A program made the translations under genes and the position numbers. DNA of 64,000 nt from Bacteroidota bacterium (GTDB lineage Bacteria > Bacteroidota > Bacteroidia > Chitinophagales > LD1). Under the pieces are notes generated by a model. It did no database searches. It was not told the origin of the DNA and saw only the letters and a list, made by a program, of their open reading frames with translations. Numbering within the stretch: position 1 is the first letter of the stretch; every line of letters starts with the position of its first letter. This document shows, piece by piece, positions 1 through 64,000 of this stretch. The stretch lies in assembly GCA_018267365.1 (NCBI GenBank), contig JAFDYQ010000017.1, positions 18,664 through 82,663 on the forward strand, read 5' to 3'.

Positions 1-2
1 CT

Positions 3-80
3 GCGTTGAAAAATGACGGAGTAGACGGTATCATCACAGACTATCCTGATCGTGCTATCAAGGCTCTCCGGCCCAAATAG
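3..80 (+). CDS. Glycerophosphodiester phosphodiesterase, C-terminal fragment
   Basis: Only the last 25 codons are inside the window; the gene starts upstream of base 1. The visible tail contains GVDGIITDYPDRA, which matches the closing strand and helix of the GDPD TIM barrel, where the protein ends in G-I-x-T-D-x-P. The family hydrolyses glycerophosphodiesters to glycerol 3-phosphate and an alcohol. It lies 34 bp before the next plus-strand gene, also a predicted phosphodiesterase, so the two may share a transcript. The assignment rests on this short tail alone. Confidence 0.72.
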   Translation, partial: ALKNDGVDGIITDYPDRAIKALRPK

Positions 81-114
81 CTAAGTTCTTATCATCCCAC
101 AAACAACCCGGATC

Positions 115-1005
115 ATGTATAAAAACATACTGCTGATACTATCCATCGTGATTTCTACCGGCCTCTTCGCCACTGGCAAAGATACTACCGGGCCACGTCA
201 GATCAGTATCATGACCTACAATATCAAGCTCCTCCCTCGCGGCGCTACCTGGATCCACCACCATCCCGTCAAAAGGGCACGGCTGATCCCTGCCAAGGTA
301 GAAGAAGATCATCCCGATGTAGTGGTCTTTCAGGAGGCCTTTGATGGAATGTCTGTGAGAATATTAAAGCGGGGACTGCGTGATATGTACCCCTACATGG
401 CCGGACAGCACAATAGGCGCGTGGTCAGCTACAAGAGAGCCGGCGGCGTGCTGATATTCAGTCGCTATCCCATGCAGGAGCTGGAGAGTATCAAATATAG
501 CCAATGCAAAGGGATAGACTGCTATGGTCACAAGGGGGCTATGCTCGTACAGGTAGATCACCCTGCAGGGCGTATACAGGTGCTGGGCACGCACTTGCAG
601 GCAGGCGGTAGTGCAGACCTCAAGGCCAGCCAGTACATAGAGGCAGCCGGCCTGCTGGACCGGCACCAGCAGCAGGGTGTTCCACAGTTTATAGCCGGCG
701 ACTTCAATACGCATAAAGACGACACTGTGCTATATAGCCGTCTCGCTGCAGCTATGAAAGGTGCAGACGGAGATGTGGATGATGAGCTTAAAATACTCGC
801 GGCCCATACACTGAATGACCTACGCCGCAAAAAGAACGGGCACAGCAAGAAGCCGAAGAGCATGATAGATTATGTCTTCGTTAAGTCTAATGGCGCACAC
901 ATCACCTCGCAGCACCGCTATACACGCGAGTACCAGCAGCCCTGGAGCCGTACCAATAAGGATCTCTCTGATCACTTTGCAGTGATACTGGATGTGAGGA
1001 TGTGA
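115..1005 (+). CDS. Exported endonuclease/exonuclease/phosphatase (EEP) family phosphodiesterase, sphingomyelinase-like
   Basis: A 296-residue protein with a signal peptide (about residues 1-20, hydrophobic core LLILSIVIS), so periplasmic or secreted. The EEP fold is complete: YN at 35-36 (Asn36), metal-ligand Glu74 in VVVFQEAFD, a GTHLQ strand, GDFN with Asp196 and Asn198, and the closing SDHF pair Asp286/His287. The N-terminal block resembles bacterial neutral sphingomyelinase C (PC-PLC/SMase branch), so a phospholipid or sphingolipid head-group phosphodiesterase is likelier than a nuclease. Many Bacteroidota make sphingolipids, which would fit. The preceding GDPD gene suggests a lipid-turnover pair. 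Substrate is inferred. Confidence 0.82.
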   Translation: MYKNILLILSIVISTGLFATGKDTTGPRQISIMTYNIKLLPRGATWIHHHPVKRARLIPAKVEEDHPDVVVFQEAFDGMSVRILKRGLRDMYPYMAGQHNRRVVSYKRAGGVLIFSRYPMQELESIKYSQCKGIDCYGHKGAMLVQVDHPAGRIQVLGTHLQAGGSADLKASQYIEAAGLLDRHQQQGVPQFIAGDFNTHKDDTVLYSRLAAAMKGADGDVDDELKILAAHTLNDLRRKKNGHSKKPKSMIDYVFVKSNGAHITSQHRYTREYQQPWSRTNKDLSDHFAVILDVRM

Positions 1006-1012
1006 TATCCTG

Positions 1013-1606
1013 TTATTTCACAGCTACCAGTCGCACTATATCGGCCGGGCCCTGATGATAAGCGCCTTCGTCCAGGGTAGTTTGCGTTTCCTCGCAGAGA
1101 ATGATGCGCATACCTGCGCATAGCTCTCTGAGCAGATCGGCTGTCAGTAGCATAGACGCATCCTTTGGCCCGCCGGATGCATTGTGTAGTTGCTTTGGAG
1201 TAAAGGCCTCGACTATCAATACCCCACCCTGGCGGAGCGCCCGGATCACCTCGGCATAGAGATGGCTGCGTACCGCAGGAGGCAGGTGAAAATAGATCAG
1301 CGCTGCTGCATCATAGCTATCCGGCGCCCCCGCATATACGGCAGCATCTGCGATAGAGAAATGAATTGTTACACCCTTCTCCGCCGCGAGCCTTAGTGCC
1401 TTCTCCCTGCCCTTTTCACTCAGGTCAAAGGCATCTACCTGCCATCTCTGCCCAGCTGCATAGACAGCATCTCTCCCCTCTCCGGCTCCGGCCACTAGTA
1501 GCCTGCCGGGAGATAGTTCATCCAGCTCTGATTTGAAAAACTCATTAGGCTCGCGGCCGTACGCATAGTCGTCTGCTCCATATCGCTGTTCCCACATTTC
1601 CTTCAT
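1013..1606 (-). CDS. Class I SAM-dependent methyltransferase
   Basis: A 197-residue cytoplasmic protein with a Rossmann methyltransferase core. Motif I is VAGAGEGRD at 38-46, the acidic end of strand 2 is VDAFDLSEKG, and a later strand reads GGVLIVEAF. The opening W-x-x-R-Y-x-x-x-x-Y-x-Y-G-x-x-P-N is typical of the TehB/thiopurine-like small methyltransferases of Bacteroidota. The substrate cannot be told from sequence. It converges with the EEP gene, 7 bp between stops. A TAnnTTTG -7 box lies just upstream. Met4 is an alternative start. Confidence 0.82.
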   Translation of the reverse strand: MKEMWEQRYGADDYAYGREPNEFFKSELDELSPGRLLVAGAGEGRDAVYAAGQRWQVDAFDLSEKGREKALRLAAEKGVTIHFSIADAAVYAGAPDSYDAAALIYFHLPPAVRSHLYAEVIRALRQGGVLIVEAFTPKQLHNASGGPKDASMLLTADLLRELCAGMRIILCEETQTTLDEGAYHQGPADIVRLVAVK

Positions 1607-1622
1607 ATGTATGATTTATAAT

Positions 1623-1630
1623 CAAAAATA
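1623..1630 (-). promoter_or_regulatory. Candidate -7 promoter box for the methyltransferase gene
   Basis: On the minus strand this reads TATTTTTG, a perfect match to the Bacteroidota -7 consensus TAnnTTTG, 16 nt before the methyltransferase ATG. No clear -33 TTG is visible at the usual spacing, so the call rests on the -7 box and its position. Confidence 0.45.
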
Positions 1631-1791
1631 CAGCTTGCGCATCTATGCTTTGTAACATTTATTACAGGCTATTCACCTATATACACACCACGTTTACCGA
1701 GCGCCATCTGGTGTGCTATTTCATTGACTGAATCATAGCCCGCATTGGTTCTATTTCATTTGCATGCAGGCTTACTTATGGCAATGTTTAC

Positions 1792-3090
1792 ATGGCACAA
1801 TCCACACATCACAATCACTTTTTATATATGCAGAAAGATCACAGGCAGTTCTCCGGCACCTTCGCCGCAGCCGGTTCTCCTCTTTCGCCCGGCAGATTAT
1901 TTTCCCAGATCACAGGAGGCATCGTATCTATACTGCTCATGCTACCGGCCCCCTGGATGGGTGCGGTGATAGCTGTAGGCCTCGCCTGGGACCAGCTTTG
2001 GCTGCGCATCAGTGAGAGCGCTCCTATACGGCTGATCGGAGGTGCATTCGGACGCCTGGCTATATGGCTCTCAGCACGCATCATGCGTGAGGAGCGCAAT
2101 GCTCCCTATCTGCATACACTCATGGGCGTTGGGATCTGGACACCCGTTCTATTCTGGTCTTGCTTTTTCTGGCAGGTGCTACGCGGCTTTCAGACGCCCT
2201 GGTACACACAGCTGGCGGTAGCATTTGCCTACAATGTACTGATGATGGGCCCATACTTTCGCTTCTTCTCCAATATCGCTACACTGATCCACAAGGAAGG
2301 TCACGACACCCGTGGTCTCTTCAAGAAGCCATATGCCTGGCTGAATAATGTATTTGGCTGGTGGCTCGGTATTTTTTATGGCCACGTACCTGAAACGTAC
2401 CCACTCGGTCATCAGCGTATCCACCATAAGTATGACAATGGCTATGGCGATGTGACCTGCACCCTGGACCTGGACCGCACCGATCCGCTACAGTGGTTCG
2501 TCTATCTGCGTCGCTTTGCACTATACTGGACGGGTATTTCCATACTGGCGTACTTTATCAGAAAGAAGCAATGGAAACCCGCCGGCCGTATGGCGCTGGC
2601 TATGGCGTGCTACTATGGCATTATCATTTCTTTTATGATCGTCAACCCTTGGTTTGGTTTCGCATTTCTCCTGCTGCCACATCTGAGCACGATCATCTAC
2701 CTCGCGGCTATCAATTATATCTGGCACACCTTCTGCGACCCCGCAGATCAGGACAATGCATACATCAACTCCGTCACTATCCTCGATGGACACTACAATG
2801 TCTTTAACGAAGACTTCCACGTCACGCATCACCACCACCCGCAGATGCACTGGACCAAAATGGCTGACGACTACTATCGCAATGTAGAGAAGTACAAGGC
2901 AAATCGTGCTTCAGTATTCCGCGATACTCAGGAGTTTGAGATGTTCGTCTGGCTCATGATGGGGCGCTATGATCTGCTGGCGGCTCACTACGTAGATCTG
3001 ACAGGCACCATGAGTGAGGCAGACGTTATCGCTCTGCTCAAATATCGTATGCAACCGATTGCAGATACGTCATCCTCAGAGGCCGCATGA
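1792..3090 (+). CDS. Membrane fatty acid desaturase / di-iron hydroxylase
   Basis: A 432-residue polytopic membrane protein with the histidine boxes of the desaturase/hydroxylase (FA_desaturase) superfamily: HKEGHD at 167-172, HQRIHH at 207-212 and HVTHHHH at 343-349. These bind the di-iron centre that activates O2 for desaturation or hydroxylation of lipid chains at the inner membrane. Hydrophobic pairs lie near 100-150 and 250-310. The start is uncertain: Met13 (base 1828) would give a shorter N-terminus. The stop overlaps the next ATG by 4 bases, so it heads a three-gene operon with a START-domain protein and an HMA/AraC regulator. The exact lipid substrate is unknown. Confidence 0.85.
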   Translation: MAQSTHHNHFLYMQKDHRQFSGTFAAAGSPLSPGRLFSQITGGIVSILLMLPAPWMGAVIAVGLAWDQLWLRISESAPIRLIGGAFGRLAIWLSARIMREERNAPYLHTLMGVGIWTPVLFWSCFFWQVLRGFQTPWYTQLAVAFAYNVLMMGPYFRFFSNIATLIHKEGHDTRGLFKKPYAWLNNVFGWWLGIFYGHVPETYPLGHQRIHHKYDNGYGDVTCTLDLDRTDPLQWFVYLRRFALYWTGISILAYFIRKKQWKPAGRMALAMACYYGIIISFMIVNPWFGFAFLLLPHLSTIIYLAAINYIWHTFCDPADQDNAYINSVTILDGHYNVFNEDFHVTHHHHPQMHWTKMADDYYRNVEKYKANRASVFRDTQEFEMFVWLMMGRYDLLAAHYVDLTGTMSEADVIALLKYRMQPIADTSSSEAA

Positions 3091-3719
3091 TAGTCTACTC
3101 CATCCGACATTCTTTTGGCATCATATTGTCGGGCATCATGCTGCTTATCGCGGCTCCTTCTATCCACGCCGCCGGTGATGACTGGCGCCTGGGTACAGAG
3201 AAGAACGGCATCAAAGTCTATACGCGCAAAAGTGACCAAGGCAAGATGCGCACCTCCCGTGCAGAGATGACACTGCCTATCAGCGTAGAGCAGGTCATAG
3301 CATTACTCAATGATTTCAATAGTTATGGAAGTTGGTTTCCCAGCTGCCGGTCTGCTAAAATACTCAAGCGCATTTCTGACGATGAGTTTCTCGCTATACT
3401 CACCTACAAGACCCCATGGCCGCTGCCCGACCTGGACTGCGCTGAGCGCATGACCATAGTGCGGCGCAGAGATACGTCTTACATCAATGTAAATTGCGAG
3501 CCTGATGCGGCACCACTCACCTCTGCCACACGTATTCGTCAGATGCACGCCTACTGGAAGCTCATCCCGGTCAAGGACGGCACCTATGTGATAAACGAGT
3601 ACTATACCGATATGGGCGGCATCATCCCCGCCTGGCTGGCCAATACCCAAGCGGTAGAGATACCTTTCAATATCTTCTCCGGTGTCCGCCAGCATGTGAG
3701 GGAGATCTATGGCCGCTGA
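3087..3719 (+). CDS. Exported START-domain lipid-binding protein
   Basis: A 210-residue protein with a signal peptide (about 1-29, ending SIHAAG). The rest has START/polyketide-cyclase-like hallmarks: W-x-L-x-x-x-x-x-G-I-K-V-Y-x-R near the start, a Y-x-x-W-F-P-S-C segment, a PWPLPDLDCAERM block typical of the bacterial START subgroup, and a long C-terminal amphipathic helix. START domains hold one hydrophobic lipid in a helix-grip pocket, so it may carry or present the product or substrate of the desaturase. Its ATG overlaps the desaturase stop (ATGA), which implies translational coupling. Confidence 0.8.
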   Translation: MIVYSIRHSFGIILSGIMLLIAAPSIHAAGDDWRLGTEKNGIKVYTRKSDQGKMRTSRAEMTLPISVEQVIALLNDFNSYGSWFPSCRSAKILKRISDDEFLAILTYKTPWPLPDLDCAERMTIVRRRDTSYINVNCEPDAAPLTSATRIRQMHAYWKLIPVKDGTYVINEYYTDMGGIIPAWLANTQAVEIPFNIFSGVRQHVREIYGR

Positions 3720-4350
3720 TATTCCACATGTTTCGCTCAGGATAAAAAGCTATAACTTTACTGCCTCAAAGTCACCAATGCCATCAGCATTGCTCGTCAA
3801 AAATATGGTCTGCTCCCGCTGCATCATGACGGTAGAGGATATCCTCCGCCGCACGGGCATAACCTATGACCGCGTGCTGCTGGGAGAGATACAGCTCCCG
3901 CAGCCACTCACTGCTGCGCAGAAAGAAGCGCTGATACCACAGCTCCAGGCCGTAGGCTTTGAGCTGATAGATAGCCACAGCACTATACTGATAGAGAAAG
4001 CCAAACAACTTATCATCCGCCGCGCCAGGTGCGAAACAGATGAAAAGGATACACAGCTCACCCTCTCCCGATATCTGTCCGATCATCTTCATTATGAATA
4101 TACGCACCTGAGTAGTATGTTCAGCAGTGTGGAGGGCCGCACCATAGAGCAGTACTATATAGAGCAGCGTATAGAGCGCGCCAAGGAGCTACTGGTCTAT
4201 GGTCAGATGACACTCTCGGAGATAGCGCAAGAACTGGGCTACAGTAGCGTGTCGCACCTGTCTGCCCAGTTCAAAAAGATCACGGGTCTCACACCGTCTC
4301 ACTTTCGCGAGGTAGGTGCCGTCAGACGCCGGTCTTTGGATCGGCTTTAA
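3709..4350 (+). CDS. HMA-like/AraC-type fusion transcription regulator
   Basis: A 213-residue protein; the ATG at 3778 (Met24) is the likelier start because related proteins begin just before the M-V-C-x-x-C motif. The N-terminal ~70 residues resemble a heavy-metal-associated (ferredoxin-like) domain with a CxxC motif (MVCSRC), a candidate metal or redox sensor. The C-terminal ~100 residues are an AraC/XylS double HTH: SLSEIAQELGYSSVSHLSAQFKKITG is split across helices, and the end is GLTPSHFR. It follows the START gene with overlap and sits just upstream of a metallothionein-like gene, a plausible target. Metal sensing is inferred from CxxC and context. Confidence 0.8.
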   Translation: MAADIPHVSLRIKSYNFTASKSPMPSALLVKNMVCSRCIMTVEDILRRTGITYDRVLLGEIQLPQPLTAAQKEALIPQLQAVGFELIDSHSTILIEKAKQLIIRRARCETDEKDTQLTLSRYLSDHLHYEYTHLSSMFSSVEGRTIEQYYIEQRIERAKELLVYGQMTLSEIAQELGYSSVSHLSAQFKKITGLTPSHFREVGAVRRRSLDRL

Positions 4351-4409
4351 ACCCAAAATCTTGTAACACTCTCCCAAAGTAATGTAAACACGCAGGCCCC
4401 ACGCCGCCG

Positions 4410-4417
4410 TACCTTTG
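4410..4417 (+). promoter_or_regulatory. -7 promoter box for the metallothionein-like gene
   Basis: The bases TACCTTTG match the Bacteroidota -7 consensus TAnnTTTG exactly. The ATG at 4447 lies 29 bases downstream, a normal leader length. No good -33 TTG is seen at 19-21 bp spacing, which suggests a promoter that needs an activator; the HMA/AraC regulator encoded just upstream is the obvious candidate. Confidence 0.6.
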
Positions 4418-4446
4418 TGTCATTAGATCACCACAAATCAGAAATA

Positions 4447-4617
4447 ATGAAATCACAAGAAACAGAAGTCAAGACTACCACTGCCACCCGCCACTGCAGC
4501 AATCCTAAATGCACCTGCGCAAACTGCCAGTGTGGCGACCACTGCAAATGCGGTATCGATGGCAAGGGATGTGCCTGCGAAGACAAATGCAAATGCGAAC
4601 CGGAATGCAAGTGCTAA
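4447..4617 (+). CDS. Small cysteine-rich metallothionein-like protein
   Basis: A 56-residue protein whose C-terminal 40 residues carry 13 cysteines in C-x-C and C-x-x-C spacing (C-x4-C-x-C, CANCQC, HCKCG, CACEDKCKC, ECKC). This is the layout of bacterial metallothioneins that sequester Cu, Zn or Cd in thiolate clusters. The first ~17 residues are Thr/Glu/Lys-rich. The frame stays open upstream to a GTG at 4417, but that GTG overlaps the promoter box, so ATG 4447 is preferred. A strong hairpin follows the stop, so it is a monocistronic unit downstream of an HMA-type regulator. Confidence 0.75.
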   Translation: MKSQETEVKTTTATRHCSNPKCTCANCQCGDHCKCGIDGKGCACEDKCKCEPECKC

Positions 4618-4634
4618 GAGAAAGTGCGAAAGAG

Positions 4635-4661
4635 AAAGCCGCCTCGCAAGGGCGGCTTTAG
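4635..4661 (+). terminator. Intrinsic terminator after the metallothionein-like gene
   Basis: A 9-bp perfect stem: AAAGCCGCC (4635-4643) pairs with GGCGGCTTT (4651-4659) around a 7-nt loop. It lies 18 nt after the stop codon. The trailing T-run is short but the A/T flanks allow use from either side. Confidence 0.75.
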
Positions 4662-4708
4662 TATTCTTATTGCTACATCATTCTCAGAGCAGCGGGCTTA
4701 GTCCTTGT

Positions 4709-5812
4709 TTATTTACCGCATAGTACACGTAGCCTCTCTGCCAGCTCCGGCAGGCTCAGGTCGTGTGCTATTATCTTGCCCTCTCGGTCCAGCAGCCAGT
4801 TTCGTGGTAGCTCCTGCACATCATACAGCGCAGCACTCGCCGCCGACCCACCGCGCAGCTCGCAGCTGTGGTGCCAGATCATGCCATCCTTCTGTATAGC
4901 CTTGATCCATGCAGCGCGGTCATAGTCCAGAGAGACAGAGACGATGTCAAAACCTCCCGCATGGTACTTGTCATACAGCGTGCGCACCTCCGGGTTCTCC
5001 TGCCTGCAGCGGGCGCAGTACGATGCCCAGAAGTCCAGCAGCACCACCTTGCCTCTGAGCGGAGCCAGCAGCACGCTGCCGCCGCTGGTGTCGGTACCGG
5101 CTATCTCCGGTGCCGGCTGACCTGCAGAGGTGCGCCTGCAGCGTGCAGCCTCGGTCATAAAGTCACGGGCATATAGCCCTCTCCTCACCTCAGGTGCGAG
5201 CGCCTGATAGAGTGATATCAGCGTATCGTAGCCCGGCGGGTGAAACAGCAGCCATTGCACAAAGTACAGCGAGGCATAGTTGCGGGGTTGAGCTTTGATA
5301 GCCCTGCCGATCGTATCCGTCCACCGGCGTAGCTGCCCTGCCCAGATAGAGTCCGCCCGGTGCAGCGCCACAGCATCACGGCTCGTCACCGCGCGCTCAT
5401 GAGCATCATCATACGCGCGCGCATAGCTGAAAAAGTCTCGCTGCTGAGGTAGCAGCCTTTGATAGAGCAGGTCAGAGGCACTCCCCGTCACTACAGTACC
5501 GGCATCATCATCCCCCACGAGGCGGATAGAAATATCCGCATTCTCCAGGTAGAAAGAATGGTTCATAGAGCTACCCGCGTATATAGTCATGCGCACCAGC
5601 TCGGGCTCCGGCACCATGCCACTCAGCGCAAAGCTCCCCGAGCGGATAACTGCAGTGATACTCGTATCATCTCCCGAGGCCAGGCGATAGCTCAGCTCCA
5701 CAGTGCCGGTATCCCTGCCACTGATCACCCCGCGTAGCACAAAGCCCCTCCCTTGCCCGCAATATGCAGCCAGCGGCAGCATCAGCCACCACACTAAAAC
5801 GATCTTTCCCAT
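4709..5812 (-). CDS. TlpA/thioredoxin-like lipid-side disulfide protein with N-terminal DUF4369-type domain
   Basis: A 367-residue protein with a signal peptide (about 1-19). The first ~130 residues form a beta-rich DUF4369-like domain, typical of Bacteroidota periplasmic thioredoxins. The C-terminal ~140 residues are an AhpC/TSA-thioredoxin fold with GKVVLLDFWASYC and active-site Cys266-Ala-Arg-Cys269. The usual Bacteroidota motif is CxPC; here it is CARC, so the redox potential may differ. The cis-Pro region reads VQELPRNWLLD. It would reduce or isomerise disulfides in the periplasm. A stop-to-stop gap of 91 bp separates it from the metallothionein-like gene. Confidence 0.83.
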   Translation of the reverse strand: MGKIVLVWWLMLPLAAYCGQGRGFVLRGVISGRDTGTVELSYRLASGDDTSITAVIRSGSFALSGMVPEPELVRMTIYAGSSMNHSFYLENADISIRLVGDDDAGTVVTGSASDLLYQRLLPQQRDFFSYARAYDDAHERAVTSRDAVALHRADSIWAGQLRRWTDTIGRAIKAQPRNYASLYFVQWLLFHPPGYDTLISLYQALAPEVRRGLYARDFMTEAARCRRTSAGQPAPEIAGTDTSGGSVLLAPLRGKVVLLDFWASYCARCRQENPEVRTLYDKYHAGGFDIVSVSLDYDRAAWIKAIQKDGMIWHHSCELRGGSAASAALYDVQELPRNWLLDREGKIIAHDLSLPELAERLRVLCGK

Positions 5813-5959
5813 ATAGCCCGATGAAGCTACTGATTATTTTGGTGTGGGGAAACGAAAGCATTTCGGGTAGTATACATCCTAATAGCGTCATGTCCGCATC
5901 GCTCCAGCAAATAACTCCGACCTGAAAATCATCGGAACTAAATTCTTTAAATAGAAAGC

Positions 5960-7477
5960 TTATTCTGACTTGAGATGCGTGAGCGTGTAGAGGTCTTTTC
6001 TGCGATCTTTCAGGTTAGTGACGGATCCGTGCAGGTGCAGCTCTGTGAGCAGGTCCAGGTCTACATCTACTATCAGTACCATTTCAGAGTTGGCAGTGGC
6101 CTCTGATTTGATACCATTGGTCGGGAACGGAAAATCTCCGGGAGTAAAAACTGCCGACTGCGCATACTGTATGTCCATGTTCTTTACCTTGGGCAGATTG
6201 CCTACGCTGCCTGCTATGGCTACAAAGCACTCATTCTCTATCGCTCGCGCCATAGCACAGTGTTTCACCCGTGTGAAGGCATTTTGAGTGTCCGTCAGAA
6301 ATGGCACAAAGAGTATCTGCATGCCATCATCTGCCAGTATGCGCCCTAGCTCCGGAAACTCCACGTCATAGCAGATCAGCACGCCTATCTTGCCGCAGTC
6401 TGTATCAAATGAGCGCAGCTTATCACCGCCGTTCATACCCCAGTAGCGGCGCTCATTAGGCGTGATGTGTAGCTTGTCAAATCGCTCAGAGGTGCCGTTT
6501 CTCCGGCAGAGATAGCCTGCGTTGTATAGCTTTTCATTCTCTATGATCGGCATACTGCCGGTTATGATATTGACATTGTATCCTACAGCCAGCTCTTTAA
6601 ATTTCTGATGGATGGGCTCCGTATACTTAGCCAGGTCACGTATAGACTCTGCTTCGGTCAGATTATTATTTTCTGCCATCAATGGCGCATTAAAAAGCTC
6701 CGGAAACAAGATAAAATCACACTGATACCCCGATACCGTATCTACAAAAAACTCCATGTGCGCGTACAGTTCCTCCAGATTGCGGTAGGGGCGCATCTGC
6801 CACTGTACCAGGCCGAGCTTCACGTTGCTTTTGCGCTTATAGAGAGGCGGCTGATGAGGTTGATAAAAAATATTATTCCACTCTATGAGTGTGGCGTATT
6901 CCTTAGACTCTTCGTCACCGGGCATATAGTTCTTCATCACCTTGATCACGTGAAACCCATTGGCCAGCTGAAACGACAGCGTAGGGTCATAGATCTCCTT
7001 CGCATTGACCTTCTGGAAATACTCCTTGGGTGACATCTCATCGCAGTACTTAGAGAAATTTGGTATACGCCCACCCGCTACGATGCGCTGCAGGTTCAGG
7101 TTTTCGCAGAGCGCCTTTCGCGCATCATAGAGCCTGCGCCCCACGCGCATGCCACGGTAGTCCGGATGGACGAATACCTCAATGCCATAAAGCGTTTCCC
7201 CCTCCGGATCGTGAGAGTTAAAGGTAAAGTTGTCTGTGATCTGCCGGTAGGTGTGGCTGTCTCCATACTTATCATAGTCTACTATGATAGAGAGCGCACA
7301 GCCGGCTATATGACCGTCTACTACCACACAGAGCTGCCCCTCCGGAAATATGTCTATCAGCTTTTGTATCTGCGCCTCCCGCCAGTAGGCAGTCTGCCAG
7401 TGATTGTAGGCTTTCAGCATGGCATCCTTGAGGCTCGTATAGTCAGAGAGTTTTAGGTTTCTTATTTCGATATTCAT
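5960..7477 (-). CDS. GNAT acetyltransferase fused to a carbon-nitrogen hydrolase (nitrilase superfamily)
   Basis: A 505-residue two-domain protein. Residues about 1-190 form a GNAT domain with an acetyl-CoA loop (YRGMRVGRRLYDAR). Residues about 220-500 form a nitrilase/amidase domain with the Glu-Lys-Cys triad: Glu in FILFPELF, Lys in FDKLHITPNE and Cys in GVLICYDVEFPE. The fusion is a recognised but functionally uncharacterised arrangement in Bacteroidota and other bacteria. One domain may make an N-acyl bond and the other cleave an amide. It is cytoplasmic, with no signal peptide, and appears monocistronic. Confidence 0.88.
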   Translation of the reverse strand: MNIEIRNLKLSDYTSLKDAMLKAYNHWQTAYWREAQIQKLIDIFPEGQLCVVVDGHIAGCALSIIVDYDKYGDSHTYRQITDNFTFNSHDPEGETLYGIEVFVHPDYRGMRVGRRLYDARKALCENLNLQRIVAGGRIPNFSKYCDEMSPKEYFQKVNAKEIYDPTLSFQLANGFHVIKVMKNYMPGDEESKEYATLIEWNNIFYQPHQPPLYKRKSNVKLGLVQWQMRPYRNLEELYAHMEFFVDTVSGYQCDFILFPELFNAPLMAENNNLTEAESIRDLAKYTEPIHQKFKELAVGYNVNIITGSMPIIENEKLYNAGYLCRRNGTSERFDKLHITPNERRYWGMNGGDKLRSFDTDCGKIGVLICYDVEFPELGRILADDGMQILFVPFLTDTQNAFTRVKHCAMARAIENECFVAIAGSVGNLPKVKNMDIQYAQSAVFTPGDFPFPTNGIKSEATANSEMVLIVDVDLDLLTELHLHGSVTNLKDRRKDLYTLTHLKSE

Positions 7478-7604
7478 ATTCAGTTATAGTTTGTTTTGAA
7501 ATGTAGCCATTTTAGGTATTCAAAAAGCAGGCCGTCAGTGCGCTAAGACTCTCAGGCTTATTAGTTCGCCCCTCTTATCAACGCAGCATAAATTCTGGTC
7601 AAAT

Positions 7605-8453
7605 TCAGGCAGCCAGCGGCACACTCAGTACCGGTACTACTGCCATATTCACCAGTTTCTCGTCATGTTTTTGTTTGAACATAGACAGGAGGCGGTGGTC
7701 CTGCTTGGAGGCGATGCTCACCAGTATCGAGGTATCATTCTCGCAGTATTGCAGTATCGCATCTACATAGTCTTTCCCGGTTATCTTTCTGCTTTTTATT
7801 TTGAGGCCTTGCTCCTCAAAGAACTGCTCCACCTCCAGTATGTTTTCATCCAGCATGTAATATTTCAGCGGATCGGCCAGTATGCCCAGCAGATGTATCT
7901 CAGAGTGATATAGTCTCGCGAAGGCTATAACCTCATAGGCCTTTTCCATGGTGTATTTATCTTCGCTCACCGGGAAAACGATCTTGCTGATCTCGCTATT
8001 CAGCTGGTCCTCGTGTATGGTCAGCACGGGCACCGGTGAATTATTCACCACGCGGAAAGCATTAGACCCCAACAGTGTATCAGAGAGGCCATTCATCCGG
8101 CCCGTGCCCATCACTATCAGGTCGGCCTCAGTGATGTGTGCTGCCCGGATGATATTATCGTAGATATATCCCTGTGCCGTCTGGTACTCGGCCTCTATGC
8201 CGTGTTCATTCAGTATGTCGAGCGTGAGCTGGCGCAGGTACTCCTTTGAGTTTTTCATCTGCTCAGATATCACATAGGTCAGGTCGGCATAGTTGCCGTC
8301 AGGCGCAGCAAAGGTGGGCATCTCCACCACGTTTATCAGTATCAGTTTTGCCTTGCATTTTTTAGCCAGTGTGATGGCAAAGGAGAGTGCCTTTTCGGAG
8401 AGTTTGGTATAGTCCAGCGGGACTAGAATAGTGTTAATCGTATACTTCTTCAT
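7605..8453 (-). CDS. Tandem-domain universal stress protein
   Basis: About 282 residues from the preferred ATG at 8453; the frame extends to 8477, but the extra eight codons are within the promoter region. Two UspA-like alpha/beta domains are visible: residues ~1-145, with TILVPLDYTKLSEKAL and a Gly-rich loop MGTGRMNG...LGSNAF, and a more divergent second half from ~155. The first loop resembles the ATP-binding G-x-G...G-S of UspFG-like proteins. Upstream lies a perfect TTGAC-N4-GTCAA site, and the next gene upstream is a Crp/Fnr regulator, so oxygen or redox control is likely. Confidence 0.87.
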   Translation of the reverse strand: MKKYTINTILVPLDYTKLSEKALSFAITLAKKCKAKLILINVVEMPTFAAPDGNYADLTYVISEQMKNSKEYLRQLTLDILNEHGIEAEYQTAQGYIYDNIIRAAHITEADLIVMGTGRMNGLSDTLLGSNAFRVVNNSPVPVLTIHEDQLNSEISKIVFPVSEDKYTMEKAYEVIAFARLYHSEIHLLGILADPLKYYMLDENILEVEQFFEEQGLKIKSRKITGKDYVDAILQYCENDTSILVSIASKQDHRLLSMFKQKHDEKLVNMAVVPVLSVPLAA

Positions 8454-8474
8454 GACCTTTGCTTTAGTGCACTG

Positions 8475-8482
8475 CAAAGGTC
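8475..8482 (-). promoter_or_regulatory. Candidate -7 box for the universal stress gene
   Basis: On the minus strand this reads GACCTTTG, seven of eight positions (counting the free ones) against TAnnTTTG. It is 21 nt before the ATG at 8453. A start site near 8470 would place the Fnr-like palindrome centre at about -41. Confidence 0.5.
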
Positions 8483-8504
8483 AGAAGATCAACGCTTAAA
8501 AAAA

Positions 8505-8518
8505 TTGACTTCGGTCAA
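8505..8518. promoter_or_regulatory. Crp/Fnr-type operator, perfect TTGAC-N4-GTCAA palindrome
   Basis: The bases TTGAC TTCG GTCAA form a perfect inverted repeat with the half-site and 4-nt spacing of an Fnr box (TTGAT-N4-ATCAA). It lies between the universal stress gene (start 8453) and the stop of the Crp/Fnr gene (8532). Its centre is about 41 bp from the start site implied by the -7 box, the class II activator position. The most economical regulator is the Crp/Fnr protein encoded next door. Confidence 0.7.
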
Positions 8519-8531
8519 GATTTGGCCGTTT

Positions 8532-9248
8532 TCACCGCATGATGCCTGATAGGATCAGGAGCGATTCAAAGTTGAGTATGGTAATGCTGCGGCCCTTCAC
8601 CCGTATCAGGTTCTTCTCCTGAAAGGTACGCAGTGTACGCACCAGCGTCTCCGGCGAGGTGCCGATATAGTTGGCCAGGTCTATGCGGCTCAGTCGGATG
8701 TCTGACTCCGGCAGGATCGCATTGGGGTGATGGTATTTTTCATTCAGCAGTAGCAGCGCAAAGGCCAGGCGCTCTTTGATGCCACGCTGCGCAAAGAGGT
8801 TGATTCGGTTTACCAGTACCGTAAACTCACTGCTGAGGCTCGTGAGCAGCATATTAGATAGTGCCACCGAGCGGTGCAGCAGCTCCAGAAAATCCGATGC
8901 ACTGATGAAGTCCAGTTCGCTATCCTCCATCGCTATCGCATTCACCGGATGCAGCTCGCGGCTCAGCAGCGGCCGGTAGCCAAAGGCCTCACCCGTAGTA
9001 TAGATGAAAAGTATCTGCGCGCTGCCGTCATAGTTTACCTGCTCTATGCGGATCTTGCCGCTGCGCACCAGGTACATGCCTTTGGGTTTCTCGTGCATGC
9101 TGTAGATGATCTGCTTGCGTCGTACACGTATCGTCGTAGACCGTTCGCGGATATATTGGCGGTCATCGTCAGACAGTTCCTCCAGGTCCAGTACTGCATT
9201 GAGCCGGAAACCATCCAGCGCCGACTTTATTTTTTCCTGCTCTTTCAT
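8532..9248 (-). CDS. Crp/Fnr family transcription regulator (cysteine-free)
   Basis: A 238-residue regulator. Residues ~25-140 form a cyclic-nucleotide-binding-like beta roll (the KGMYLVRSGKIRI segment is diagnostic). A long dimer helix follows, then a Crp-type winged helix with SRIDLANYIGTS and a recognition helix ETLVRTL. The E-x-x-x-R pattern matches proteins reading TTGA-type half sites. There is no cysteine, so it cannot hold the Fe-S cluster of E. coli Fnr; it must sense another ligand (nitric oxide, haem or a nucleotide) or act constitutively. The neighbouring universal stress gene carries a matching operator. Confidence 0.87.
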   Translation of the reverse strand: MKEQEKIKSALDGFRLNAVLDLEELSDDDRQYIRERSTTIRVRRKQIIYSMHEKPKGMYLVRSGKIRIEQVNYDGSAQILFIYTTGEAFGYRPLLSRELHPVNAIAMEDSELDFISASDFLELLHRSVALSNMLLTSLSSEFTVLVNRINLFAQRGIKERLAFALLLLNEKYHHPNAILPESDIRLSRIDLANYIGTSPETLVRTLRTFQEKNLIRVKGRSITILNFESLLILSGIMR

Positions 9249-9404
9249 TGCTATAGGAATGTAGCAAAAAAACAGCTACTTGGGATAAGAGGCAAATAGG
9301 GATATTATCGCCACTGACGCTAAACTTAGTTGCCTGCCGACAGCTGGGCGCCTCTCGTGCTATCATGGATGTAATATGCGCAAGTAGAGGAAATAGGCAC
9401 GCTA

Positions 9405-12377
9405 CTATTCCTTTATCAGCTTGAAAGCTTGACCAGCCAGATGCAAAGTGTATATACCTGAAGGATAGGCGCTCAGGGATATCTTCGTCTCTTTACCTTG
9501 TACATCACCTTCTATCAAAAGTCTGCCAGTCATATCGTATATTCTATATGGTTGTTGCAAAGACACTTGATTTGTATAGATTGTCACTAGCCCTGACGTT
9601 GGATTAGGATATATCATTAGAGCAGATGATCCTACCAAATCGGATATCCCAGATGGTTCGGCGATCCTCACAGTACCATCTTTGTTAGCTGCCGCCTTCG
9701 TCGAAACCATACTATCCAGTACTTGTAGCGATAGTTTGCTTTCATCCCATTTTATCACGGCGCTATCACCATCCTGTCCGAGCACATGGTATTTTATATA
9801 AAACAATACGGCTGAGTCCTGTACCGATGTCCATCTGTATCCAGGATCAGTCCAGATGCCCTTGATGTAGCCTACCCCTCCACTAGACGAGCTATATCTC
9901 ACGCGTACTGTACCAGACAGGGTATCCAAACCCACAAATGCAAGTTTCGCCGTATCCCAGGATAGAGCAAACTGCAGTCCGCTTATGTTATCAAAATTAT
10001 TGGCCCTGACAGGTATGCTGATATCACTGCCTGACGCAGTGCTGATATCATCCATGTAGAGAGAAGTAGTATCAGACAGGAACGTCGTTTTGCCAATGAG
10101 AGGATTCCAGTCACCGCTTACATCGCCGATTTTCACGCCTATGAAATCCTGCGCACCGATACTGGCCGTAGTACCAGTGGCACCATAGAAACTCCCACGA
10201 GGGAAAGCCCATGGAGAAGCAGGATTGCTAAAGACAAATGACGAAGGCACATATGACCATGCCTTACCATTACCAAAGGAATTGATATTACCCATCAGCA
10301 GATCTTCTACCATCTGCGCATCAGACATGGTCACAGATGCAGAGACATCTACATCCGCGGCTATCAGCGCATATGGATTTGTGATCAGATAGGTGCCGAC
10401 TGCATGCCGCTGTACTAGTATCTCGTCAGCCAGCGTTATACCATTGCCATAGATACTATCGTTATCCTTCGCTGCCATTATCGTATCGGCAGTATTTCGT
10501 AGCAGGAGCCGGTTATAAGCACCAGTACTATCTGTCAGCATAGTATCAGAGCCCGCATTGATAGACGTACCATCTACACCTGCCCCACTGCTCCATGTAT
10601 GCACTCGTCCACTTATACCGATCAGATTAAATCCCTTAGTACTTACGCATCCTGCGCTGTCAGTCACTCTCAGGGCGTAGCTACCAGGCACCAGACTATC
10701 GCGATCTTTGGTCGTGATCCCGCTACCCCAATCGTAAGTATAAGGCGTAGGTCCGCCAGACACATTCACAGCTATAGTGCCGATGTCTGGTCTACTGCCT
10801 AGCCCTGATACTTCACCTGATATCTGCATAGCAGCTATCACTGTAAGGTTTATATGCGTACTGACGGCTACAGAGGTAGTGGCACAGGTCGCATTGCTGG
10901 TCATAGATACCCATATGCTGTCATTATCACTCAGTGTGGAGCTGATGTACTGAGAGGAATTTGCGCCTACAGGCTGGCCGTTTTTATACCATTGATATAC
11001 TGGCGCTGTACCACCAGCTACTGCCGTGGCTCTAAATGTGTCGGTCGAAGCTGGACAAAGTATGGTGCGCGAAGCAGATATGGTCACTGATGGCGTCACA
11101 CTCGCAGTGACATCAACAGGAATGAGTGGATATGCAGATACACATCCCGAGTCAGTAGTGTATGTAGCCGTATAATAACCTGTCGATGTCGGCCTGAAAA
11201 CATTAAAAGATGTTTGCCGTGTGCTCCACTCCCTTACCTGGCCGCTATCGGCTACATAGACATGCCCGCTATTGTCAGTACACAGCTGCGTGTCAAAAAG
11301 AAACATTTTAGTCTGCCCGGATCCCATCCCATCTCCTCCGGCTACTACTTCCCCCATCGTAGCTGATGTGCTACCCGGAGGAAATCTCAGAATTCTGCTG
11401 TTACCTATATCCGAGCCGTATATGTATCCGGCAGAATCAAGCCACACATCCGATACACCTATAAATTGATTCAAAGCCGTGCCAGCTCCGTTGCCGCCAG
11501 CTACTATGGTGCCGGCGGTATTTACCAGGCTTCCTTGCGGAAACTTGATGATACGGTTATTGTTGTAATCGGAGACAAAGAGGTTGCCTCCCCTGTCTAT
11601 GAAGACACCCGTTGGTTGGTTCAGAAGACTAAGTGATGAACCGGCGCTGTAGCCACCGGCCACTATCACACCATTAGTATCTGCGCCGCTATTCGGTGGG
11701 AAGCGTATTACACGATTGTTCATCCTGTCGGCCACATATATGAAACCCGCACTATCGAGCGCCACATCCTCAGGGTGGTTTAGCAGGTTCAGTGCAGATA
11801 ACCCTGAGGTATTTTTCCCAGCTACGGTGACGGCATTAGAGTCACGTGTGCTGTGTGGTGGAAATCTTTGGATACGGTAGTTAATATTGTCTGCCACATA
11901 GGTATACCCGCGACTATCTCTGCAGATACCCTTAGGCCCGCTCAGCATATTAGGATTACCAGGTAGTGATAGTGTACCCGCACCAGCTATGATAGTGGAT
12001 GAAGATGTAAAAACACTATCCTGGGGATACCTTCGTACACAGTTGTTATAGTTATTTGATGTATACAATGTCTTGTCAGCATCCATCCATAGGCCTGCTA
12101 TTCCCCAGTCAGGAGTTTGGTATCCTGCTATGGTTTTGATACTAAAGTTCTGAAACGATGTAGAAACAAGTATAGACGGGCTGCCTGCCTGCCCGCAGTA
12201 CCACTGTATCGTTTTCACGCCGCTGGGTATGGTCAGTACGATCGAATCGCCGCCACTGCATGCACCACCCACGAGTGTCATAGTAGGTGCCGGAGGAGTG
12301 GTGCTACACGGTCCTGTAGCGAGCAGCGAGTAATGGACAGAGAATAGAATGCAGAAAAGAATAGCAGCGTTTTTCAT
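9405..12377 (-). CDS. T9SS-secreted NHL-repeat protein with dockerin- and cohesin-like regions
   Basis: A 990-residue secreted protein with a signal peptide (about 1-20). Residues ~75-380 contain about five or six NHL repeats (recurring G-I-x-x-D-x-x-G-x-x-Y-V-A-D-x-x-N-x-R-I-x-R-F), a beta propeller. Next come Ig/PKD-like segments (~420-610), then a region with DVDVSASVTMSDAQ like a dockerin/EF-hand repeat, then a cohesin-like beta domain (~780-900, ANNFDNISGLQFALSWD). The last ~75 residues are a T9SS type A sorting domain (YPNPTSG ... IYDMTGR ... YPSGIYTL). It is probably a cell-surface or released binding protein. The ligand is unknown. Confidence 0.85.
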   Translation of the reverse strand: MKNAAILFCILFSVHYSLLATGPCSTTPPAPTMTLVGGACSGGDSIVLTIPSGVKTIQWYCGQAGSPSILVSTSFQNFSIKTIAGYQTPDWGIAGLWMDADKTLYTSNNYNNCVRRYPQDSVFTSSSTIIAGAGTLSLPGNPNMLSGPKGICRDSRGYTYVADNINYRIQRFPPHSTRDSNAVTVAGKNTSGLSALNLLNHPEDVALDSAGFIYVADRMNNRVIRFPPNSGADTNGVIVAGGYSAGSSLSLLNQPTGVFIDRGGNLFVSDYNNNRIIKFPQGSLVNTAGTIVAGGNGAGTALNQFIGVSDVWLDSAGYIYGSDIGNSRILRFPPGSTSATMGEVVAGGDGMGSGQTKMFLFDTQLCTDNSGHVYVADSGQVREWSTRQTSFNVFRPTSTGYYTATYTTDSGCVSAYPLIPVDVTASVTPSVTISASRTILCPASTDTFRATAVAGGTAPVYQWYKNGQPVGANSSQYISSTLSDNDSIWVSMTSNATCATTSVAVSTHINLTVIAAMQISGEVSGLGSRPDIGTIAVNVSGGPTPYTYDWGSGITTKDRDSLVPGSYALRVTDSAGCVSTKGFNLIGISGRVHTWSSGAGVDGTSINAGSDTMLTDSTGAYNRLLLRNTADTIMAAKDNDSIYGNGITLADEILVQRHAVGTYLITNPYALIAADVDVSASVTMSDAQMVEDLLMGNINSFGNGKAWSYVPSSFVFSNPASPWAFPRGSFYGATGTTASIGAQDFIGVKIGDVSGDWNPLIGKTTFLSDTTSLYMDDISTASGSDISIPVRANNFDNISGLQFALSWDTAKLAFVGLDTLSGTVRVRYSSSSGGVGYIKGIWTDPGYRWTSVQDSAVLFYIKYHVLGQDGDSAVIKWDESKLSLQVLDSMVSTKAAANKDGTVRIAEPSGISDLVGSSALMIYPNPTSGLVTIYTNQVSLQQPYRIYDMTGRLLIEGDVQGKETKISLSAYPSGIYTLHLAGQAFKLIKE

Positions 12378-12443
12378 ATATATGGCTTCTGGATGCTAAG
12401 AAACAAAAATTATTTCACCCGCTCTCCTTACCTCATCAAAAAA

Positions 12444-12500
12444 AGCTGTTCGTAGTCCGAAGGAGGCCTGCAGGTAGGCGACTACGAACCTTCCACAGCT
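12444..12500. repeat. Long inverted repeat with nested palindrome, upstream of the NHL-protein gene
   Basis: GTTCGTAGTC (12448-12457) pairs perfectly with GACTACGAAC (12480-12489). Outside that, AGCT (12444-12447) can pair with AGCT (12497-12500) across a small bulge. The loop contains GCCTGCAGGTAGGCG (12466-12480), nearly the same as GCCTGCCCACAGGTAGGCG near 60.28 kb. It may be a repeat element or a 5' leader structure of the minus-strand gene. Confidence 0.6.
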
Positions 12501-12735
12501 AAACTTTAGCCCTAAAAAGCATGTAAGAACATTATAATATTAAATCCATTTAAAATTTAAATTTATAACACATACTAAAATAAAACACCCTTACTAGTAT
12601 CATTTTCAAATAAATAAAAAACATAAAATCTCTCAATCATACCCCTCTCCAGTCGAAAAACAACCTCCCACGCCCACCTCACTTGACCACAATATCCCAT
12701 AAGTAATAATCCCCATCTGACCCTTCACCCCCGCC

Positions 12736-12767
12736 TTGTGTAGTCGCCCCCAAAATGCCTATCTTCG
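12736..12767 (+). promoter_or_regulatory. Candidate promoter for prfC
   Basis: A TTG at 12736-12738 is separated by 21 bp from TATCTTCG (12760-12767), which differs from TAnnTTTG at one fixed base. The prfC ATG is about 97 bp downstream, a long but possible leader. Confidence 0.4.
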
Positions 12768-12864
12768 CAGCCCGAAAGCCCCTACAAAGTCCAGGTGCCG
12801 CATGGCAAAGTCCCTCTGTGTCTACTCTGTGATCTCTGTGTAGTAAGCTCTTAAACAATGACTC

Positions 12865-14490
12865 ATGACCTTCACTGAAGAACTACATAAGCGCAAGACC
12901 TTTGGCATCATAGCCCACCCCGATGCCGGCAAGACGACCCTGACCGAGAAGCTCCTGCTCTTTGGCGGAGCCATCCAGACCGCCGGCGCCGTCAAGAGCA
13001 ATAAGATCAAGAAGGCCACCACCTCCGACTTTATGGAGATAGAGAAGCAGCGGGGTATCTCCGTGGCTACCTCGGTCATGACCTTCCACTACCGAGACAA
13101 GCTGATCAATATCCTCGATACCCCCGGCCACAAGGACTTCGCCGAGGACACCTACCGCACCCTCACCGCCGTAGACTCCGTGATCATCGTAGTAGACTCG
13201 GTCAAGGGCGTAGAGGAGCAGACCCGCAAACTCATGGAGGTCTGCGCCATGCGCAAGACGCCGGTCATCGTCTTCGTAAACAAGCTGGACCGCGAGGGCC
13301 GCGACCCATTCGACCTGCTGGATGAGGTGGAGAAAGAGCTACACATCCGCACCCGCCCCCTCACCTGGCCTATCAATCGTGGCAGCCTCTTCAAAGGCGT
13401 CTACGACCTCGCCAATAAGAGCCTCAACCTCTTCAAGGCATCCACCACCCGCGTAGCAGATGACGTAGTAGCCATCAGCGATCTCAATGATCCCTACGTA
13501 GACCAGCACTGCGGCAAGACCGATGCAGATAAGCTCCGCGAGGACGTAGAGATGATAGAGGGGGTCTATGATCCTTTCGATAGAGAGGAGTACCTGAAGG
13601 GCAATCTCGCCCCCGTCTTCTTCGGCTCTGCGGTCAATAGCTTTGGCATACAGGAGATGCTAGACACCTTCGTAGACATCGCCCCTACGCCACAGGGCCG
13701 CGAGAGTGACAAGCGCTTCATAGAGCCGGAGGAGCCCAAGATGACCGGCTTCATCTTTAAGATCCACGCCAACCTCGACCCCAAGCACCGCGACCGTATC
13801 GCCTTCATGCGCATCGTGTCGGGCAAGTTTGAAAGAGGCAAGTACTATCACCATGTGCGCCTGGAGAAGGACTTCCGCTTCAGCACGCCAGTCACCTTTA
13901 TGGCATCTGACAAGAACATCGTAGACGAAGCATACCCCGGTGACGTCGTAGGTCTCTATGACACGGGCAACTTTAAGATAGCTGACGTCCTCACTGAGGG
14001 CGAGGACTTCCAGATACGTGGTATACCAGCCTTCTCACCGGAGATCTTCAAGGAGCTGATCAATACCGATCCGATGAAGGCCAAGCAACTGGAGAAAGGC
14101 ATCAGCCAGCTCACAGATGAGGGCGTGGCACAGCTATTCACCCAGCAGCCCGGCAATCGTAAGTTTGTAGGCACCGTGGGTGAGCTCCAGTTTGAGGTGA
14201 TACAGTACCGCCTGCTGCATGAGTATGGCGCCAGCTGCCGCTTCCAGCCCATCAGCATGACCCGCGCCTGCTGGCTCCGTGCCAAGGACCCGCAGAAGCT
14301 CGAAGAGTTCATCCGCTTCAAGCAGACCAGCATCGTGAATGACAAGGACGGCAACATCGTCTACCTCGCCCCGTCAGACTGGTTCCTCAAGATGGAGCGC
14401 GAGAATAACCCTGATATAGAGTTCCACTTCAACTCAGAGTTCAAGACCGAGCGCAACGACGCGATGGGCTACGTGCCGTATGGCAAATAA
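12865..14490 (+). CDS. prfC: Peptide chain release factor 3 (RF3)
   Basis: A 541-residue translational GTPase. G-domain motifs are G1 [10 protein letters not shown] (17-26), the switch region with [13 protein letters not shown]3 [12 protein letters not shown] and G4 [12 protein letters not shown]. The EF-G-like domain II and the RF3-specific C-terminal domain (ending near [12 protein letters not shown]) are present. RF3 recycles RF1/RF2 from the ribosome after peptide release. The length is slightly above the usual ~527-530. The next gene starts inside its last codons, so they are probably co-transcribed. Confidence 0.97.
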
Positions 14491-15889
14491 CGGCCACATA
14501 TCCCAAAGGCCTGCGGGAAGCAAAACCTGGTTTGCCCTGGGCTTGTTCTGCTTTGCTGCGTTACTTGCATTGGCGGGCATCTTCTTCAAAGAACGCGTCG
14601 CCTTTTGCGATACTGCCTATCAAGCCGTATACCTGCTCATAGAGCAAAAGCCTTGGGTCAATTGGTTTCGCCCCGGCTCTATCATTCCACAGTTCATACC
14701 ACTAGCTGCTATCTGGCTGCATGCAGATCTCAAGACCGTCATGATTTTGCATTCGCTCTCGTTCATCTTGTTCTATCTCGCTGTCTATCTCGTATGTTAT
14801 AGGTATAGCCGGAAGACACTACTATTCTTCCTGGCGCCGCTATATCTCACCTTGATTACCAATGAGGTCTTCTACTGGCCACAGTCGGAGCTGCAGCAGG
14901 GCATGCTGTGGCTTTGCCTCTATGCCGTGCTGCTGTATGAGGGTGCTTTTGATAAGTTCTCTCTGGTCGTATGTTCCACCTTGCACTTCCTGTTTCTATT
15001 CTGGATACAGTCTTTTCATCCGCTTATCTTTTTCCCTATTGTATTGCTGATCATATATTACTACGGCACCTGGCAGTCGCTTTTCTCCCTGCAAAGTATC
15101 ACCCACATCATAGTAGCGGGAGCCGCTTTTGTGAGCCGGTTTGTGATAGGGATGCTCAGCCCTTATGAGCGCGGCAAGCTGGACATAGGCAAGGCTATCC
15201 GCGAAAACCTGCCGCACTTCATCTCACTGCCATCAGTACACGCATTCATACATCATCTCCCTACATACTATGCTGTATATACACTGGTGATGCTCGCTGC
15301 TACAGGCTGGCTCCTCTGGCATCGTCAATACTTGAAAGCATTTGCACTCGTTGCTATCTCTTTCGCCTACTGGGTACTGGTCATGATCAGCAGCCCACCG
15401 GATGTGCGCTTCTATACTGAGAATATGTTATTGCCCCTGGCATTCATAGTTGCCGTTCCTTTGGTAGTAGATATGCTACCTGCTTATCCATTGCGGTATA
15501 CCGCTACAGCCGCAGCACTCATTATTGCCATGCGGCTGGCAGGTATCTATGGTGTGCATACAGACTATACGGCCCACTATGCTGCCTATGACCCATATAT
15601 CGCTATAGCGCGTGACAGGAAACTCAACGGCCTCTTCGTAGATGAAAAGCTGGTCAATCAGCAGCAGGCCATCATCACATGGGCTTCGGGCTATGAGACC
15701 ATGCTTACTACGTCACTACAGTCACCTGACTCCTGCCGTATCATACAGGTAGACCCTAATCCCGATCAGTATGGCTACGCACTGGGTATGGACACCGCAG
15801 CCGTGACCTGCTATGGCATATGGGGCAAAACGCAACTGCCACCCCGCTATTTTAAGCTGCAGGGTGGCAGGTACGAGATCTTGCACTAA
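14480..15889 (+). CDS. Polytopic membrane protein, GT-C-like, unassigned
   Basis: A 469-residue protein with about 10-11 hydrophobic helices, starting 11 bases inside prfC. An early luminal segment has FCDTAYQ followed by FRPGSIIPQ, and later STxxFWPQSE-like loops, reminiscent of GT-C dolichol-type glycosyltransferases, whose first loop carries an acidic residue. No family is certain. The last ~100 residues form a soluble C-terminal domain. Its final 21 codons reappear almost exactly at 16297-16359, after the following gene, so a paralogue or a rearrangement must be involved. Confidence 0.7.
15827..15880 (+). repeat. Direct repeat copy 1 (tail of the GT-C-like gene)
   Basis: 54 bp starting AAAACGCAACTGCC and ending GTACGAGATC, in frame as the last coding segment of the membrane protein gene. 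It recurs at 16297-16350 with two mismatches. Confidence 0.92.
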
Positions 15890-15913
15890 ACCTAAAGTGA
15901 CGTAGGAAACACG

Positions 15914-16297
15914 ATGTCTACAAAACGCTCACGGGATATCAGATCGGCAGCGTTCCTGACCGGATTCATGCTGATCATGGCCCTTGGCACGATACAGGCT
16001 GTATTTCCATGCCTCGAGATCTTCCTTGATATAGATATTCACGGAGTGTGGCCGGTCACGCTATCAACCTTAGGTCTTACCATATTCTACCTCTTCCTCG
16101 CCAGCATCAATGCGGGCAGCGTCCTTTTTTTTATCTGGGTGGGCGCAGTGCTACTGTACATGGGGCTACTACTGATCAAATATGGATTTGGCCTGTATGA
16201 CGCCTTTAGACATAGCTGGGTAGCGGGTACAGCCTTCCTGACTTTTAGTATTATCCTCACATATCTGGGCTGGCTATGGCGCAGGTATAGACGATAA
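15914..16297 (+). CDS. Small four-helix membrane protein, unknown
   Basis: A 127-residue protein, mostly hydrophobic, with four predicted membrane spans (about 13-30, 46-64, 70-90, 100-120) and basic ends (MSTKRSR and WRRYRR). No family was recognised. It sits 24 bp after the GT-C-like gene and is bracketed by the 54-bp direct repeat, so it may have arrived with, or been left by, a recombination event. Confidence 0.65.
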   Translation: MSTKRSRDIRSAAFLTGFMLIMALGTIQAVFPCLEIFLDIDIHGVWPVTLSTLGLTIFYLFLASINAGSVLFFIWVGAVLLYMGLLLIKYGFGLYDAFRHSWVAGTAFLTFSIILTYLGWLWRRYRR

Positions 16298-16359
16298 AAA
16301 CGCAACTGCCACCCCGCTATTTCAAGCTGCAGGGTGGTAGGTACGAGATCATTCATTGA
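16297..16359 (+). pseudogene. Detached C-terminal remnant of a paralogue of the GT-C-like gene
   Basis: From 16297 the frame reads [18 protein letters not shown] then IH and a TGA stop, the same as the end of the 14480-15889 gene apart from one Leu to Ile change. The two differences inside the 54-bp core are third-position silent changes (TTT/TTC, GGC/GGT). Homology stops abruptly at 16297, and a stop lies in frame just upstream (16288). It therefore looks like the surviving tail of a second, diverged copy and not like a functional gene. Confidence 0.75.
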
Positions 16360-16369
16360 TCCATTGTGG

Positions 16370-16921
16370 TTATGGCTTCTCCTCCGTCACATTTTGGGCA
16401 AGGGTCGCGTCATCAGGTTTATTCTTGAGTTCCCGATCCAGGTTGTAGAGCATATCTACATCTGCCTTTTCTCCACCGGCTATCTTGAGCTGATCCAGCA
16501 GATCCATAGCCAGCGTTTCTTCTTCTGTTTGCTCTTTCACAAACCACTGCATGAAGTTCCATGTGGCCCAGTCCTGCTCGTCAAATGAAAGCTTTACTAA
16601 GGCATATATAGCGGCAGTATTGTCTACTTCATGCTGAAATACTTTCTCAAAGCAATCATGAAGGCTCTTGGGATCTGCAGGTGGTGCAGGTATTGCAGTC
16701 ACAGTTGGTTTGCCACCACGCTTGAGGATGTACTCCAGGATCTTCATCATGTGGTTGCGCTCCTCATGGGCATGCCGGAAGAGAAAATTGGCGGTACCGC
16801 CGTATCCCTCACTGTCGCACCACGCACCATAGGAGAGGTATATCTGAGCGGCGTGTGCTTCTTTGGTCATTTGATCGTTTAGGGCTGTTTGTATCTTTTG
16901 CGAAAGTCTGTTGGTATTCAT
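16370..16921 (-). CDS. ftnA: Ferritin
   Basis: A 183-residue non-haem ferritin of the bacterial FtnA type. Four-helix-bundle landmarks are present: Glu in KEAHAAQIYLSYG, the ferroxidase E-x-x-H in HAHEERNHM, and helices EVDNTAAIYALV and FMQWFVKEQTEEE. The protein would assemble into a 24-mer that oxidises and stores iron. Its 5' end overlaps the longest open frame of the divergent YihY gene, but not the preferred YihY start. Confidence 0.93.
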   Translation of the reverse strand: MNTNRLSQKIQTALNDQMTKEAHAAQIYLSYGAWCDSEGYGGTANFLFRHAHEERNHMMKILEYILKRGGKPTVTAIPAPPADPKSLHDCFEKVFQHEVDNTAAIYALVKLSFDEQDWATWNFMQWFVKEQTEEETLAMDLLDQLKIAGGEKADVDMLYNLDRELKNKPDDATLAQNVTEEKP

Positions 16922-17011
16922 GAATGGATGTTTTTTTACTCCATTGCAAATGCTTTGCCTATAGTGCCGGTTGGCATGCTTTTGACATTCTATCTGCTCA
17001 AAAACGTACGC

Positions 17012-17989
17012 ATGGCTACACTTTCCATCGGATCATGGCGTGACCGTATCACCCACACCTGGGACCACATCAAGGCAGGCTGGGGCAGAATTTTCTCAAA
17101 AATGCCTCACTGGATGCAAGGCAGCATTACAGTATTGCGAAACTCCGTTACGCTCTTCAGCTCTCATGACACACTGGCGCTGGGCTCGGGTCTTTCCTAT
17201 TTTACCATTTTCTCCATAGCTCCCATGCTCATCATCGTGATATCGATAGTCGGCTCTATCTATGGTCCCGAGGCAGTGACCGGCGAACTCAAAAATCAAC
17301 TATCCAGCCTTATGGGTTCCAATACAGCTGAGCAGCTACAGAGTATGGTGAAAGCGGCATATAAACCGGGCAAAAACTGGATAGCCACCACAGTATCTAT
17401 AATCCTGCTACTGACAGGCGCCATAGGTGTCTTTGACCATCTGCGCCGCTCTCTCAATATCATCTGGGATGTAAAACCGCAGGCCAAAAAACCCTTTGTG
17501 CGGTATCTCATGGATCGGTTGTTTTCATTTGGTATGATAGCTAGTATAGCCTTTCTGCTTATTGTATCACTCGCACTGAATGCAGCTCTCTCTGCGCTAT
17601 CCGGCTACCTGAGTGTCCTTTTGCCGGCTGTATCCAAGTTTCTGATCCAGGCCGCAGAGATCATTATTTCATTTGCGCTCACCACGCTGTTATTTGCCTT
17701 GATATATAAATTTATGTCAGACGTGAGGATGAAGTGGCGCAATGTATTTTATGGCGCTGTTTTCACAGCGGTTCTCTTTGCTCTGGGCAAATATCTTATT
17801 GGTCTCTATATCAGCAAGAGCAGCATTGCCAATACCTATGGTGCCGCGAGCAGCGTCATCATAGTATTGCTTTGGGTCAACTATTCCTCCCAGATACTAT
17901 TTTTCGGAGCTGAGTTTACCCGTGCACTGGCAGACTACCGGGGTATCAAAATGGCTGGAGTAGGTGCCCCGCCACCACCCAAGCCATAA
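17012..17989 (+). CDS. YihY/BrkB family inner-membrane protein
   Basis: About 325 residues from the ATG at 17012. The frame is open back to a TTG at 16889, but that would lie inside the ferritin gene and put an extra hydrophobic stretch in front, so it is less likely. Family marks are LSYFTIFSIAPMLIIVISI, the W-D-V-K-P motif and FLLLWVNYSSQILFFGAEFT-type closing helices (here VLLWVNYSSQ). There are about six membrane spans. The cellular role of the family is unknown; the old ribonuclease BN label is not supported for it. Confidence 0.87.
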   Translation: MATLSIGSWRDRITHTWDHIKAGWGRIFSKMPHWMQGSITVLRNSVTLFSSHDTLALGSGLSYFTIFSIAPMLIIVISIVGSIYGPEAVTGELKNQLSSLMGSNTAEQLQSMVKAAYKPGKNWIATTVSIILLLTGAIGVFDHLRRSLNIIWDVKPQAKKPFVRYLMDRLFSFGMIASIAFLLIVSLALNAALSALSGYLSVLLPAVSKFLIQAAEIIISFALTTLLFALIYKFMSDVRMKWRNVFYGAVFTAVLFALGKYLIGLYISKSSIANTYGAASSVIIVLLWVNYSSQILFFGAEFTRALADYRGIKMAGVGAPPPPKP

Positions 17990-18008
17990 GATGTAAATAC
18001 GAGCGATC

Positions 18009-18473
18009 TTATTCCTTGAGTGTGAGCCTGGCTAATTTGTCCAGGCTCTCGCGCCAGCCTTGCTCCATCGTGGCCATATATTTGACTCCGTCCGGCTTGG
18101 CATTGACTACCTGAGATGTGACACTGAGGCGGGTATTGGTATGGTGACCTGCAAAGGTCACGGTATGAAGGACCTCCAGCAGAGGATGGCCACTCTCGTC
18201 CAGTGCATAGGTAGTCATAACGATTCTCTCCGGTGCCTGCACCTCGTGAAATAATCCTTTGATCTGATGTGTGGTACCATCCGGGGCCTGCATATGTACC
18301 AGCATAGCGCCACCCTGCTGCGGGTGTATCTGACAGTGGGAGTTGATGTAGTCTTTGGGCCCCCACCATCTGCAAAATTTATTGGGGTAGATCCAGTCTT
18401 CAAAAAGAACCTGAGGTGTCACTGCAAAATCGCGGGTGATAGTGACCTCGCGCACTCCATGGGTGTTTGTCAT
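18009..18473 (-). CDS. SRPBCC/AHSA1-domain protein
   Basis: A 154-residue cytoplasmic protein with the helix-grip fold of the AHSA1 (activator of Hsp90 ATPase homologue 1-like) branch: ITRDFAVTPQVLFEDWIYPNKF..WWGPK at the start, a G-x-x-x-E-V-x-x-P-E-R-I-V strand, and a C-terminal helix MEQGWRESLDKLARL. Such proteins bind small hydrophobic ligands; most bacterial members have no known role. It converges with the YihY gene. Confidence 0.85.
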   Translation of the reverse strand: MTNTHGVREVTITRDFAVTPQVLFEDWIYPNKFCRWWGPKDYINSHCQIHPQQGGAMLVHMQAPDGTTHQIKGLFHEVQAPERIVMTTYALDESGHPLLEVLHTVTFAGHHTNTRLSVTSQVVNAKPDGVKYMATMEQGWRESLDKLARLTLKE

Positions 18474-18649
18474 TTGTATCGGTTTTTGGTTAATCTAACG
18501 TTAGAAGGAAAAATCGTGCCGTCATCCCAAATGCGCAGATACAACGTATAACTTGTCCGCGAGGAATTCTTTTCGCACTCAGTGTAAAGGCGGCATAAAT
18601 ACGAGTGGTATAGTTTATGATTCTCTGACTAGAGGAAAACACCGTCACT

Positions 18650-18940
18650 ATGGACTTGATATTTGATGATACAGCACTGCCAGTATTGGAGGCTATGGGA
18701 TACAAGTACTTTTGCACCCGTGAGGAATGGATGCCCAACTCCGGCGAAGATAATTATATCTATTGGGAGCTGGTGCCTTTCACCAGTCAGTATGATGCAC
18801 TTGATTTCTATTTTGAGTGCTATCAGCTGCAGCAGCGCTGCCACGTATTTATAGACGGCGATGTGATAGATGAGCTCAGCCGTGGCATCCCAGGCCTGGT
18901 GATCCGTATTAAGACAGCCGAAGAAGTTTTTAACTGCTGA
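18650..18940 (+). CDS. Hypothetical 96-residue protein
   Basis: No family was recognised. It is acidic and aromatic-rich (GYKYFCTREEW, NYIYWELVPF), predicted soluble, with codon use like its neighbours. The clear ATG and independent position suggest a real small gene. It could share a transcript with the following short frame. Confidence 0.5.
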   Translation: MDLIFDDTALPVLEAMGYKYFCTREEWMPNSGEDNYIYWELVPFTSQYDALDFYFECYQLQQRCHVFIDGDVIDELSRGIPGLVIRIKTAEEVFNC

Positions 18941-18979
18941 ATGGCATGCACTTTGACTTACCACTTTAAAACAACTAGT

Positions 18980-19123
18980 ATGAATACGCTGACTAAAAAA
19001 GTAAGAAACCTGGATCTGCTCGATCCGTTTGGCTATCCGGTATATGAAGAGGAATCGACCCTGAAAGGGCAGCAACCATCACCGGCACCGAAACCAAACG
19101 ATACATCAGGAGGCAAAAAGTAA
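18980..19123 (+). CDS. Hypothetical 47-residue protein
   Basis: From the ATG at 18980: MNTLTKKVRNLDLLDP, then GYPVYEEES and a Pro/Lys/Ser-rich tail. Short, charged and probably disordered at its C-terminus. It is 39 bp downstream of the previous hypothetical gene, so a two-gene transcript is possible. Function unknown. Confidence 0.4.
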   Translation: MNTLTKKVRNLDLLDPFGYPVYEEESTLKGQQPSPAPKPNDTSGGKK

Positions 19124-19130
19124 AAAAATG

Positions 19131-20489
19131 TCATCGGCCTTTGAGCGGAGGCTCTTTATAAAAGATATAAACGATAGCTGCAAAGGCGCACAGCCCCGCA
19201 CCTACCACACCGCTCATACGCAGGCCTAGATCATTATCAGGGTCTTTGCCCAGAGTGATCAGCATCGCAAATACGGTGATCCCTGCGGTCTGGCCTATCT
19301 TCTGAAAGAAGGCGCGCATTCCGAAAAACATTGCCTCTTCGTTAGATTTCGCTCGTTCGCGCTCCTCATGAGCGATATCTGCCACTACAGTATTGGGTAG
19401 TATCTGCAGGAAAGCATTGGGTATACCAAAGGAGACTACTAGCAGAGATGCCTGCAAGATCGGCGGCAGCGGTACATGACCGAGAAAGAATATTTCGCCA
19501 AATACTACCGATGCTACAGCAAACGAAGCGATCATCATTTTCTTGCGACTGTAGCGAGTACCTATTTTGTTTACTACGCCATAGCATAGCATTGTGATCA
19601 CTACCATAGCCAGCATAAAGCCTGTACCGAGGCTTTCATCCAGTCGTAGCATAGAGCGGATATAGTAGAGCAGACCTGTGCTGATAATAGCGATAGCCAT
19701 AAAATAGCTCGCATCAGCCATAGCAAAGATCCTGAAATTGCGGTTCCTGAGCGCCGCCGTCAAAGATGTGAAGGCACTGCCGGTAGTATGCTGCCTGCTG
19801 TGAAACTCCCGCTCCCGGATACCAAATGCAGGTACGGCCATACATATGGCTGCGATGATGTTTAGCCCTATGATGGCATATTGATACGCTGTGAGCCTAT
19901 CAGTAGTGATGCCCAGGTGAAGGATGAGCCATACTGCAGCAGTAGAAGACGCACTGACCATAGCCCCGGCCATAAATCCCACCGACTGGGCGGTAGAAAG
20001 ATCTACTTTGGTACGGGCGTCATGGCCGAGATCAGCCAGTAGCGCATTATAGGGTATGGTATAAAGGCCAAAGAAAAAGTAAAAAAGCATCTGCGTGACC
20101 GCCAGCCACCAGATATTAGCGGAAGCATCGTGATGATAGAGCGGTATGAATACCAGGGCGCAGAATACGCTAAGCGGTACAAATGCCCATCGCATAAACG
20201 GAATACGGCGTCCAAGCTTATTTTTGCTCTTATCGCTGAAATTGGCTATGAGAGGGTCCAGCACCGCATCCAGTCCACGCCCGCTCAGCAGGATGATAGA
20301 GATAATATTGACAAAGCCAAACCAAACCGTACCGGGTATCAGATCGTGCATGCCCGAGTTGCTAGGCGGTAGGTATATATAGTTGAGCAGTACGGATATG
20401 ATATTGAGCCCTATGCTCCATCCGAAGCATCCGAGACCATAAATGATGAATATCCTGAGGGGGAGTTTGCGCTGCTGCATCTGTATCAA
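19131..20489 (-). CDS. MFS transporter of the GPH (MelB-like) family
   Basis: A 452-residue protein with twelve predicted membrane helices. The GPH signature D-A-x-x-D-P-x-x-x-x-x-S-D-K-x-x-x-K-x-G-R-R (here DAVLDPLIANFSDKSKNKLG) places it with melibiose/glycoside-pentoside-hexuronide:cation symporters. The two Asp residues in that helix are the usual cation site. The substrate cannot be predicted. It follows the GT39-like gene by 24 bp on the same strand, so they are probably one operon. Confidence 0.85.
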   Translation of the reverse strand: MIQMQQRKLPLRIFIIYGLGCFGWSIGLNIISVLLNYIYLPPSNSGMHDLIPGTVWFGFVNIISIILLSGRGLDAVLDPLIANFSDKSKNKLGRRIPFMRWAFVPLSVFCALVFIPLYHHDASANIWWLAVTQMLFYFFFGLYTIPYNALLADLGHDARTKVDLSTAQSVGFMAGAMVSASSTAAVWLILHLGITTDRLTAYQYAIIGLNIIAAICMAVPAFGIREREFHSRQHTTGSAFTSLTAALRNRNFRIFAMADASYFMAIAIISTGLLYYIRSMLRLDESLGTGFMLAMVVITMLCYGVVNKIGTRYSRKKMMIASFAVASVVFGEIFFLGHVPLPPILQASLLVVSFGIPNAFLQILPNTVVADIAHEERERAKSNEEAMFFGMRAFFQKIGQTAGITVFAMLITLGKDPDNDLGLRMSGVVGAGLCAFAAIVYIFYKEPPLKGR

Positions 20490-20513
20490 TATACAAAAAA
20501 GAAGCCGACATTA

Positions 20514-21995
20514 TTACCTTGCTGCACTTCCAAAATAAATAAGATGCTTCCCCTGATCTCTGAGCTTCTGCTCATCGGATGGTCCGACAAAGCCATAGGC
20601 CGTATGACCACTATAAAACATTACATCTATGTATGAATAGTCCTGGCAGTTGATGATCACATTATTATCATTCCATTGAGACTTATTTTGGGCTATCCAT
20701 TGTGTCTGAGTGATTCTGTCTTTTCTGTAGCCAAAGTACCATTGCTCTGGTCTGGGTGCATGAAAATCCAGGAAATGGTCATAGTGAAACAATTGCCACG
20801 ATACGATGCATATGATGATAATTTGTGTGAAGCGGAATACATCTGTCCCGAGCCACGCTCTAAACCAACCCATCATCCGATATAAGGCAAAGGCCATAAA
20901 TAAAATGAGCATCGGTGATACCATCAGGACATACTCATCCATTTTAGTAGCCGCGATAGAAAAAAACAAATAAACCACCGTGCTCATCATCATAAGGACG
21001 ATCGCAAATCTGTATCGTACTATATCTGCGAGGCAAAAAGTAAAACCGATAAAAATAAGAACCTGCAAAAGCATATAGTGCTCCTTGAGCAGATCCACGT
21101 AGTAGAATGGCCCGCCCTGGTGACCCTCTATCACCTCCGTGAAATGCCTGCTGTTGTAAGACAGCTCATAAGCAGCCTCAGATGGGAAGGTATGTAGAGT
21201 ATAGAGCTGCCATGGCAGAAACACCAAAAGGCAAATAGCGGCGGTGCTCAAAAAAATGGCGATCGTCCTTTTCTGCAGCAGATCTCTCACCATACCCCCA
21301 TGATATACCAGATAGCCCACAAAAACGAGTGTACCTGTCAGCCACTTCGTCAGCACAGCACAACCGGCTGCCACTGCAAAAAATACAGCCCATCTAAATT
21401 TTTGGTTCTTTTCAAATTTCACCCACGCCCATATGGATAGTGTGACATAAAAAACGAAACAAAGACTATTGTGCTCCAGATATCCCAGACCACTATTCAT
21501 ATCCAGGATGGGCTCATAAAAAGACAGTAAAAAGGCGGCTATATACCCTACATCTCTATTGAAGCAAAGTCTGCCCAGATCATATACCACTGCCACTAAT
21601 AGTACACCTATCACAATACTAGGCAGACGTACGGCCCACAGGTTTGCACCAAAAAGTTTTATAGAGAGCGCCATCTGCCAGAGAAACAAGGGTTGCTTGT
21701 GCAGCCAGACATGTGTGTAAAACCAAAAATGCGGATCAGTAGGCAGATATGGTCTGTCTACCAGGGTAGGCTTGAGCCAGTGGTGGCTCAGATTTAAGGC
21801 CACCAGAGCATGAAACTTTTCATCCCAGTTGTTTAGAAAGGGATCAAGCCCCGCAGACCATACCCGCAGCAGAAGATTTGCCATCAATAAGGCCAGTATA
21901 GACATCATCATTCTTCTTCTGAAAAAGAAAAAGCATGCGATGCCATGTATCAATATGGAGCAGGCCAGCAGCATCGGATTCAGTAGGGTAAACAC
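20514..21995 (-). CDS. GT39/ArnT-like integral-membrane glycosyltransferase
   Basis: A 493-residue GT-C fold protein with about 11-12 membrane helices. The first periplasmic loop holds the acidic pair in NNWDEKFHALVALNL, followed by HVWLHKQPLFLWQMALSIKLFG, typical of GT39/PMT-2 proteins that move sugars from polyprenyl phosphate to lipid A or protein. A later loop has LPWQLYTLHTFP. The acceptor is unknown. It leads a two-gene unit with the MelB-like transporter. Confidence 0.85.
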   Translation of the reverse strand: MFTLLNPMLLACSILIHGIACFFFFRRRMMMSILALLMANLLLRVWSAGLDPFLNNWDEKFHALVALNLSHHWLKPTLVDRPYLPTDPHFWFYTHVWLHKQPLFLWQMALSIKLFGANLWAVRLPSIVIGVLLVAVVYDLGRLCFNRDVGYIAAFLLSFYEPILDMNSGLGYLEHNSLCFVFYVTLSIWAWVKFEKNQKFRWAVFFAVAAGCAVLTKWLTGTLVFVGYLVYHGGMVRDLLQKRTIAIFLSTAAICLLVFLPWQLYTLHTFPSEAAYELSYNSRHFTEVIEGHQGGPFYYVDLLKEHYMLLQVLIFIGFTFCLADIVRYRFAIVLMMMSTVVYLFFSIAATKMDEYVLMVSPMLILFMAFALYRMMGWFRAWLGTDVFRFTQIIIICIVSWQLFHYDHFLDFHAPRPEQWYFGYRKDRITQTQWIAQNKSQWNDNNVIINCQDYSYIDVMFYSGHTAYGFVGPSDEQKLRDQGKHLIYFGSAAR

Positions 21996-22055
21996 TACGG
22001 CGAAATAACGATTTTATATGTAAAAGTTCCTGCTCCTTTGATGGCACAAACAAAA

Positions 22056-22084
22056 GGCGCAATTCCCTGTACGGAAACTGCGCC
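22056..22084 (-). terminator. Intrinsic terminator after the YceI gene
   Basis: GGCGCA (22056-22061) pairs with TGCGCC (22079-22084), with an inner TTCC/GGAA stem. On the minus strand the hairpin is followed by TTTTG. It lies 31 bp past the YceI stop codon. Confidence 0.75.
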
Positions 22085-22115
22085 TCAAACCCAATTCTAC
22101 TTAACTATTCTTGAC

Positions 22116-22643
22116 TTATGCTTGTTTGATCACTTGTACCGTAGCGAGGAGCTTCACCTCATCAGAGACTACTACGCCGCCAGCCTCGGTAGCTGCGTTC
22201 CAGGTCAGGCCATATTCGCTGCGGTTCAGCTTGCCTGTCACCTCAAAGCCTGCCTTGATCTGTCCATATGGATCTTTGGCAGTACCGCCGTATTCTACGG
22301 CCAGTTCTACCGGCTTGGTCACTCCGTGCAGCGTCAGGTTTCCTTTCAGCACATATTCCCTGTCACCTTTTTTGGAGAAGGAGGTGGAGGTAAACTCCAG
22401 TTTAGGGTGGTTGGCTATGTCAAAAAAGTCTGCTGATTTCAGGTGTGCGTCCCGCTGCGCCTGATTGGTATCTATGCTATCGATGTCTGCAGAGAAGGTG
22501 ATCTTGGCATCGCTGAAATCGTCAGCATTGCTTTCCGCGCTACCTTCAAAGGTGCCGAATGCACCTGTCACATTGGTGATCATGAGGTGTTTCACCTTGA
22601 AAAGTACTTCTGAGTGTGCCGGGTCTATTGTCCATTTTGCCAT
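22116..22643 (-). CDS. YceI family protein
   Basis: A 175-residue single-domain lipocalin-like protein without a signal peptide: WTIDPAHSEVLFKVKHLMITNVTGAFGTFEG-type opening (split here by strands), FFDIANHPKLEFTST and the closing LNRSEYGLTWN. The YceI fold binds polyisoprenoid or other amphiphilic ligands. The cytoplasmic version is common in Bacteroidota. It has its own terminator, so it is probably monocistronic. Confidence 0.93.
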   Translation of the reverse strand: MAKWTIDPAHSEVLFKVKHLMITNVTGAFGTFEGSAESNADDFSDAKITFSADIDSIDTNQAQRDAHLKSADFFDIANHPKLEFTSTSFSKKGDREYVLKGNLTLHGVTKPVELAVEYGGTAKDPYGQIKAGFEVTGKLNRSEYGLTWNAATEAGGVVVSDEVKLLATVQVIKQA

Positions 22644-22833
22644 GATGTTTGTGTTTTAGATTTTAGTTAATTGCCTTGCAGTAGCTAAAATAAATATAAT
22701 TACGTGTTTAAACAACTATTTTCAAAATTAAATTACACTTTACATTAATTTGGTTAAAACAGGTGTTACTAAATAACTAAATGACAACCTGTTGCATCTA
22801 TCATCCCACTATACTGCATGATACTACCCACCT

Positions 22834-23343
22834 TTACCTGGCATTCCCCATCCGGATATATGAGAACCTCAAGCCGGACCTGCTTATCTCCTCTGCCAGT
22901 GCCCGTAGATCTGCCATAAACACTACATTCACTGCTCTCTCGATTAGTGCGCTCAGAGGGTTTGTGATCATATATACATTCATGGGTCTGACGGCCTGAT
23001 AGGAGATATAATATCCGGCATTCTCATCCAGCAGCTCAAAGGTTTCTCCTGGCAGCTCATAGATATATAAGGTGGTTTCGCGCATGGCTGAGCGCCACGC
23101 GCTTTCTACTGCCATGATGATACCAGATGTACCCAGATAGCGCTCTATGTCTGCTTCCCGCGAGAACGGACCACTTGTATAAACAACGCGGGGGCAATCT
23201 CTGGGCGTGAGGTAGAGATGCAGCATTTCCCCAGTGATGGCAAATACTACATCACCTGACAGCTGCTCGTACCGCTGCGGAGATGGCCGTGGCTCAAAGC
23301 GCTCTATATCAGACTCTTCACTCACGTGAAACAATCGCGTCAT
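22834..23343 (-). CDS. DUF6886-like protein
   Basis: About 169 residues from the ATG at 23343 (MTRLFHVSEESDIERF). The longer frame to 23427 has no better start and crosses the divergent promoter region. The opening L-F-H-V-S-E-E-x-x-I-x-x-F-x-P-R and the central RDCPRVVYTSGPF agree with the family I know as DUF6886, of unknown function; a Cys and conserved aromatics suggest an enzyme-like pocket. It is divergent from the M23 peptidase gene. Confidence 0.7.
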   Translation of the reverse strand: MTRLFHVSEESDIERFEPRPSPQRYEQLSGDVVFAITGEMLHLYLTPRDCPRVVYTSGPFSREADIERYLGTSGIIMAVESAWRSAMRETTLYIYELPGETFELLDENAGYYISYQAVRPMNVYMITNPLSALIERAVNVVFMADLRALAEEISRSGLRFSYIRMGNAR

Positions 23344-23433
23344 ATCACAGTAACGTATTTGTGTCGAAACAAACGATGGGTTATGCCGTATGAATATACG
23401 GCTCCCCTGCCAACCTTTATCAAACACCCCAAA

Positions 23434-24849
23434 ATGAAGATAGCTGTCACTACCATCTGCGCAGCCATGTGCTTGGCTCTGACCTCTGTAGCCGAGACCC
23501 GGCCTACGCTAATCACCCAGCAGTCACCTATCCTTAATGACGCTTCTCATCCTTGCATCAGTGATGATATGTATCAAGTCATAGAACAGCGGTGCTCTAC
23601 CAATATCCATCAGCTCGGCCTGGAGCACCTCGGTAGCCAGCGCAATAATCCGGTACAACTGGCATGGCCGCTCCGCATAGCAAATGGCCTCAGTGATAAT
23701 AGCTACTACATCATCTCCGCCTATGTCGACGAGGATCCTGCATCGGGTACTATCAAAGACTGGAATTGCAGCAACAATACCTATGACACTCATCGCGGCA
23801 CAGATATTTGTACCTATCCATACCCTTTCTACAAGATGGACAACAATCAGGTAGAGGTGATAGCTGCGGCAGCAGGTATAATCGTAGATAAACACGACGG
23901 TGAGTTTGACAAGAACTGTGTACACTCCAATGCGCAGGCCAACTATGTAGTGATAGAACATGCAGATGGCACCATGGCCAACTATTTTCACATGAAGAAA
24001 AACTCGCTGACATCAAAGAACGTCGGAGATGCAGTAGCGGTAGGCGAATACCTGGGCGTAGTGGGCAGCTCAGGCGATGCCAATGGCCCGCACCTTCACT
24101 TCGAAGTTCGTACAGCAAATGCTGCCGGCACCTATAAGGATCCCTTCGCCGGAGGTTGCAATTCATTGAATGCGACATCCTGGTGGGCGAGTCAAAAGCC
24201 ATATGCAGAGCCGGCTGTGCTAAAAGCACAGATAGGTGCTATAGATCCTGTCCTGGCCTCATGTCCTAATACTGAAACCCCCAACGAAAGTCCATGCCTG
24301 CAGCCAGGCTCTGATGCACGGGTATACGTATTCCTGCGCGATGAGACACAGGGTATGACTGTCAATATCAAGATCAAGGACACTGCGGGCCACGCTGTAT
24401 CTGCCTGGTCGCTGACCTCTGCACAGTCTCAGCTGGCTGCCATATACGGCTGGCAGGAGCAGGCGCCATCCATACAAGGTTCATATACCCTCGAAGCTAC
24501 CTACAATGGCACCACCTCTATCAGTTCCTTTGAGGTCACTACTGCACAGTGCCGTGTGTCATCAGGTGCTACTGGTATATCAGAAGCCGGCAACGATGCC
24601 ATCCGCGCCTATCCCAATCCCACATCGGGCAAGATCAACATCACGGCAGAAGGCCTTAACGCTGGTAGCTATGAGATCACGCTGCGTGATATGCTCAGCC
24701 AGGATGTGCTACATGATGCTTGGACCGTATCAGGAGGGACTTCTGAAAAAGTGATTTCTGTTTCAGGGCTTACAGATGGCATTTATTTTCTCTCTATACA
24801 GGGTAACGGTACGACACTCACCCGCAAGATCCAGAAAGCCACTTTTTAG
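23434..24849 (+). CDS. T9SS-secreted M23 metallopeptidase
   Basis: About 471 residues from the ATG at 23434, with a signal peptide ending near SVAET. The M23 (LytM) domain has HRGTD as the first zinc ligand pair (H-x3-D) and HLHFE as the second (H-x-H), with GDANGPHLHF as the usual context. A beta-sandwich stretch follows, and the last ~75 residues are a T9SS sorting domain (AYPNPTSGKINI ... DGIYFLSI). It should cleave peptidoglycan cross-links or glycine-rich peptides outside the cell. Its stop overlaps the converging sigma factor gene by 4 bases. Confidence 0.88.
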   Translation: MKIAVTTICAAMCLALTSVAETRPTLITQQSPILNDASHPCISDDMYQVIEQRCSTNIHQLGLEHLGSQRNNPVQLAWPLRIANGLSDNSYYIISAYVDEDPASGTIKDWNCSNNTYDTHRGTDICTYPYPFYKMDNNQVEVIAAAAGIIVDKHDGEFDKNCVHSNAQANYVVIEHADGTMANYFHMKKNSLTSKNVGDAVAVGEYLGVVGSSGDANGPHLHFEVRTANAAGTYKDPFAGGCNSLNATSWWASQKPYAEPAVLKAQIGAIDPVLASCPNTETPNESPCLQPGSDARVYVFLRDETQGMTVNIKIKDTAGHAVSAWSLTSAQSQLAAIYGWQEQAPSIQGSYTLEATYNGTTSISSFEVTTAQCRVSSGATGISEAGNDAIRAYPNPTSGKINITAEGLNAGSYEITLRDMLSQDVLHDAWTVSGGTSEKVISVSGLTDGIYFLSIQGNGTTLTRKIQKATF

Positions 24850-26075
24850 TTTAGAGCATCTAACTTCTGCGTTATCACTTTACGATCGGACCTGGTCACA
24901 GCTAGTATGAGGGCTTTCTCCAGATAGACCTTCGCCTTCACTTTGTCTATACCTATGTATAGCTCGCCCAGCAGCGTGTAGTAGTAGGGATTTGTGGTCA
25001 GCTGCAGCTTCTCTGCTTCTGCTATCGCTTCTTCTTTGCTGCGGGCCTTTGCCAGTGCATAGGTACGATTCAGCGCAGCGACCGGTGAGTACTGTATCTG
25101 CAGCAGGATATTATACAGCTGCAGGATATTTTCCCACTTCTCCGTGGTATCTTCTTTGATCGTGTGCCAGTAGGCTATGCCGGCCTCTATGTGGTAGCGG
25201 GTCAAATGCTCGCCTCGCGCAGCTTCGTTCATATATTTCACTCCGCTGGCTATCAGCTCCTGATCCCACAGGCGCTCATCCTGGTCAGCATAGAGCACTA
25301 CATCGCCATCATGATCCAGGCGCGCAGCGAAACGGGAAGCGTGGAAGCACATCAGGGCCAGCAGCGCGCTGACAGCGGGTAGATCGGTCTGTTCATTTTC
25401 CGTCAGCAGCGCAGTCAATCTGATGGCCTCCCTGCACAGATCCTCTCGTATCATATCATCGCTGGTCTCCGAATAGTAGCCTTCATTGAAGAGGAGATAG
25501 AGCGTAGTCAGCACTGTGTCGAGCCGCTCTCCTATCTCAGGCGCAGGCGGCAAGTCCTGGCTCATTCCCTCACTACGTAGCCTCTCTTTGGCGCGATGCA
25601 GCCGCTTATTGATCGTCTCTTTATTGGATAGCAGCGCGTGCGCTATCTCATCTATGCCCAGCCCGCATAGTACACGTAGCGCCATGCCTATCTGTGCCTC
25701 CTGAGGGATAGCAGGGTGGCAGATAGCAAAGAGCATCCTGAGCTGACTATCTTTGATATTGCCGGCAGAGAGATCTATCTCATGCTCAGTCGCAGCGGTC
25801 TCACCTCGCTGCAGATCAGGACTTATTTTCCTTTGAAAATTGCTATCCCGTGCTAGATAGTTCTTAGCCTTATTGGCCGCTACGGTATAGAGCCAGGCGG
25901 TAGGATTGTCAGGTATACCCCTATACGGCCAGGTCTCCATAGCAGCGAGGAAGGTCTCTCCTGCTATATCCTCTGCCACCTCGATATGCGCCATACCAAA
26001 GCGCCGCGCCAGCACAGATGTGATCCGGCCAAACTCCGTACGAAATAAATGCGGTATAAGCGCTGACTGATCCAT
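24846..26075 (-). CDS. ECF42-type RNA polymerase sigma factor with C-terminal TPR-like extension
   Basis: A 409-residue protein. Sigma-70 region 2 (AEDIAGETFLAAMETWP, then NPTAWLYTVAANKAKNYLARD) and region 4 (GIDEIAHALLSNKETINKRLHRAKERLR) are followed by a ~200-residue helical extension (DUF6596/TPR-like, LFNEGYYSE). This is the layout of ECF42 sigma factors, which have no anti-sigma factor and are typically encoded beside YCII/DGPF proteins, exactly as here. The extension is thought to be needed for activity. Confidence 0.88.
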   Translation of the reverse strand: MDQSALIPHLFRTEFGRITSVLARRFGMAHIEVAEDIAGETFLAAMETWPYRGIPDNPTAWLYTVAANKAKNYLARDSNFQRKISPDLQRGETAATEHEIDLSAGNIKDSQLRMLFAICHPAIPQEAQIGMALRVLCGLGIDEIAHALLSNKETINKRLHRAKERLRSEGMSQDLPPAPEIGERLDTVLTTLYLLFNEGYYSETSDDMIREDLCREAIRLTALLTENEQTDLPAVSALLALMCFHASRFAARLDHDGDVVLYADQDERLWDQELIASGVKYMNEAARGEHLTRYHIEAGIAYWHTIKEDTTEKWENILQLYNILLQIQYSPVAALNRTYALAKARSKEEAIAEAEKLQLTTNPYYYTLLGELYIGIDKVKAKVYLEKALILAVTRSDRKVITQKLDALN

Positions 26076-26111
26076 AAAAATAATAGCTCCGGGCTATTGG
26101 TTTGCGCTGCT

Positions 26112-26456
26112 CTATTGCATGACTACCTGCTCGCGTACCTCTACACTACCGCCCATTTGTAATACAGGGCATCCTCCGGCTAACTCCAGCGCCTCGTCAT
26201 AGCTTGCAGCTTTTACGAGTGAGTAGCCACCAAGCACTTCCTTGATATCAGTGTAGGGCCCATTAGTGACTACATCACCGGAGCGCACCACGCGCCCCGA
26301 GGGCTCCAGCCTGCTGCCGCGGCTCACGAGTTGACCTTTGGCAGCTATGCTCCCTATCCAGTCCATCCATAGTTGCATAGTTTGTGCCGCCTGCTCCTCA
26401 GTACGAGCCGGGATGATGGTCATATCCATTCTATATAGCAATAAGTATTCTTTCAT
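26112..26456 (-). CDS. YCII/DGPF-family protein, copy 1
   Basis: A 114-residue ferredoxin-like YciI-type protein. The signature segment reads TNGPYTDIKEVLGGYSLV, with NGPY in place of DGPF. It lies 36 bp upstream of the ECF42 sigma gene and 48 bp downstream of a second copy, in a three-gene minus-strand operon. In studied ECF42 loci the sigma factor controls such DGPF genes. The biochemical role is unknown. Confidence 0.85.
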   Translation of the reverse strand: MKEYLLLYRMDMTIIPARTEEQAAQTMQLWMDWIGSIAAKGQLVSRGSRLEPSGRVVRSGDVVTNGPYTDIKEVLGGYSLVKAASYDEALELAGGCPVLQMGGSVEVREQVVMQ

Positions 26457-26504
26457 GTTTTAGTTTAGTTTTTGCTAGTTTGATAAAATCTGCATGCCTT
26501 TCTC

Positions 26505-26858
26505 TCAATGTACTCCGTCTCTGCTGGCCACGAGCCTCACCTCTACCGTATTGCCCTCACCCTGCAGCACAGGACAGTTCTTGGCAAAGCCGATCGCCTC
26601 CTCCGGTGATTCTGCCTTCACGATCAGATAGCCTCCAATGGTCTCTTTGATATCTCCGAAAGGGCCATTGGTCACTACGCCTCCGTGACCGACCACACTG
26701 GCATCGTCAAAACGCAAGCCATTGCCCTGCACAAACTTATTCTGCGCTGCTATGCCCCCGATCCAGTCCATAGTCTGCTTCATCCATATCTGCATCTGCT
26801 CCGGAGAGGCTATCTTACTGCCGTCCTGGTGCCGCATGATCAATACATACTGTTCCAT
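26505..26858 (-). CDS. YCII/DGPF-family protein, copy 2
   Basis: A 117-residue paralogue of the neighbouring YCII protein (TNGPFGDIKETIGGYLIVKAES), heading the operon with the ECF42 sigma factor. The two copies are clearly related but diverged, most in the N-terminal third, so the duplication is old. A conserved His near the N-terminus (IMRHQDG) is a candidate catalytic or ligand residue in this family. Confidence 0.85.
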   Translation of the reverse strand: MEQYVLIMRHQDGSKIASPEQMQIWMKQTMDWIGGIAAQNKFVQGNGLRFDDASVVGHGGVVTNGPFGDIKETIGGYLIVKAESPEEAIGFAKNCPVLQGEGNTVEVRLVASRDGVH

Positions 26859-26946
26859 ACTTGTTGTTTTTACCGGTTATTGAATATCGAATACATAACC
26901 ATAACAAACAAGCAGGATCGGATTGGACAAGAATGGAAAAGAATTC

Positions 26947-28314
26947 TTACCGCCTCTCGGCCACCATCTGCACACCATAGCGAGGCCGCAGCGTGACCAG
27001 TGGCTCTTGAACCACCTCAAAGCCCTCTTTGAGCCTGAACTTAAACTTGCGGTACAGGATAATGATGATGATCTGCATCTCCAGCATGGCGAAATTATTG
27101 CCGATACAGAACCTCGGGCCACCGCCAAAAGGCATATACACATAGCGATCTATCGCATTACGCTTATCAGGCGCGAAACGCTCCGGCATAAATTTCTCAG
27201 GCTGGTCCCAGTACTTCGTGCTATTGTGAAAGTAAAAGATAGGCACCAGCACATTGGTCTGCGGAGCTATATAGTGACCGCCTATCTCGTCAGCCTCTAT
27301 AGTGCGCCGGCCTACCATCCACACAGGCGGATGCACGCGCATACTCTCCTCTATCACCTGCCGAACATACTGAAATTCATTCACCGTCGTGAAATCTATC
27401 TTAAGTCCGCTATCCAGTTTCTCATTGATCTCTGCTACCATCTTTCGCTCTACCTCCGGATGCTGAGAGAGCAGATACAGGGTCCAGGATAGTGCATTAG
27501 AGGAGGTCTCGTTTCCCGCCAGAAAGATGGTCATCACCTCATCGCGCAGCTGCTTATTATTCATGCCCACACCTGTCTCCTCATCCTGCGCGTCTATGAG
27601 CATAGAGAGCAGATCATCCTTAGACACACCCTCCCGGCGCCGCTCGTCTATGATCTCATAGATCACCTTATCGAGCAGATCTATGGATTTGCGCGCACGC
27701 CTGTTGAATGGCGTAGGTATAGATGCCGGCATCCGTATAGGCTGGTGGAGGCGCTCTATAGTGTATTCATTCAGCAGTGTGATCTGCTCACCCACTACCT
27801 GGGCCTTGTCCTCGACCCCCTTACTAAAAATGGCCTTGGAAATAATATCCAGCGTGAGTGCTGTCATCTCAGGCAGTGCGTCAAAAGATTCTCCTTTCTC
27901 CGCATAGGCATCTATTCTATCCACCCAGTGCTCTGAGCGCTCTACCATCATCGCTGTCAGCTCCTCCAGCTTCTTCTTATGAAAGGCGGGCTGTATCAGC
28001 TTGCGCTGTTGCTTCCAGAAGTCACCCTCACTCGTGAGCAGGCCCATACCCAGCAGGGGTTTCAGCGTGTCGTAGGCTATGCTCTTGGTGTAGTTCTTAT
28101 TATTATCCAGCAGTACATACCGGGCATAGGCCGGATCAGATACTACCACCCCTTTGTGAAACGGGATAGACAAGCTATAGATAGAACCGTACCCCTCTAT
28201 GAAACCGCGTATCATGCCTATCGCATCGTCGCGCAGCATATTGACATGGCCTACCAGCCAGTGTTTTTCTTTTGGGGTAGGTGGCGCTTTGCGTGTGGCC
28301 GCAGCTGTAGACAT
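26947..28314 (-). CDS. Cytochrome P450
   Basis: About 455 residues from the ATG at 28314 (MSTAAATRKAPP). The haem loop is PFGGGPRFCIGNNFA with the proximal Cys, the I-helix oxygen motif is FLAGNETSSNA, and the K-helix E-x-x-R is EESMRVHPP. There is no N-terminal membrane anchor, as in soluble bacterial P450s of the CYP4/CYP102-like branch. It would hydroxylate a hydrophobic substrate using external ferredoxin or flavodoxin partners, none of which is encoded nearby. A -7-like box TACCTTTA lies 17-24 nt upstream. Confidence 0.92.
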   Translation of the reverse strand: MSTAAATRKAPPTPKEKHWLVGHVNMLRDDAIGMIRGFIEGYGSIYSLSIPFHKGVVVSDPAYARYVLLDNNKNYTKSIAYDTLKPLLGMGLLTSEGDFWKQQRKLIQPAFHKKKLEELTAMMVERSEHWVDRIDAYAEKGESFDALPEMTALTLDIISKAIFSKGVEDKAQVVGEQITLLNEYTIERLHQPIRMPASIPTPFNRRARKSIDLLDKVIYEIIDERRREGVSKDDLLSMLIDAQDEETGVGMNNKQLRDEVMTIFLAGNETSSNALSWTLYLLSQHPEVERKMVAEINEKLDSGLKIDFTTVNEFQYVRQVIEESMRVHPPVWMVGRRTIEADEIGGHYIAPQTNVLVPIFYFHNSTKYWDQPEKFMPERFAPDKRNAIDRYVYMPFGGGPRFCIGNNFAMLEMQIIIIILYRKFKFRLKEGFEVVQEPLVTLRPRYGVQMVAERR

Positions 28315-28331
28315 ACATTTTTGTTTATCTA

Positions 28332-28339
28332 TAAAGGTA
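28332..28339 (-). promoter_or_regulatory. Candidate -7 box for the cytochrome P450 gene
   Basis: The minus strand reads TACCTTTA, one base from TAnnTTTG, 17 nt before the ATG at 28314. It supports that start over the longer frame to 28380. Confidence 0.4.
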
Positions 28340-28405
28340 GGAAATAGCTCCACTACGCATCTGCACGGATCAAAAATCATTTCAAAACTCCACGAAAAGC
28401 GGCTT

Positions 28406-30160
28406 TTATATAGCCAGCGGGAGCTCTATTTTAAATATGCATCCGTTCGGCTCATTACCTTCTATCCAGATGCGACCCTTCATGCGCTCTATATTTCTCT
28501 TCACCGTAGCGAGGCCGATGCCCGTACCATCTTCCCCCGTACTATTCTCTATCCGCTGATACATTTTAAAGACATTTTCCCTCTCACTCTCCGGTATACC
28601 CACGCCATTATCTGCTATAGACAGGATGCACTTCCCATCAGCTTTCAGAAAGGATAGATGCACCACCGGCTGCCTGCTCGCATTGTATTTGATGGCATTG
28701 GTCACGATATTTTGTATCACCTGTAGCAGCTGTATATCATCTCCCATCACCAGTGGCAGCGGGTCATGCGTGAGTACAGCATTTTTCTCTTGCGCCAGCC
28801 TGCTGAGGTTTTGCCCGGCCTGGGCCGCTATACGGCTCAGGTCTACCGGTCGCAGTGCCACATCCTGGCTCTTGGCAGCACTGAGTATGCGCGTGATCAT
28901 ATCGTCCATTCGCCGCGCACCATCTACAGCAAAGTGCATAAACTTCTGCTCATCGTCAGATAGTTTGTCATTCAGCTTCTGCGAGAGGATCGTCATATAG
29001 GTAGATATCATGCGCAGCGGCTCGCGCAGGTCATGAGAGGCCGTACGCGCATATGACTGCAGGTCTGTATTCATGCTCTCCAGCTGGCGCATGTGGCTCT
29101 GCATATCCTCGTTGAGCGTGGCGAGTGAGTTTGCCTGCTCACGCAGCATCTCCTGCTTATGTTGCTCACTCTCTATCATAGCCTTGAGCGTCTGCTCCAG
29201 TATGCCCTGGTCTACACTGCCATGGTCCAGTTGCTTCCAGTAGTGATGCGCGTGCTGGTAGTCTCCGCTCTCTGCGTACAGCTCCTGGTAGAGATAGTTT
29301 CTGACTCTATCTGTCAGGTAGCCGGGATACTTCTGCACGAGGTCAAATATCTCCTGCATAGCCGCCGCGCCCTCCTCCTTGCGACCCGTACGGAAGTATA
29401 TGATACAAAGATCATACAGCGGGTGTATTTTTTTGACCGGCTGCAGGCCTCTACGGCGTATCTCCAGTGACTGCAGCAGATAGGGTATGGCCTGATCATA
29501 CTCGCCCATAGAGAGGTATACGTTCCCCATATAGTCGCGAAATATAGCCCGGTTATCCTCATTGCCCAGCAGCTGCTCATGTGGTTCTATCTCCTTGTAT
29601 ATTTTCAGCGCCTCGGCGGGCCGGGATATCACGAGGCTTTTGGCTATTGTCATTTTGCAGCGGATCACATCTTTTATATCGTCAGAGTATTCCAGGGCTT
29701 TCTGCACATTACCTATAGCGAGTTCTTTCAGTCCCAGGATCAGTTGCAGCATACCGAGGCTCAGATAGCCCTCCATGAATAGCTGCCTCGGAGCATCAGG
29801 CGCAGACTGCAGGTAGTTGAGTCCCTCTTCCGCATATTGTATGGCTTTGCGGTAATCCTGGGCGGCCTTGCAGGTGCCGCTTATCATGAAGCACATCTCA
29901 GCTTTGCACTCCGCGCTGATCTTATACTCTGCCGCCAGCCGCTCTGCCAGATCCGCATATTCGTAGGACTTGGCCACATTGCCGAGAGCATTAGTGTAAA
30001 AGCGGCCAAGTATCACATATATCCGGAAGATCTGCAGTGTATCATTCGCAGCCACTGCAGCGCGCAGCAGGCCCTGCCCATACTGCTCCGTAGTAGGGTC
30101 ATGCTTGGCCATCAGTGCCCTGAGTATATCTACACCTTTGACTGCCGCAGTGTCTGACAT
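28406..30160 (-). CDS. Cytoplasmic TPR sensor histidine kinase
   Basis: A 584-residue kinase without signal peptide or membrane spans. Residues ~15-300 are tetratricopeptide repeats, ~320-365 a coiled coil, then HisKA with the phospho-acceptor His in ASHDLREPLRM, and HATPase_c with N box VTNAIKYN, G1 DNGVGI and G2 GTGIGLATVKR. The DHp sequence resembles the phytochrome/BphP-type HisKA of Bacteroidota. No response regulator is adjacent. Met17 (base 30112) is an alternative start, because the best promoter box lies only 4 nt before the first ATG. Confidence 0.9.
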   Translation of the reverse strand: MSDTAAVKGVDILRALMAKHDPTTEQYGQGLLRAAVAANDTLQIFRIYVILGRFYTNALGNVAKSYEYADLAERLAAEYKISAECKAEMCFMISGTCKAAQDYRKAIQYAEEGLNYLQSAPDAPRQLFMEGYLSLGMLQLILGLKELAIGNVQKALEYSDDIKDVIRCKMTIAKSLVISRPAEALKIYKEIEPHEQLLGNEDNRAIFRDYMGNVYLSMGEYDQAIPYLLQSLEIRRRGLQPVKKIHPLYDLCIIYFRTGRKEEGAAAMQEIFDLVQKYPGYLTDRVRNYLYQELYAESGDYQHAHHYWKQLDHGSVDQGILEQTLKAMIESEQHKQEMLREQANSLATLNEDMQSHMRQLESMNTDLQSYARTASHDLREPLRMISTYMTILSQKLNDKLSDDEQKFMHFAVDGARRMDDMITRILSAAKSQDVALRPVDLSRIAAQAGQNLSRLAQEKNAVLTHDPLPLVMGDDIQLLQVIQNIVTNAIKYNASRQPVVHLSFLKADGKCILSIADNGVGIPESERENVFKMYQRIENSTGEDGTGIGLATVKRNIERMKGRIWIEGNEPNGCIFKIELPLAI

Positions 30161-30164
30161 AGCT

Positions 30165-30172
30165 CAAAAATA
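30165..30172 (-). promoter_or_regulatory. Perfect -7 box immediately before the TPR kinase ATG
   Basis: The minus strand reads TATTTTTG, an exact TAnnTTTG match, only 4 nt before the annotated ATG at 30160. Either the mRNA is leaderless or the true start is the ATG at 30112. Confidence 0.4.
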
Positions 30173-30196
30173 CAGAAATCCTTCACCTCTTGCTAC

Positions 30197-31504
30197 CTAG
30201 AAAACCTCATTGAGGTTGGTGGCCAGGCCATTGCTGCCATGCGTACCAAAGCCATAGTCTATAGAGGAGTTGGACTGTGTATGCTTATTAAACTTGATGC
30301 GTAGTCCCACGCCGCCGCCGGGCTGCAGCGCGCCGAAATATTTACCAGGATAGTCTGAGAGTGTCTCTATATTGCCAAAGATAACTCCACCCAATAGGCC
30401 ATTTCGCAAAATATCAAACCGGAACTCAGTCTCAAAGTATAGCATACTCCGCCCCCGGTAGCGGCCTGCTGCATAGCCGCGACCCGTATTATTGTACGAG
30501 TCCCAGCCCACGCTCGGCATATCCAGATAGGGAGACTTGCCATTCAGTGTGATCCAGGCATAGCCCCAGAATGCAAACACTGCGTACCACTTGTGGGTCA
30601 CGGGCACATATTGCCGTATGTCTATCACCAGAGAGTTCCAGTTGCTCGTACTGCCAAATATCTTGTCCCAGGTATTAAACTGGATATTGACATAGTTGCC
30701 AGTGATCGGTCGGTTTGCGTTGTCACGTGTGTCGTAGAGAAAGTTGGCCGAGAAGCCGCTGGACATACTGCTACTCGTGAGACCATAGCGCTGGTAGTCT
30801 GATAGCTTACCGTTTGCATTGGCATTATGATCTTTGATATTCCACCGGTAGTCCATATTGTAGCCCAGACCTACATAGGTTTTATCATAGACCTGACGGT
30901 AGGCCGTACGGTAAAATCGGAAATGCTCGTAGTCTATATTGTCCGCAGCAGAGGGCAGCGAGTTGCTGCTGAGGCCGTAGGTGTAGGTGGGGAAATGAAA
31001 GAAGCGGATATCTCCCGGAAACTGCCACTTCTCATCACTCGTATAGAAATTGGACAGCGACTGAAAGATGACCTGATTGTACTGCGTATATTGAAACTGA
31101 TTATTAATGAAGGACAAAGTACCTTTGGGATTCTTCTTCGTACGAAATGAAATATTAGCCACTCCGATACCTGCAAAACCCGTAGCGATGGCATAGCCCG
31201 GATAGGCTATGATGCTGAAAAACGGACCCGTCTCCCCCTTACGCTCAGTTTTGCGCAGCGGGTCTCGCTTGATACCGAGGGCCACCTTGATCACATCTAC
31301 CACGTCTAGCTGCGGCACAGGTGTGGGTACGGTATCTACGGCCTCCTGGTGCACTACCTGCGCATACGCATCGGGTGTCGCCACGAGGCATAGCCCCAAG
31401 GCCAGCATCGTCACCGCTATACTACTGAGGGCCGTTTCTTTCAGATATAGATATACTCTGTCCAAATCCTTTACTGCCGCACATAAATACAAGGAATAAA
31501 CCAT
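30197..31504 (-). CDS. BamA/TamA-like outer-membrane beta-barrel protein
   Basis: A 435-residue protein; the signal peptide seems to start inside the frame (hydrophobic stretch about 30-48 ending AYAQ), so the true start may be later than the first ATG. The rest is a 12-16-strand barrel with alternating aromatics, FLYDTRDNANRPITGNYVNI (the surface-antigen D15 hallmark DxRDNxxxPxxG) and a terminal strand ending in Phe. POTRA domains are absent, so it is not the essential BamA; a two-partner or lipid-export role is possible. Confidence 0.82.
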   Translation of the reverse strand: MVYSLYLCAAVKDLDRVYLYLKETALSSIAVTMLALGLCLVATPDAYAQVVHQEAVDTVPTPVPQLDVVDVIKVALGIKRDPLRKTERKGETGPFFSIIAYPGYAIATGFAGIGVANISFRTKKNPKGTLSFINNQFQYTQYNQVIFQSLSNFYTSDEKWQFPGDIRFFHFPTYTYGLSSNSLPSAADNIDYEHFRFYRTAYRQVYDKTYVGLGYNMDYRWNIKDHNANANGKLSDYQRYGLTSSSMSSGFSANFLYDTRDNANRPITGNYVNIQFNTWDKIFGSTSNWNSLVIDIRQYVPVTHKWYAVFAFWGYAWITLNGKSPYLDMPSVGWDSYNNTGRGYAAGRYRGRSMLYFETEFRFDILRNGLLGGVIFGNIETLSDYPGKYFGALQPGGGVGLRIKFNKHTQSNSSIDYGFGTHGSNGLATNLNEVF

Positions 31505-31704
31505 ATCAGTGACGCCCCCCTCTGCCCCACACGGGTATATGGCCTATCCGGGCCTTTCGTTTACCCGATCCACCACTGTTTAGCTTTCAGACTCGCTTTA
31601 TTTACAATTAATTACAGATCAAATCTGCTTTGACCGAATAAATTCGTTTTATAACCGAGTTTCTGTTTATTGCATCAAAAGCATCGTAATTTCATGGTGA
31701 CTTT

Positions 31705-32760
31705 ATGCCCCATAGAAGAAGGATATATAGTGTACTGATACAAGTGGTCATATGGTCTGTGTTTCTGATTCTGCCTTATGTCAATCTGCCACGGACTGCC
31801 ACTAGCCCTCACCGCGAGCTGCTGGTCAATAGAGACATGCAGCCGCACTGGGAGGAGTATGCATTTTTATACGCCTTCTCTATCAATTTCTGCCTGCTTA
31901 TATTCTTTTATATCCACGGCCGTTATATCTTCCACCTCGTACGTACCAGCAGGTACATAGAGTATGTGGCCGCTATTATCCTGTCCTTCTTTACAGTATT
32001 CACGGTGACATATCTCTTCCGGGAGGCGATGCAAAATTATTGGCAGCTATACGATAGTCCGCTGGAGCTGCGCAACTTCATCCGCGTGGCGCTCTGGTTT
32101 TCGGTCATCCTGTTTGCTGCATTTGGTATGGGCATCACAGATCTATGGCGAGAGGCAGAGCAGCGTACACGCTCTATAGAGACCGAGCAGCTGCGCACGG
32201 AGCTCGCGTTCCTGCATATGCAGATCAACCCGCACTTTCTCTTCAACTCGCTCAATACAATATACGGTCTCTCCCTCAAAAAATCTGACAACGCGCCCAA
32301 GGCTGTGCTGAAACTCTCTCAGCTCATGCGCTATATGATCGAAGAAAACGGTCACGACCTGGTGCCGCTGGATCAGGAGATCAACTATCTCAATAACTAT
32401 ATCGAGATACAAAAGATGCGCAGCTCTGCTGCCGTGCAGGTCACCTTTGAGGTGAGCGGCGATACCAGCACTGCCATGATCGCGCCTATGCTCATGATGC
32501 CCTTTGTAGAAAATGCCTTCAAATACGGCATCAGCAATAGTGCACCCTCGCCCATAGCGATCACACTCACAGTAGACAGGGATAGTATTATCTTTATCGT
32601 GGCCAATAAAAAATTTGACTATCTGGAGCGGCACTCATCCGGTATAGGCATAGCCAATGTGCAGCGCCGGCTGGACCTGCTCTATCCCGGCAAGCATGAA
32701 CTGGATATACGCGACCATACTGACACTTATTCTTTAAGCTTAAAAATTATGTTATCATGA
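31705..32760 (+). CDS. LytS-family sensor histidine kinase
   Basis: A 351-residue membrane kinase: four hydrophobic helices (about 8-28, 50-75, 85-108, 125-145), then the His_kinase domain with INPHFLFNSLNTIYGL carrying the phospho-His, an N box MPFVENAFKYGIS and G-box GIGIANVQRRLDLLY. This lineage pairs with LytTR response regulators. The stop overlaps the regulator ATG (ATGA), so the two are translationally coupled. The stimulus is unknown; there is no extracellular sensor domain. Confidence 0.92.
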   Translation: MPHRRRIYSVLIQVVIWSVFLILPYVNLPRTATSPHRELLVNRDMQPHWEEYAFLYAFSINFCLLIFFYIHGRYIFHLVRTSRYIEYVAAIILSFFTVFTVTYLFREAMQNYWQLYDSPLELRNFIRVALWFSVILFAAFGMGITDLWREAEQRTRSIETEQLRTELAFLHMQINPHFLFNSLNTIYGLSLKKSDNAPKAVLKLSQLMRYMIEENGHDLVPLDQEINYLNNYIEIQKMRSSAAVQVTFEVSGDTSTAMIAPMLMMPFVENAFKYGISNSAPSPIAITLTVDRDSIIFIVANKKFDYLERHSSGIGIANVQRRLDLLYPGKHELDIRDHTDTYSLSLKIMLS

Positions 32761-33458
32761 TATCATGCGTAGTCATAGACGATGAGCCCGTAGCGCTCGA
32801 AGTGATCGAGGAGTTTGTATCCCGCACACCCTCACTGGAGCTCAAAGGAGCCTTCTCCGATGCATATGCCGGAGCGGAGTTTCTGAAAAACAATAAGGTG
32901 CAGCTCCTGTTTCTGGACATACAGATGCCCCGCATCACAGGCATCCAGCTGCTGAAGTCGCTCCCTGAGCCGCCGCTGGTCATCTTTACTACGGCCTATA
33001 GCAACTATGCCGTGGAGGGTTTTAACCTCAATGCGATAGACTTTCTGCTAAAGCCGATAGACTATGATCGCTTCCTCAAGGCGGTAAACAAAGCCGAGGA
33101 ATACATCAGCTACCGCGAGAGACCCGCAGAGACACAGGTAGCCGCACCATTTATATTCGTAAAGTCGGACTACCAGATCGTAAAAATAGACGTAGACGAC
33201 ATCACGATGGTAGAAGGTATGGACGACTATGTCAAGATCTTTACCAATAAGAAGATGACACTGACCAATATGACCATGAAGGACATCCTGTCCAAACTGC
33301 CGGCCAATAAATTTGCCCGCGTGCACAGGTCATATATCATATCTCTGCTGCACATAGAGAGCGTACGCAATAAGCGCATCAAAATAGGCGACAAGCAGAT
33401 CCCGGTGGGCGATAGTTTTGCCGAGAGCTTTTACAAGATGCTAGGAGAGAATGGTTGA
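32757..33458 (+). CDS. LytTR-family response regulator
   Basis: A 233-residue two-domain regulator. The receiver has the acidic pair Asp8/Asp9, phospho-Asp54 in LLFLDIQMPRITG and Lys in LLKPIDYDRF. The C-terminal LytTR DNA-binding domain starts near FVKSDYQIVKI and contains FARVHRSYII. It is cotranscribed with the upstream LytS kinase. The chromate transporter gene starts 31 bp downstream and may be a cotranscribed target. Confidence 0.94.
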   Translation: MISCVVIDDEPVALEVIEEFVSRTPSLELKGAFSDAYAGAEFLKNNKVQLLFLDIQMPRITGIQLLKSLPEPPLVIFTTAYSNYAVEGFNLNAIDFLLKPIDYDRFLKAVNKAEEYISYRERPAETQVAAPFIFVKSDYQIVKIDVDDITMVEGMDDYVKIFTNKKMTLTNMTMKDILSKLPANKFARVHRSYIISLLHIESVRNKRIKIGDKQIPVGDSFAESFYKMLGENG

Positions 33459-33489
33459 TATGGCCGGTATTTGATAGTTTCACGCAGTC

Positions 33490-34683
33490 ATGTCAGATCA
33501 TCAGCATCCACATAGTCTCAAAGACCTCGTTCTGTATTTTATGAAGCTCGGCGCTACGGGCTTTGGCGGTCCTGTGGCCCTGATAGGCTATATGCATCGC
33601 GACCTGGTAGCAGAGCAAAAGTGGTACACCGAGGAGGAATACAAAGAGGCACTCACTCTGGCACAGCTCGCACCGGGCCCGCTGGCCTCGCAGCTGGGCA
33701 CCTATCTGGCCTACCTGCACTATGGCTACCTGGGCGCTACGCTGGCCTCGGTGGCTTTCCTTATCCCCTCTTTCACTATGGTAGTGGCGCTGGGTATAGC
33801 CTACAAGGTCTTCAACGGGCTGCCATGGATGCAGGCCGCTTTTTATGGCATAGGCGGAGCGGTGGTCGGCATCATCGGTATCAGTACCTATCGCCTTACG
33901 GCCAAGTCTATCGGAGATTTTACACCCGCCTCCATTCGCAGCAAGTGGCTTTTATGGCTGTTCTTCCTTACTACGTTTATACTCACCTTTATCTCGCAGG
34001 CGCAGGTGCTGTGGGTATTTGTAGGAGCCGGGTTGCTATATATGTTTCACAAATCTCCTCCCGACTGGTTTGGCCGTAGCGGCACCCGCATCAATGCACT
34101 CTGGCTCATAGCCGGCGCCGGCTTCTGGCGCTGGGATACCAAGGTGCTGCGGCAGATGGCGGTCTTCTTTGCCAAGGCGGGCGGCTTCGTCTTTGGCAGC
34201 GGGCTCGCCATCATTCCCTTCCTGCATGCCACGGTCACTGACTACCACTGGATAAATGAGAAAACCTTTCTGGATGCGGTAGCTGTAGCCATGATCACTC
34301 CCGGTCCCGTGCTGATCACAGTGGCTTTTATAGGCTATCTCACACAGGGCTTTCCGGGGGCATTGGTATCAGCCTTCTGTGTCTTTCTGCCCACATTTCT
34401 CATGACCCTGATCGTAGCGCCTTACTTCAAGCGCATAGCGCAAAACCGCAGCATAAAGTCCTTTGTAGATGGTATCACTGCTGCAGTGATCGGAGCTATA
34501 GCCGGATCTGTGGTACTGATAGGCTTCAAGACTTGTGTGCCTGACAGGGTGCACATAGACCCTGTGCCGGTGGTCATGGCCATCATCACAGTCCTCTCTC
34601 TGCTCTATATCAAAAAAATGCGTGAGCCATACATCATACTGGCAGCCGCAGCAGTCGGTATCCTGGTGCGCTATGTACACTGA
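33490..34683 (+). CDS. chrA: Chromate efflux transporter (CHR family, long form)
   Basis: A 397-residue inner-membrane protein with the two homologous CHR halves: GATGFGGPVALIGYMHRD at the start of the first and FFAKAGGFVFGSGLAIIPFLH at the start of the second, each followed by a LAPGPL/ITPGPVLI loop. Long-chain CHR proteins export chromate, probably coupled to protons. It follows the LytS/LytR pair closely, so the three may form one operon, an unusual regulatory partner for a chromate pump. Confidence 0.9.
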   Translation: MSDHQHPHSLKDLVLYFMKLGATGFGGPVALIGYMHRDLVAEQKWYTEEEYKEALTLAQLAPGPLASQLGTYLAYLHYGYLGATLASVAFLIPSFTMVVALGIAYKVFNGLPWMQAAFYGIGGAVVGIIGISTYRLTAKSIGDFTPASIRSKWLLWLFFLTTFILTFISQAQVLWVFVGAGLLYMFHKSPPDWFGRSGTRINALWLIAGAGFWRWDTKVLRQMAVFFAKAGGFVFGSGLAIIPFLHATVTDYHWINEKTFLDAVAVAMITPGPVLITVAFIGYLTQGFPGALVSAFCVFLPTFLMTLIVAPYFKRIAQNRSIKSFVDGITAAVIGAIAGSVVLIGFKTCVPDRVHIDPVPVVMAIITVLSLLYIKKMREPYIILAAAAVGILVRYVH

Positions 34684-34778
34684 GGTATCAGTCTACTTTT
34701 ATACAAAAAGTTGCTAAATGAGGTAGATATGAATCTCAGTCGGTACGGCACATACAGAAATATCATACATTAGCTCAT

Positions 34779-35630
34779 ATGAAAAAACTACTTCTCGCTG
34801 CGGCTATGTGCGTGGCGCTGGCAGCTACAGCGCAGGATGCGCTCAGCACCTGGACCACACAGCCTGTCACTATAGATGGCCGTGCCGATGAGTGGCCTGC
34901 CTTCTTTCGCTTTTATGCGCCGGGTACGAGGTTCCAGTTTGATGTGATGAATGACAAAGTCAATCTCTACGTCTGCGTGCGCGCTACCGAGATGCAGGCA
35001 CAGACGCGCCTCATGCACTCAGGTCTCACCCTCTGGTTTGACCCTGCGGGCAAGAAGAAGCAAAAGGAGGGCCTCTCCTTTCCTGTCAAGCTGGACCACA
35101 CGGCTGATGAGCTGGCCAGAGGAGAGAATACAGGAAAATTTCACTCAGGAGATGGCAGCAGCTCCCTGCACAAGCGGGTAAGCGGACTCAAGGAACGTGT
35201 CATGCTCTCGCAGACCGCGATTAAGAATATCAACCTGCCCGGCATCACAGAGCAGCTGCTGCCACTGACCAATGCCAATGGCCTGAATGTAGCCTATGGC
35301 TGGGATAGCATAGATATCCTCTTTGTAGAGTATCAGATACCCCTGGCCATTATATTAGGTCATCCCCCTACTGCCGCTGAGTTGCAGAAGCCTCTGGGCC
35401 TGGGCATGGATGTAGGCGCCATGGAGACTGCAGAGCACCGTGGTGGTGGCAATGGCGGCGCAGGTGCAGGCGGTATGGGCGGCGGCGCAGGTGGTATGGG
35501 TGGCAGCCGGGGTATGGGCGGCAGGCCCGGCGGTATGACGGGGCAGGGTCAGACTATGTCAGGCCCCTCCTATGATCCTAACGGTGCCGAGCAGAAGACC
35601 TGGCTCAAACTGCACCTCGATACCAAGTAA
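34779..35630 (+). CDS. Exported protein with sugar-binding-like domain and Gly/Met-rich tail
   Basis: A 283-residue protein with a signal peptide (1-18, ending AATAQ). Residues ~20-210 resemble a CBM9/DOMON-like beta sandwich (ITIDGRADEW-type opening here VTIDGRADEW, then LYVCVRAT). Residues ~215-265 are a low-complexity Gly/Met tract with repeated GGMGG and GGAG. No precise family. A secreted binding protein is the best reading; the tail could be a flexible linker or metal-binding segment. Confidence 0.65.
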   Translation: MKKLLLAAAMCVALAATAQDALSTWTTQPVTIDGRADEWPAFFRFYAPGTRFQFDVMNDKVNLYVCVRATEMQAQTRLMHSGLTLWFDPAGKKKQKEGLSFPVKLDHTADELARGENTGKFHSGDGSSSLHKRVSGLKERVMLSQTAIKNINLPGITEQLLPLTNANGLNVAYGWDSIDILFVEYQIPLAIILGHPPTAAELQKPLGLGMDVGAMETAEHRGGGNGGAGAGGMGGGAGGMGGSRGMGGRPGGMTGQGQTMSGPSYDPNGAEQKTWLKLHLDTK

Positions 35631-35827
35631 TTTCTTTCAGCCTCTTTCGTCCCCTACATTTTTTCAGCAATGAATAAGTGTCAATTACTTGTCCGTCATT
35701 GACCTGTTTGAACAAGCAATGGACGTGCAAAATTTCAGATATACTTATTACATGGCTTGCAACTTATAATTGTACATTCATGTCTTACATTCTGAAAAAC
35801 TAAATGTTTCACCAAAAATCATAAACC

Positions 35828-38800
35828 GTGAAAATTTACCGATTACTCCTGATATTATTTATTGTATCATGTAGCTGGACTACACTACGAGCACAGTGTA
35901 GTTTTCAATCACAATTTAGTATCAGTTACAACACTCAAAATAATTCTAACATAGACACTCTTCGCGCATCTTTAAGCGGATTTGCCACAAGACCAGTATA
36001 CCATTGGTCGGTAGATGGGACACAGTTGGCAGACTCTAGCTATTTTGCGCTCGCACAGTTGCTACCAGGCACACGGGTAGTGTGTCTGTGGGTAGTCGAT
36101 AGCAGTGGCTGCTTTTCTGATGTGTGTGATACAATCACCGTACCTAACAATGCCTGCGGCAATCTATCCGTCAGCATTTATGATACGGCCTACTATGGGC
36201 ATCCTGCCTATCAGACCTATGTATCCGGACCCAATCCCGGCCACTACACATATAGCTGGAACGATGGTGAGGCTACCTACCTGATCAACCCTGGCGTGGC
36301 AGGCCAGACATACTGTGTCACAGTGACAGATACTATCAGCCACTGTACGGCTTCGGCCTGCCAGACATATTGTACTATGTCTGCCAATGTTAGAGATTCC
36401 ATCTCGTCGTCTTTCAATCTTTATACAGCATACCCCTTGAGCGGCACCCCACCCTATCGCTACTATTGGAATGGCAATACCAGTGGGGGTAACTCTTATG
36501 CGGTGAGTAATACAGCTACTGTAGCCTACCTTGTGATCGTCTCTGCCAATGGCTGTTACTTCATCGATACGCTGACTCCGCACACCTGTCATCTGACCGA
36601 CACCGTTACCTCCACTCATGATGCTTTCAACCATTATGCCTTTGTAGCCAACACTGCCAACGGCACAGCGCCTCTCTCCTACACCTGGACCATCAATGGC
36701 TATACCGCTCCCGGCGCACAAAGCAACACGCTATCTGATTCTCTCGCTCAGGGTACCTATGTGATCTGCTCTGATGTCAGGGATGCAAATTTTTGCACAG
36801 CCCGCAGCTGTGATACTCTAGTGGTCACCGCTCCTTTGCAGTGCCATCTCACAGCAGATCTCCGTGATACAATGATAGGAGGCGCAGCATATGTCTGGTC
36901 CTATGCCCATGACACTACTGCCGGCGCAAATAGCTTCTCATTCAATTGGTCCTCCGGCCATATCCACCACCTCGACAGCATCATCTCCGGCGTCCACGAT
37001 TATTGTGTGACCATCACTGATAATATAGGCTGCTCTGCATCCTCCTGCCTCAACACCTGCACGCTGTCCGGAGCTGCCACCACCACTGCCTCGGGCAACG
37101 GCTGGAACCAACAGGCTACAGTGTCCGGGGCAGTAGGTGCGGTACACTACCATTGGAGTAGTGGAGATACCGTCGCAAATTTCTATACCAGCACCCGCGG
37201 TGTGTATCATGTCACTGTCACTGATAGTAGCGGCTGCTCCATAGTCCTCACAGATACCGCCGGCTCCGCCTGCTACTTCTCCGGTGCGCTATCCGTATAC
37301 ACCAATCTATCGAACCGCGTTGTTCTCCAGGCTTCGGTCTATAATAATCATGGAACTGTCCACTACCAGTGGTCCGGCGGCAGCCCTGATGGCCATCTGG
37401 ACACGATTGCCAGCTCCGGCACCTATTGTGTCGTAGCTACGGATAGTATAGGCTGCGCCGTTACGCTTTGCGATAGCTTTGTCGTAGGCTGCCACCTGGT
37501 AGGGAGTGTCACAGATAGCTTCACTGGCAATGCCTACATGCTCACCGCGCATGCAGATAGTGGCAATGCACCATATACTTTCTACTGGGGCGATCCGGGT
37601 ATACCTAATTCGATCACAGCATTGGCATCTACCAATGGGCTCCATTGCGTGACTATACGCGATCACAGCGGCTGCTCCACCCAGGCCTGTGACTCTATTT
37701 ACATCCCTTGCAATTTGACCGTCTCTATCGTGGACTCAAACTACGGATCCTATCATATCCTCCGTGCGACCAAAGCCGGCGGAGCCCTGACATACTGGCA
37801 GCTATATACCTGGACTACACCATCAGGCACGGTACACGGATCTACGCTCATAGCCCAGACATCAGGCACCTACTGCGTACAGGTCAGAGATACTAACGGA
37901 TGTACAGCCTCTACTTGTGATACCGTTCATACCGGCTGCAACCTCAGCGTAGCTACTACCTATAGCTGGAATAGTTCGGGTGTATACACCTTCACACCGA
38001 CCAGCATATCTGGCGGCTCGGGCTCATACGGGTATACATGGACACTGGATGGACAGTACATAGGCAGTGGCTATTCTGCTACCTACACCGTACCCGCCGG
38101 TATCCACACCGCTTGTCTCTCTGTTTATGACTCCGTGACGAATTGTATAGACTCAGCCTGCAATACCTTCCAGTCCAGCGGACCTAACTGCCACTTTGCA
38201 GCATCTATCACGCACTCTGTGACCGGCTCAGTGGCCGTACTCACAGCCCATGCCTCCGGATCGCATGGTCCGCTCACATACTACTGGCCTGCGGGTAGCA
38301 CGAGCGCCATACTCACTGCCACGCAGTCCGGTACTTATTGCGTCACCATCACTGATAGTGCAGGCTGTACCGCTACCGCCTGTGACACCCTCCACCTGAG
38401 TAGCTGTAACCTTCACACAACTTACACTTCGACCCATACAGGTAGTGTTTATATATTCACAGGGGCATCCACCGGTGCCCAAGGCCCTGTGACCTATCAG
38501 TGGCGTGTAGACGGTGGCACCCTGGCTACCGGCTCTCCTTATACCGCCACCCTTGCTGCAGGTACTCATTCTGTATGTATGTTTGCGCGTGATTCCCCCC
38601 TTTGTCGTGACTCGCTTTGCCAGACGTTCACTGTGACGGGGGCCGGCTGCTCTATCGGAGGCTATATCAAGGACTCTGTGGTACACCACACTTTTGTAGG
38701 TACATCTCACTACTATGTACCGGTCATAGTCAATGGTACTGCCCCTTATACTTACCATTGGAGCAACGGCAGCACCGGCTCCTATGTATATGCGGGTTTC

Positions 38801-40564
38801 TGGCAGGCTACCTTCAATGGTACCGTCACAGTGACAGATGCCGCAGGCTGCTCTGCGGTCCTGCACATGAATAGCGCTTATGTAGATACCTTCTGCGGCA
38901 ATGTGTTCAATGACCTCAATGGCAATGGCGTGCAAAACGCCGGGGAGAATGGCGTAGCGGGCCAGATCGTCTACCTGTACTCCGGCAGTACAGTGATCGC
39001 CACTGCTACTACAGATATCTATGGCCACTACGCCATACCTGTACATCCCGGTACTTATACCATACAGTACACAGCAGGCAGCAGCTATGCTGTCACTATA
39101 CCGCTGGGTACCAGTACCCTGCCCAATCATGCCCAGTATGGTCCATTTACCATATCAAGCAATGCCAATAATTACTGCGGTTACAACTTTGGTATACGCA
39201 ATACCAATGTAACTATCACAGGCTATGTCTATCTCGATGCCAATAACAATGGCGTCTTTGACGCAGGTGAGACTCCCGTGGCCAATCAGACCATACATGT
39301 CGGTCCTCACTATGCTATTACAAACTCGCTGGGCTTTTACTCATATATAGGTGCCTCAGGTAGCTATGCTATCACCTACATGCCATCCGGTGTGTACAGC
39401 GCATATACCTCCACACCATCCAGCTACTCTGTCAATGCATCTACGCCGGGTACCGTCTACGGAGGCAATAACTTTGGCCTGCAGCAGACCTCTACCGCCT
39501 GCAATATTGCCACGACCATCATCCCTATCACTACCGTCACTGCCGGCTATCCATCCTGGTACTATGTATATGTATCCAACTATGGTACCAATGTAGCCAA
39601 TGGCAACATGACCTTCTACTACGACCCGGCTCTGACCTTTGACCACGCCAGCCCGACCGCAGCTTCCGTCAATGCTGCCGCTCACTCGGCTACATTTGTG
39701 TATGCCGGGTTGCAACCGGGCACCTACACCCAGTTCCTTGTATATTTTATGGCCAATACAAACGTCACTGTAGGTCAGTCTACCTTTGAGATGGCTACCG
39801 CTACGGACAACTGTATAGAGAGCAATTTTGCAGACAATACAGATACGCTGCATCAGATAGCCACAGGCTCATGGGATCCAAACGCTAAGACTGTGACGCC
39901 TGCCGGCGAAGGGACGCAGGGCTTCATCAGGGCTGCTCAGGAGCTACGCTACACGCTAAACTTCCAGAATACCGGTACCGCACCGGCGGTGAATATCGTA
40001 CTGCGCGATAGTATACCGGCTGCACTGGATCCTTCTACTATCCGCGTGCTGGGCTCGAGCCATCCTGGCTATGTAGTACAGGTAGAGGGCAGGGAGCTGG
40101 TCTGTCGCTACTCTCAGATCATGCTGCCTGATAGTTTTGACAACGAGGCTCAGAGCCATGGCTACTTCAGCTTTGCTATCAGCCCTGCGGCTGGTATAGC
40201 AGATGGTACACAGATACAAAATACCGCCTCTATATACTTTGACTATAATGATGCCGTAGTGACCAATACCACACTCAACACCATAGACTACACCCTATCT
40301 GTGAAAGATGTAGCAGGCGGCGCTACCATTACCGTACAGCCTAATCCATTCAGCGATCATACTACCATCCGCGTCACGGGTGCAGATATGCATGACGCTA
40401 CACTGGATGTCTACAATTCACTCGGTCAGATAGTGGGCAGTGCCACACCATCGGCAGACGGTGTATTCCCCCTGCAGCGCGGCGGTCTCAGTGCGGGTAT
40501 CTATAGCTATCATATCCACCAGTCTGGCCGCTCCATAGGCAGTGGCAAGCTGGTGATAGAATAA
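35828..40564 (+). CDS. Giant Cys-rich T9SS adhesin-like surface protein
   Basis: A 1578-residue protein starting at a GTG, with a signal peptide ending TLRAQ. Residues ~25-1018 hold about a dozen ~80-residue PKD/SprB-like repeats; most carry a cysteine pattern S-G-T-Y-C-V-T-I-T-D-S-x-G-C-x-A-x-x-C-D-T, implying stabilising disulfides. Two SdrD-B-like domains (~1020-1210, GNVFNDLNGNGVQNAGE and VYLDANNNGVFDAGE) follow, then a CARDB/DUF11-like region, the DUF7619-type segment (GSWDPNAKTV) and a T9SS sorting domain (QPNPFSDHTTI). It is probably a surface adhesin or matrix protein. A strong terminator follows. Confidence 0.87.
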   Translation: MKIYRLLLILFIVSCSWTTLRAQCSFQSQFSISYNTQNNSNIDTLRASLSGFATRPVYHWSVDGTQLADSSYFALAQLLPGTRVVCLWVVDSSGCFSDVCDTITVPNNACGNLSVSIYDTAYYGHPAYQTYVSGPNPGHYTYSWNDGEATYLINPGVAGQTYCVTVTDTISHCTASACQTYCTMSANVRDSISSSFNLYTAYPLSGTPPYRYYWNGNTSGGNSYAVSNTATVAYLVIVSANGCYFIDTLTPHTCHLTDTVTSTHDAFNHYAFVANTANGTAPLSYTWTINGYTAPGAQSNTLSDSLAQGTYVICSDVRDANFCTARSCDTLVVTAPLQCHLTADLRDTMIGGAAYVWSYAHDTTAGANSFSFNWSSGHIHHLDSIISGVHDYCVTITDNIGCSASSCLNTCTLSGAATTTASGNGWNQQATVSGAVGAVHYHWSSGDTVANFYTSTRGVYHVTVTDSSGCSIVLTDTAGSACYFSGALSVYTNLSNRVVLQASVYNNHGTVHYQWSGGSPDGHLDTIASSGTYCVVATDSIGCAVTLCDSFVVGCHLVGSVTDSFTGNAYMLTAHADSGNAPYTFYWGDPGIPNSITALASTNGLHCVTIRDHSGCSTQACDSIYIPCNLTVSIVDSNYGSYHILRATKAGGALTYWQLYTWTTPSGTVHGSTLIAQTSGTYCVQVRDTNGCTASTCDTVHTGCNLSVATTYSWNSSGVYTFTPTSISGGSGSYGYTWTLDGQYIGSGYSATYTVPAGIHTACLSVYDSVTNCIDSACNTFQSSGPNCHFAASITHSVTGSVAVLTAHASGSHGPLTYYWPAGSTSAILTATQSGTYCVTITDSAGCTATACDTLHLSSCNLHTTYTSTHTGSVYIFTGASTGAQGPVTYQWRVDGGTLATGSPYTATLAAGTHSVCMFARDSPLCRDSLCQTFTVTGAGCSIGGYIKDSVVHHTFVGTSHYYVPVIVNGTAPYTYHWSNGSTGSYVYAGFWQATFNGTVTVTDAAGCSAVLHMNSAYVDTFCGNVFNDLNGNGVQNAGENGVAGQIVYLYSGSTVIATATTDIYGHYAIPVHPGTYTIQYTAGSSYAVTIPLGTSTLPNHAQYGPFTISSNANNYCGYNFGIRNTNVTITGYVYLDANNNGVFDAGETPVANQTIHVGPHYAITNSLGFYSYIGASGSYAITYMPSGVYSAYTSTPSSYSVNASTPGTVYGGNNFGLQQTSTACNIATTIIPITTVTAGYPSWYYVYVSNYGTNVANGNMTFYYDPALTFDHASPTAASVNAAAHSATFVYAGLQPGTYTQFLVYFMANTNVTVGQSTFEMATATDNCIESNFADNTDTLHQIATGSWDPNAKTVTPAGEGTQGFIRAAQELRYTLNFQNTGTAPAVNIVLRDSIPAALDPSTIRVLGSSHPGYVVQVEGRELVCRYSQIMLPDSFDNEAQSHGYFSFAISPAAGIADGTQIQNTASIYFDYNDAVVTNTTLNTIDYTLSVKDVAGGATITVQPNPFSDHTTIRVTGADMHDATLDVYNSLGQIVGSATPSADGVFPLQRGGLSAGIYSYHIHQSGRSIGSGKLVIE

Positions 40565-40586
40565 GCATACTCTCTGTGAAAACGCG

Positions 40587-40614
40587 AGGGCGGGCCTTAT
40601 GTCCCGCCCTTTTT
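40587..40614 (+). terminator. Intrinsic terminator after the giant adhesin gene
   Basis: GGGCGGG (40588-40594) and CCCGCCC (40603-40609) form a perfect 7-bp GC stem, extended by A-T, with an 8-nt loop and a T5 run. It lies 23 bp past the stop. Confidence 0.9.
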
Positions 40615-40673
40615 ATTTGTCACCATAGAATATATTTTGCTGTGCTGCGTCTATATCTGAAATAAACGTATAG

Positions 40674-41504
40674 ATGAAGAAGGTAATACTCATCACGGGT
40701 GCCTCATCGGGCATAGGTCTCGCAGCTGCCAGGCTATTAGCAAAGGAAGGGCACACCGTCTACGCCGCAGCTCGCCGCGTAGAGCGCATGAAGGAACTGG
40801 AGTCAGACGGAGTCAGACTTATAGCCATGGACGTCACAGACGATGCCTCCATGATAGGCGGGGTAAAGGCGATCACTGACCGTGAGCAGCGTATAGATGT
40901 GCTGGTCAATAATGCCGGCTACGGTAGCTATGGCGCGCTGGAAGACGTACCTATCAGCGAGGCGAAGTACCAGTTTGAGGTCAATATCTTTGGCCTCGCG
41001 CGCCTCACGCAGCTGGTACTGCCACACATGCGGTCGCAGCGCTCGGGCCGCATCATCAATATCTCCTCCATAGGTGGCCGCATAGGGGAGCCGCATGGCG
41101 CCTGGTATCACGCTACCAAGTTTGCTGTAGAGGGGCTCAGTGATAGCCTGCGCATGGAGCTGAAAGAATTTGGCATAGATGTGATAGTCATACAGCCCGG
41201 CGCTATCAAGACAGAGTGGACAGAGATAGCCCGCCAGCACATGCTCAAAACCTCCGGCGAAACGGCCTACCGTGAGCTGACACAGGCCCATGCCCGCATG
41301 TTTGAGAGTGCTGATGACCAGGGTTCTGATCCTATGGTGATAGCAAAGGTGATCTCCAAGGCTATCAACCGCCGCCATCCGCAGACCCGCTACGCCGCCG
41401 GTATGGGAGCCAAACCCATCCTCTTCCTGCGCAGCATTCTTTCTGACAAAATGTTTGACAGGCTTGTTCTGTTTGGCATTCGCACACAGGGCAAAGCTAA
41501 GTAA
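40674..41504 (+). CDS. SDR family oxidoreductase
   Basis: A 276-residue classical short-chain dehydrogenase: TGASSGIG at the NAD(P) site, NNAG in VLVNNAGYGSYG, and catalytic Ser/Tyr/Lys in ISSIGGRIG ... YHATKFAVEGL. Arg residues after the glycine motif (YAAARRVERM) favour NADP. The C-terminus (PKTRY-like stretch, here PQTRYAAGMGAKPILFLR) is typical of the DltE/retinol-dehydrogenase-like branch of the family. The substrate is unknown. It converges with the next gene. Confidence 0.9.
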   Translation: MKKVILITGASSGIGLAAARLLAKEGHTVYAAARRVERMKELESDGVRLIAMDVTDDASMIGGVKAITDREQRIDVLVNNAGYGSYGALEDVPISEAKYQFEVNIFGLARLTQLVLPHMRSQRSGRIINISSIGGRIGEPHGAWYHATKFAVEGLSDSLRMELKEFGIDVIVIQPGAIKTEWTEIARQHMLKTSGETAYRELTQAHARMFESADDQGSDPMVIAKVISKAINRRHPQTRYAAGMGAKPILFLRSILSDKMFDRLVLFGIRTQGKAK

Positions 41505-41542
41505 CGCTGCCATGAGGGAGGTAGCGCAGTAAAGTCTGATAA

Positions 41543-42538
41543 CTACTTTACCTTGCCAAGCCGGATATGTTCCATGATTTGTGTTTGCTTCTCCAAAGTC
41601 GGTAGATCGCTGCTCATCATGGCGACATGAAAGATCAGACCCTGATCTCCGTCGGGGTGTATTTTCAACTCCCTGTCTATCATCTTTTCAGTAGTGATAT
41701 CAAATTGCAGCCACTGGATCTTTTTTCCCAGAAAGGTACCATCTACTTTATGGCCATCCTTCTCATTCATATTAAAGTCGAGATACACACTGTGTGGATG
41801 GTCACCTATGTATATAAACATATCTGACCAGCCGGCCTCGCCGAGCGGGCTATAGTGATGGAACCGTATGACCTGAAAATCATATTGCTGGTCTACAGAA
41901 TAGCTATAGTCCTGCGGCAGGTCTGCTATCATCTGTCTGTCCATATCTATCAGTGGGATTGTATCCTTATGGGGAGTCAGAGATACCTTGCGCGTACCGG
42001 CTGCCAGCGTAGCATATATTCTTTCAGTGAGTTTCCTGAAGCTCTTTAGTTGAGGGTAGGCGCTGGCATTGATGTATGCTGACACCTGCAGCAGCGTATG
42101 GTCTGACGTCCGCACCAGTAGCCTGCCTATGAGTGTCTGGTCAGATGAGTCTGGCCGCTCCGGGCTGGATAGCACGGCTATCAAACCATCTTTGTCCATT
42201 ATCTTTTTTGTAGCTACCTGATGAGGCGCATTGGCAGCCTGTATTTTTGCCAGCATATCATCTCCGGCTACCGTATATATCTCCTGCGCAAAAAATACCA
42301 GTCGCATATCACCAGTGTCCATCATGATCCGCGTTTCCTCATTGATATTAGGATCGGGGGCCATGATATCTACCGGCCTCGCTACATTGCGTGCCCCTGA
42401 GGGAAAAGTCAGGAACACTCTTTCGTTTAGTATAGACTGCTTATTATCCAGCGGGAGCAGAGAGACGTCTTGCGCCTCAGAGCGTATGGCGGTACAAAAG
42501 ACCGATAGGGCCATTAGTAGACCGGAGATCGTTTTCAT
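41543..42538 (-). CDS. Exported hypothetical protein
   Basis: A 331-residue protein with a signal peptide (1-22, ending RSEAQ). No recognised family. The mature part alternates beta strands and helices, and the region FLTFPSGARNV...IMAPDPNINEETRIMMDTGDMRLVF looks like a conserved domain opening. It is probably periplasmic. A near-consensus -7 box (CATTTTTG on the minus strand, 42560-42567) lies upstream. Function unknown. Confidence 0.6.
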   Translation of the reverse strand: MKTISGLLMALSVFCTAIRSEAQDVSLLPLDNKQSILNERVFLTFPSGARNVARPVDIMAPDPNINEETRIMMDTGDMRLVFFAQEIYTVAGDDMLAKIQAANAPHQVATKKIMDKDGLIAVLSSPERPDSSDQTLIGRLLVRTSDHTLLQVSAYINASAYPQLKSFRKLTERIYATLAAGTRKVSLTPHKDTIPLIDMDRQMIADLPQDYSYSVDQQYDFQVIRFHHYSPLGEAGWSDMFIYIGDHPHSVYLDFNMNEKDGHKVDGTFLGKKIQWLQFDITTEKMIDRELKIHPDGDQGLIFHVAMMSSDLPTLEKQTQIMEHIRLGKVK

Positions 42539-42602
42539 ACAGAGAGTTTATCACCGGCAAAAATGAGATAAATAATTGATTTGATAGCTGTCGCCTCTTG
42601 GA

Positions 42603-43499
42603 TCAGTTACTCGCCGGATCCAGCCTGTAGTTCTTTGCACCCCAGCTGCCTTTGTGCAGGTACAGGATGGTGGAGTCCGTAGTATGTGCTACGATGCTGT
42701 CACTCTCCTCAGATAGCGGTGCAGCCAGGCGGTGGCTGATGTAGATCGTGTCTGCCCTGCCTGTGGTATCTGACGGATAGTAAAACTCACAGTAGTCTCC
42801 GTACCCGCTATCGGTACTGGTCACAGAGCGGTGTATGACCTCTGCTTTACCATTGCCGTAGGCCAGTATCAGGTGCCACTGCGGATAGCCACAGGCCGGG
42901 TAGCCGGCATTTAGCTCATAGACATGTACATGATCCGAGAGGCGCACGTGCCCTACCTCTGTCAGATCCATGTCACTGGCCACCGTATCGCGCAGGTCTG
43001 CCAGTGCGCCCGCAGCACTTACAAAACGCACAAGCAGCGGATTGACAGGTACCTCGGTCAGCGTGTCTCTCACGTAGCGCTCATAGCCATAGAGGATCAG
43101 ATCGGGTCTGCCATCATTATCAAAATCACTCTGTAGACCATATCCCAGTGAGGTACCTCTCATATAACCCAGCCTCCCCTGCCACGACACAGGATAAAAC
43201 TGATGCGTAAAATATCGCCCGAAATCATCTTTGGTCACCTCCAGTGGTGTAGCCAGTGGCAGCACAGTATCGAGGTAAAGCCGGCCACCGCGCAGTGTAT
43301 AGAGAGGTGCAGCGGTATCCAGCACATAGGCTGTATCTGTCTGCTTGTTACTTCCTTCTCGTTCTACCCATAGTGTCAGGCTATCTACCTGCACCGAATC
43401 TGCAAAGTGGTAGGACTGCTCTCCATGGCTACTATGCCGCGGCTGACAGCCGGATAAAAACAGTGCTACTACCACACCAAAACCAAGGATGTTTTTCAT
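42603..43499 (-). CDS. Lipoprotein, hypothetical
   Basis: A 298-residue protein with a type II signal peptide: the lipobox LSGC places the acylated Cys at residue 18. The mature part contains SDFDNDGRPDLILYG, an FG-GAP/EF-hand-like calcium-binding loop, and an SH3-like stretch. It is likely outer-membrane or periplasmic facing. It lies 26 bp downstream of the BKACE gene on the same strand and may be cotranscribed. Function unknown. Confidence 0.65.
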   Translation of the reverse strand: MKNILGFGVVVALFLSGCQPRHSSHGEQSYHFADSVQVDSLTLWVEREGSNKQTDTAYVLDTAAPLYTLRGGRLYLDTVLPLATPLEVTKDDFGRYFTHQFYPVSWQGRLGYMRGTSLGYGLQSDFDNDGRPDLILYGYERYVRDTLTEVPVNPLLVRFVSAAGALADLRDTVASDMDLTEVGHVRLSDHVHVYELNAGYPACGYPQWHLILAYGNGKAEVIHRSVTSTDSGYGDYCEFYYPSDTTGRADTIYISHRLAAPLSEESDSIVAHTTDSTILYLHKGSWGAKNYRLDPASN

Positions 43500-43525
43500 G
43501 CTATGAAGATCCGAAATGCACGTGC

Positions 43526-44386
43526 TTAATTCGACAGCGGCTTATTGAGTATCGCTCTGGCCTCGGATATGCTTGCCACCTCCTTGCCCAGCATCCTTAC
43601 CAGGCCCGCGGCAGCCTCTATCAGCTCGCCATTGCTCTTGGCCATTTCTCCTGATGGCAGGTAGAAGTTATCCTCCAGCCCTGCGCGGATATTCCCATCT
43701 ATGGTGATCGCAGCGGCTATAGCCTGCCATTGCTTGCGGCCTATGCCTATCACCTGCCAGTTGCTACCCGGCGGTACAGAGCCTGCCTGGTGCAGCAGGT
43801 TGCGTGTAGAGATGGGTATGCCGCCCAGTACCCCCATCACAAAGCTGAAGAAGTATGGTTTTTGCAAAAGCCCCATATCTATCAGCGGATTTGCATTATT
43901 GATATGGCCATTATCAAAGACCTCCATCTCCGGCACAGTGCCGGCCTCTTTCATTTTCTCCAGATAGAACTTGATATCACCAAATGGATTTTGGAAAACG
44001 AAGTCGTGGTAAAACTCCTTTGTCTTAGACGAGTAGATACCGTAGTTCATAGAGCCCATATTCAGCGCGGCCATATCAGGCTTCAGCGCTGTGATGTGAT
44101 GGATACGCTCCTCGCGGCTCAGGCCCACGGCACCGGTGCTATAGTTGATGATCACATCAGGGCAGAGCTTGCGCACCTCTATGCCTATCTGGCGGTAGGT
44201 CTCTATATCATAGGCTGGCAGGCCATCATTCTGGCGTGCGTGTATGTGCAGGATACTGGCACCCGCATCTACGGCGCGTTTGCCCTCGGCGGCTATTTCC
44301 TGTGGTGTGTATGGTATGTACGGACACTGCTCCCTGCGGGCCAGCACTCCTGTCAGAGATGCTGTGATGATGACTTTATTGGCCAT
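43526..44386 (-). CDS. BKACE family (DUF849) beta-keto acid cleavage enzyme
   Basis: About 286 residues from the ATG at 44386 (MANKVIITASLTG); the longer frame to 44443 lacks family residues. Hallmarks are ITASLTG, the Zn-site pair in ILHIHARQNDG, INYSTGAVG and LNMGSMNYG. The family condenses a beta-keto acid with acetyl-CoA to give an acyl-CoA and acetoacetate (the lysine fermentation enzyme Kce is the prototype). Nearby enoyl-CoA hydratase and OYE genes suggest CoA-linked catabolism, but the substrate is open. Confidence 0.88.
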   Translation of the reverse strand: MANKVIITASLTGVLARREQCPYIPYTPQEIAAEGKRAVDAGASILHIHARQNDGLPAYDIETYRQIGIEVRKLCPDVIINYSTGAVGLSREERIHHITALKPDMAALNMGSMNYGIYSSKTKEFYHDFVFQNPFGDIKFYLEKMKEAGTVPEMEVFDNGHINNANPLIDMGLLQKPYFFSFVMGVLGGIPISTRNLLHQAGSVPPGSNWQVIGIGRKQWQAIAAAITIDGNIRAGLEDNFYLPSGEMAKSNGELIEAAAGLVRMLGKEVASISEARAILNKPLSN

Positions 44387-44473
44387 GATAGTCTGTGTAT
44401 TTAGTTGATAGCATGAAAATATAGTTTCCCCGAATATCTGCATAGAAGTTCAACCAATGCAGTATAACAGCTA

Positions 44474-44932
44474 TTAAGCTACCATTTCAGCTGTGAGCAT
44501 TTTGATCCGGCTCAGCTCACTGTTATACTGCACATGTAGCGAAAACCCGTCAAACAAGTATTTATCCCATGGAGGAATTGAACCATAAAAAATATGCGCT
44601 TCGCCTTCTCCGCCACCACTACGGTGAGGCTGGCCGAGAAGCTTACGCACATCCGTAATGGACATCGAGAAATCAAGTGATAAAGGCAGCAAATCGGAGA
44701 AAGCCTTTCTATCTTCAGATTCTTCCGAGAAGAAAAAGATCGCTTTGCAGACAAGTTCATCTGTGAGCTTTAATTCAATTCCCTTCCCATGGCTGCTAAC
44801 GGAAAATGAATCTTCATAACCAGACACCTCCATGCCTATGAAATAATTCCTGTAGACCTCATTGTGTCGTAGCTCAGAATAGGCTCGACCCAAAAATATC
44901 AGGCAATCCTCTGCTGAGAATTCCATGGACAA
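44474..44932 (-). CDS. AT-rich hypothetical protein, immunity-protein-like
   Basis: A 152-residue cytoplasmic protein (or 150 from Met3). No certain family. The segment SITDVRKLLGQPHRSGGGE...WDKYLFDGFSLHVQYN has the L-G-x-P-x-x-S-G-G and W-x-x-Y-x-x-x-x-x-x-L-H-x-x-Y pattern seen in small immunity-type proteins. It starts 2 nt after the stop of the lipoprotein gene, so it is translationally coupled. Codon use is visibly more A/T-rich than in the neighbours, which suggests recent acquisition. Confidence 0.55.
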   Translation of the reverse strand: MSMEFSAEDCLIFLGRAYSELRHNEVYRNYFIGMEVSGYEDSFSVSSHGKGIELKLTDELVCKAIFFFSEESEDRKAFSDLLPLSLDFSMSITDVRKLLGQPHRSGGGEGEAHIFYGSIPPWDKYLFDGFSLHVQYNSELSRIKMLTAEMVA

Positions 44933-44934
44933 TA

Positions 44935-45543
44935 CTAAAAATGGTAATCTATCAGCTCCGCACCAAACCTTCGCTTGGCACCAGCCGGGCCCACATAGTT
45001 GTAGCCTTGGTACACCACGCCGATATTGCGCGATACCTGCAGGTGCTGGCGGATCGTGTCATCGTATTGACGGCGCGTGCGGGAGATATCCCACACCCAG
45101 TAGTCCTGCCCTTGCACCTTCACATCCAGCTGATATGGCAGGACTGTGATGGCATCACTGTCTGTAGTCACCCAGCTATCACCCGCACTGAATGGCAGCT
45201 TGATATCAAAGTTGCCCAGCTTGCCCGCCGCAGAGGAGAAAGCCCACTGCATATCAGACACTGTGAGTGTCCCTGAGTCTATAGCCAGGCCGGTATCTAC
45301 CACATAGCAGAAGGCACTATAACCGGTACCGCCGGCAGTCACAGAGGCGACACTCAGCGTGAGTGTATCGGTATGATTGCGCACGGAGTCGCGCACCAGA
45401 TATCGCCACCAGCTGCCCGCACTCACCACAGGCACATCTGCCTGCGCATATACCGGCTCATGATAGGTAGACTTGCTGCATGACGCTACGGCCAGAAGCC
45501 CGAGCGCCAGCGCAATAGAAAGATAGAGTGAGGTGTGCTTCAT
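44935..45543 (-). CDS. Lipoprotein, hypothetical
   Basis: A 202-residue protein with signal peptide II: LLAVASC gives lipidation at Cys22. The mature part is a beta-rich sequence with many Asp/Thr/Ser. No family recognised. The stop is 2 nt before the start of the AT-rich gene, giving a two-gene unit. Confidence 0.6.
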   Translation of the reverse strand: MKHTSLYLSIALALGLLAVASCSKSTYHEPVYAQADVPVVSAGSWWRYLVRDSVRNHTDTLTLSVASVTAGGTGYSAFCYVVDTGLAIDSGTLTVSDMQWAFSSAAGKLGNFDIKLPFSAGDSWVTTDSDAITVLPYQLDVKVQGQDYWVWDISRTRRQYDDTIRQHLQVSRNIGVVYQGYNYVGPAGAKRRFGAELIDYHF

Positions 45544-45663
45544 GTAAGATATCTATGGCAATAAAGATAAAAAAGTCAAACTATAACAGAAATGGAAGCA
45601 GTACTCCAAAACCGTTTGCCGTCAGGCAAATCATAAATCAACAATCACCAATCAAAAATCGAT

Positions 45664-46488
45664 TCATCCCTTCCACACCGGCTTGCGCTTTTCTATAAAA
45701 GCCTGCAGCCCCTCTGCCGCATCCTCTGTCTGCAGTGCCAGGCTCAGCATGTGCTTCATGTGAGACTGTGCATCTTTGCCGGGTATAGATTGCAGGTCAT
45801 TGAACGCCTGCAGACCGAGACTAATACCGGATGGCGAGTACTGCAGCAGGTCATCTACCAGTGCCTGTACTTCGGCATCGAGCTGATCTCCGGCTACAGA
45901 TTTGCTCACCAGGCCGATACGCTCAGCCTCTGATGCATTGATAGTGCGCGCACGCATACAGAAGTCCAGCACCTGCCTCGGCGGCATGATCTGGAGCATG
46001 CTATACATGACCTGGAATGGGAACAACCCTCTCTTAACCTCCGGCAGGGAGAAGGTAGCGGTATCAGTAGCCACCACATGTGTGCAACCACAGATGATCA
46101 GGAAGCCTCCTGCAAACACCGGTGCATGCACGCGAGCTATACATGGTTTCACCAGTCCGCTGAATACATCTCCTATCACCACCTCGCCATTTGGCTCGGG
46201 CACGGTAGATATTGTTTCCTCCGTTTGCCCGGCAAAAGCCTTGAGGTCAGCGCCCGCGCAGAATACATCTCCTTTGGCAGCTATCACCACCACCCACACG
46301 GACTTGCTGTGATGCGCATAGTAGAGTGCATAAGCCAGCTCGCGAAAGAGCACCGGATTCAATGCGTTTTTTTTCTCTGCGCGGTCCAGCGTGAGGGTCA
46401 GTACATTGCCGGTCTGCTCTACCAGCAGGTGGGCAAATTGGTATTCCTTCAGCTTCAGCGCCTGGTCTACAGTGTATAGTGTATTCAT
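45664..46488 (-). CDS. Enoyl-CoA hydratase/isomerase family protein
   Basis: A 274-residue crotonase-fold protein. Oxyanion-hole segments are KNALNPVLFRELAYAL and FCAGADLKAF (the A-G-A-D-L motif), then ARVHAPVFAGGFLIICGCTHVV. The usual catalytic Glu of hydratases in the second segment is replaced (AGGFLIIC in place of GGGCELA, and LPEVKRGLFP retained), so it may act as an isomerase, hydrolase or decarboxylase in place of a true hydratase. It is near a BKACE enzyme and divergent from an OYE. Confidence 0.85.
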   Translation of the reverse strand: MNTLYTVDQALKLKEYQFAHLLVEQTGNVLTLTLDRAEKKNALNPVLFRELAYALYYAHHSKSVWVVVIAAKGDVFCAGADLKAFAGQTEETISTVPEPNGEVVIGDVFSGLVKPCIARVHAPVFAGGFLIICGCTHVVATDTATFSLPEVKRGLFPFQVMYSMLQIMPPRQVLDFCMRARTINASEAERIGLVSKSVAGDQLDAEVQALVDDLLQYSPSGISLGLQAFNDLQSIPGKDAQSHMKHMLSLALQTEDAAEGLQAFIEKRKPVWKG

Positions 46489-46638
46489 AGAGCTAATCTA
46501 ACGAATGCCGGTGAATAGATAAGAGAGAATGACGAATAGTAAACAGCCACGCCCGATTCGGATCCGTCTTTCATTATTCTCCATTCACTATTCATTATTC
46601 TCTGTTTAGTCCTACTTTCACACAAAAATTACAGGTTC

Positions 46639-47709
46639 ATGTCTCATCTCTTCTCTCCGCTACAGGTCCGCTCTCTTACATTAAAGAATAGGCTGGTAGT
46701 ATCTCCTATGTGCCAGTATTCTGCTATTGACGGCTTCGCCAATGACTGGCACCTCGCCCATCTCGCTTCCTTCGCTGTAGGCGGTGCAGCAGTCGTATTT
46801 ACCGAGGCTACCGCTGTCAATACCGAGGGCCGCATTTCGCCACAAGACCTCGGCATCTGGAGTGATGCGCACATTACCGAACTGAAACGTATCACTTCCT
46901 TCATCTCTGCGCACGGTGCCATACCCGCTATGCAGCTCGCCCATGCGGGCCGCAAGGCCAGCACCTCTGCACCGTGGCTGGGAGATAAACCCGTCCTGCC
47001 CGCAGACGGCGGCTGGCAGCCCGTAGCGCCGAGTGCTGTACCATTCAAAGACGGAAATCTGGTGCCTGTCGCACTCACCACCACTCAGATCCGGCAGATC
47101 GTACAGGACTTTCAAGATGCTGCACGGCGCGCTTTAGAGGCAGGCTTCCGGATCATAGAGATACACGGCGCACACGGCTACCTGATCACCGAGTTTCTCT
47201 CGCCATTCAGCAATCAGCGCACAGACGAGTACGGCGGCTCTTTTGAAAATCGCATCCGCTTCCTGCTGGAGATCATAGATAGTATCAGGCAGGTATGGCC
47301 GGAAAACTTGCCCCTTTTCCTGCGCATCTCCGCCACCGAGTGGAAAGAAGGCGGCTGGTCAGAGGCCGACTCTGTGGCGCTGGCCCGGGTAGTAGGTCCC
47401 CGCGGCGTAGACCTCATAGACTGCTCCAGCGGCGGCAATGTACCGGGTGTGAAAATACCCATCGTACCTATGTACCAAACACCGTTGGCAGCGCACGTCC
47501 GTAAAGAAACAAGCATTATGACCGGAGCGGTAGGATTGATCACTACATCTGCCGAGGCCGAGAGTATCATAGCAGAGGGCCGTGCCGATCTCGTCTTCAT
47601 GGCACGTGAAATGCTGCGCGACCCACACTTCCCCCTCCGCGCCGCCCACGAGCTGGGTACAGAGATCGCCTGGCCAAAACAGTATGAGAGGGCTAAGTGG
47701 AAGAAATAA
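46639..47709 (+). CDS. NADH:flavin oxidoreductase, old yellow enzyme family (YqjM-like)
   Basis: A 356-residue FMN-dependent TIM barrel. Diagnostic segments: LKNRLVVSPMCQYSA with the Cys that modulates FMN potential in the YqjM subfamily, MQLAHAGRKAS, IEIHGAHGYLITEFLSP with the substrate-binding His pair, FENRIRFLLE and DLVFMAREMLRDPHFP. It reduces activated C=C bonds with NAD(P)H. The length fits the short YqjM type (~340). Confidence 0.92.
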   Translation: MSHLFSPLQVRSLTLKNRLVVSPMCQYSAIDGFANDWHLAHLASFAVGGAAVVFTEATAVNTEGRISPQDLGIWSDAHITELKRITSFISAHGAIPAMQLAHAGRKASTSAPWLGDKPVLPADGGWQPVAPSAVPFKDGNLVPVALTTTQIRQIVQDFQDAARRALEAGFRIIEIHGAHGYLITEFLSPFSNQRTDEYGGSFENRIRFLLEIIDSIRQVWPENLPLFLRISATEWKEGGWSEADSVALARVVGPRGVDLIDCSSGGNVPGVKIPIVPMYQTPLAAHVRKETSIMTGAVGLITTSAEAESIIAEGRADLVFMAREMLRDPHFPLRAAHELGTEIAWPKQYERAKWKK

Positions 47710-47754
47710 TACACTACACGGTGTACACGGAGTGTTTTACTCATAGAGTCAATT

Positions 47755-47804
47755 AATTTGAGAGCACTGAGGAATACAAATTCATTGCTCTGTGCCCTCA
47801 AATT
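47755..47804. terminator. Bidirectional hairpin between converging OYE and DUF952 genes
   Basis: A 17-bp imperfect stem: AATTTGAGAGCACTGAG (47755-47771) and its near-complement CTCTGTGCCCTCAAATT (47788-47804), two mismatches, AT-rich ends, 16-nt loop. It sits between two converging genes, a natural place for a shared terminator. Confidence 0.55.
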
Positions 47805-47853
47805 GGCTGTTCATCTCAAACCTTCGTGACCTCTGTGATACTTGTATTATAAC

Positions 47854-48207
47854 TCACCCAAAGCTCCGCATCCACTCAAAAGGAATACTAAACATCCCTC
47901 CCTTGCGCTCCAGCACATACGTACCCAGCACACTACTCAGCGGCAGGGGCCTGTATAGATGAGGAAACTCCTGGCCCCGCTTATACAGATCTTCATAGCG
48001 CAGGTGCTCCTGCTCTGCTACACTATCGATAGCCAATAGCAGCAGCCTATCCACCCCACCGAAATGTCTGTGCAATACACTGGCTACCTGATGGGCATCC
48101 GAGCAGTGTATGAATCCTTCTTTGTCAAATGAGGCTGGTTTGTATTCTCCGCCGCCACTATCTGCGGCAGCGCTATACTCTTTGGGATCAGCTATATGAA
48201 ATATCAT
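47854..48207 (-). CDS. DUF952 family protein
   Basis: A 117-residue protein of the DUF952 family (ADP-ribosyltransferase-like small fold of unknown role): IFHIADPKEY, FDKEGFIHCSDAHQVASV and FPHLYRPLPLSSV are characteristic. The family contains a conserved HCS motif. No partner is evident. Confidence 0.9.
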   Translation of the reverse strand: MIFHIADPKEYSAAADSGGGEYKPASFDKEGFIHCSDAHQVASVLHRHFGGVDRLLLLAIDSVAEQEHLRYEDLYKRGQEFPHLYRPLPLSSVLGTYVLERKGGMFSIPFEWMRSFG

Positions 48208-48372
48208 GGGTCTGATATAGTTACTATTTCAAGATAATCTTTTCAAGCATATTATCATCAGACGAATGAATTATTAAACATATTATTAAATTGCCATAAA
48301 ATATTCAACATGAGAACCGGAGAGTATGACAATTTTGACCAGCTGCCTTTTTAAATTTTCAGTAGTCCAGCA

Positions 48373-49215
48373 ATGGTCGAAAGAGACCTTCAATTGCTAA
48401 TTGGAATAATTGAGGGCATTTCCTGTGATAAAAAAATTACAGAGGATGAAGACAATGGACTTTTTGAATGGATTAAGTCTAAGCAAAGTTATCAATACAA
48501 AGAACCATATAAGGGTATCTACGCTGTTATCATGGAATCCTTAGCAGATGGCATACTTACTCTTGAGGAAAGTCAGAATATAATTTGGCATTGTAAACAG
48601 TACGTTCAGAAAGATAATTACTACAATGAACTTACATCAGGACTGCAAAGACTATACGGTATAGTTAAAGGCATTTCTATTGATAGAGAAGTTACTATTG
48701 AAGAAATCGAGTACCTGACAAAATGGATGGATAAACATACTCGCTTAAAAGGTTCCTGGCCTTTTGATGAGTTGTACAACCTTGTCATTAGGATGGTTCA
48801 AGATAAGCAGATTACTCATGACGAACAAAAGGAATTCCTAGCTTTTTATAATGCCTTTATCAACGACTCTCCGGATTCCTCTAGTGCTGATATGGTGGAA
48901 GCCTTACAAGGCGGTTACTGCCAGATTGACCCCGAAATAAAGGTTGCAGAAAACACCTTTTGCATAACAGGTATTTCCAGCCGCTACAAAAGGAAAGAAA
49001 TAGCAGAACGCATTGAGCTCTTTGGCGGTTATGTTTCGAACACTCTTACTTCCAAAGTAAATTATTTGGTCGTTTGCGACGAAAAAAATGCTTGCTGGGC
49101 GTTCACCTGCTATGGACGAAAGGTAGAGCAAGCAATCAACTGGAGAAAGAAAGGCGTTAGCATGGCAATCGTTCACGAATTTGACTTGTACGACGCATTT
49201 GAGGATTTAGTTTAG
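48373..49215 (+). CDS. BRCT-domain protein with two N-terminal helical repeats
   Basis: A 280-residue protein. Residues ~185-275 form a BRCT domain: ENTFCITGIS, AERIELFGGYVSNTLTSKVNYLVV and a closing AINWRKKG...IVHEFDLYDAF, as in DNA ligase and RFC1. Residues ~5-160 are a tandem helical repeat; the two halves align (LIGIIEGISCDKKITEDE with LYGIVKGISIDREVTIEE). BRCT domains recognise DNA ends or phosphopeptides, so a DNA-repair or replication role is inferred. The gene is conspicuously A/T-rich and its codons differ from those around it, pointing to horizontal acquisition. Confidence 0.78.
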   Translation: MVERDLQLLIGIIEGISCDKKITEDEDNGLFEWIKSKQSYQYKEPYKGIYAVIMESLADGILTLEESQNIIWHCKQYVQKDNYYNELTSGLQRLYGIVKGISIDREVTIEEIEYLTKWMDKHTRLKGSWPFDELYNLVIRMVQDKQITHDEQKEFLAFYNAFINDSPDSSSADMVEALQGGYCQIDPEIKVAENTFCITGISSRYKRKEIAERIELFGGYVSNTLTSKVNYLVVCDEKNACWAFTCYGRKVEQAINWRKKGVSMAIVHEFDLYDAFEDLV

Positions 49216-49231
49216 TTCTTCTAAATTAGTT

Positions 49232-49975
49232 CTAAGCTACTTTTGCTTTCAGCATCTCCGCCAGCACCACCCGCACCTCATCCAGAGAGTGGTACAGCTG
49301 CTCAAAGCTTTCTACTATAAAGTAAGTATCCTGCATGATATCATTCCTGTATGGCGTGGCCATGATGGTACGCACATCGTAGTCCTTTCTGGTGCAGTCG
49401 CCCACCATGCAGTGCAGTGTCTCGCCCCTGCTGCTCATGATGCCTGCACCATAGATCCGCAGCGATCCATCTGCCTGCCGCATCAGCCCAAACTCTATCG
49501 TAAACCAGTAGAACCGCCCGATCAGCTCCAGCGCCTCCTCATCATCGGCATGCTCCATAGCCAGCTCGCCCAGTCCGGTGAGGAAGCGGCAGTAGTCCGG
49601 ATCACTCAGCAGCGGTATGTGCGCGAAGACATCGTGAAACATATCCGGCTCCTCTATATAGTCCAGCTGCGCCATGGTCCGCACCCAGCAGGTAGCCGTG
49701 AAGCGCCGCTCTGCCAGAAAGCCGAAGAACTCCCGCGCCGGGCTGATGCACGGCACCACATGGATGCCCCAGCCAGTGCGCGCCGCCAGTATCGCATTCA
49801 CCTTGGCAAAGTCAGGTATCGCAGCACCGTTAAACTCTACCGTATCTACGGCGCGCAGGTACGCATCACAGGCATACTGCCGCAGCTGCGGCATCTGCCG
49901 CTCATAGAGTGTCTTCCATACCAGAAAGTCCTCTGCCGTGTAGTCACTATAGATCTGTTGTGTCGGTCGTTTCAT
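49232..49975 (-). CDS. phhA: Phenylalanine 4-monooxygenase
   Basis: A 247-residue pterin-dependent aromatic amino acid hydroxylase of the short bacterial type. Iron ligands are the two His in PDMFHDVFAHIPLL and the Glu in FYWFTIEFGLM. Pterin and substrate loops WGIHVVPC and RFTATCWVR are present. It converts L-Phe to L-Tyr with O2 and tetrahydropterin. The usual bacterial partner, pterin-4a-carbinolamine dehydratase, is not in the window. Just upstream lies a Tyr-rich leader frame with an intrinsic terminator, so expression is probably set by tyrosine supply. Confidence 0.95.
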   Translation of the reverse strand: MKRPTQQIYSDYTAEDFLVWKTLYERQMPQLRQYACDAYLRAVDTVEFNGAAIPDFAKVNAILAARTGWGIHVVPCISPAREFFGFLAERRFTATCWVRTMAQLDYIEEPDMFHDVFAHIPLLSDPDYCRFLTGLGELAMEHADDEEALELIGRFYWFTIEFGLMRQADGSLRIYGAGIMSSRGETLHCMVGDCTRKDYDVRTIMATPYRNDIMQDTYFIVESFEQLYHSLDEVRVVLAEMLKAKVA

Positions 49976-49993
49976 TGTATTTCATTTTTACGT

Positions 49994-50024
49994 AAAAAAA
50001 ATGCCGCTCTCTGAGAGGGCGGCA
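49994..50024 (-). terminator. Attenuator terminator in the phhA leader
   Basis: On the minus strand TGCCGC (50024-50019) pairs with GCGGCA (50007-50002), extended inward by three pairs after one C-A mismatch, and is followed by an uninterrupted run of eight T (50001-49994). It ends 18 nt before the phhA ATG, so it would stop transcription before the gene unless disrupted. Its 5' arm contains CCGCC, complementary to GGCGG in the leader frame. Confidence 0.85.
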
Positions 50025-50058
50025 CCGTTGGTTATATCCTTTGAGTATCACTCAGTCA

Positions 50059-50124
50059 TTACCACACGCGTCCGCCGGAGCAGCCGTTGTAATAGTAATA
50101 ATATGAGCGACCAATAAATTTCAT
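50059..50124 (-). CDS. Tyr-rich leader peptide of phhA
   Basis: Too short for usual gene finding. From the ATG at 50124 it encodes 21 residues: MKFIGRS, then five Tyr codons in a row (TAT TAT TAC TAT TAC, 50103-50089), then NGCSGGRVW and TAA. It ends 34 nt before the attenuator hairpin. Ribosome stalling at the Tyr codons would leave GGCGG (50076-50072, the Gly-Gly codons) free to pair with CCGCC (50022-50018) and block the terminator; completed translation covers it. A -7-like TGGATTTG lies 32 nt upstream. Confidence 0.8.
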   Translation of the reverse strand: MKFIGRSYYYYYNGCSGGRVW

Positions 50125-50156
50125 ATCCTGAATATAGCAAGGCCTTTTAAAAATTG

Positions 50157-50164
50157 CAAATCCA
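50157..50164 (-). promoter_or_regulatory. Candidate -7 box for the phhA leader transcript
   Basis: Minus strand TGGATTTG, one base from TAnnTTTG, 32 nt before the leader-peptide ATG. No clear -33 TTG. Confidence 0.35.
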
Positions 50165-50298
50165 CCATCGCATTTTTCTCATTTACATATAAAAACAAAC
50201 AAAACCATGACCGTCGAGGCAGGAGTATTAAGTAGTTAGACAAATGCAACAGCAACCTCGTTCTAGTGCTAAGGCCAATCTCCAAACGATAGGTTCTT

Positions 50299-50349
50299 CT
50301 CTCTCCTGATTTAGGAGAGGGAAGATGCCGAAAGGCAGATGGGTGTGGT
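50299..50349. repeat. Palindromic intergenic repeat, copy A
   Basis: CTCTCCT (50301-50307) and AGGAGAG (50313-50319) form a hairpin, followed by GATGCCGAAAGGCAG and GGGTGTGG. The same arrangement recurs at 60351-60403 and in part at 60258-60310 and 63911-63940, so it is a dispersed REP-like element. Confidence 0.75.
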
Positions 50350-50375
50350 TATCTGTCGGCAGCAAGGCTGTTTAA

Positions 50376-50476
50376 TCACCCCGTCACACGTCACCTCGTC
50401 CCCCGTCACACGTCGTCCTTCCCTCTATCACCCCGTCCCTCGTCCCCCGTCACCTCATCACCCACGTCACCCCGTC
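50376..50476. repeat. Degenerate CCCCGTCA-type short tandem repeat, locus 1
   Basis: Interrupted copies of CCCCGTCAC, CCTCGTC and CACGTCAC. The same units occur as a clean array at 55418-55488. Confidence 0.7.
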
Positions 50477-50692
50477 TCTGCCCTTTCCTCCTCACCCCCA
50501 CAATCCCGCGCTTGGCCTAATATCCTATACGCCTCAATATCATTAATATGCACATCAGCAGCAGATATATTAGATTTGAGCGTTATCACATAGATCTGAT
50601 TTAAACCCCTGATCCGCCTATCAGTCAAACCTCTACCCATTTCAACCGGCCATCATTTGTGCATGGTATTTGTTTTGTCTTAAAAGGTTTTG

Positions 50693-53182
50693 ATGCAGTG
50701 GCATAGACTCTTTTTACTTCTTGTTGTTGCGCTGGGCGGGATCACAGTCTCTGCGCAGCGCACATCCGTGTCTGGCCGTGTGATAGACCAAAAGACAGGT
50801 CAGCCCATCGAGTTTGCCATAGTCCGTTTCAAAGGTACCACCGAGGGGGTGATCACTGATTCTGCCGGTGCCTTTGCCATCAGCGCAGTAGTCGCGCCAC
50901 CGGCCATAGAGGTATCTCTCATAGGGTACCGTGCGCTGGAGTACCCTATTCATCCGGGCGTGGCCAATCGTGTCACCCTCCGGCTGGCTCCGGACAATAT
51001 CGAGTTGAACGAGGTGATCATCAAGCCTAAAAAACGCAAACGCGTCATTGACTCTACAGCACTCGTGATCTACCACCATGTGGTAGATGCCCGTCCGCAC
51101 AATCGTCCGTCCAATATCCGCAGCTACTACTTTGAGGAGTACAATAAGATAGACTACTCCCTGCTCGATGTACCCAAGAAGTTCATCAACCGCAAATTCT
51201 TCAAGCCATTTCGTTTCTTCTTTGACGAAAAAGATACACTGCCCAATGGAGAGGAGTATATCCCCCTGCTGGTACAGGAGGAATATGCGGAGGAGTATTA
51301 TCGCGAGCAGCCGAAGAAAAAGAGCCGCATCATTCACTACAAACGAATATCAGGCGTCAAGATGCCCAACCTCGTGCGCCTGCTCAGCAAGCAGTTTGAG
51401 ACCGTAGATGTCTATAGTGATGTGTACATTCTGTTTTATCTTTCTTTCACCTCTCCTTTCTCACCCTCCGCGCGCGCCGCATACGACTATCATGTGCTGG
51501 ATACGGCGCGCATAGACGGGCGCACCAGCTACAAACTAAACTTCGTAGGCCGCAATCCTAATGACGTGACCATGAAGGGATACGCCTGGATAGACTCCGC
51601 CACCTGGGCTATCAAGTATATACGCATGAAGCCCAATGAAAATGCCAACCTCAATTTCATGCGTGACTACGAGATCGCCCAAACCTTTCAGCAGGTCAAT
51701 GACAGCAGCTGGCTCATGACGCGTGAAAACGTACAAGGTGAGGGCAACCTGGTGAAGAGCGTCAAGAAACTATCCGTTTTGCTGCAAAAGAGCCTGACCC
51801 GCCGCAATATTCAGACGGATATACGCATACCTGACTCTATAGCACGAGTACCGGACCTGATACTGGCCCCCGACGCTTACAAAAAGAAATTCACCTATCT
51901 CGATACGATCCGCTTTGACTCGCTCAGTACATCAGAGCGCCATGTGTATCACAATTTTGATACGCTGCACACTGTACCGAAGTACAAACAACTGAAGTGG
52001 CTGTATTCACTCTTTACCACAGCCAATTTCAAAGCCGGTCCGATCGAGTTTGGCCGTATCTACAAGATGGTAAGCCGCAATGCTGTAGAGGACTATCGCC
52101 TGCGCCTTGGCGTGCGTACCAATTATGATTTCAGCACCAAGATGCTGCTCAGCGCCTACACAGCCTACGGCACCAAAGACAAGGCATGGAAATACGAAGG
52201 TGATGCCCGGTTCCTGCTCCCGACTAAATATGACCGCTGGCACGCGATAGAGTTTGAGTATAAAAAGGACATGACCATCATAGGTCAGGAAAACGTGAAC
52301 TTGTCGTTTGATAATATCACTACGCTCTTTAGCTCTACTGCCAATCTGGACCAGGTAGTCAAAGTACGAGAGATCAATATCCTCTATGAGCGCGACTGGT
52401 TCAAGGGCTTATCGAGCAATATCGGCTTTACCACAAAGAAATACTTTGCACTGCCCGGTATGTTTGAGTTCAAACGGCCGGACTACACCGGTACTACCTA
52501 TACATCGCAGAATGTACACAACACAGAGTTCTCCGCTGACCTCCGCTACTGCAAGACGGAGCAGTATTTTGATGGCTACACTTACCGCTACTGGGTCACG
52601 ACCAAGGCACCGGCCATTACACTGAAGTTTGCTATGGGTGTGCGTGATCTCTTCCACGGCGACTACAACTATCAGAAGGTACAGGCCCAGTTTTACCAGC
52701 GTGCGCAATATCCCGTGCTCGGCCATGCCAATATCACCATCCGCGCTGGCTATATCTTTGGAGATGCACCGTATCCCGTAGCTTATCTCCCCTCCAGCAA
52801 TATCGGCTTCATACGTGATGACTACAGCTTCCAGCTCACACGCCCGTTTGAGTTTGTCAGCGACAAATACCTCCAGATATGGTATGAGCATTACTTTGAC
52901 GGTCTGCTCTTCAACCGTATCCCGTATATCAAGCGCTTTCACCTCCGTGAATTTGTAATGTGCAAGATGCTCTGGGGTGGCTACAGCGCCCACAATGCAA
53001 ACCTGATCCTGCTGCCCTCCGGCATGGGTGCCCCTAGCAGTGTGCCCTATGTGGAGCTAGGCATAGGCATCGAAAATATCTTTAAGGTCATACAGCTCAA
53101 TTTCGTATGGCGGGCTACCTACCGCGATGTACCCGGTGCACAAAACTTCGGCTTCAAGATCGGCATCAAACCCGGCTTTTAG
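50693..53182 (+). CDS. DUF5686 outer-membrane protein with N-terminal carboxypeptidase-regulatory-like domain
   Basis: About 829 residues from the ATG at 50693, with a signal peptide ending TVSAQ. Residues ~22-108 form a CarboxypepD_reg-like beta sandwich (VSGRVIDQKTGQPIEFAIV), as in TonB-dependent receptors and their relatives. The remaining ~700 residues are the DUF5686 region: a periplasmic part, then a barrel rich in alternating aromatics ending NFGFKIGIKPGF, with a terminal Phe. It is probably an outer-membrane protein of unknown cargo. It appears monocistronic. Confidence 0.87.
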   Translation: MQWHRLFLLLVVALGGITVSAQRTSVSGRVIDQKTGQPIEFAIVRFKGTTEGVITDSAGAFAISAVVAPPAIEVSLIGYRALEYPIHPGVANRVTLRLAPDNIELNEVIIKPKKRKRVIDSTALVIYHHVVDARPHNRPSNIRSYYFEEYNKIDYSLLDVPKKFINRKFFKPFRFFFDEKDTLPNGEEYIPLLVQEEYAEEYYREQPKKKSRIIHYKRISGVKMPNLVRLLSKQFETVDVYSDVYILFYLSFTSPFSPSARAAYDYHVLDTARIDGRTSYKLNFVGRNPNDVTMKGYAWIDSATWAIKYIRMKPNENANLNFMRDYEIAQTFQQVNDSSWLMTRENVQGEGNLVKSVKKLSVLLQKSLTRRNIQTDIRIPDSIARVPDLILAPDAYKKKFTYLDTIRFDSLSTSERHVYHNFDTLHTVPKYKQLKWLYSLFTTANFKAGPIEFGRIYKMVSRNAVEDYRLRLGVRTNYDFSTKMLLSAYTAYGTKDKAWKYEGDARFLLPTKYDRWHAIEFEYKKDMTIIGQENVNLSFDNITTLFSSTANLDQVVKVREINILYERDWFKGLSSNIGFTTKKYFALPGMFEFKRPDYTGTTYTSQNVHNTEFSADLRYCKTEQYFDGYTYRYWVTTKAPAITLKFAMGVRDLFHGDYNYQKVQAQFYQRAQYPVLGHANITIRAGYIFGDAPYPVAYLPSSNIGFIRDDYSFQLTRPFEFVSDKYLQIWYEHYFDGLLFNRIPYIKRFHLREFVMCKMLWGGYSAHNANLILLPSGMGAPSSVPYVELGIGIENIFKVIQLNFVWRATYRDVPGAQNFGFKIGIKPGF

Positions 53183-53447
53183 AGCTTTGTTTTAACCTTC
53201 AAAAATGCGGAAACGCAAAACAGTATATAAAAGTTCCCACCTCTTATAATCTGATAATTCAAACTCTGTAAATCCCTATGCCGCACTTACAGAATTGTAT
53301 TATATATATGCTTCTATTTGGTTCAAAAAATGTATCTGCATTGTTCCACCAATTCTCAAATTCTGATTCTCACAATGTATTATTCTGAATTATTCATATC
53401 ATTCTGAAAAATTCTGCTCCTTATATTAGCCCTAACAAACCCAACCC
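53183..53447. other. AT-rich intergenic region upstream of the GH27 gene
   Basis: 265 bp, no gene seen. AT-rich, with repeated ATTCTG motifs and the ~39-bp element at 53379-53419. Confidence 0.6.
53379..53429 (+). repeat. ATTCTGA/TTATTCATA element, copy 1 (upstream of GH27)
   Basis: The stretch beginning TATTATTCTGAATTATTCAT and continuing through CATTCTGAAAAATTCTG to ATTAGC closely matches 63854-63910, where CATTCTGAGTTATTCATA...CATTC...AAATTCTG...ATTAGCCCT is seen. Both lie shortly upstream of a plus-strand start codon. Confidence 0.7.
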
Positions 53448-54629
53448 ATGCGTCAGCTCTACACTTCATTGCTCCTGGCAGGAATCTGTCTCAGCGCTAT
53501 AGCGCAAAAATACCCCAACCTCGCCCCCACTCCACCCATGGGCTGGAATAGCTGGAATATCTTCCACTGTGATATAGACGAGGGAAAGGTCAAAGCGATG
53601 GCCGATGCGATAGCCGCCAATGGCATGAAGGACGCCGGATATCAGTACGTAGTGATAGATGACTGCTGGCAGGTGGCACGTGACAAAGACGGCTACGTGA
53701 TAGCAGACTCTGCCCGCTTCCCATCTGGCATCAAAGCATTGGCAGATTACATCCACTCCAAAGGGTTGAAGTTTGGCATCTACTCCTGCGCAGGTCGGCT
53801 TACCTGCCAGAAGCGCCCCGGTGGTGCCGGCTATGAGGACAAAGACGCGCAGCGATATGCTGAGTGGGGTGTAGACTATCTCAAATACGACTGGTGCAAC
53901 TCCGAGGGTCTCAAATCCACCGTCCAATATTCTACCATGCGTGACGCGCTGCATCGGGCCGGGCGCCCCATCGTCTTCAGCCTCTGCGAGTGGGGCTCTA
54001 CCAAGCCATGGCTCTGGGCCGACACCGTAGGCCATCTCTGGCGTACTACAGGCGATATCCGCCCTCGCTTCCTCAAACATCACGGTGTACTCGCTCTCTT
54101 TGACGCGCAGAGCAAGATCAGGAAATACAACAAACCAAACGGATGGAATGACCCCGACATGCTGGAGGTGGGCAATGAAGGTCTCTCCATCACAGAGTCC
54201 CGCACACATTTCACCCTCTGGTGCATGATGGCCGCACCACTCATGAGTGGCAATGACCTTCGCTCCATGCAGCCCGATATACTCAAGATACTGACCAATA
54301 AAAACGCAATAGCCGTAGATCAGGACAAACTGGGCATCCAGTGTTTTCTTTGGGAGAAAGTGAATGGTGTGGAAGTGTGGGTAAAACCCCTCTCCGGCGA
54401 TAGATTTGCTGTCTGCTTCCTCAATAGGTCATCGAGCGAAAAAAGCTTAAACTTTGACCCTTATCAATCTTTTACTGATCCTGACTTCGGTACGTCATAC
54501 ACCATTACTAAGCAATTCAATGCTTATAACATATGGGATAATAACTACAGCACGATGGGAGAAAATATCAAAGCTAAGATCGCCCCGCACGATGTTCTTT
54601 TTATGATATTCCAAAAATCAAAACCATAA
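53448..54629 (+). CDS. GH27 alpha-galactosidase
   Basis: A 393-residue exported enzyme with a signal peptide ending AIAQ. GH27 motifs: PPMGWNSWN at the mature N-terminus, YVVIDDCWQ, the nucleophile Asp in YLKYDWCN and the acid/base Asp in WRTTGDI. The C-terminal antiparallel beta domain starts near 300. It releases terminal alpha-galactose from oligosaccharides and galactomannans, with retention, in the periplasm or outside the cell. No SusC/SusD pair is nearby, so it stands alone and not in a polysaccharide-utilisation locus. Confidence 0.95.
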   Translation: MRQLYTSLLLAGICLSAIAQKYPNLAPTPPMGWNSWNIFHCDIDEGKVKAMADAIAANGMKDAGYQYVVIDDCWQVARDKDGYVIADSARFPSGIKALADYIHSKGLKFGIYSCAGRLTCQKRPGGAGYEDKDAQRYAEWGVDYLKYDWCNSEGLKSTVQYSTMRDALHRAGRPIVFSLCEWGSTKPWLWADTVGHLWRTTGDIRPRFLKHHGVLALFDAQSKIRKYNKPNGWNDPDMLEVGNEGLSITESRTHFTLWCMMAAPLMSGNDLRSMQPDILKILTNKNAIAVDQDKLGIQCFLWEKVNGVEVWVKPLSGDRFAVCFLNRSSSEKSLNFDPYQSFTDPDFGTSYTITKQFNAYNIWDNNYSTMGENIKAKIAPHDVLFMIFQKSKP

Positions 54630-54725
54630 GCGTGTCTGCATTACTAACTATTTATTCAGGTTTGTCAGAAATGCATTCCTCAGCGCCTCTCCCCCTCGGG
54701 GCAAAAAATGTTTTAATCAGAACTC

Positions 54726-55313
54726 ATGAATAAAACCCGATTAGAAGCATTCAGCGATGGTGTCATAGCCATCATTATCACCATCATGGTGCTGGAGTTT
54801 AAAATCCCGCACAGTGCAGAGTGGTCGGCCCTGCACCCCCTCATACCTACTTTTATCAGCTATGTGCTCAGCTTTATTTATATCGGTATCTATTGGAATA
54901 ACCACCACCACATGGTCCATACCATCCGGCATATCGGCCCCGGTATCATGTGGACCAATCTCAACCTCCTCTTCTGGCTATCACTCGTACCTTTTGCTAC
55001 TGCATGGATGGGCGAGAATCATTTTGCCGGCGCGCCTGTGGCCGTTTATGCCATCATTCTGATCATGTGCGGCCTCTCTTATGACATCATGCGCCGCTTT
55101 ATCATCTACTGCCACCCGCACGATGCGGAGGTGCGTTTCCTCCTCTCCCGTCAGCAGGGCAAGACCATCGCCTCTACAGTCTGTTATGCCATTTCTATTG
55201 GCTTTTCACTTTTCTACCCTTATGTATCTCTTTTCCTCTTTTTCCTCGTAGCTACATTCTGGTTTATACCAGACAAAAGCATACAGGAAAATGCAGACAA
55301 GAAAACAACTTAG
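54726..55313 (+). CDS. TMEM175-family (DUF1211) potassium channel-like protein
   Basis: A 195-residue protein with about five or six membrane helices. The N-terminal RLEAFSDGVIAIIITIMVLEF carries the FSD motif of bacterial TMEM175 channels, which tetramerise to a potassium-permeable pore. A conserved loop NNHHHMVHTIRHI follows helix 3. No partner is evident. Confidence 0.92.
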   Translation: MNKTRLEAFSDGVIAIIITIMVLEFKIPHSAEWSALHPLIPTFISYVLSFIYIGIYWNNHHHMVHTIRHIGPGIMWTNLNLLFWLSLVPFATAWMGENHFAGAPVAVYAIILIMCGLSYDIMRRFIIYCHPHDAEVRFLLSRQQGKTIASTVCYAISIGFSLFYPYVSLFLFFLVATFWFIPDKSIQENADKKTT

Positions 55314-55346
55314 TATTAAGTAGTTAGTATAAAGTATTTAGACAAA
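55312..55346. repeat. AGTATTAAGTAGTTAG element, copy 2
   Basis: AGTATTAAGTAGTTAG followed by TATAAAGTATTTAGACAAA. The first 16 bases and the final AGACAAA match 50224-50244. It precedes a short-repeat tract at both loci. Confidence 0.7.
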
Positions 55347-55417
55347 ACCCACTTCAAAAGCTCTCATCTAAGCTTCTGTATTACTTTATTCCTTTTCGCG
55401 AAATGTATTTTGCATTT

Positions 55418-55488
55418 CCCCGTCACCTCGTCACTCCGTCACCCCGTCACCTCGTCACTCCGTCACCCCGTCACTCCGTCCCTCGTCC
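55418..55488. repeat. 8-bp tandem repeat with 24-bp higher-order period
   Basis: Eight consecutive 8-mers of the form CnnCGTCA: CCCCGTCA, CCTCGTCA, CTCCGTCA, then the same three again, then CCCCGTCA and CTCCGTCC, plus a partial unit. The three-unit order gives a 24-bp super-repeat. It ends next to the lptD stop codon. Confidence 0.92.
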
Positions 55489-55495
55489 TTCGCCC

Positions 55496-58312
55496 CTATG
55501 GCGTATACGCCGTCCGCTTCTTCGTCAGCTTCAGGTCTTGCAGGGTTGGATTTACTATCTTCAGCTCAATAGAAAACTGCTGATATGTGAGCGGCCACGC
55601 CGTCCAGTCAAAGTCCAGCTCCCAGCAGTGCAGGCTCCGCACTACTTTGATCTGCGTCACCGTCAGTTCCTTCTTATTGAAGTCAAAGCCCGTATTGACA
55701 GCTACTTTCCACTTTGGCGTCAGGTTAAAATCACCATTCACTTTTAGATATGGAGACCATACCAATGAGTCATTTTGCGTATAGGTATTGAAGTTGGTAT
55801 GCACATCCATGCTGAATGAGGTAGCGAGATTCCACGGTATATGAAAGTCGTAGTAGTCGTTCGGATCATACGAGACATAGTCGGGTATGTCATGCACAGC
55901 TTTGTTAGATGGAGCAGCTACAGCCTTTGCCTTGCCGTGAAAGTTTGCATTCAGGCTCACATTGGCGCTGGTGAAGCGCAGCAGGCCTTTATGCGTCACG
56001 TCAAAGTAATACCTGTTGATCGTATAGCCATTGGTGCCACGCGCATATGGGTCCATGGTCCAGCTGAAGTTTGCCGTCAGGTTATTCAGGATATTCATCG
56101 TACCGCTAAAGGTAAACGGCTGCAGGCGCAGCGAGTCAGCAGCAAAGTTGTATCCGCCGGTGATGTTAAAGTGGTCAAGTATACCCAGCTTTTTCTCATG
56201 ATTGACGGAGTCTGACTTTGAGAAGACCTTCATGTCAAAGTTATTATTCAGCGCCCAGGTCATTGCGGCATACTTACCTGTAGCCGGCTGGCCGTAGACA
56301 CCGTTCACGATATCAAAGTGGCTGTACTGGGTCACGGTAGGATCATAGAGTCCTTTGCGTACAAATGCATAGTACCCCCAATACGGACTGCCAAAGTCTG
56401 GCCTGTAGGAAAATGCAACCTGCGGCGTAAGGATATGGCGCAGCCCCTTGATATATTTCCCTCTGAAGTGATAGATACCCGTCACCTTGGTACTTGCGCT
56501 GAGATTGACAGCAAAGTCCCGTGCCGCCTTGAATCCATACACCGTATCTGTCTTGAGGTAGCTCGCCCCGCCGGGGTTTAGTATCGAGACGCCACCCGGC
56601 AGCAGGATCTGCTGGTCTTTGTTGACCCAGCTCTGATTGACCGTCTGAAAGTACCACCGCTCCGTATAGGTAGCTCCCGGCGTGAGCGTGAAATATTTTG
56701 CGACGGTAAATGGCGCATCAATGGCTGCATTTTGACTGATGCCATACCGCAGGTTTTTATAAAAATCCGGCCGGGTCAGCAGCGTGTCGTAGGTGTTGAT
56801 CGTATTCTTGGCCTGAAAGCCATACGTGATACCGATATTCTGGTACCACTTGGGCCGCCCGCTCGTCACCTTACCCTTGAATGGCGTCACACGGGATACA
56901 TTCACCCGAAACTCCGGGAAAGTGACCTGTATGGATCGGTTTTGCAGGTTTTGGCTGTGGCTGCCTGATACTGATATGGATAGAAACGGAGCCCTGGTAA
57001 AGGATTTCTGATAGTTGATATTGGAGTATAGTGATGTCTGAAAGAGGGACTGGTCTGTGACGCGGTGGTCTGTATTATAGCTGGAGGTAGACGCATTGAC
57101 AGCTGCGCTGAAAGAGTGCGTAGGTGCCGCCTTAGGGTCGAGCTGAAAGGACCAGTTGATCTTAAAAGCATTCCCTGCTTTTTGCCCCGGCAGATCCGGG
57201 TCCTCCGGCCTGGTGCGGATGTAGCTCAGCGCCAGGCTACCGCTGAAGAGGTAATTGTATTTGTACGATACGGAAGGATCTATCTCAAATGTACCATTAG
57301 TATAGACTGTCCCTATAAACTTCAGACCCAGGTTGTCATTGGCAGCCCAGTAGTAGCCGCCATCACGCAGGAAGAAACCATTCGCTTTATCCGTACCGTA
57401 CTTGGGTATGATAGCCCCGGACCTCCGGCCCTGCTTCACCGGAAAGATGCCAAACGGGATGTAGAGAGGGGTCGGTACGTCTGCTATCCAGAGGTTAGCC
57501 GGGCCGGTCACCATTACCTTGTTAGGTACGAGCTTGATTTTTTTTGCCTTGAAGTAGAAATGCGGGTGATCCAGGTTGCAGGTCGTGTATTTAGAGTTGT
57601 AGCCATACCAGCTGGTAGAGTCTGCGCGCTTTACTGCCTCACTATGCAGGTAGGCATCCCCCTCACTGGTACTTACCTCATATACTTTGCCATGCTGGTT
57701 TTTAAAGTTGTACCGCATCTTGCTGGCCCGGTATTCCTTGTCGTTATCTTTAAAGATGGGCTTGCCCGACACCCTGCCTGTAGAGTCTTTGGCCCCCTGC
57801 GCCGTCATCTCCATAGTGGTCCAGTCAAACTCTACCGCATCTGCATTGAGCTGTATCTTCTGATAGTGCGTTTCCCCCTTATTATACAGATACATCTTCT
57901 TTGCCGTTATATCATAGACTATGGAGTCTTCGGCCTTGTAGGTGATCTTGTCTTTGATCTCACTGTTGCCATCAGCATCGGCTGTATCTACTGCTGCGCT
58001 GGTGCTGATGCGTATTTTTGTCGTGTCGGCTTTGCCCGTGAGAGAGTCTATGGTGATGACCAGTGAGTCCCGGGTAGCGGCCCGCACTATAGAGTCCATC
58101 CGGGCGCGGGTAGCTGAGTCCATAGGCGCAGTGACGCTGGTTTGGCCTCCCATTTTATTTCCTTTCTGAGCGGAGAGCGTGATGCTGCACACAAAAATGA
58201 GAGTACACAAAAAAAGACACTTCTGACGCCACTGAGGACTACTAATAAGCGGTATGTGAGCCTGTGCTAGAATATTTGACCTACTTTGCTGGTGATATTT
58301 TGGATGAGCCAA
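55496..58312 (-). CDS. lptD: LPS-assembly protein LptD, Bacteroidota type
   Basis: A 938-residue outer-membrane protein. A hydrophobic signal stretch lies at about 30-49 (after a basic N-terminal tail), followed by an OstA/LptA-like beta-jellyroll (~120-290; e.g. KMYLYNKGETHYQKIQLNAD and DVPTPLYIPFGIFP) and a long barrel to the C-terminus. LptD receives LPS from the periplasmic bridge and inserts it in the outer leaflet. The upstream amidase gene starts 17 bp away on the opposite strand, so both promoters must overlap the two coding ends. Confidence 0.9.
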   Translation of the reverse strand: MAHPKYHQQSRSNILAQAHIPLISSPQWRQKCLFLCTLIFVCSITLSAQKGNKMGGQTSVTAPMDSATRARMDSIVRAATRDSLVITIDSLTGKADTTKIRISTSAAVDTADADGNSEIKDKITYKAEDSIVYDITAKKMYLYNKGETHYQKIQLNADAVEFDWTTMEMTAQGAKDSTGRVSGKPIFKDNDKEYRASKMRYNFKNQHGKVYEVSTSEGDAYLHSEAVKRADSTSWYGYNSKYTTCNLDHPHFYFKAKKIKLVPNKVMVTGPANLWIADVPTPLYIPFGIFPVKQGRRSGAIIPKYGTDKANGFFLRDGGYYWAANDNLGLKFIGTVYTNGTFEIDPSVSYKYNYLFSGSLALSYIRTRPEDPDLPGQKAGNAFKINWSFQLDPKAAPTHSFSAAVNASTSSYNTDHRVTDQSLFQTSLYSNINYQKSFTRAPFLSISVSGSHSQNLQNRSIQVTFPEFRVNVSRVTPFKGKVTSGRPKWYQNIGITYGFQAKNTINTYDTLLTRPDFYKNLRYGISQNAAIDAPFTVAKYFTLTPGATYTERWYFQTVNQSWVNKDQQILLPGGVSILNPGGASYLKTDTVYGFKAARDFAVNLSASTKVTGIYHFRGKYIKGLRHILTPQVAFSYRPDFGSPYWGYYAFVRKGLYDPTVTQYSHFDIVNGVYGQPATGKYAAMTWALNNNFDMKVFSKSDSVNHEKKLGILDHFNITGGYNFAADSLRLQPFTFSGTMNILNNLTANFSWTMDPYARGTNGYTINRYYFDVTHKGLLRFTSANVSLNANFHGKAKAVAAPSNKAVHDIPDYVSYDPNDYYDFHIPWNLATSFSMDVHTNFNTYTQNDSLVWSPYLKVNGDFNLTPKWKVAVNTGFDFNKKELTVTQIKVVRSLHCWELDFDWTAWPLTYQQFSIELKIVNPTLQDLKLTKKRTAYTP

Positions 58313-58328
58313 AAATAAAAATCAAAAC

Positions 58329-60182
58329 GTGATTCGCTTAGTTTCATTATTGGCACTCTTTTGTTTAACGTCTTTTGCATTCGCAGTCGGGCCGGGGCAG
58401 CAGGGCACCGCTGTGCGTACGCTGGTCATAGATCCCGGCCATGGCGGCATGGACCCGGGCGCCATAGGACTAGGTGGGCACCACGAGTCGGATCTCGCAC
58501 TGGGTGTCTCGCTCAGGTTTGGCGAGATGGTCAAGGAAGCTTTTCCTGATGTCAAGATCATCTATACCCGCACTACTGACAAATTTGTCTCTCTGGCAGA
58601 CCGCGCCGATATGGCCAATAAGGCAAAGGCTGACCTCTTCATCAGCATACATCTCAACTCCACTACTAATCATGAGGCCTATGGCACCAGCACATACGTC
58701 CTCGGCCTACACCGCACAGACGACAATCTCGAGATAGCCAAGCGCGAGAATGCGGTCATAGACCTCGAGACCAATAAAAATGCGAAATATGAATTTGACC
58801 CAAATTCACCTGAGGGCCACATCATTATGAGCATGAAGCAGAACGCCTTTCTCGATCAGAGCATTCTCATTGCTTCTAAAATAGAAGATGAGCTGGCCGT
58901 CCTGGCCAAGCGCAAAAGCCGCGGCGTAAAGCAGGCAGGTTTCTGGGTACTCTACAAGACCGCCATGCCGTCACTTCTCGCTGAGATCGGCTTTATATCC
59001 AATCCTACTGAGGAGCAGTACCTGGCAGGAGACGCCGGCCAGAGCAATATTGCTACGGCTATATTCAAGGCTTTCCGCTCATACAAAAATCAGATAGAGG
59101 GCCGCAAAGACACGGTGGAGGAAGTGGCCAAAGCCACACCGGCTCCCGAAAAAAAAAAGGAGGAGCCAGCCCCGCCAGACACACAGCACTCAGCTCCAAA
59201 AACACAAGCACTAAGCCCGGACCGGTCACAGCCGGCAGCAGCGCCAAAAGCGCACCCCGCTCAGGCAGCAGAGGCAAAGTCTCAGCCGGCACCGGCAGCC
59301 GAAGCAAAACAACAGCCACCATCTACCACCGCACCAGGCCATCCCGAGGCCAAGAAAGAAGCAGCCTGGGCGCCTGATACATCAGATATAGCCCCTGCAC
59401 CACAGGTTTACCGAGAGGAGAAGGCCACCACTATCTATGCCCGTATAGATCAGGTAGCTAAACCAGTGCTGAAAGATACGGTGAAACCCGCCACACCAGA
59501 TCCACGCACCACCGCTCCGCAGCATACCCAGGTGATCACACAGGCCAAAAGAGAAGAACCTAAACCCGTATCACCGCCACCTGCCAAAACGGTGAAGCCG
59601 ATCATAGATACTGTAAAGAAAACTACTGTAGAAGTAAAGACCCTGGCCACAAAACCTGCTCCCACAGCCGCTACTACCAAGGCAAAAACCGATACAGCAA
59701 AGACTGTAGTCAAAGAACCTAAGCAGGTGACCAAAGAGACAGCTACTACTGCTGCAAAAAAGGAGCAACCAACCGCAGCGACCAGGACCACACCAGCTAA
59801 AAAAGAAACAACTACTGCTGCAGAAAAGAAAGCACCTGCCGGCAAGGAGACAGCGAAAAAAGAAACTGCTCCGGTCAGCAAAGGTGACGCCCTGGCTACA
59901 GATAATGATAATGTCATCTTTACCGTACAGATAGTAGCTGCGCACAAGCCACCGGTCAACTATGATGCTCTCGTCAGCACCTTTGGCCTGATCAATAGGG
60001 AAGAGATAGGAGATGGCGTAGTGCGCTACATGGCAGGCCAGTTTACCCACTACCGCGAGGCTGAGAAAGCGCTGCAACTAGCCAAGTCCAAGGGCTTTTC
60101 CACCGCCTTTATCGTAGCCTACGTCAATAACGAGCGCCAGACAGTAGCCCACACCAGAGAGATCGGTGCCAGGAGGCCGTAG
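58329..60182 (+). CDS. N-acetylmuramoyl-L-alanine amidase with Pro/Ala/Thr/Lys-rich linker and SPOR-like C-terminus
   Basis: A 617-residue protein starting at a GTG, with a signal peptide (1-19). Amidase_3 domain (~28-260): His38 in DPGHGGMDPG, Glu53 in HHESDL, the His in ISIHLNS and the Glu in LLAEIGFISN. Residues ~265-530 are a low-complexity Ala/Pro/Thr/Lys linker, and ~535-605 fit a SPOR-like peptidoglycan-binding fold. It cleaves the MurNAc-L-Ala bond in cell separation. Divergent from lptD. Confidence 0.93.
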   Translation: MIRLVSLLALFCLTSFAFAVGPGQQGTAVRTLVIDPGHGGMDPGAIGLGGHHESDLALGVSLRFGEMVKEAFPDVKIIYTRTTDKFVSLADRADMANKAKADLFISIHLNSTTNHEAYGTSTYVLGLHRTDDNLEIAKRENAVIDLETNKNAKYEFDPNSPEGHIIMSMKQNAFLDQSILIASKIEDELAVLAKRKSRGVKQAGFWVLYKTAMPSLLAEIGFISNPTEEQYLAGDAGQSNIATAIFKAFRSYKNQIEGRKDTVEEVAKATPAPEKKKEEPAPPDTQHSAPKTQALSPDRSQPAAAPKAHPAQAAEAKSQPAPAAEAKQQPPSTTAPGHPEAKKEAAWAPDTSDIAPAPQVYREEKATTIYARIDQVAKPVLKDTVKPATPDPRTTAPQHTQVITQAKREEPKPVSPPPAKTVKPIIDTVKKTTVEVKTLATKPAPTAATTKAKTDTAKTVVKEPKQVTKETATTAAKKEQPTAATRTTPAKKETTTAAEKKAPAGKETAKKETAPVSKGDALATDNDNVIFTVQIVAAHKPPVNYDALVSTFGLINREEIGDGVVRYMAGQFTHYREAEKALQLAKSKGFSTAFIVAYVNNERQTVAHTREIGARRP

Positions 60183-60257
60183 ATTTTATCAGAAGATATC
60201 AAAACGAAAATGGCCATGTAATTATATCGCATGACCATTTTTGTTTTAAGGCTATTA

Positions 60258-60310
60258 CACTCTCCTATTTAGGGGAGCCTGCCCACAGGTAGGCGCAGAC
60301 AGGTGTGGTA
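60258..60310. repeat. Palindromic intergenic repeat, copy B
   Basis: TCTCCTATTTAGGGGAG, then GCCTGCCCACAGGTAGGCG, then ACAGGTGTGG. Shares hairpin style and GTGTGG tail with 50299-50349 and GCCTGC...AGGTAGGCG with 12466-12480. Confidence 0.6.
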
Positions 60311-60350
60311 AGGCGCGTCCCGATGGCTGTCAGATATCTGGCCCACACAG

Positions 60351-60403
60351 TTCTCCCTTCTCCTTCGGAGAAGGGAGATGCCGAAGGCAGAGGGATGAGG
60401 TGG
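60351..60403. repeat. Palindromic intergenic repeat, copy C
   Basis: TTCTCCCTTCTCC and GGAGAAGGGAGA flank a 3-base loop (TTC), a 12-bp hairpin, followed by ATGCCGAAGGCAGAGGGATGAGG, as in copy A at 50323-50349. Confidence 0.8.
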
Positions 60404-60829
60404 TCACAAAAACCTCCCCCGCAGCTCCTCCGTAGGCATCATACAGCTCTCCCTTCTGCCAAACCACCTGTATCTATATCTCGCTACCAGATCATACACC
60501 GCATCACGCAGCGGCCTCGGCACGATGATAAAGGCATATAATAGCCCCCATGCACCACCCAGGTCGCGCATCAGGTATAGCGCTGCCGTAGAGCGCTGAT
60601 AGAGTTGCCCCTGACGCAGATAGATGAAGGAATCAAACTTATCCGTAGTCAAACCATGCTCCGCCAGCACTTTATGCCCCGCATCCGACTGTAGCGCTGC
60701 AAAGCGAAACCGCCCCTCAGTGTCATGCCTGATCACAAACTGCACAGACGCATTACACAGGTTGCATACGCCATCGAATAGCACCAGGCGATCAGGTATT
60801 TGCCCATATGTTATATGATTATTTGACAT
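60404..60829 (-). CDS. DCC-family thiol-disulfide oxidoreductase-like protein (DUF393)
   Basis: A 141-residue protein with the defining D-x-x-C-x-x-C motif FDGVCNLCNASVQF at about 19-32, followed by the family's RFRFAALQSDAG and RSTAALYLMRDLGG. Members have a thioredoxin-like fold, but the activity is not established. It is on the opposite strand between the amidase and MCE genes, breaking the cell-envelope gene order. Confidence 0.9.
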   Translation of the reverse strand: MSNNHITYGQIPDRLVLFDGVCNLCNASVQFVIRHDTEGRFRFAALQSDAGHKVLAEHGLTTDKFDSFIYLRQGQLYQRSTAALYLMRDLGGAWGLLYAFIIVPRPLRDAVYDLVARYRYRWFGRRESCMMPTEELRGRFL

Positions 60830-60867
60830 GCGATAGATGCGTGCTATGCTTGCGCAGGGGCCGCTAT

Positions 60868-60897
60868 TTTGATTTCCGGCTCAAATCAATATTTTTG
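60868..60897 (+). promoter_or_regulatory. Strong Bacteroidota promoter for the MCE gene
   Basis: TTTG at 60868-60871 is followed after 18 bp by TATTTTTG (60890-60897), matching the -33 TTG and -7 TAnnTTTG pair of Bacteroidota housekeeping promoters. It overlaps the 5' part of the longest open frame and so supports the GTG start at 60913. Confidence 0.6.
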
Positions 60898-60912
60898 GTT
60901 AAAATACCGATA

Positions 60913-61902
60913 GTGAACAATCAAACAAAGGTAGGCCTGTTTTCTCTTATTACTGTCATCATTTTCATTTTTGGGTTCTATTTCCTCAAGGGTGTCAACC
61001 TATTCACTACCAAAAGTAAGTACTACGCGGTCTTTGATAATATAGACGGCATCTACAAGTCTAACCCCGTCACTGTCAATGGCCACCACATAGGCTCAGT
61101 CAATGCAGAAAGCTTTGATCCAAACTCCGGCAAGATCACACTCGAGCTCATCATAGATAATGATTTTGTATTGTACGATAGCTGCATGGCTTCTATCAAC
61201 TCTACTGACCTCGTAGGCAGCAAGGAGATAGCCATCCGCTACAAAGTATCGGGCAAAGCCTACAAAAGCGGCGATACGATAGCTACCTATGTAGCGCCGG
61301 ATCTGATGAGCAAACTCAGTAGCGCCATAGACCCGCTGAAAGATAATATTACCCGCACCCTGCACAATCTCGACTCCGTGCTCGTAGCCGTCAAGGGTGC
61401 GCTGGCCAAAGACGACCAGACCAGCACGATACACAAGCTCAATGCAGCACTGGATAATATCCATACCCTCACGGCCAGGGGTGGCTCACTGGACCAGACA
61501 CTGGCCAATCTCAAATCTTTCACCGGCAATCTGGACAAGAACAACGAGAAGATCAATCACCTCCTCGCCAATGTAGCCGACCTGACCGATACACTGAAGA
61601 ATGCCGACCTCGGAGCTACTGTGGCCAAGGCCCGCTCAGCCCTGAGCGGCATAGACACACTCATGCACGGTATCAACAATGGTGAGGGCACCATAGGCAG
61701 CCTGATCAAAGACAAGCAGGTATACAATGATCTCGACAGTGCCGTACTCAGCCTCAATACACTACTGGTAGATGTCAAGGCACATCCATACCGCTACGTG
61801 AATATTTCTGTCTTTGGCGGAGCCAAGAGAGATGCCAGGTACAAAGAGAAACTGGCCAGAGAGGAGGCTAAGAAAAAAGCCAAAAGCACCTCCGGCAAAT
61901 AG
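60913..61902 (+). CDS. MCE/MlaD-family lipid-transport substrate-binding protein
   Basis: About 329 residues from the GTG at 60913 (VNNQTKVGLFSL). The frame extends to 60808 but the promoter lies inside that part. One N-terminal membrane anchor (~8-27) is followed by an MCE domain (~35-115, with VTVNGHHIGSV) and a long coiled/helical C-terminal region. MCE proteins form hexameric barrels or tunnels that move lipids between the inner and outer membranes. No MlaE or MlaF homologue is in the window. Confidence 0.87.
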   Translation: MNNQTKVGLFSLITVIIFIFGFYFLKGVNLFTTKSKYYAVFDNIDGIYKSNPVTVNGHHIGSVNAESFDPNSGKITLELIIDNDFVLYDSCMASINSTDLVGSKEIAIRYKVSGKAYKSGDTIATYVAPDLMSKLSSAIDPLKDNITRTLHNLDSVLVAVKGALAKDDQTSTIHKLNAALDNIHTLTARGGSLDQTLANLKSFTGNLDKNNEKINHLLANVADLTDTLKNADLGATVAKARSALSGIDTLMHGINNGEGTIGSLIKDKQVYNDLDSAVLSLNTLLVDVKAHPYRYVNISVFGGAKRDARYKEKLAREEAKKKAKSTSGK

Positions 61903-61951
61903 ACTAAAATACCGCCCGCAGCCGTTGATACGGGCAGTACAATCACTGACT

Positions 61952-63625
61952 GTGCGTCACTACCGTCCATATCGCATACTGCTCACCTGCCTCGCATGCT
62001 GCCTCACTATGGCGCTCACTGCCCAGCAGGCAGATCAGGCCCCGCCTGCCGCACCTGCCCCTGCGCCCGAGCAGGCCGACTCAAATCAGGAGGTGCGCGA
62101 GGTAGAGATACTCAATGCAGACAAACTCCACTTTGAGCAGCAGGGAGACAAGAAGATGACCCGCCTGGTAGGCAATGTGGCCATGAAGCAGGACCAGGTA
62201 CTCATGTACTGTGACAGCGCCCTGCTGGATAAGCAGGACAACAAGATGGAGGCCTGGGGCCACGTACACATAGAAAACGATACCGTCAATGCCTACTCCA
62301 ACTATCTCAACTATGACAGCAAGGCCAAACTCCTCATCCTGCGTGACCATGCCTGGCTCACTGATAGCAAGGCAAAGATCATAGCAGATGAGATCTTTTA
62401 TAAAACCAAAGAAAAAATAGCTTACTACCTGACCGGTGGCCATGTCTACCGGGAGAAGTCCGTCATCACGAGCCGCTTCGGCTATTATTATACCAAAGGC
62501 TCCGAGGTCTATTTCAATAAAGATGTAGACATCACCGATCCTGACTATCATCTCACATCAGACACACTGAAGTATAACACTACTACAGACATTGCCACCT
62601 TCTTTGGCAATACGACCATTTACAATAAGTCCAGCCGCATCTTTTGTGACAATGGCTGGTTTGATACCAGGCAGAGCATCGGTTCCTTTGGTGTGCATAC
62701 ACGCATATATGATGGTGCGCAGGTGCTCACTTCAGACAGCCTCTACTTTGAGCGCAAGATCGGTTTCGGTCAGGCTTACAAAAGTTTTCACTGGCGCGAT
62801 ACATCCATGGATTTTGAGCTGGTAGGCCGTCGTGGTGAGTACACGGAGACACTCTCCAGGGTCCGCGCCTGGGACCATGCCTTCCTGCTCAATCGGATGG
62901 AGACTGACTCACTCTTTATGAGCGGCGATACGCTGCGCTCGCAGTATACCTCTGAGACAGACACTACGCGTCTCTTCTTTGTGTATCATCACATGAAGAT
63001 GTTTATGCGCGATATGCAGGGGGCCTGCGACTCTATGAAGTATTCCTTTGCAGACTCCACCTTCCGCATGTATTATAAACCCATCCTCTGGGCAGACACC
63101 ACACAGATGACCGGCGATACGATCTTCCTCACGGTCAAGCATCGTAAGGCAGACCAGCTCTATCTGCGCAGCAATGCCTTTATCATCATGCCCTCCGGGC
63201 GAAAGTACTACGACCAGATCAAAGGCAAGAATATCTATGGCTATTTCAAAGACAATGCCCTCGACAGGATGTTTGTAGATGGCAATGCCGAGAGCCTCTA
63301 CTATGGCAAGGACGAGAAGAACAAATACCTCGGTGCCAATCACGCCACCTGCGTCAGCATGTGGATGTACTTCAAAGACAAAAAGGTCAGGAGCGTCACC
63401 TTTATACAGAAACCGGATGCCGTCTTCACCCCTCTGCGGATGATGACAGACGATGACCGCAAACTCAAAGGCTTCTTATGGCAGATAGACCGCCGCCCGC
63501 AGAGCCGCGAGGAAATCATGGGCATAGCTCCTGCCGGGCACTCATCCCCGCCCCCAGCCTCCACCGGTCAGCCTCACTCCACCTCACCACGCACCACTGC
63601 TCCACAGACCAAGCCGAAGCTGTAA
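61952..63625 (+). CDS. OstA-like periplasmic protein (LptA/LptC-like)
   Basis: About 557 residues from the GTG at 61952, followed by a signal peptide (RILLTCLACCLTMALTAQ). The open frame reaches back into the MCE gene (61814), but that part has no signal and is unlikely. The bulk consists of OstA beta-jellyroll repeats (ADKLHFEQQGDKKMTRLVGNVAMKQ, VHIENDTVNAYSNYLNYDSKAK) that form an LPS-conducting groove. It is probably the periplasmic partner of the LptD encoded 3.6 kb upstream. The C-terminus is Pro/Ser-rich. Confidence 0.85.
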   Translation: MRHYRPYRILLTCLACCLTMALTAQQADQAPPAAPAPAPEQADSNQEVREVEILNADKLHFEQQGDKKMTRLVGNVAMKQDQVLMYCDSALLDKQDNKMEAWGHVHIENDTVNAYSNYLNYDSKAKLLILRDHAWLTDSKAKIIADEIFYKTKEKIAYYLTGGHVYREKSVITSRFGYYYTKGSEVYFNKDVDITDPDYHLTSDTLKYNTTTDIATFFGNTTIYNKSSRIFCDNGWFDTRQSIGSFGVHTRIYDGAQVLTSDSLYFERKIGFGQAYKSFHWRDTSMDFELVGRRGEYTETLSRVRAWDHAFLLNRMETDSLFMSGDTLRSQYTSETDTTRLFFVYHHMKMFMRDMQGACDSMKYSFADSTFRMYYKPILWADTTQMTGDTIFLTVKHRKADQLYLRSNAFIIMPSGRKYYDQIKGKNIYGYFKDNALDRMFVDGNAESLYYGKDEKNKYLGANHATCVSMWMYFKDKKVRSVTFIQKPDAVFTPLRMMTDDDRKLKGFLWQIDRRPQSREEIMGIAPAGHSSPPPASTGQPHSTSPRTTAPQTKPKL

Positions 63626-63742
63626 GCTGGCCCCCTCCGGTTCAAATTCAATTTATCCTGTATATTTATCCTTGGCCTTTGGGCTTCATTCTCTCAGCAG
63701 ATTCCGTGTGAGTAACTCTCCCCACCACAATCAAGCCTTGTG

Positions 63743-63773
63743 AACATCTCTGTTGTAAAAAGATGTCTTTTTT
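63743..63773 (+). terminator. Weak intrinsic terminator after the OstA-like gene
   Basis: ACATCT (63744-63749) pairs with AGATGT (63761-63766), with an 11-nt loop, followed by CTTTTTT. It lies about 118 nt after the stop, so it is only moderately likely to be used. Confidence 0.5.
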
Positions 63774-63853
63774 GCAGACCTTTGCCCTATCACCGCGCAG
63801 CTATTCATTCACTGCCTTTACCTATGGATCTCTCCGTGGTTAGTTGTAATCTG

Positions 63854-63910
63854 TATTCATTCTGAGTTATTCATAGCATTCAGTAAATTCTGATTCAGAC
63901 GTTGTATTAG
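63854..63910 (+). repeat. ATTCTGA/TTATTCATA element, copy 2
   Basis: TATTCATTCTGAGTTATTCA, then TAGCATTCAGTAAATTCTG and ATTAGCCCT at the 3' end. It matches the element upstream of the GH27 gene (53379) and again precedes a plus-strand start codon. Confidence 0.7.
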
Positions 63911-63940
63911 CCCTCTCCTTCGGAGAGGGTTGGGAGAGGT
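63911..63940. repeat. Palindromic intergenic repeat, copy D (partial)
   Basis: CCCTCTCC TTC GGAGAGGG forms an 8-bp hairpin, followed by TTGGGAGAGGTG. Same hairpin type as copies A and C, without the GATGCCGAAAGGC part. Confidence 0.6.
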
Positions 63941-63970
63941 GTCTTTTATTCACTCTAAATATATATACCT

Positions 63971-64000
63971 ATGTCCGCACCAGCAGGCAACACCAACGCG
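63971..64000 (+). CDS. 5' fragment of an unidentified gene
   Basis: The ATG at 63971 begins MSAPAGNTNA and the frame is open to the window end. Ten residues are not enough for a family assignment. Similar openings occur in some phage packaging and hypothetical proteins, but that is a weak hint. Confidence 0.4.
   Translation, partial: MSAPAGNTNA

Follow-up and report, generated by a model that had tools for sequence, protein, structure and literature searches.

We analysed a 64,000-nt stretch of DNA, referred to here as the window, from a Bacteroidota bacterium (LD1, Chitinophagales; assembly GCA_018267365.1, contig JAFDYQ010000017.1, positions 18,664-82,663 of the forward strand). On its minus strand, at 49975-49232, lies phhA, encoding a phenylalanine 4-monooxygenase of 247 amino acids. 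The protein belongs to the family described by profile NF008877 (261.1 bits, cut-off 247) and scores 246.5 bits with TIGR01267, below the cut-off of 264.75. The upstream gene is divergent and the downstream gene convergent, both on the opposite strand, and phhA therefore probably has its own transcript. The convergent frame (48373-49215, plus strand) encodes a 280-aa protein that weakly matches the terminal part of the NAD-dependent DNA ligase profile, the matched part probably being a BRCT domain. On the other side, between the phhA promoter and the divergent gene, there is a G-rich degenerate tandem repeat (50376-50476, units of 7-30 nt). The sequence CATCTGCCTTTCGGCATCTTCCC occurs once in the window, at 50319-50341, and a near reverse complement of it is found between terminator and phhA in a genus mate (G006, locus L005); it may be a dispersed intergenic repeat.

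A preliminary description of this DNA had placed upstream of phhA a frame of 21 codons, five successive ones of which specify Tyr, followed by a hairpin and a run of T, and had read the arrangement as a tyrosine-sensing attenuator. The frame, MKFIGRSYYYYYNGCSGGRVW, indeed runs from ATG to TAA at 50124-50059 on the minus strand and encodes 21 amino acids, of which codons 8-12 (50103-50089; TAT TAT TAC TAT TAC) are the Tyr run and the predicted site of ribosome stalling. We count 33 nt from the stop codon to a 25-nt hairpin, rather than the 34 nt given before, the difference depending on where the stem is taken to start. The terminator hairpin (50026-49998, with its 5′ arm GGTGCCGCCC at 50026-50017) and the U tract of eight T (50001-49994) are as described, and the phhA ATG follows 18 nt further on, at 49975. 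The 36-nt hairpin stretch has a folding energy of -15.4 kcal/mol (z -4.57; none of 200 shuffles equally stable), and the whole 195-nt leader folds modestly better than shuffled sequences (z -1.52; 9 of 200 equally stable). Hairpin and eight T, which recur in relatives, are predicted to form an intrinsic terminator between leader frame and gene; a simple promoter and terminator scanner run on the window listed no terminator here, the stem having a mismatch. An ordinary terminator of the upstream gene is ruled out because that gene is divergent, and there is no incoming transcript to end.

The predicted promoter (50160-50129) comprises TTTG (50160-50157), a 20-nt spacer and the -7 box TATATTCA (50136-50129), with four bases between TATATTCA and the leader ATG; the simple scanner likewise reported a promoter-like site at 50160-50131. 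With related Algoriphagus leaders counted singly, 30 of 56 leaders have a TAnnTT box whose end lies precisely 6 nt upstream of the start codon of the leader; the background between 31 and 110 nt upstream is 0.4 per position. In F. psychrophilum the TAnnTTTG box lies at -12 to -5 (PMC9723704), a spacing that would make the A of the leader AUG the first transcribed base, and we predict the start at A50124. Leaderless mRNAs amount to 5.5% in F. psychrophilum (PMC9723704), and 5′ UTRs shorter than 10 nt to about 3.7% in B. thetaiotaomicron (PMC7366714).

Five consecutive TAY codons occur once in the window, as against none in 100 shuffles, and at four sites in the 4.6 Mb genome. We scanned for frames of 12-32 codons with at least three Tyr in seven codons and a stable hairpin plus T run within about 50 nt. 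On both strands of the window the phhA leader locus alone matches (as two overlapping frames), and it is also the only one of the four genomic sites to pass; the other three, with no mini-ORF plus hairpin, are rejected as Tyr leaders. Applied to loci L071-L163 (943,128 strand-bases), the scan returned 34 frames, every one within 400 nt upstream of phhA. Since most of these loci were fetched for holding phhA, this means that the combination is absent elsewhere in them, and implies nothing about its genome-wide frequency.

Leaders upstream of phhA in related genomes

Our sample of 198 related genomes contained 77 with a PhhA match. Ten of these were not read upstream, the match being weak, distant or at a contig end, leaving 67 genomes with 70 phhA copies. 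A Tyr-rich mini-ORF followed by a hairpin precedes phhA in 24 of the 67, the remaining 43 having none. The 24 are the window genome, six genus mates, eight further members of family f1, three genomes of f5, one each of f11 and f20, and four of f21, so that leader and hairpin are present in at least five families. A Tyr-rich ORF with no hairpin (L068) was excluded from the 24, and leaders may have been missed where the upstream sequence was short (L022, L047, L069, and L093 with only 56 nt). Tyr runs with terminator-like hairpins thus do stand before orthologous phhA genes; their absence there would, by the preliminary description, have refuted its reading. Its placement of the relatives in Chitinophagaceae probably fails, as a relative with an Edaphocola-like leader lies in f20 and the window in f1, which puts the latter probably outside Chitinophagaceae itself.

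Among 80 named loci, 43 carry a leader when the His/Tyr-mixed form is included: 30 have a Tyr leader plus hairpin (nine of them repeating first-set genomes), 12 a His/Tyr leader plus hairpin, and one more (L158) came from a wider scan, which was also alone in detecting the hairpin of L089. Carriers include Edaphocola aurantiacus, Roseivirga ehrenbergii, R. seohaensis, Cesiribacter sp. SM1, Rhodocytophaga aerolata, Echinicola salinicaeni and Litoribacter ruber. Within Echinicola the leader is found in 10 of 11 genomes reached via the E. salinicaeni locus, E. vietnamensis not necessarily being among them.

Across the leaders Tyr is encoded by 74 TAT and 34 TAC codons; the use of both suggests that the amino acid is kept and not the letters. 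Outside the run the peptide varies between lineages, and the run itself spans three to six Tyr, at times interrupted (for example YYNYY, YYPAYY and YYRY). What is conserved is a short frame with a run of codons for the amino acid presumed to be sensed, as in known attenuators.

Pairing between leader and terminator

The GGCGG just behind the Tyr run had been noted as complementary to CCGCC in the 5′ arm of the hairpin, and this match is present, with GGCGG at 50076-50072. It forms part of the predicted antiterminator arm CGGCGGACGCG (50077-50067), which begins 11-12 nt past the last Tyr codon. Compared with shuffled segments, single duplexes reach p < 0.05 in only 5 of 24 leaders, and the window's own pairing is no better than shuffles (p 0.25). 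The case for the arm is a comparative one.

Many leaders have, behind the Tyr run, a sequence that looks like the 3′ arm of their own terminator (GGCGG, GGAACGG, GAGCGG, GGAAAGGG, AGGAATAGG). We slid a 12-nt segment along the leaders and compared its pairing energy with the leader's own terminator arm to that with the arms of other groups. In a first set of 24 leaders in 13 groups, the own arm gains 2.0, 3.4 and 2.5 kcal/mol at +9, +12 and +15 (positions in nt counted from the last Tyr codon), winning in 13, 12 and 11 of the 13 groups, respectively, whereas at other positions its mean gain ranges from -0.55 to +0.61 kcal/mol. A second set (32 leaders, 17 groups) gave a weaker peak at the same place, with gains of 1.1, 1.5 and 1.65 kcal/mol at +6, +9 and +12 and the own arm winning in 12, 13 and 11 of 17 groups; at 0 and +3 the values are -0.8 to -0.9 kcal/mol, the own arm being ahead in 9 and 7 groups. 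The groups in both sets were made by eye, as were the 24 first-set terminator arms. For L010 the script picked another hairpin, and the hand-set arm was later matched by a scan hit on L089. In the second set the last codon of the run was set by hand, and L145 and L158 were excluded from the 32 leaders.

Most leaders have the start of their best duplex 8-16 nt behind the run, namely 22 of 24 in the first set (L017 and L019 have it at 0) and 28 of 32 in the second (L138, L114, L149 and L151 have it at 3-5), and this distance holds whether the stop codon is near or far. Such a fixed distance would fit a ribosome that, stalled on the run, just uncovers the arm. The proposed GGCGG/CCGCC antiterminator is thereby strengthened by comparison: a predicted pairing that would exclude the terminator shows co-variation from lineage to lineage and keeps a fixed spacing to the Tyr run, the window taken alone giving p 0.25.

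Folding of the leaders around a masked ribosome, its size assumed from known footprints, agrees with such a switch in one form and largely not in the other. In full-length equilibrium folds the terminator is kept in 19 of 24 leaders with the ribosome stalled at the first Tyr codon and in 23 of 24 with it at the last, so that 5 and 1 leaders, respectively, switch; the window is one of the five (terminator 0.02, arm 0.64). With that result known, we chose to fold also transcripts ended after the 5′ arm of the terminator, and report both. In these truncated folds, pairing of the arm to the leader is higher with a stalled ribosome than with one at the stop codon in 23 of 24 leaders, at 0.98 for the first Tyr, 0.92 for the last, 0.28 for the stop and 0.41 with no ribosome, although in three groups pairing remains high with the ribosome at the stop (0.66, 0.98 and 0.99). 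The corresponding values for the window are 0.97, 0.98, 0.69 and 0.08. Its 0.69 reflects a weak duplex with an upstream segment (+2 to +8) that the mask does not cover; with no ribosome its leader folds on itself. The truncated and full-length folds could be reconciled if the choice were kinetic and fell before synthesis of the 3′ arm.

Tyrosine supply in genomes with the leader

The window genome (97% complete) has no recognisable TyrA domain, and neither TyrA (PF02153) nor prephenate dehydratase (PF00800) was matched in the 30 genomes of its family, itself included. PhhA is therefore the one tyrosine route recognised here, and its phenylalanine would come from uptake or from an enzyme that was not recognised. 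The genome does have chorismate synthase, pterin dehydratase, HPPD and TGT. The preliminary description had cast PhhA as a tyrosine-supply enzyme and not a part of catabolism; the supply role is favoured by the lack of a TyrA match, and HPPD makes tyrosine breakdown possible alongside. The PhhA match, with neither TyrA nor prephenate dehydratase found, points to a gene that supplies the amino acid predicted to be sensed.

Among the genomes with phhA, TyrA is found in 0 of 24 with the leader versus 17 of 43 without it (Fisher p 0.0002, ignoring relatedness and with some incomplete genomes counted); 26 of the 43 leaderless genomes also have no TyrA match. Bacterial PhhA is usually described as catabolic (PMC7311316, PMC1173090). 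It has been described as a tyrosine-making enzyme in Dyella, Legionella and Echinicola, and in E. vietnamensis, which has PAH and TyrA, mutant fitness supports tyrosine synthesis by PAH (PMC7311316).

In the window genome phhA is on contig C8 and is not adjacent to the strong HPPD match listed, which is on C55. Four leaderless genomes (G046, G103, G109 and G194) have phhA within about 4 kb of an HPPD match, which suggests a catabolic setting; two leader-bearing genomes (G062 and G095) also have an HPPD match within 3 kb. Ten genomes of the window's family (G007, G010-G014, G016, G018, G019 and G029) show neither PhhA nor TyrA, and leader-bearing G033 (98% complete) has no match for chorismate synthase or TGT.

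Predicted attenuation of phhA and its place among known systems

From the sequence and its comparison among relatives, we consider it highly probable that the region upstream of phhA is a ribosome-mediated attenuator that raises phhA expression when charged tRNA-Tyr is scarce, PhhA likely being the source of tyrosine for the cell; both the observation and the reading of the preliminary description are thus upheld. The component parts, their conserved order, the usual spacing of 8-16 nt and the pairing that co-varies by lineage are all seen in the comparison. The transcript would have the leader AUG at its very 5′ end, and the ribosome would load on this leaderless end. This is, to our knowledge, a phylum without Shine-Dalgarno initiation. 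With tyrosine present, the ribosome would translate past the Tyr run and, close to the stop codon, sit over the arm, leaving the terminator to form. When tyrosine is scarce, translation would halt within the Tyr run. The arm begins at about the point where ribosome cover ends; once free, it would pair with the 5′ arm of the terminator as this emerges, and the polymerase would read into phhA. With no ribosome, the window leader is expected to fold on itself and the terminator to form.

The twelve named Cyclobacteriaceae-type leaders mix His and Tyr, some having a single Tyr. Those of Algoriphagus type (L105, L106, L116-L118, L122, L123, L125, L127, L133 and L134) share MNPTPRT(F/Y)VHHS, after which His and Tyr interchange, whilst hairpin and arm are kept. 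We searched for TyrA in the genomes of 50 of the 80 named loci, leaving out L117, which gave 49 genomes. Every one of the 11 genomes with a His-rich leader gave a match over the cut-off, as did 5 of 21 carrying a Tyr-type leader and 11 of 17 leaderless ones. All five TyrA-positive Tyr-type leaders have His within or beside the run, and TyrA is found in 0 of 10 with no His in the run; the Tyr-only form thus goes with absence of TyrA, and the His-rich form does not. Tyrosine alone does not explain the His-rich Cyclobacteriaceae leaders. These leaders are what lends some weight to an improbable reading, namely that the element responds not to tyrosine charging alone, but to histidine and tyrosine jointly or to a property common to the tRNAs that read NAY codons (Tyr, His, Asn, Asp), for example queuosine modification; with TyrA in all 11 genomes searched, tyrosine shortage is a less obvious signal there. 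The run in the window, however, is purely Tyr, and the leaders of its lineage vary in everything but the Tyr codons. As for queuosine, G033 carries a YYYYY leader and has no TGT match, which indicates that queuosine is not needed there.

The same parts would also be required by a Tyr-rich arrest peptide that, like TnaC, stalls the ribosome by its own sequence and senses free tyrosine or phenylalanine. Such a peptide is very unlikely here, given that the sequence beyond the Tyr run is unconserved between lineages and that the run ranges in length between three and six Tyr and can be interrupted. Least credible of all is an ordinary catabolic phhA beside a chance Tyr-rich ORF and an unrelated terminator, which would accord with the HPPD in the genome and with the usual description of bacterial PhhA (PMC7311316, PMC1173090), but leaves unexplained a terminator behind a divergent gene, the recurrence of run, hairpin and arm in at least five families, the lack of a TyrA match and the location of phhA and the listed strong HPPD match on different contigs.

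Extending tyrosine-sensing attenuation beyond the window is a more tentative step, and one on which we are close to evenly divided, leaning slightly against: that across Bacteroidota phhA is under leaderless tRNA-Tyr leader-peptide attenuators with the arm at the edge of the stalled ribosome, that the Cyclobacteriaceae version reads tRNA-Tyr and tRNA-His together, and that a phenylalanine-breakdown enzyme has become a regulated tyrosine source, as in animals. A direct test is possible, since the isolates Edaphocola aurantiacus, Roseivirga ehrenbergii and Echinicola salinicaeni carry the leader. If our reading is true, the range of leader-peptide attenuation would be extended to tyrosine (as far as open-licence literature shows), a sequence mark could tell tyrosine-supplying from catabolic PhhA, and attenuation would act on an mRNA predicted to start at its AUG, in a phylum with few leaderless mRNAs.

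That PhhA can be a tyrosine source is already known. Our search, mostly limited to open-licence literature, found no paper describing an attenuator with Tyr codons or any attenuation of phhA, in keeping with the preliminary statement that no tyrosine attenuator was known on a phenylalanine hydroxylase gene; as far as that literature shows, four things are new, namely the amino acid involved, the target gene, the predicted leaderless start and the mixed His/Tyr form. The PhhA of Dyella, Legionella and Echinicola is the same enzyme with the same proposed role, and the excerpts of PMC7311316 describe no regulatory element for it. Pseudomonas phhABC also encodes this enzyme, but is a catabolic operon with a sigma-54 promoter and the protein activator PhhR (PMC1173090). 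Putative attenuators of tyrA operons, including that of Bacteroides thetaiotaomicron (PMC1173090, Table 7), are likewise hairpin-based predictions on tyrosine pathway genes; they precede tyrA and not phhA, and no Tyr-codon leader is described for them in the excerpts of that source.

Tyrosine T-box riboswitches also sense the charging of tRNA-Tyr through transcription termination, but they bind the tRNA and have no leader peptide; a T-box is rejected here on structure, an Rfam search of the window at gathering scores having matched no family. Phenylalanine, threonine and histidine are placed under attenuators, and tyrosine under T-boxes, in PMC1262725. The closest likeness is to the leader-peptide attenuators of the trp, his, thr, ilv, leu and phe operons and of pheST, which have a short ORF with a run of codons for the regulating amino acid, a competing antiterminator and intrinsic terminator, and a gene supplying the amino acid sensed. 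The phhA leader differs from these in that it is predicted to sense tyrosine and to control phhA, to start at its AUG with no 5′ UTR, and to hold its arm at a set spacing from the Tyr codons that depends only in part on the stop codon.
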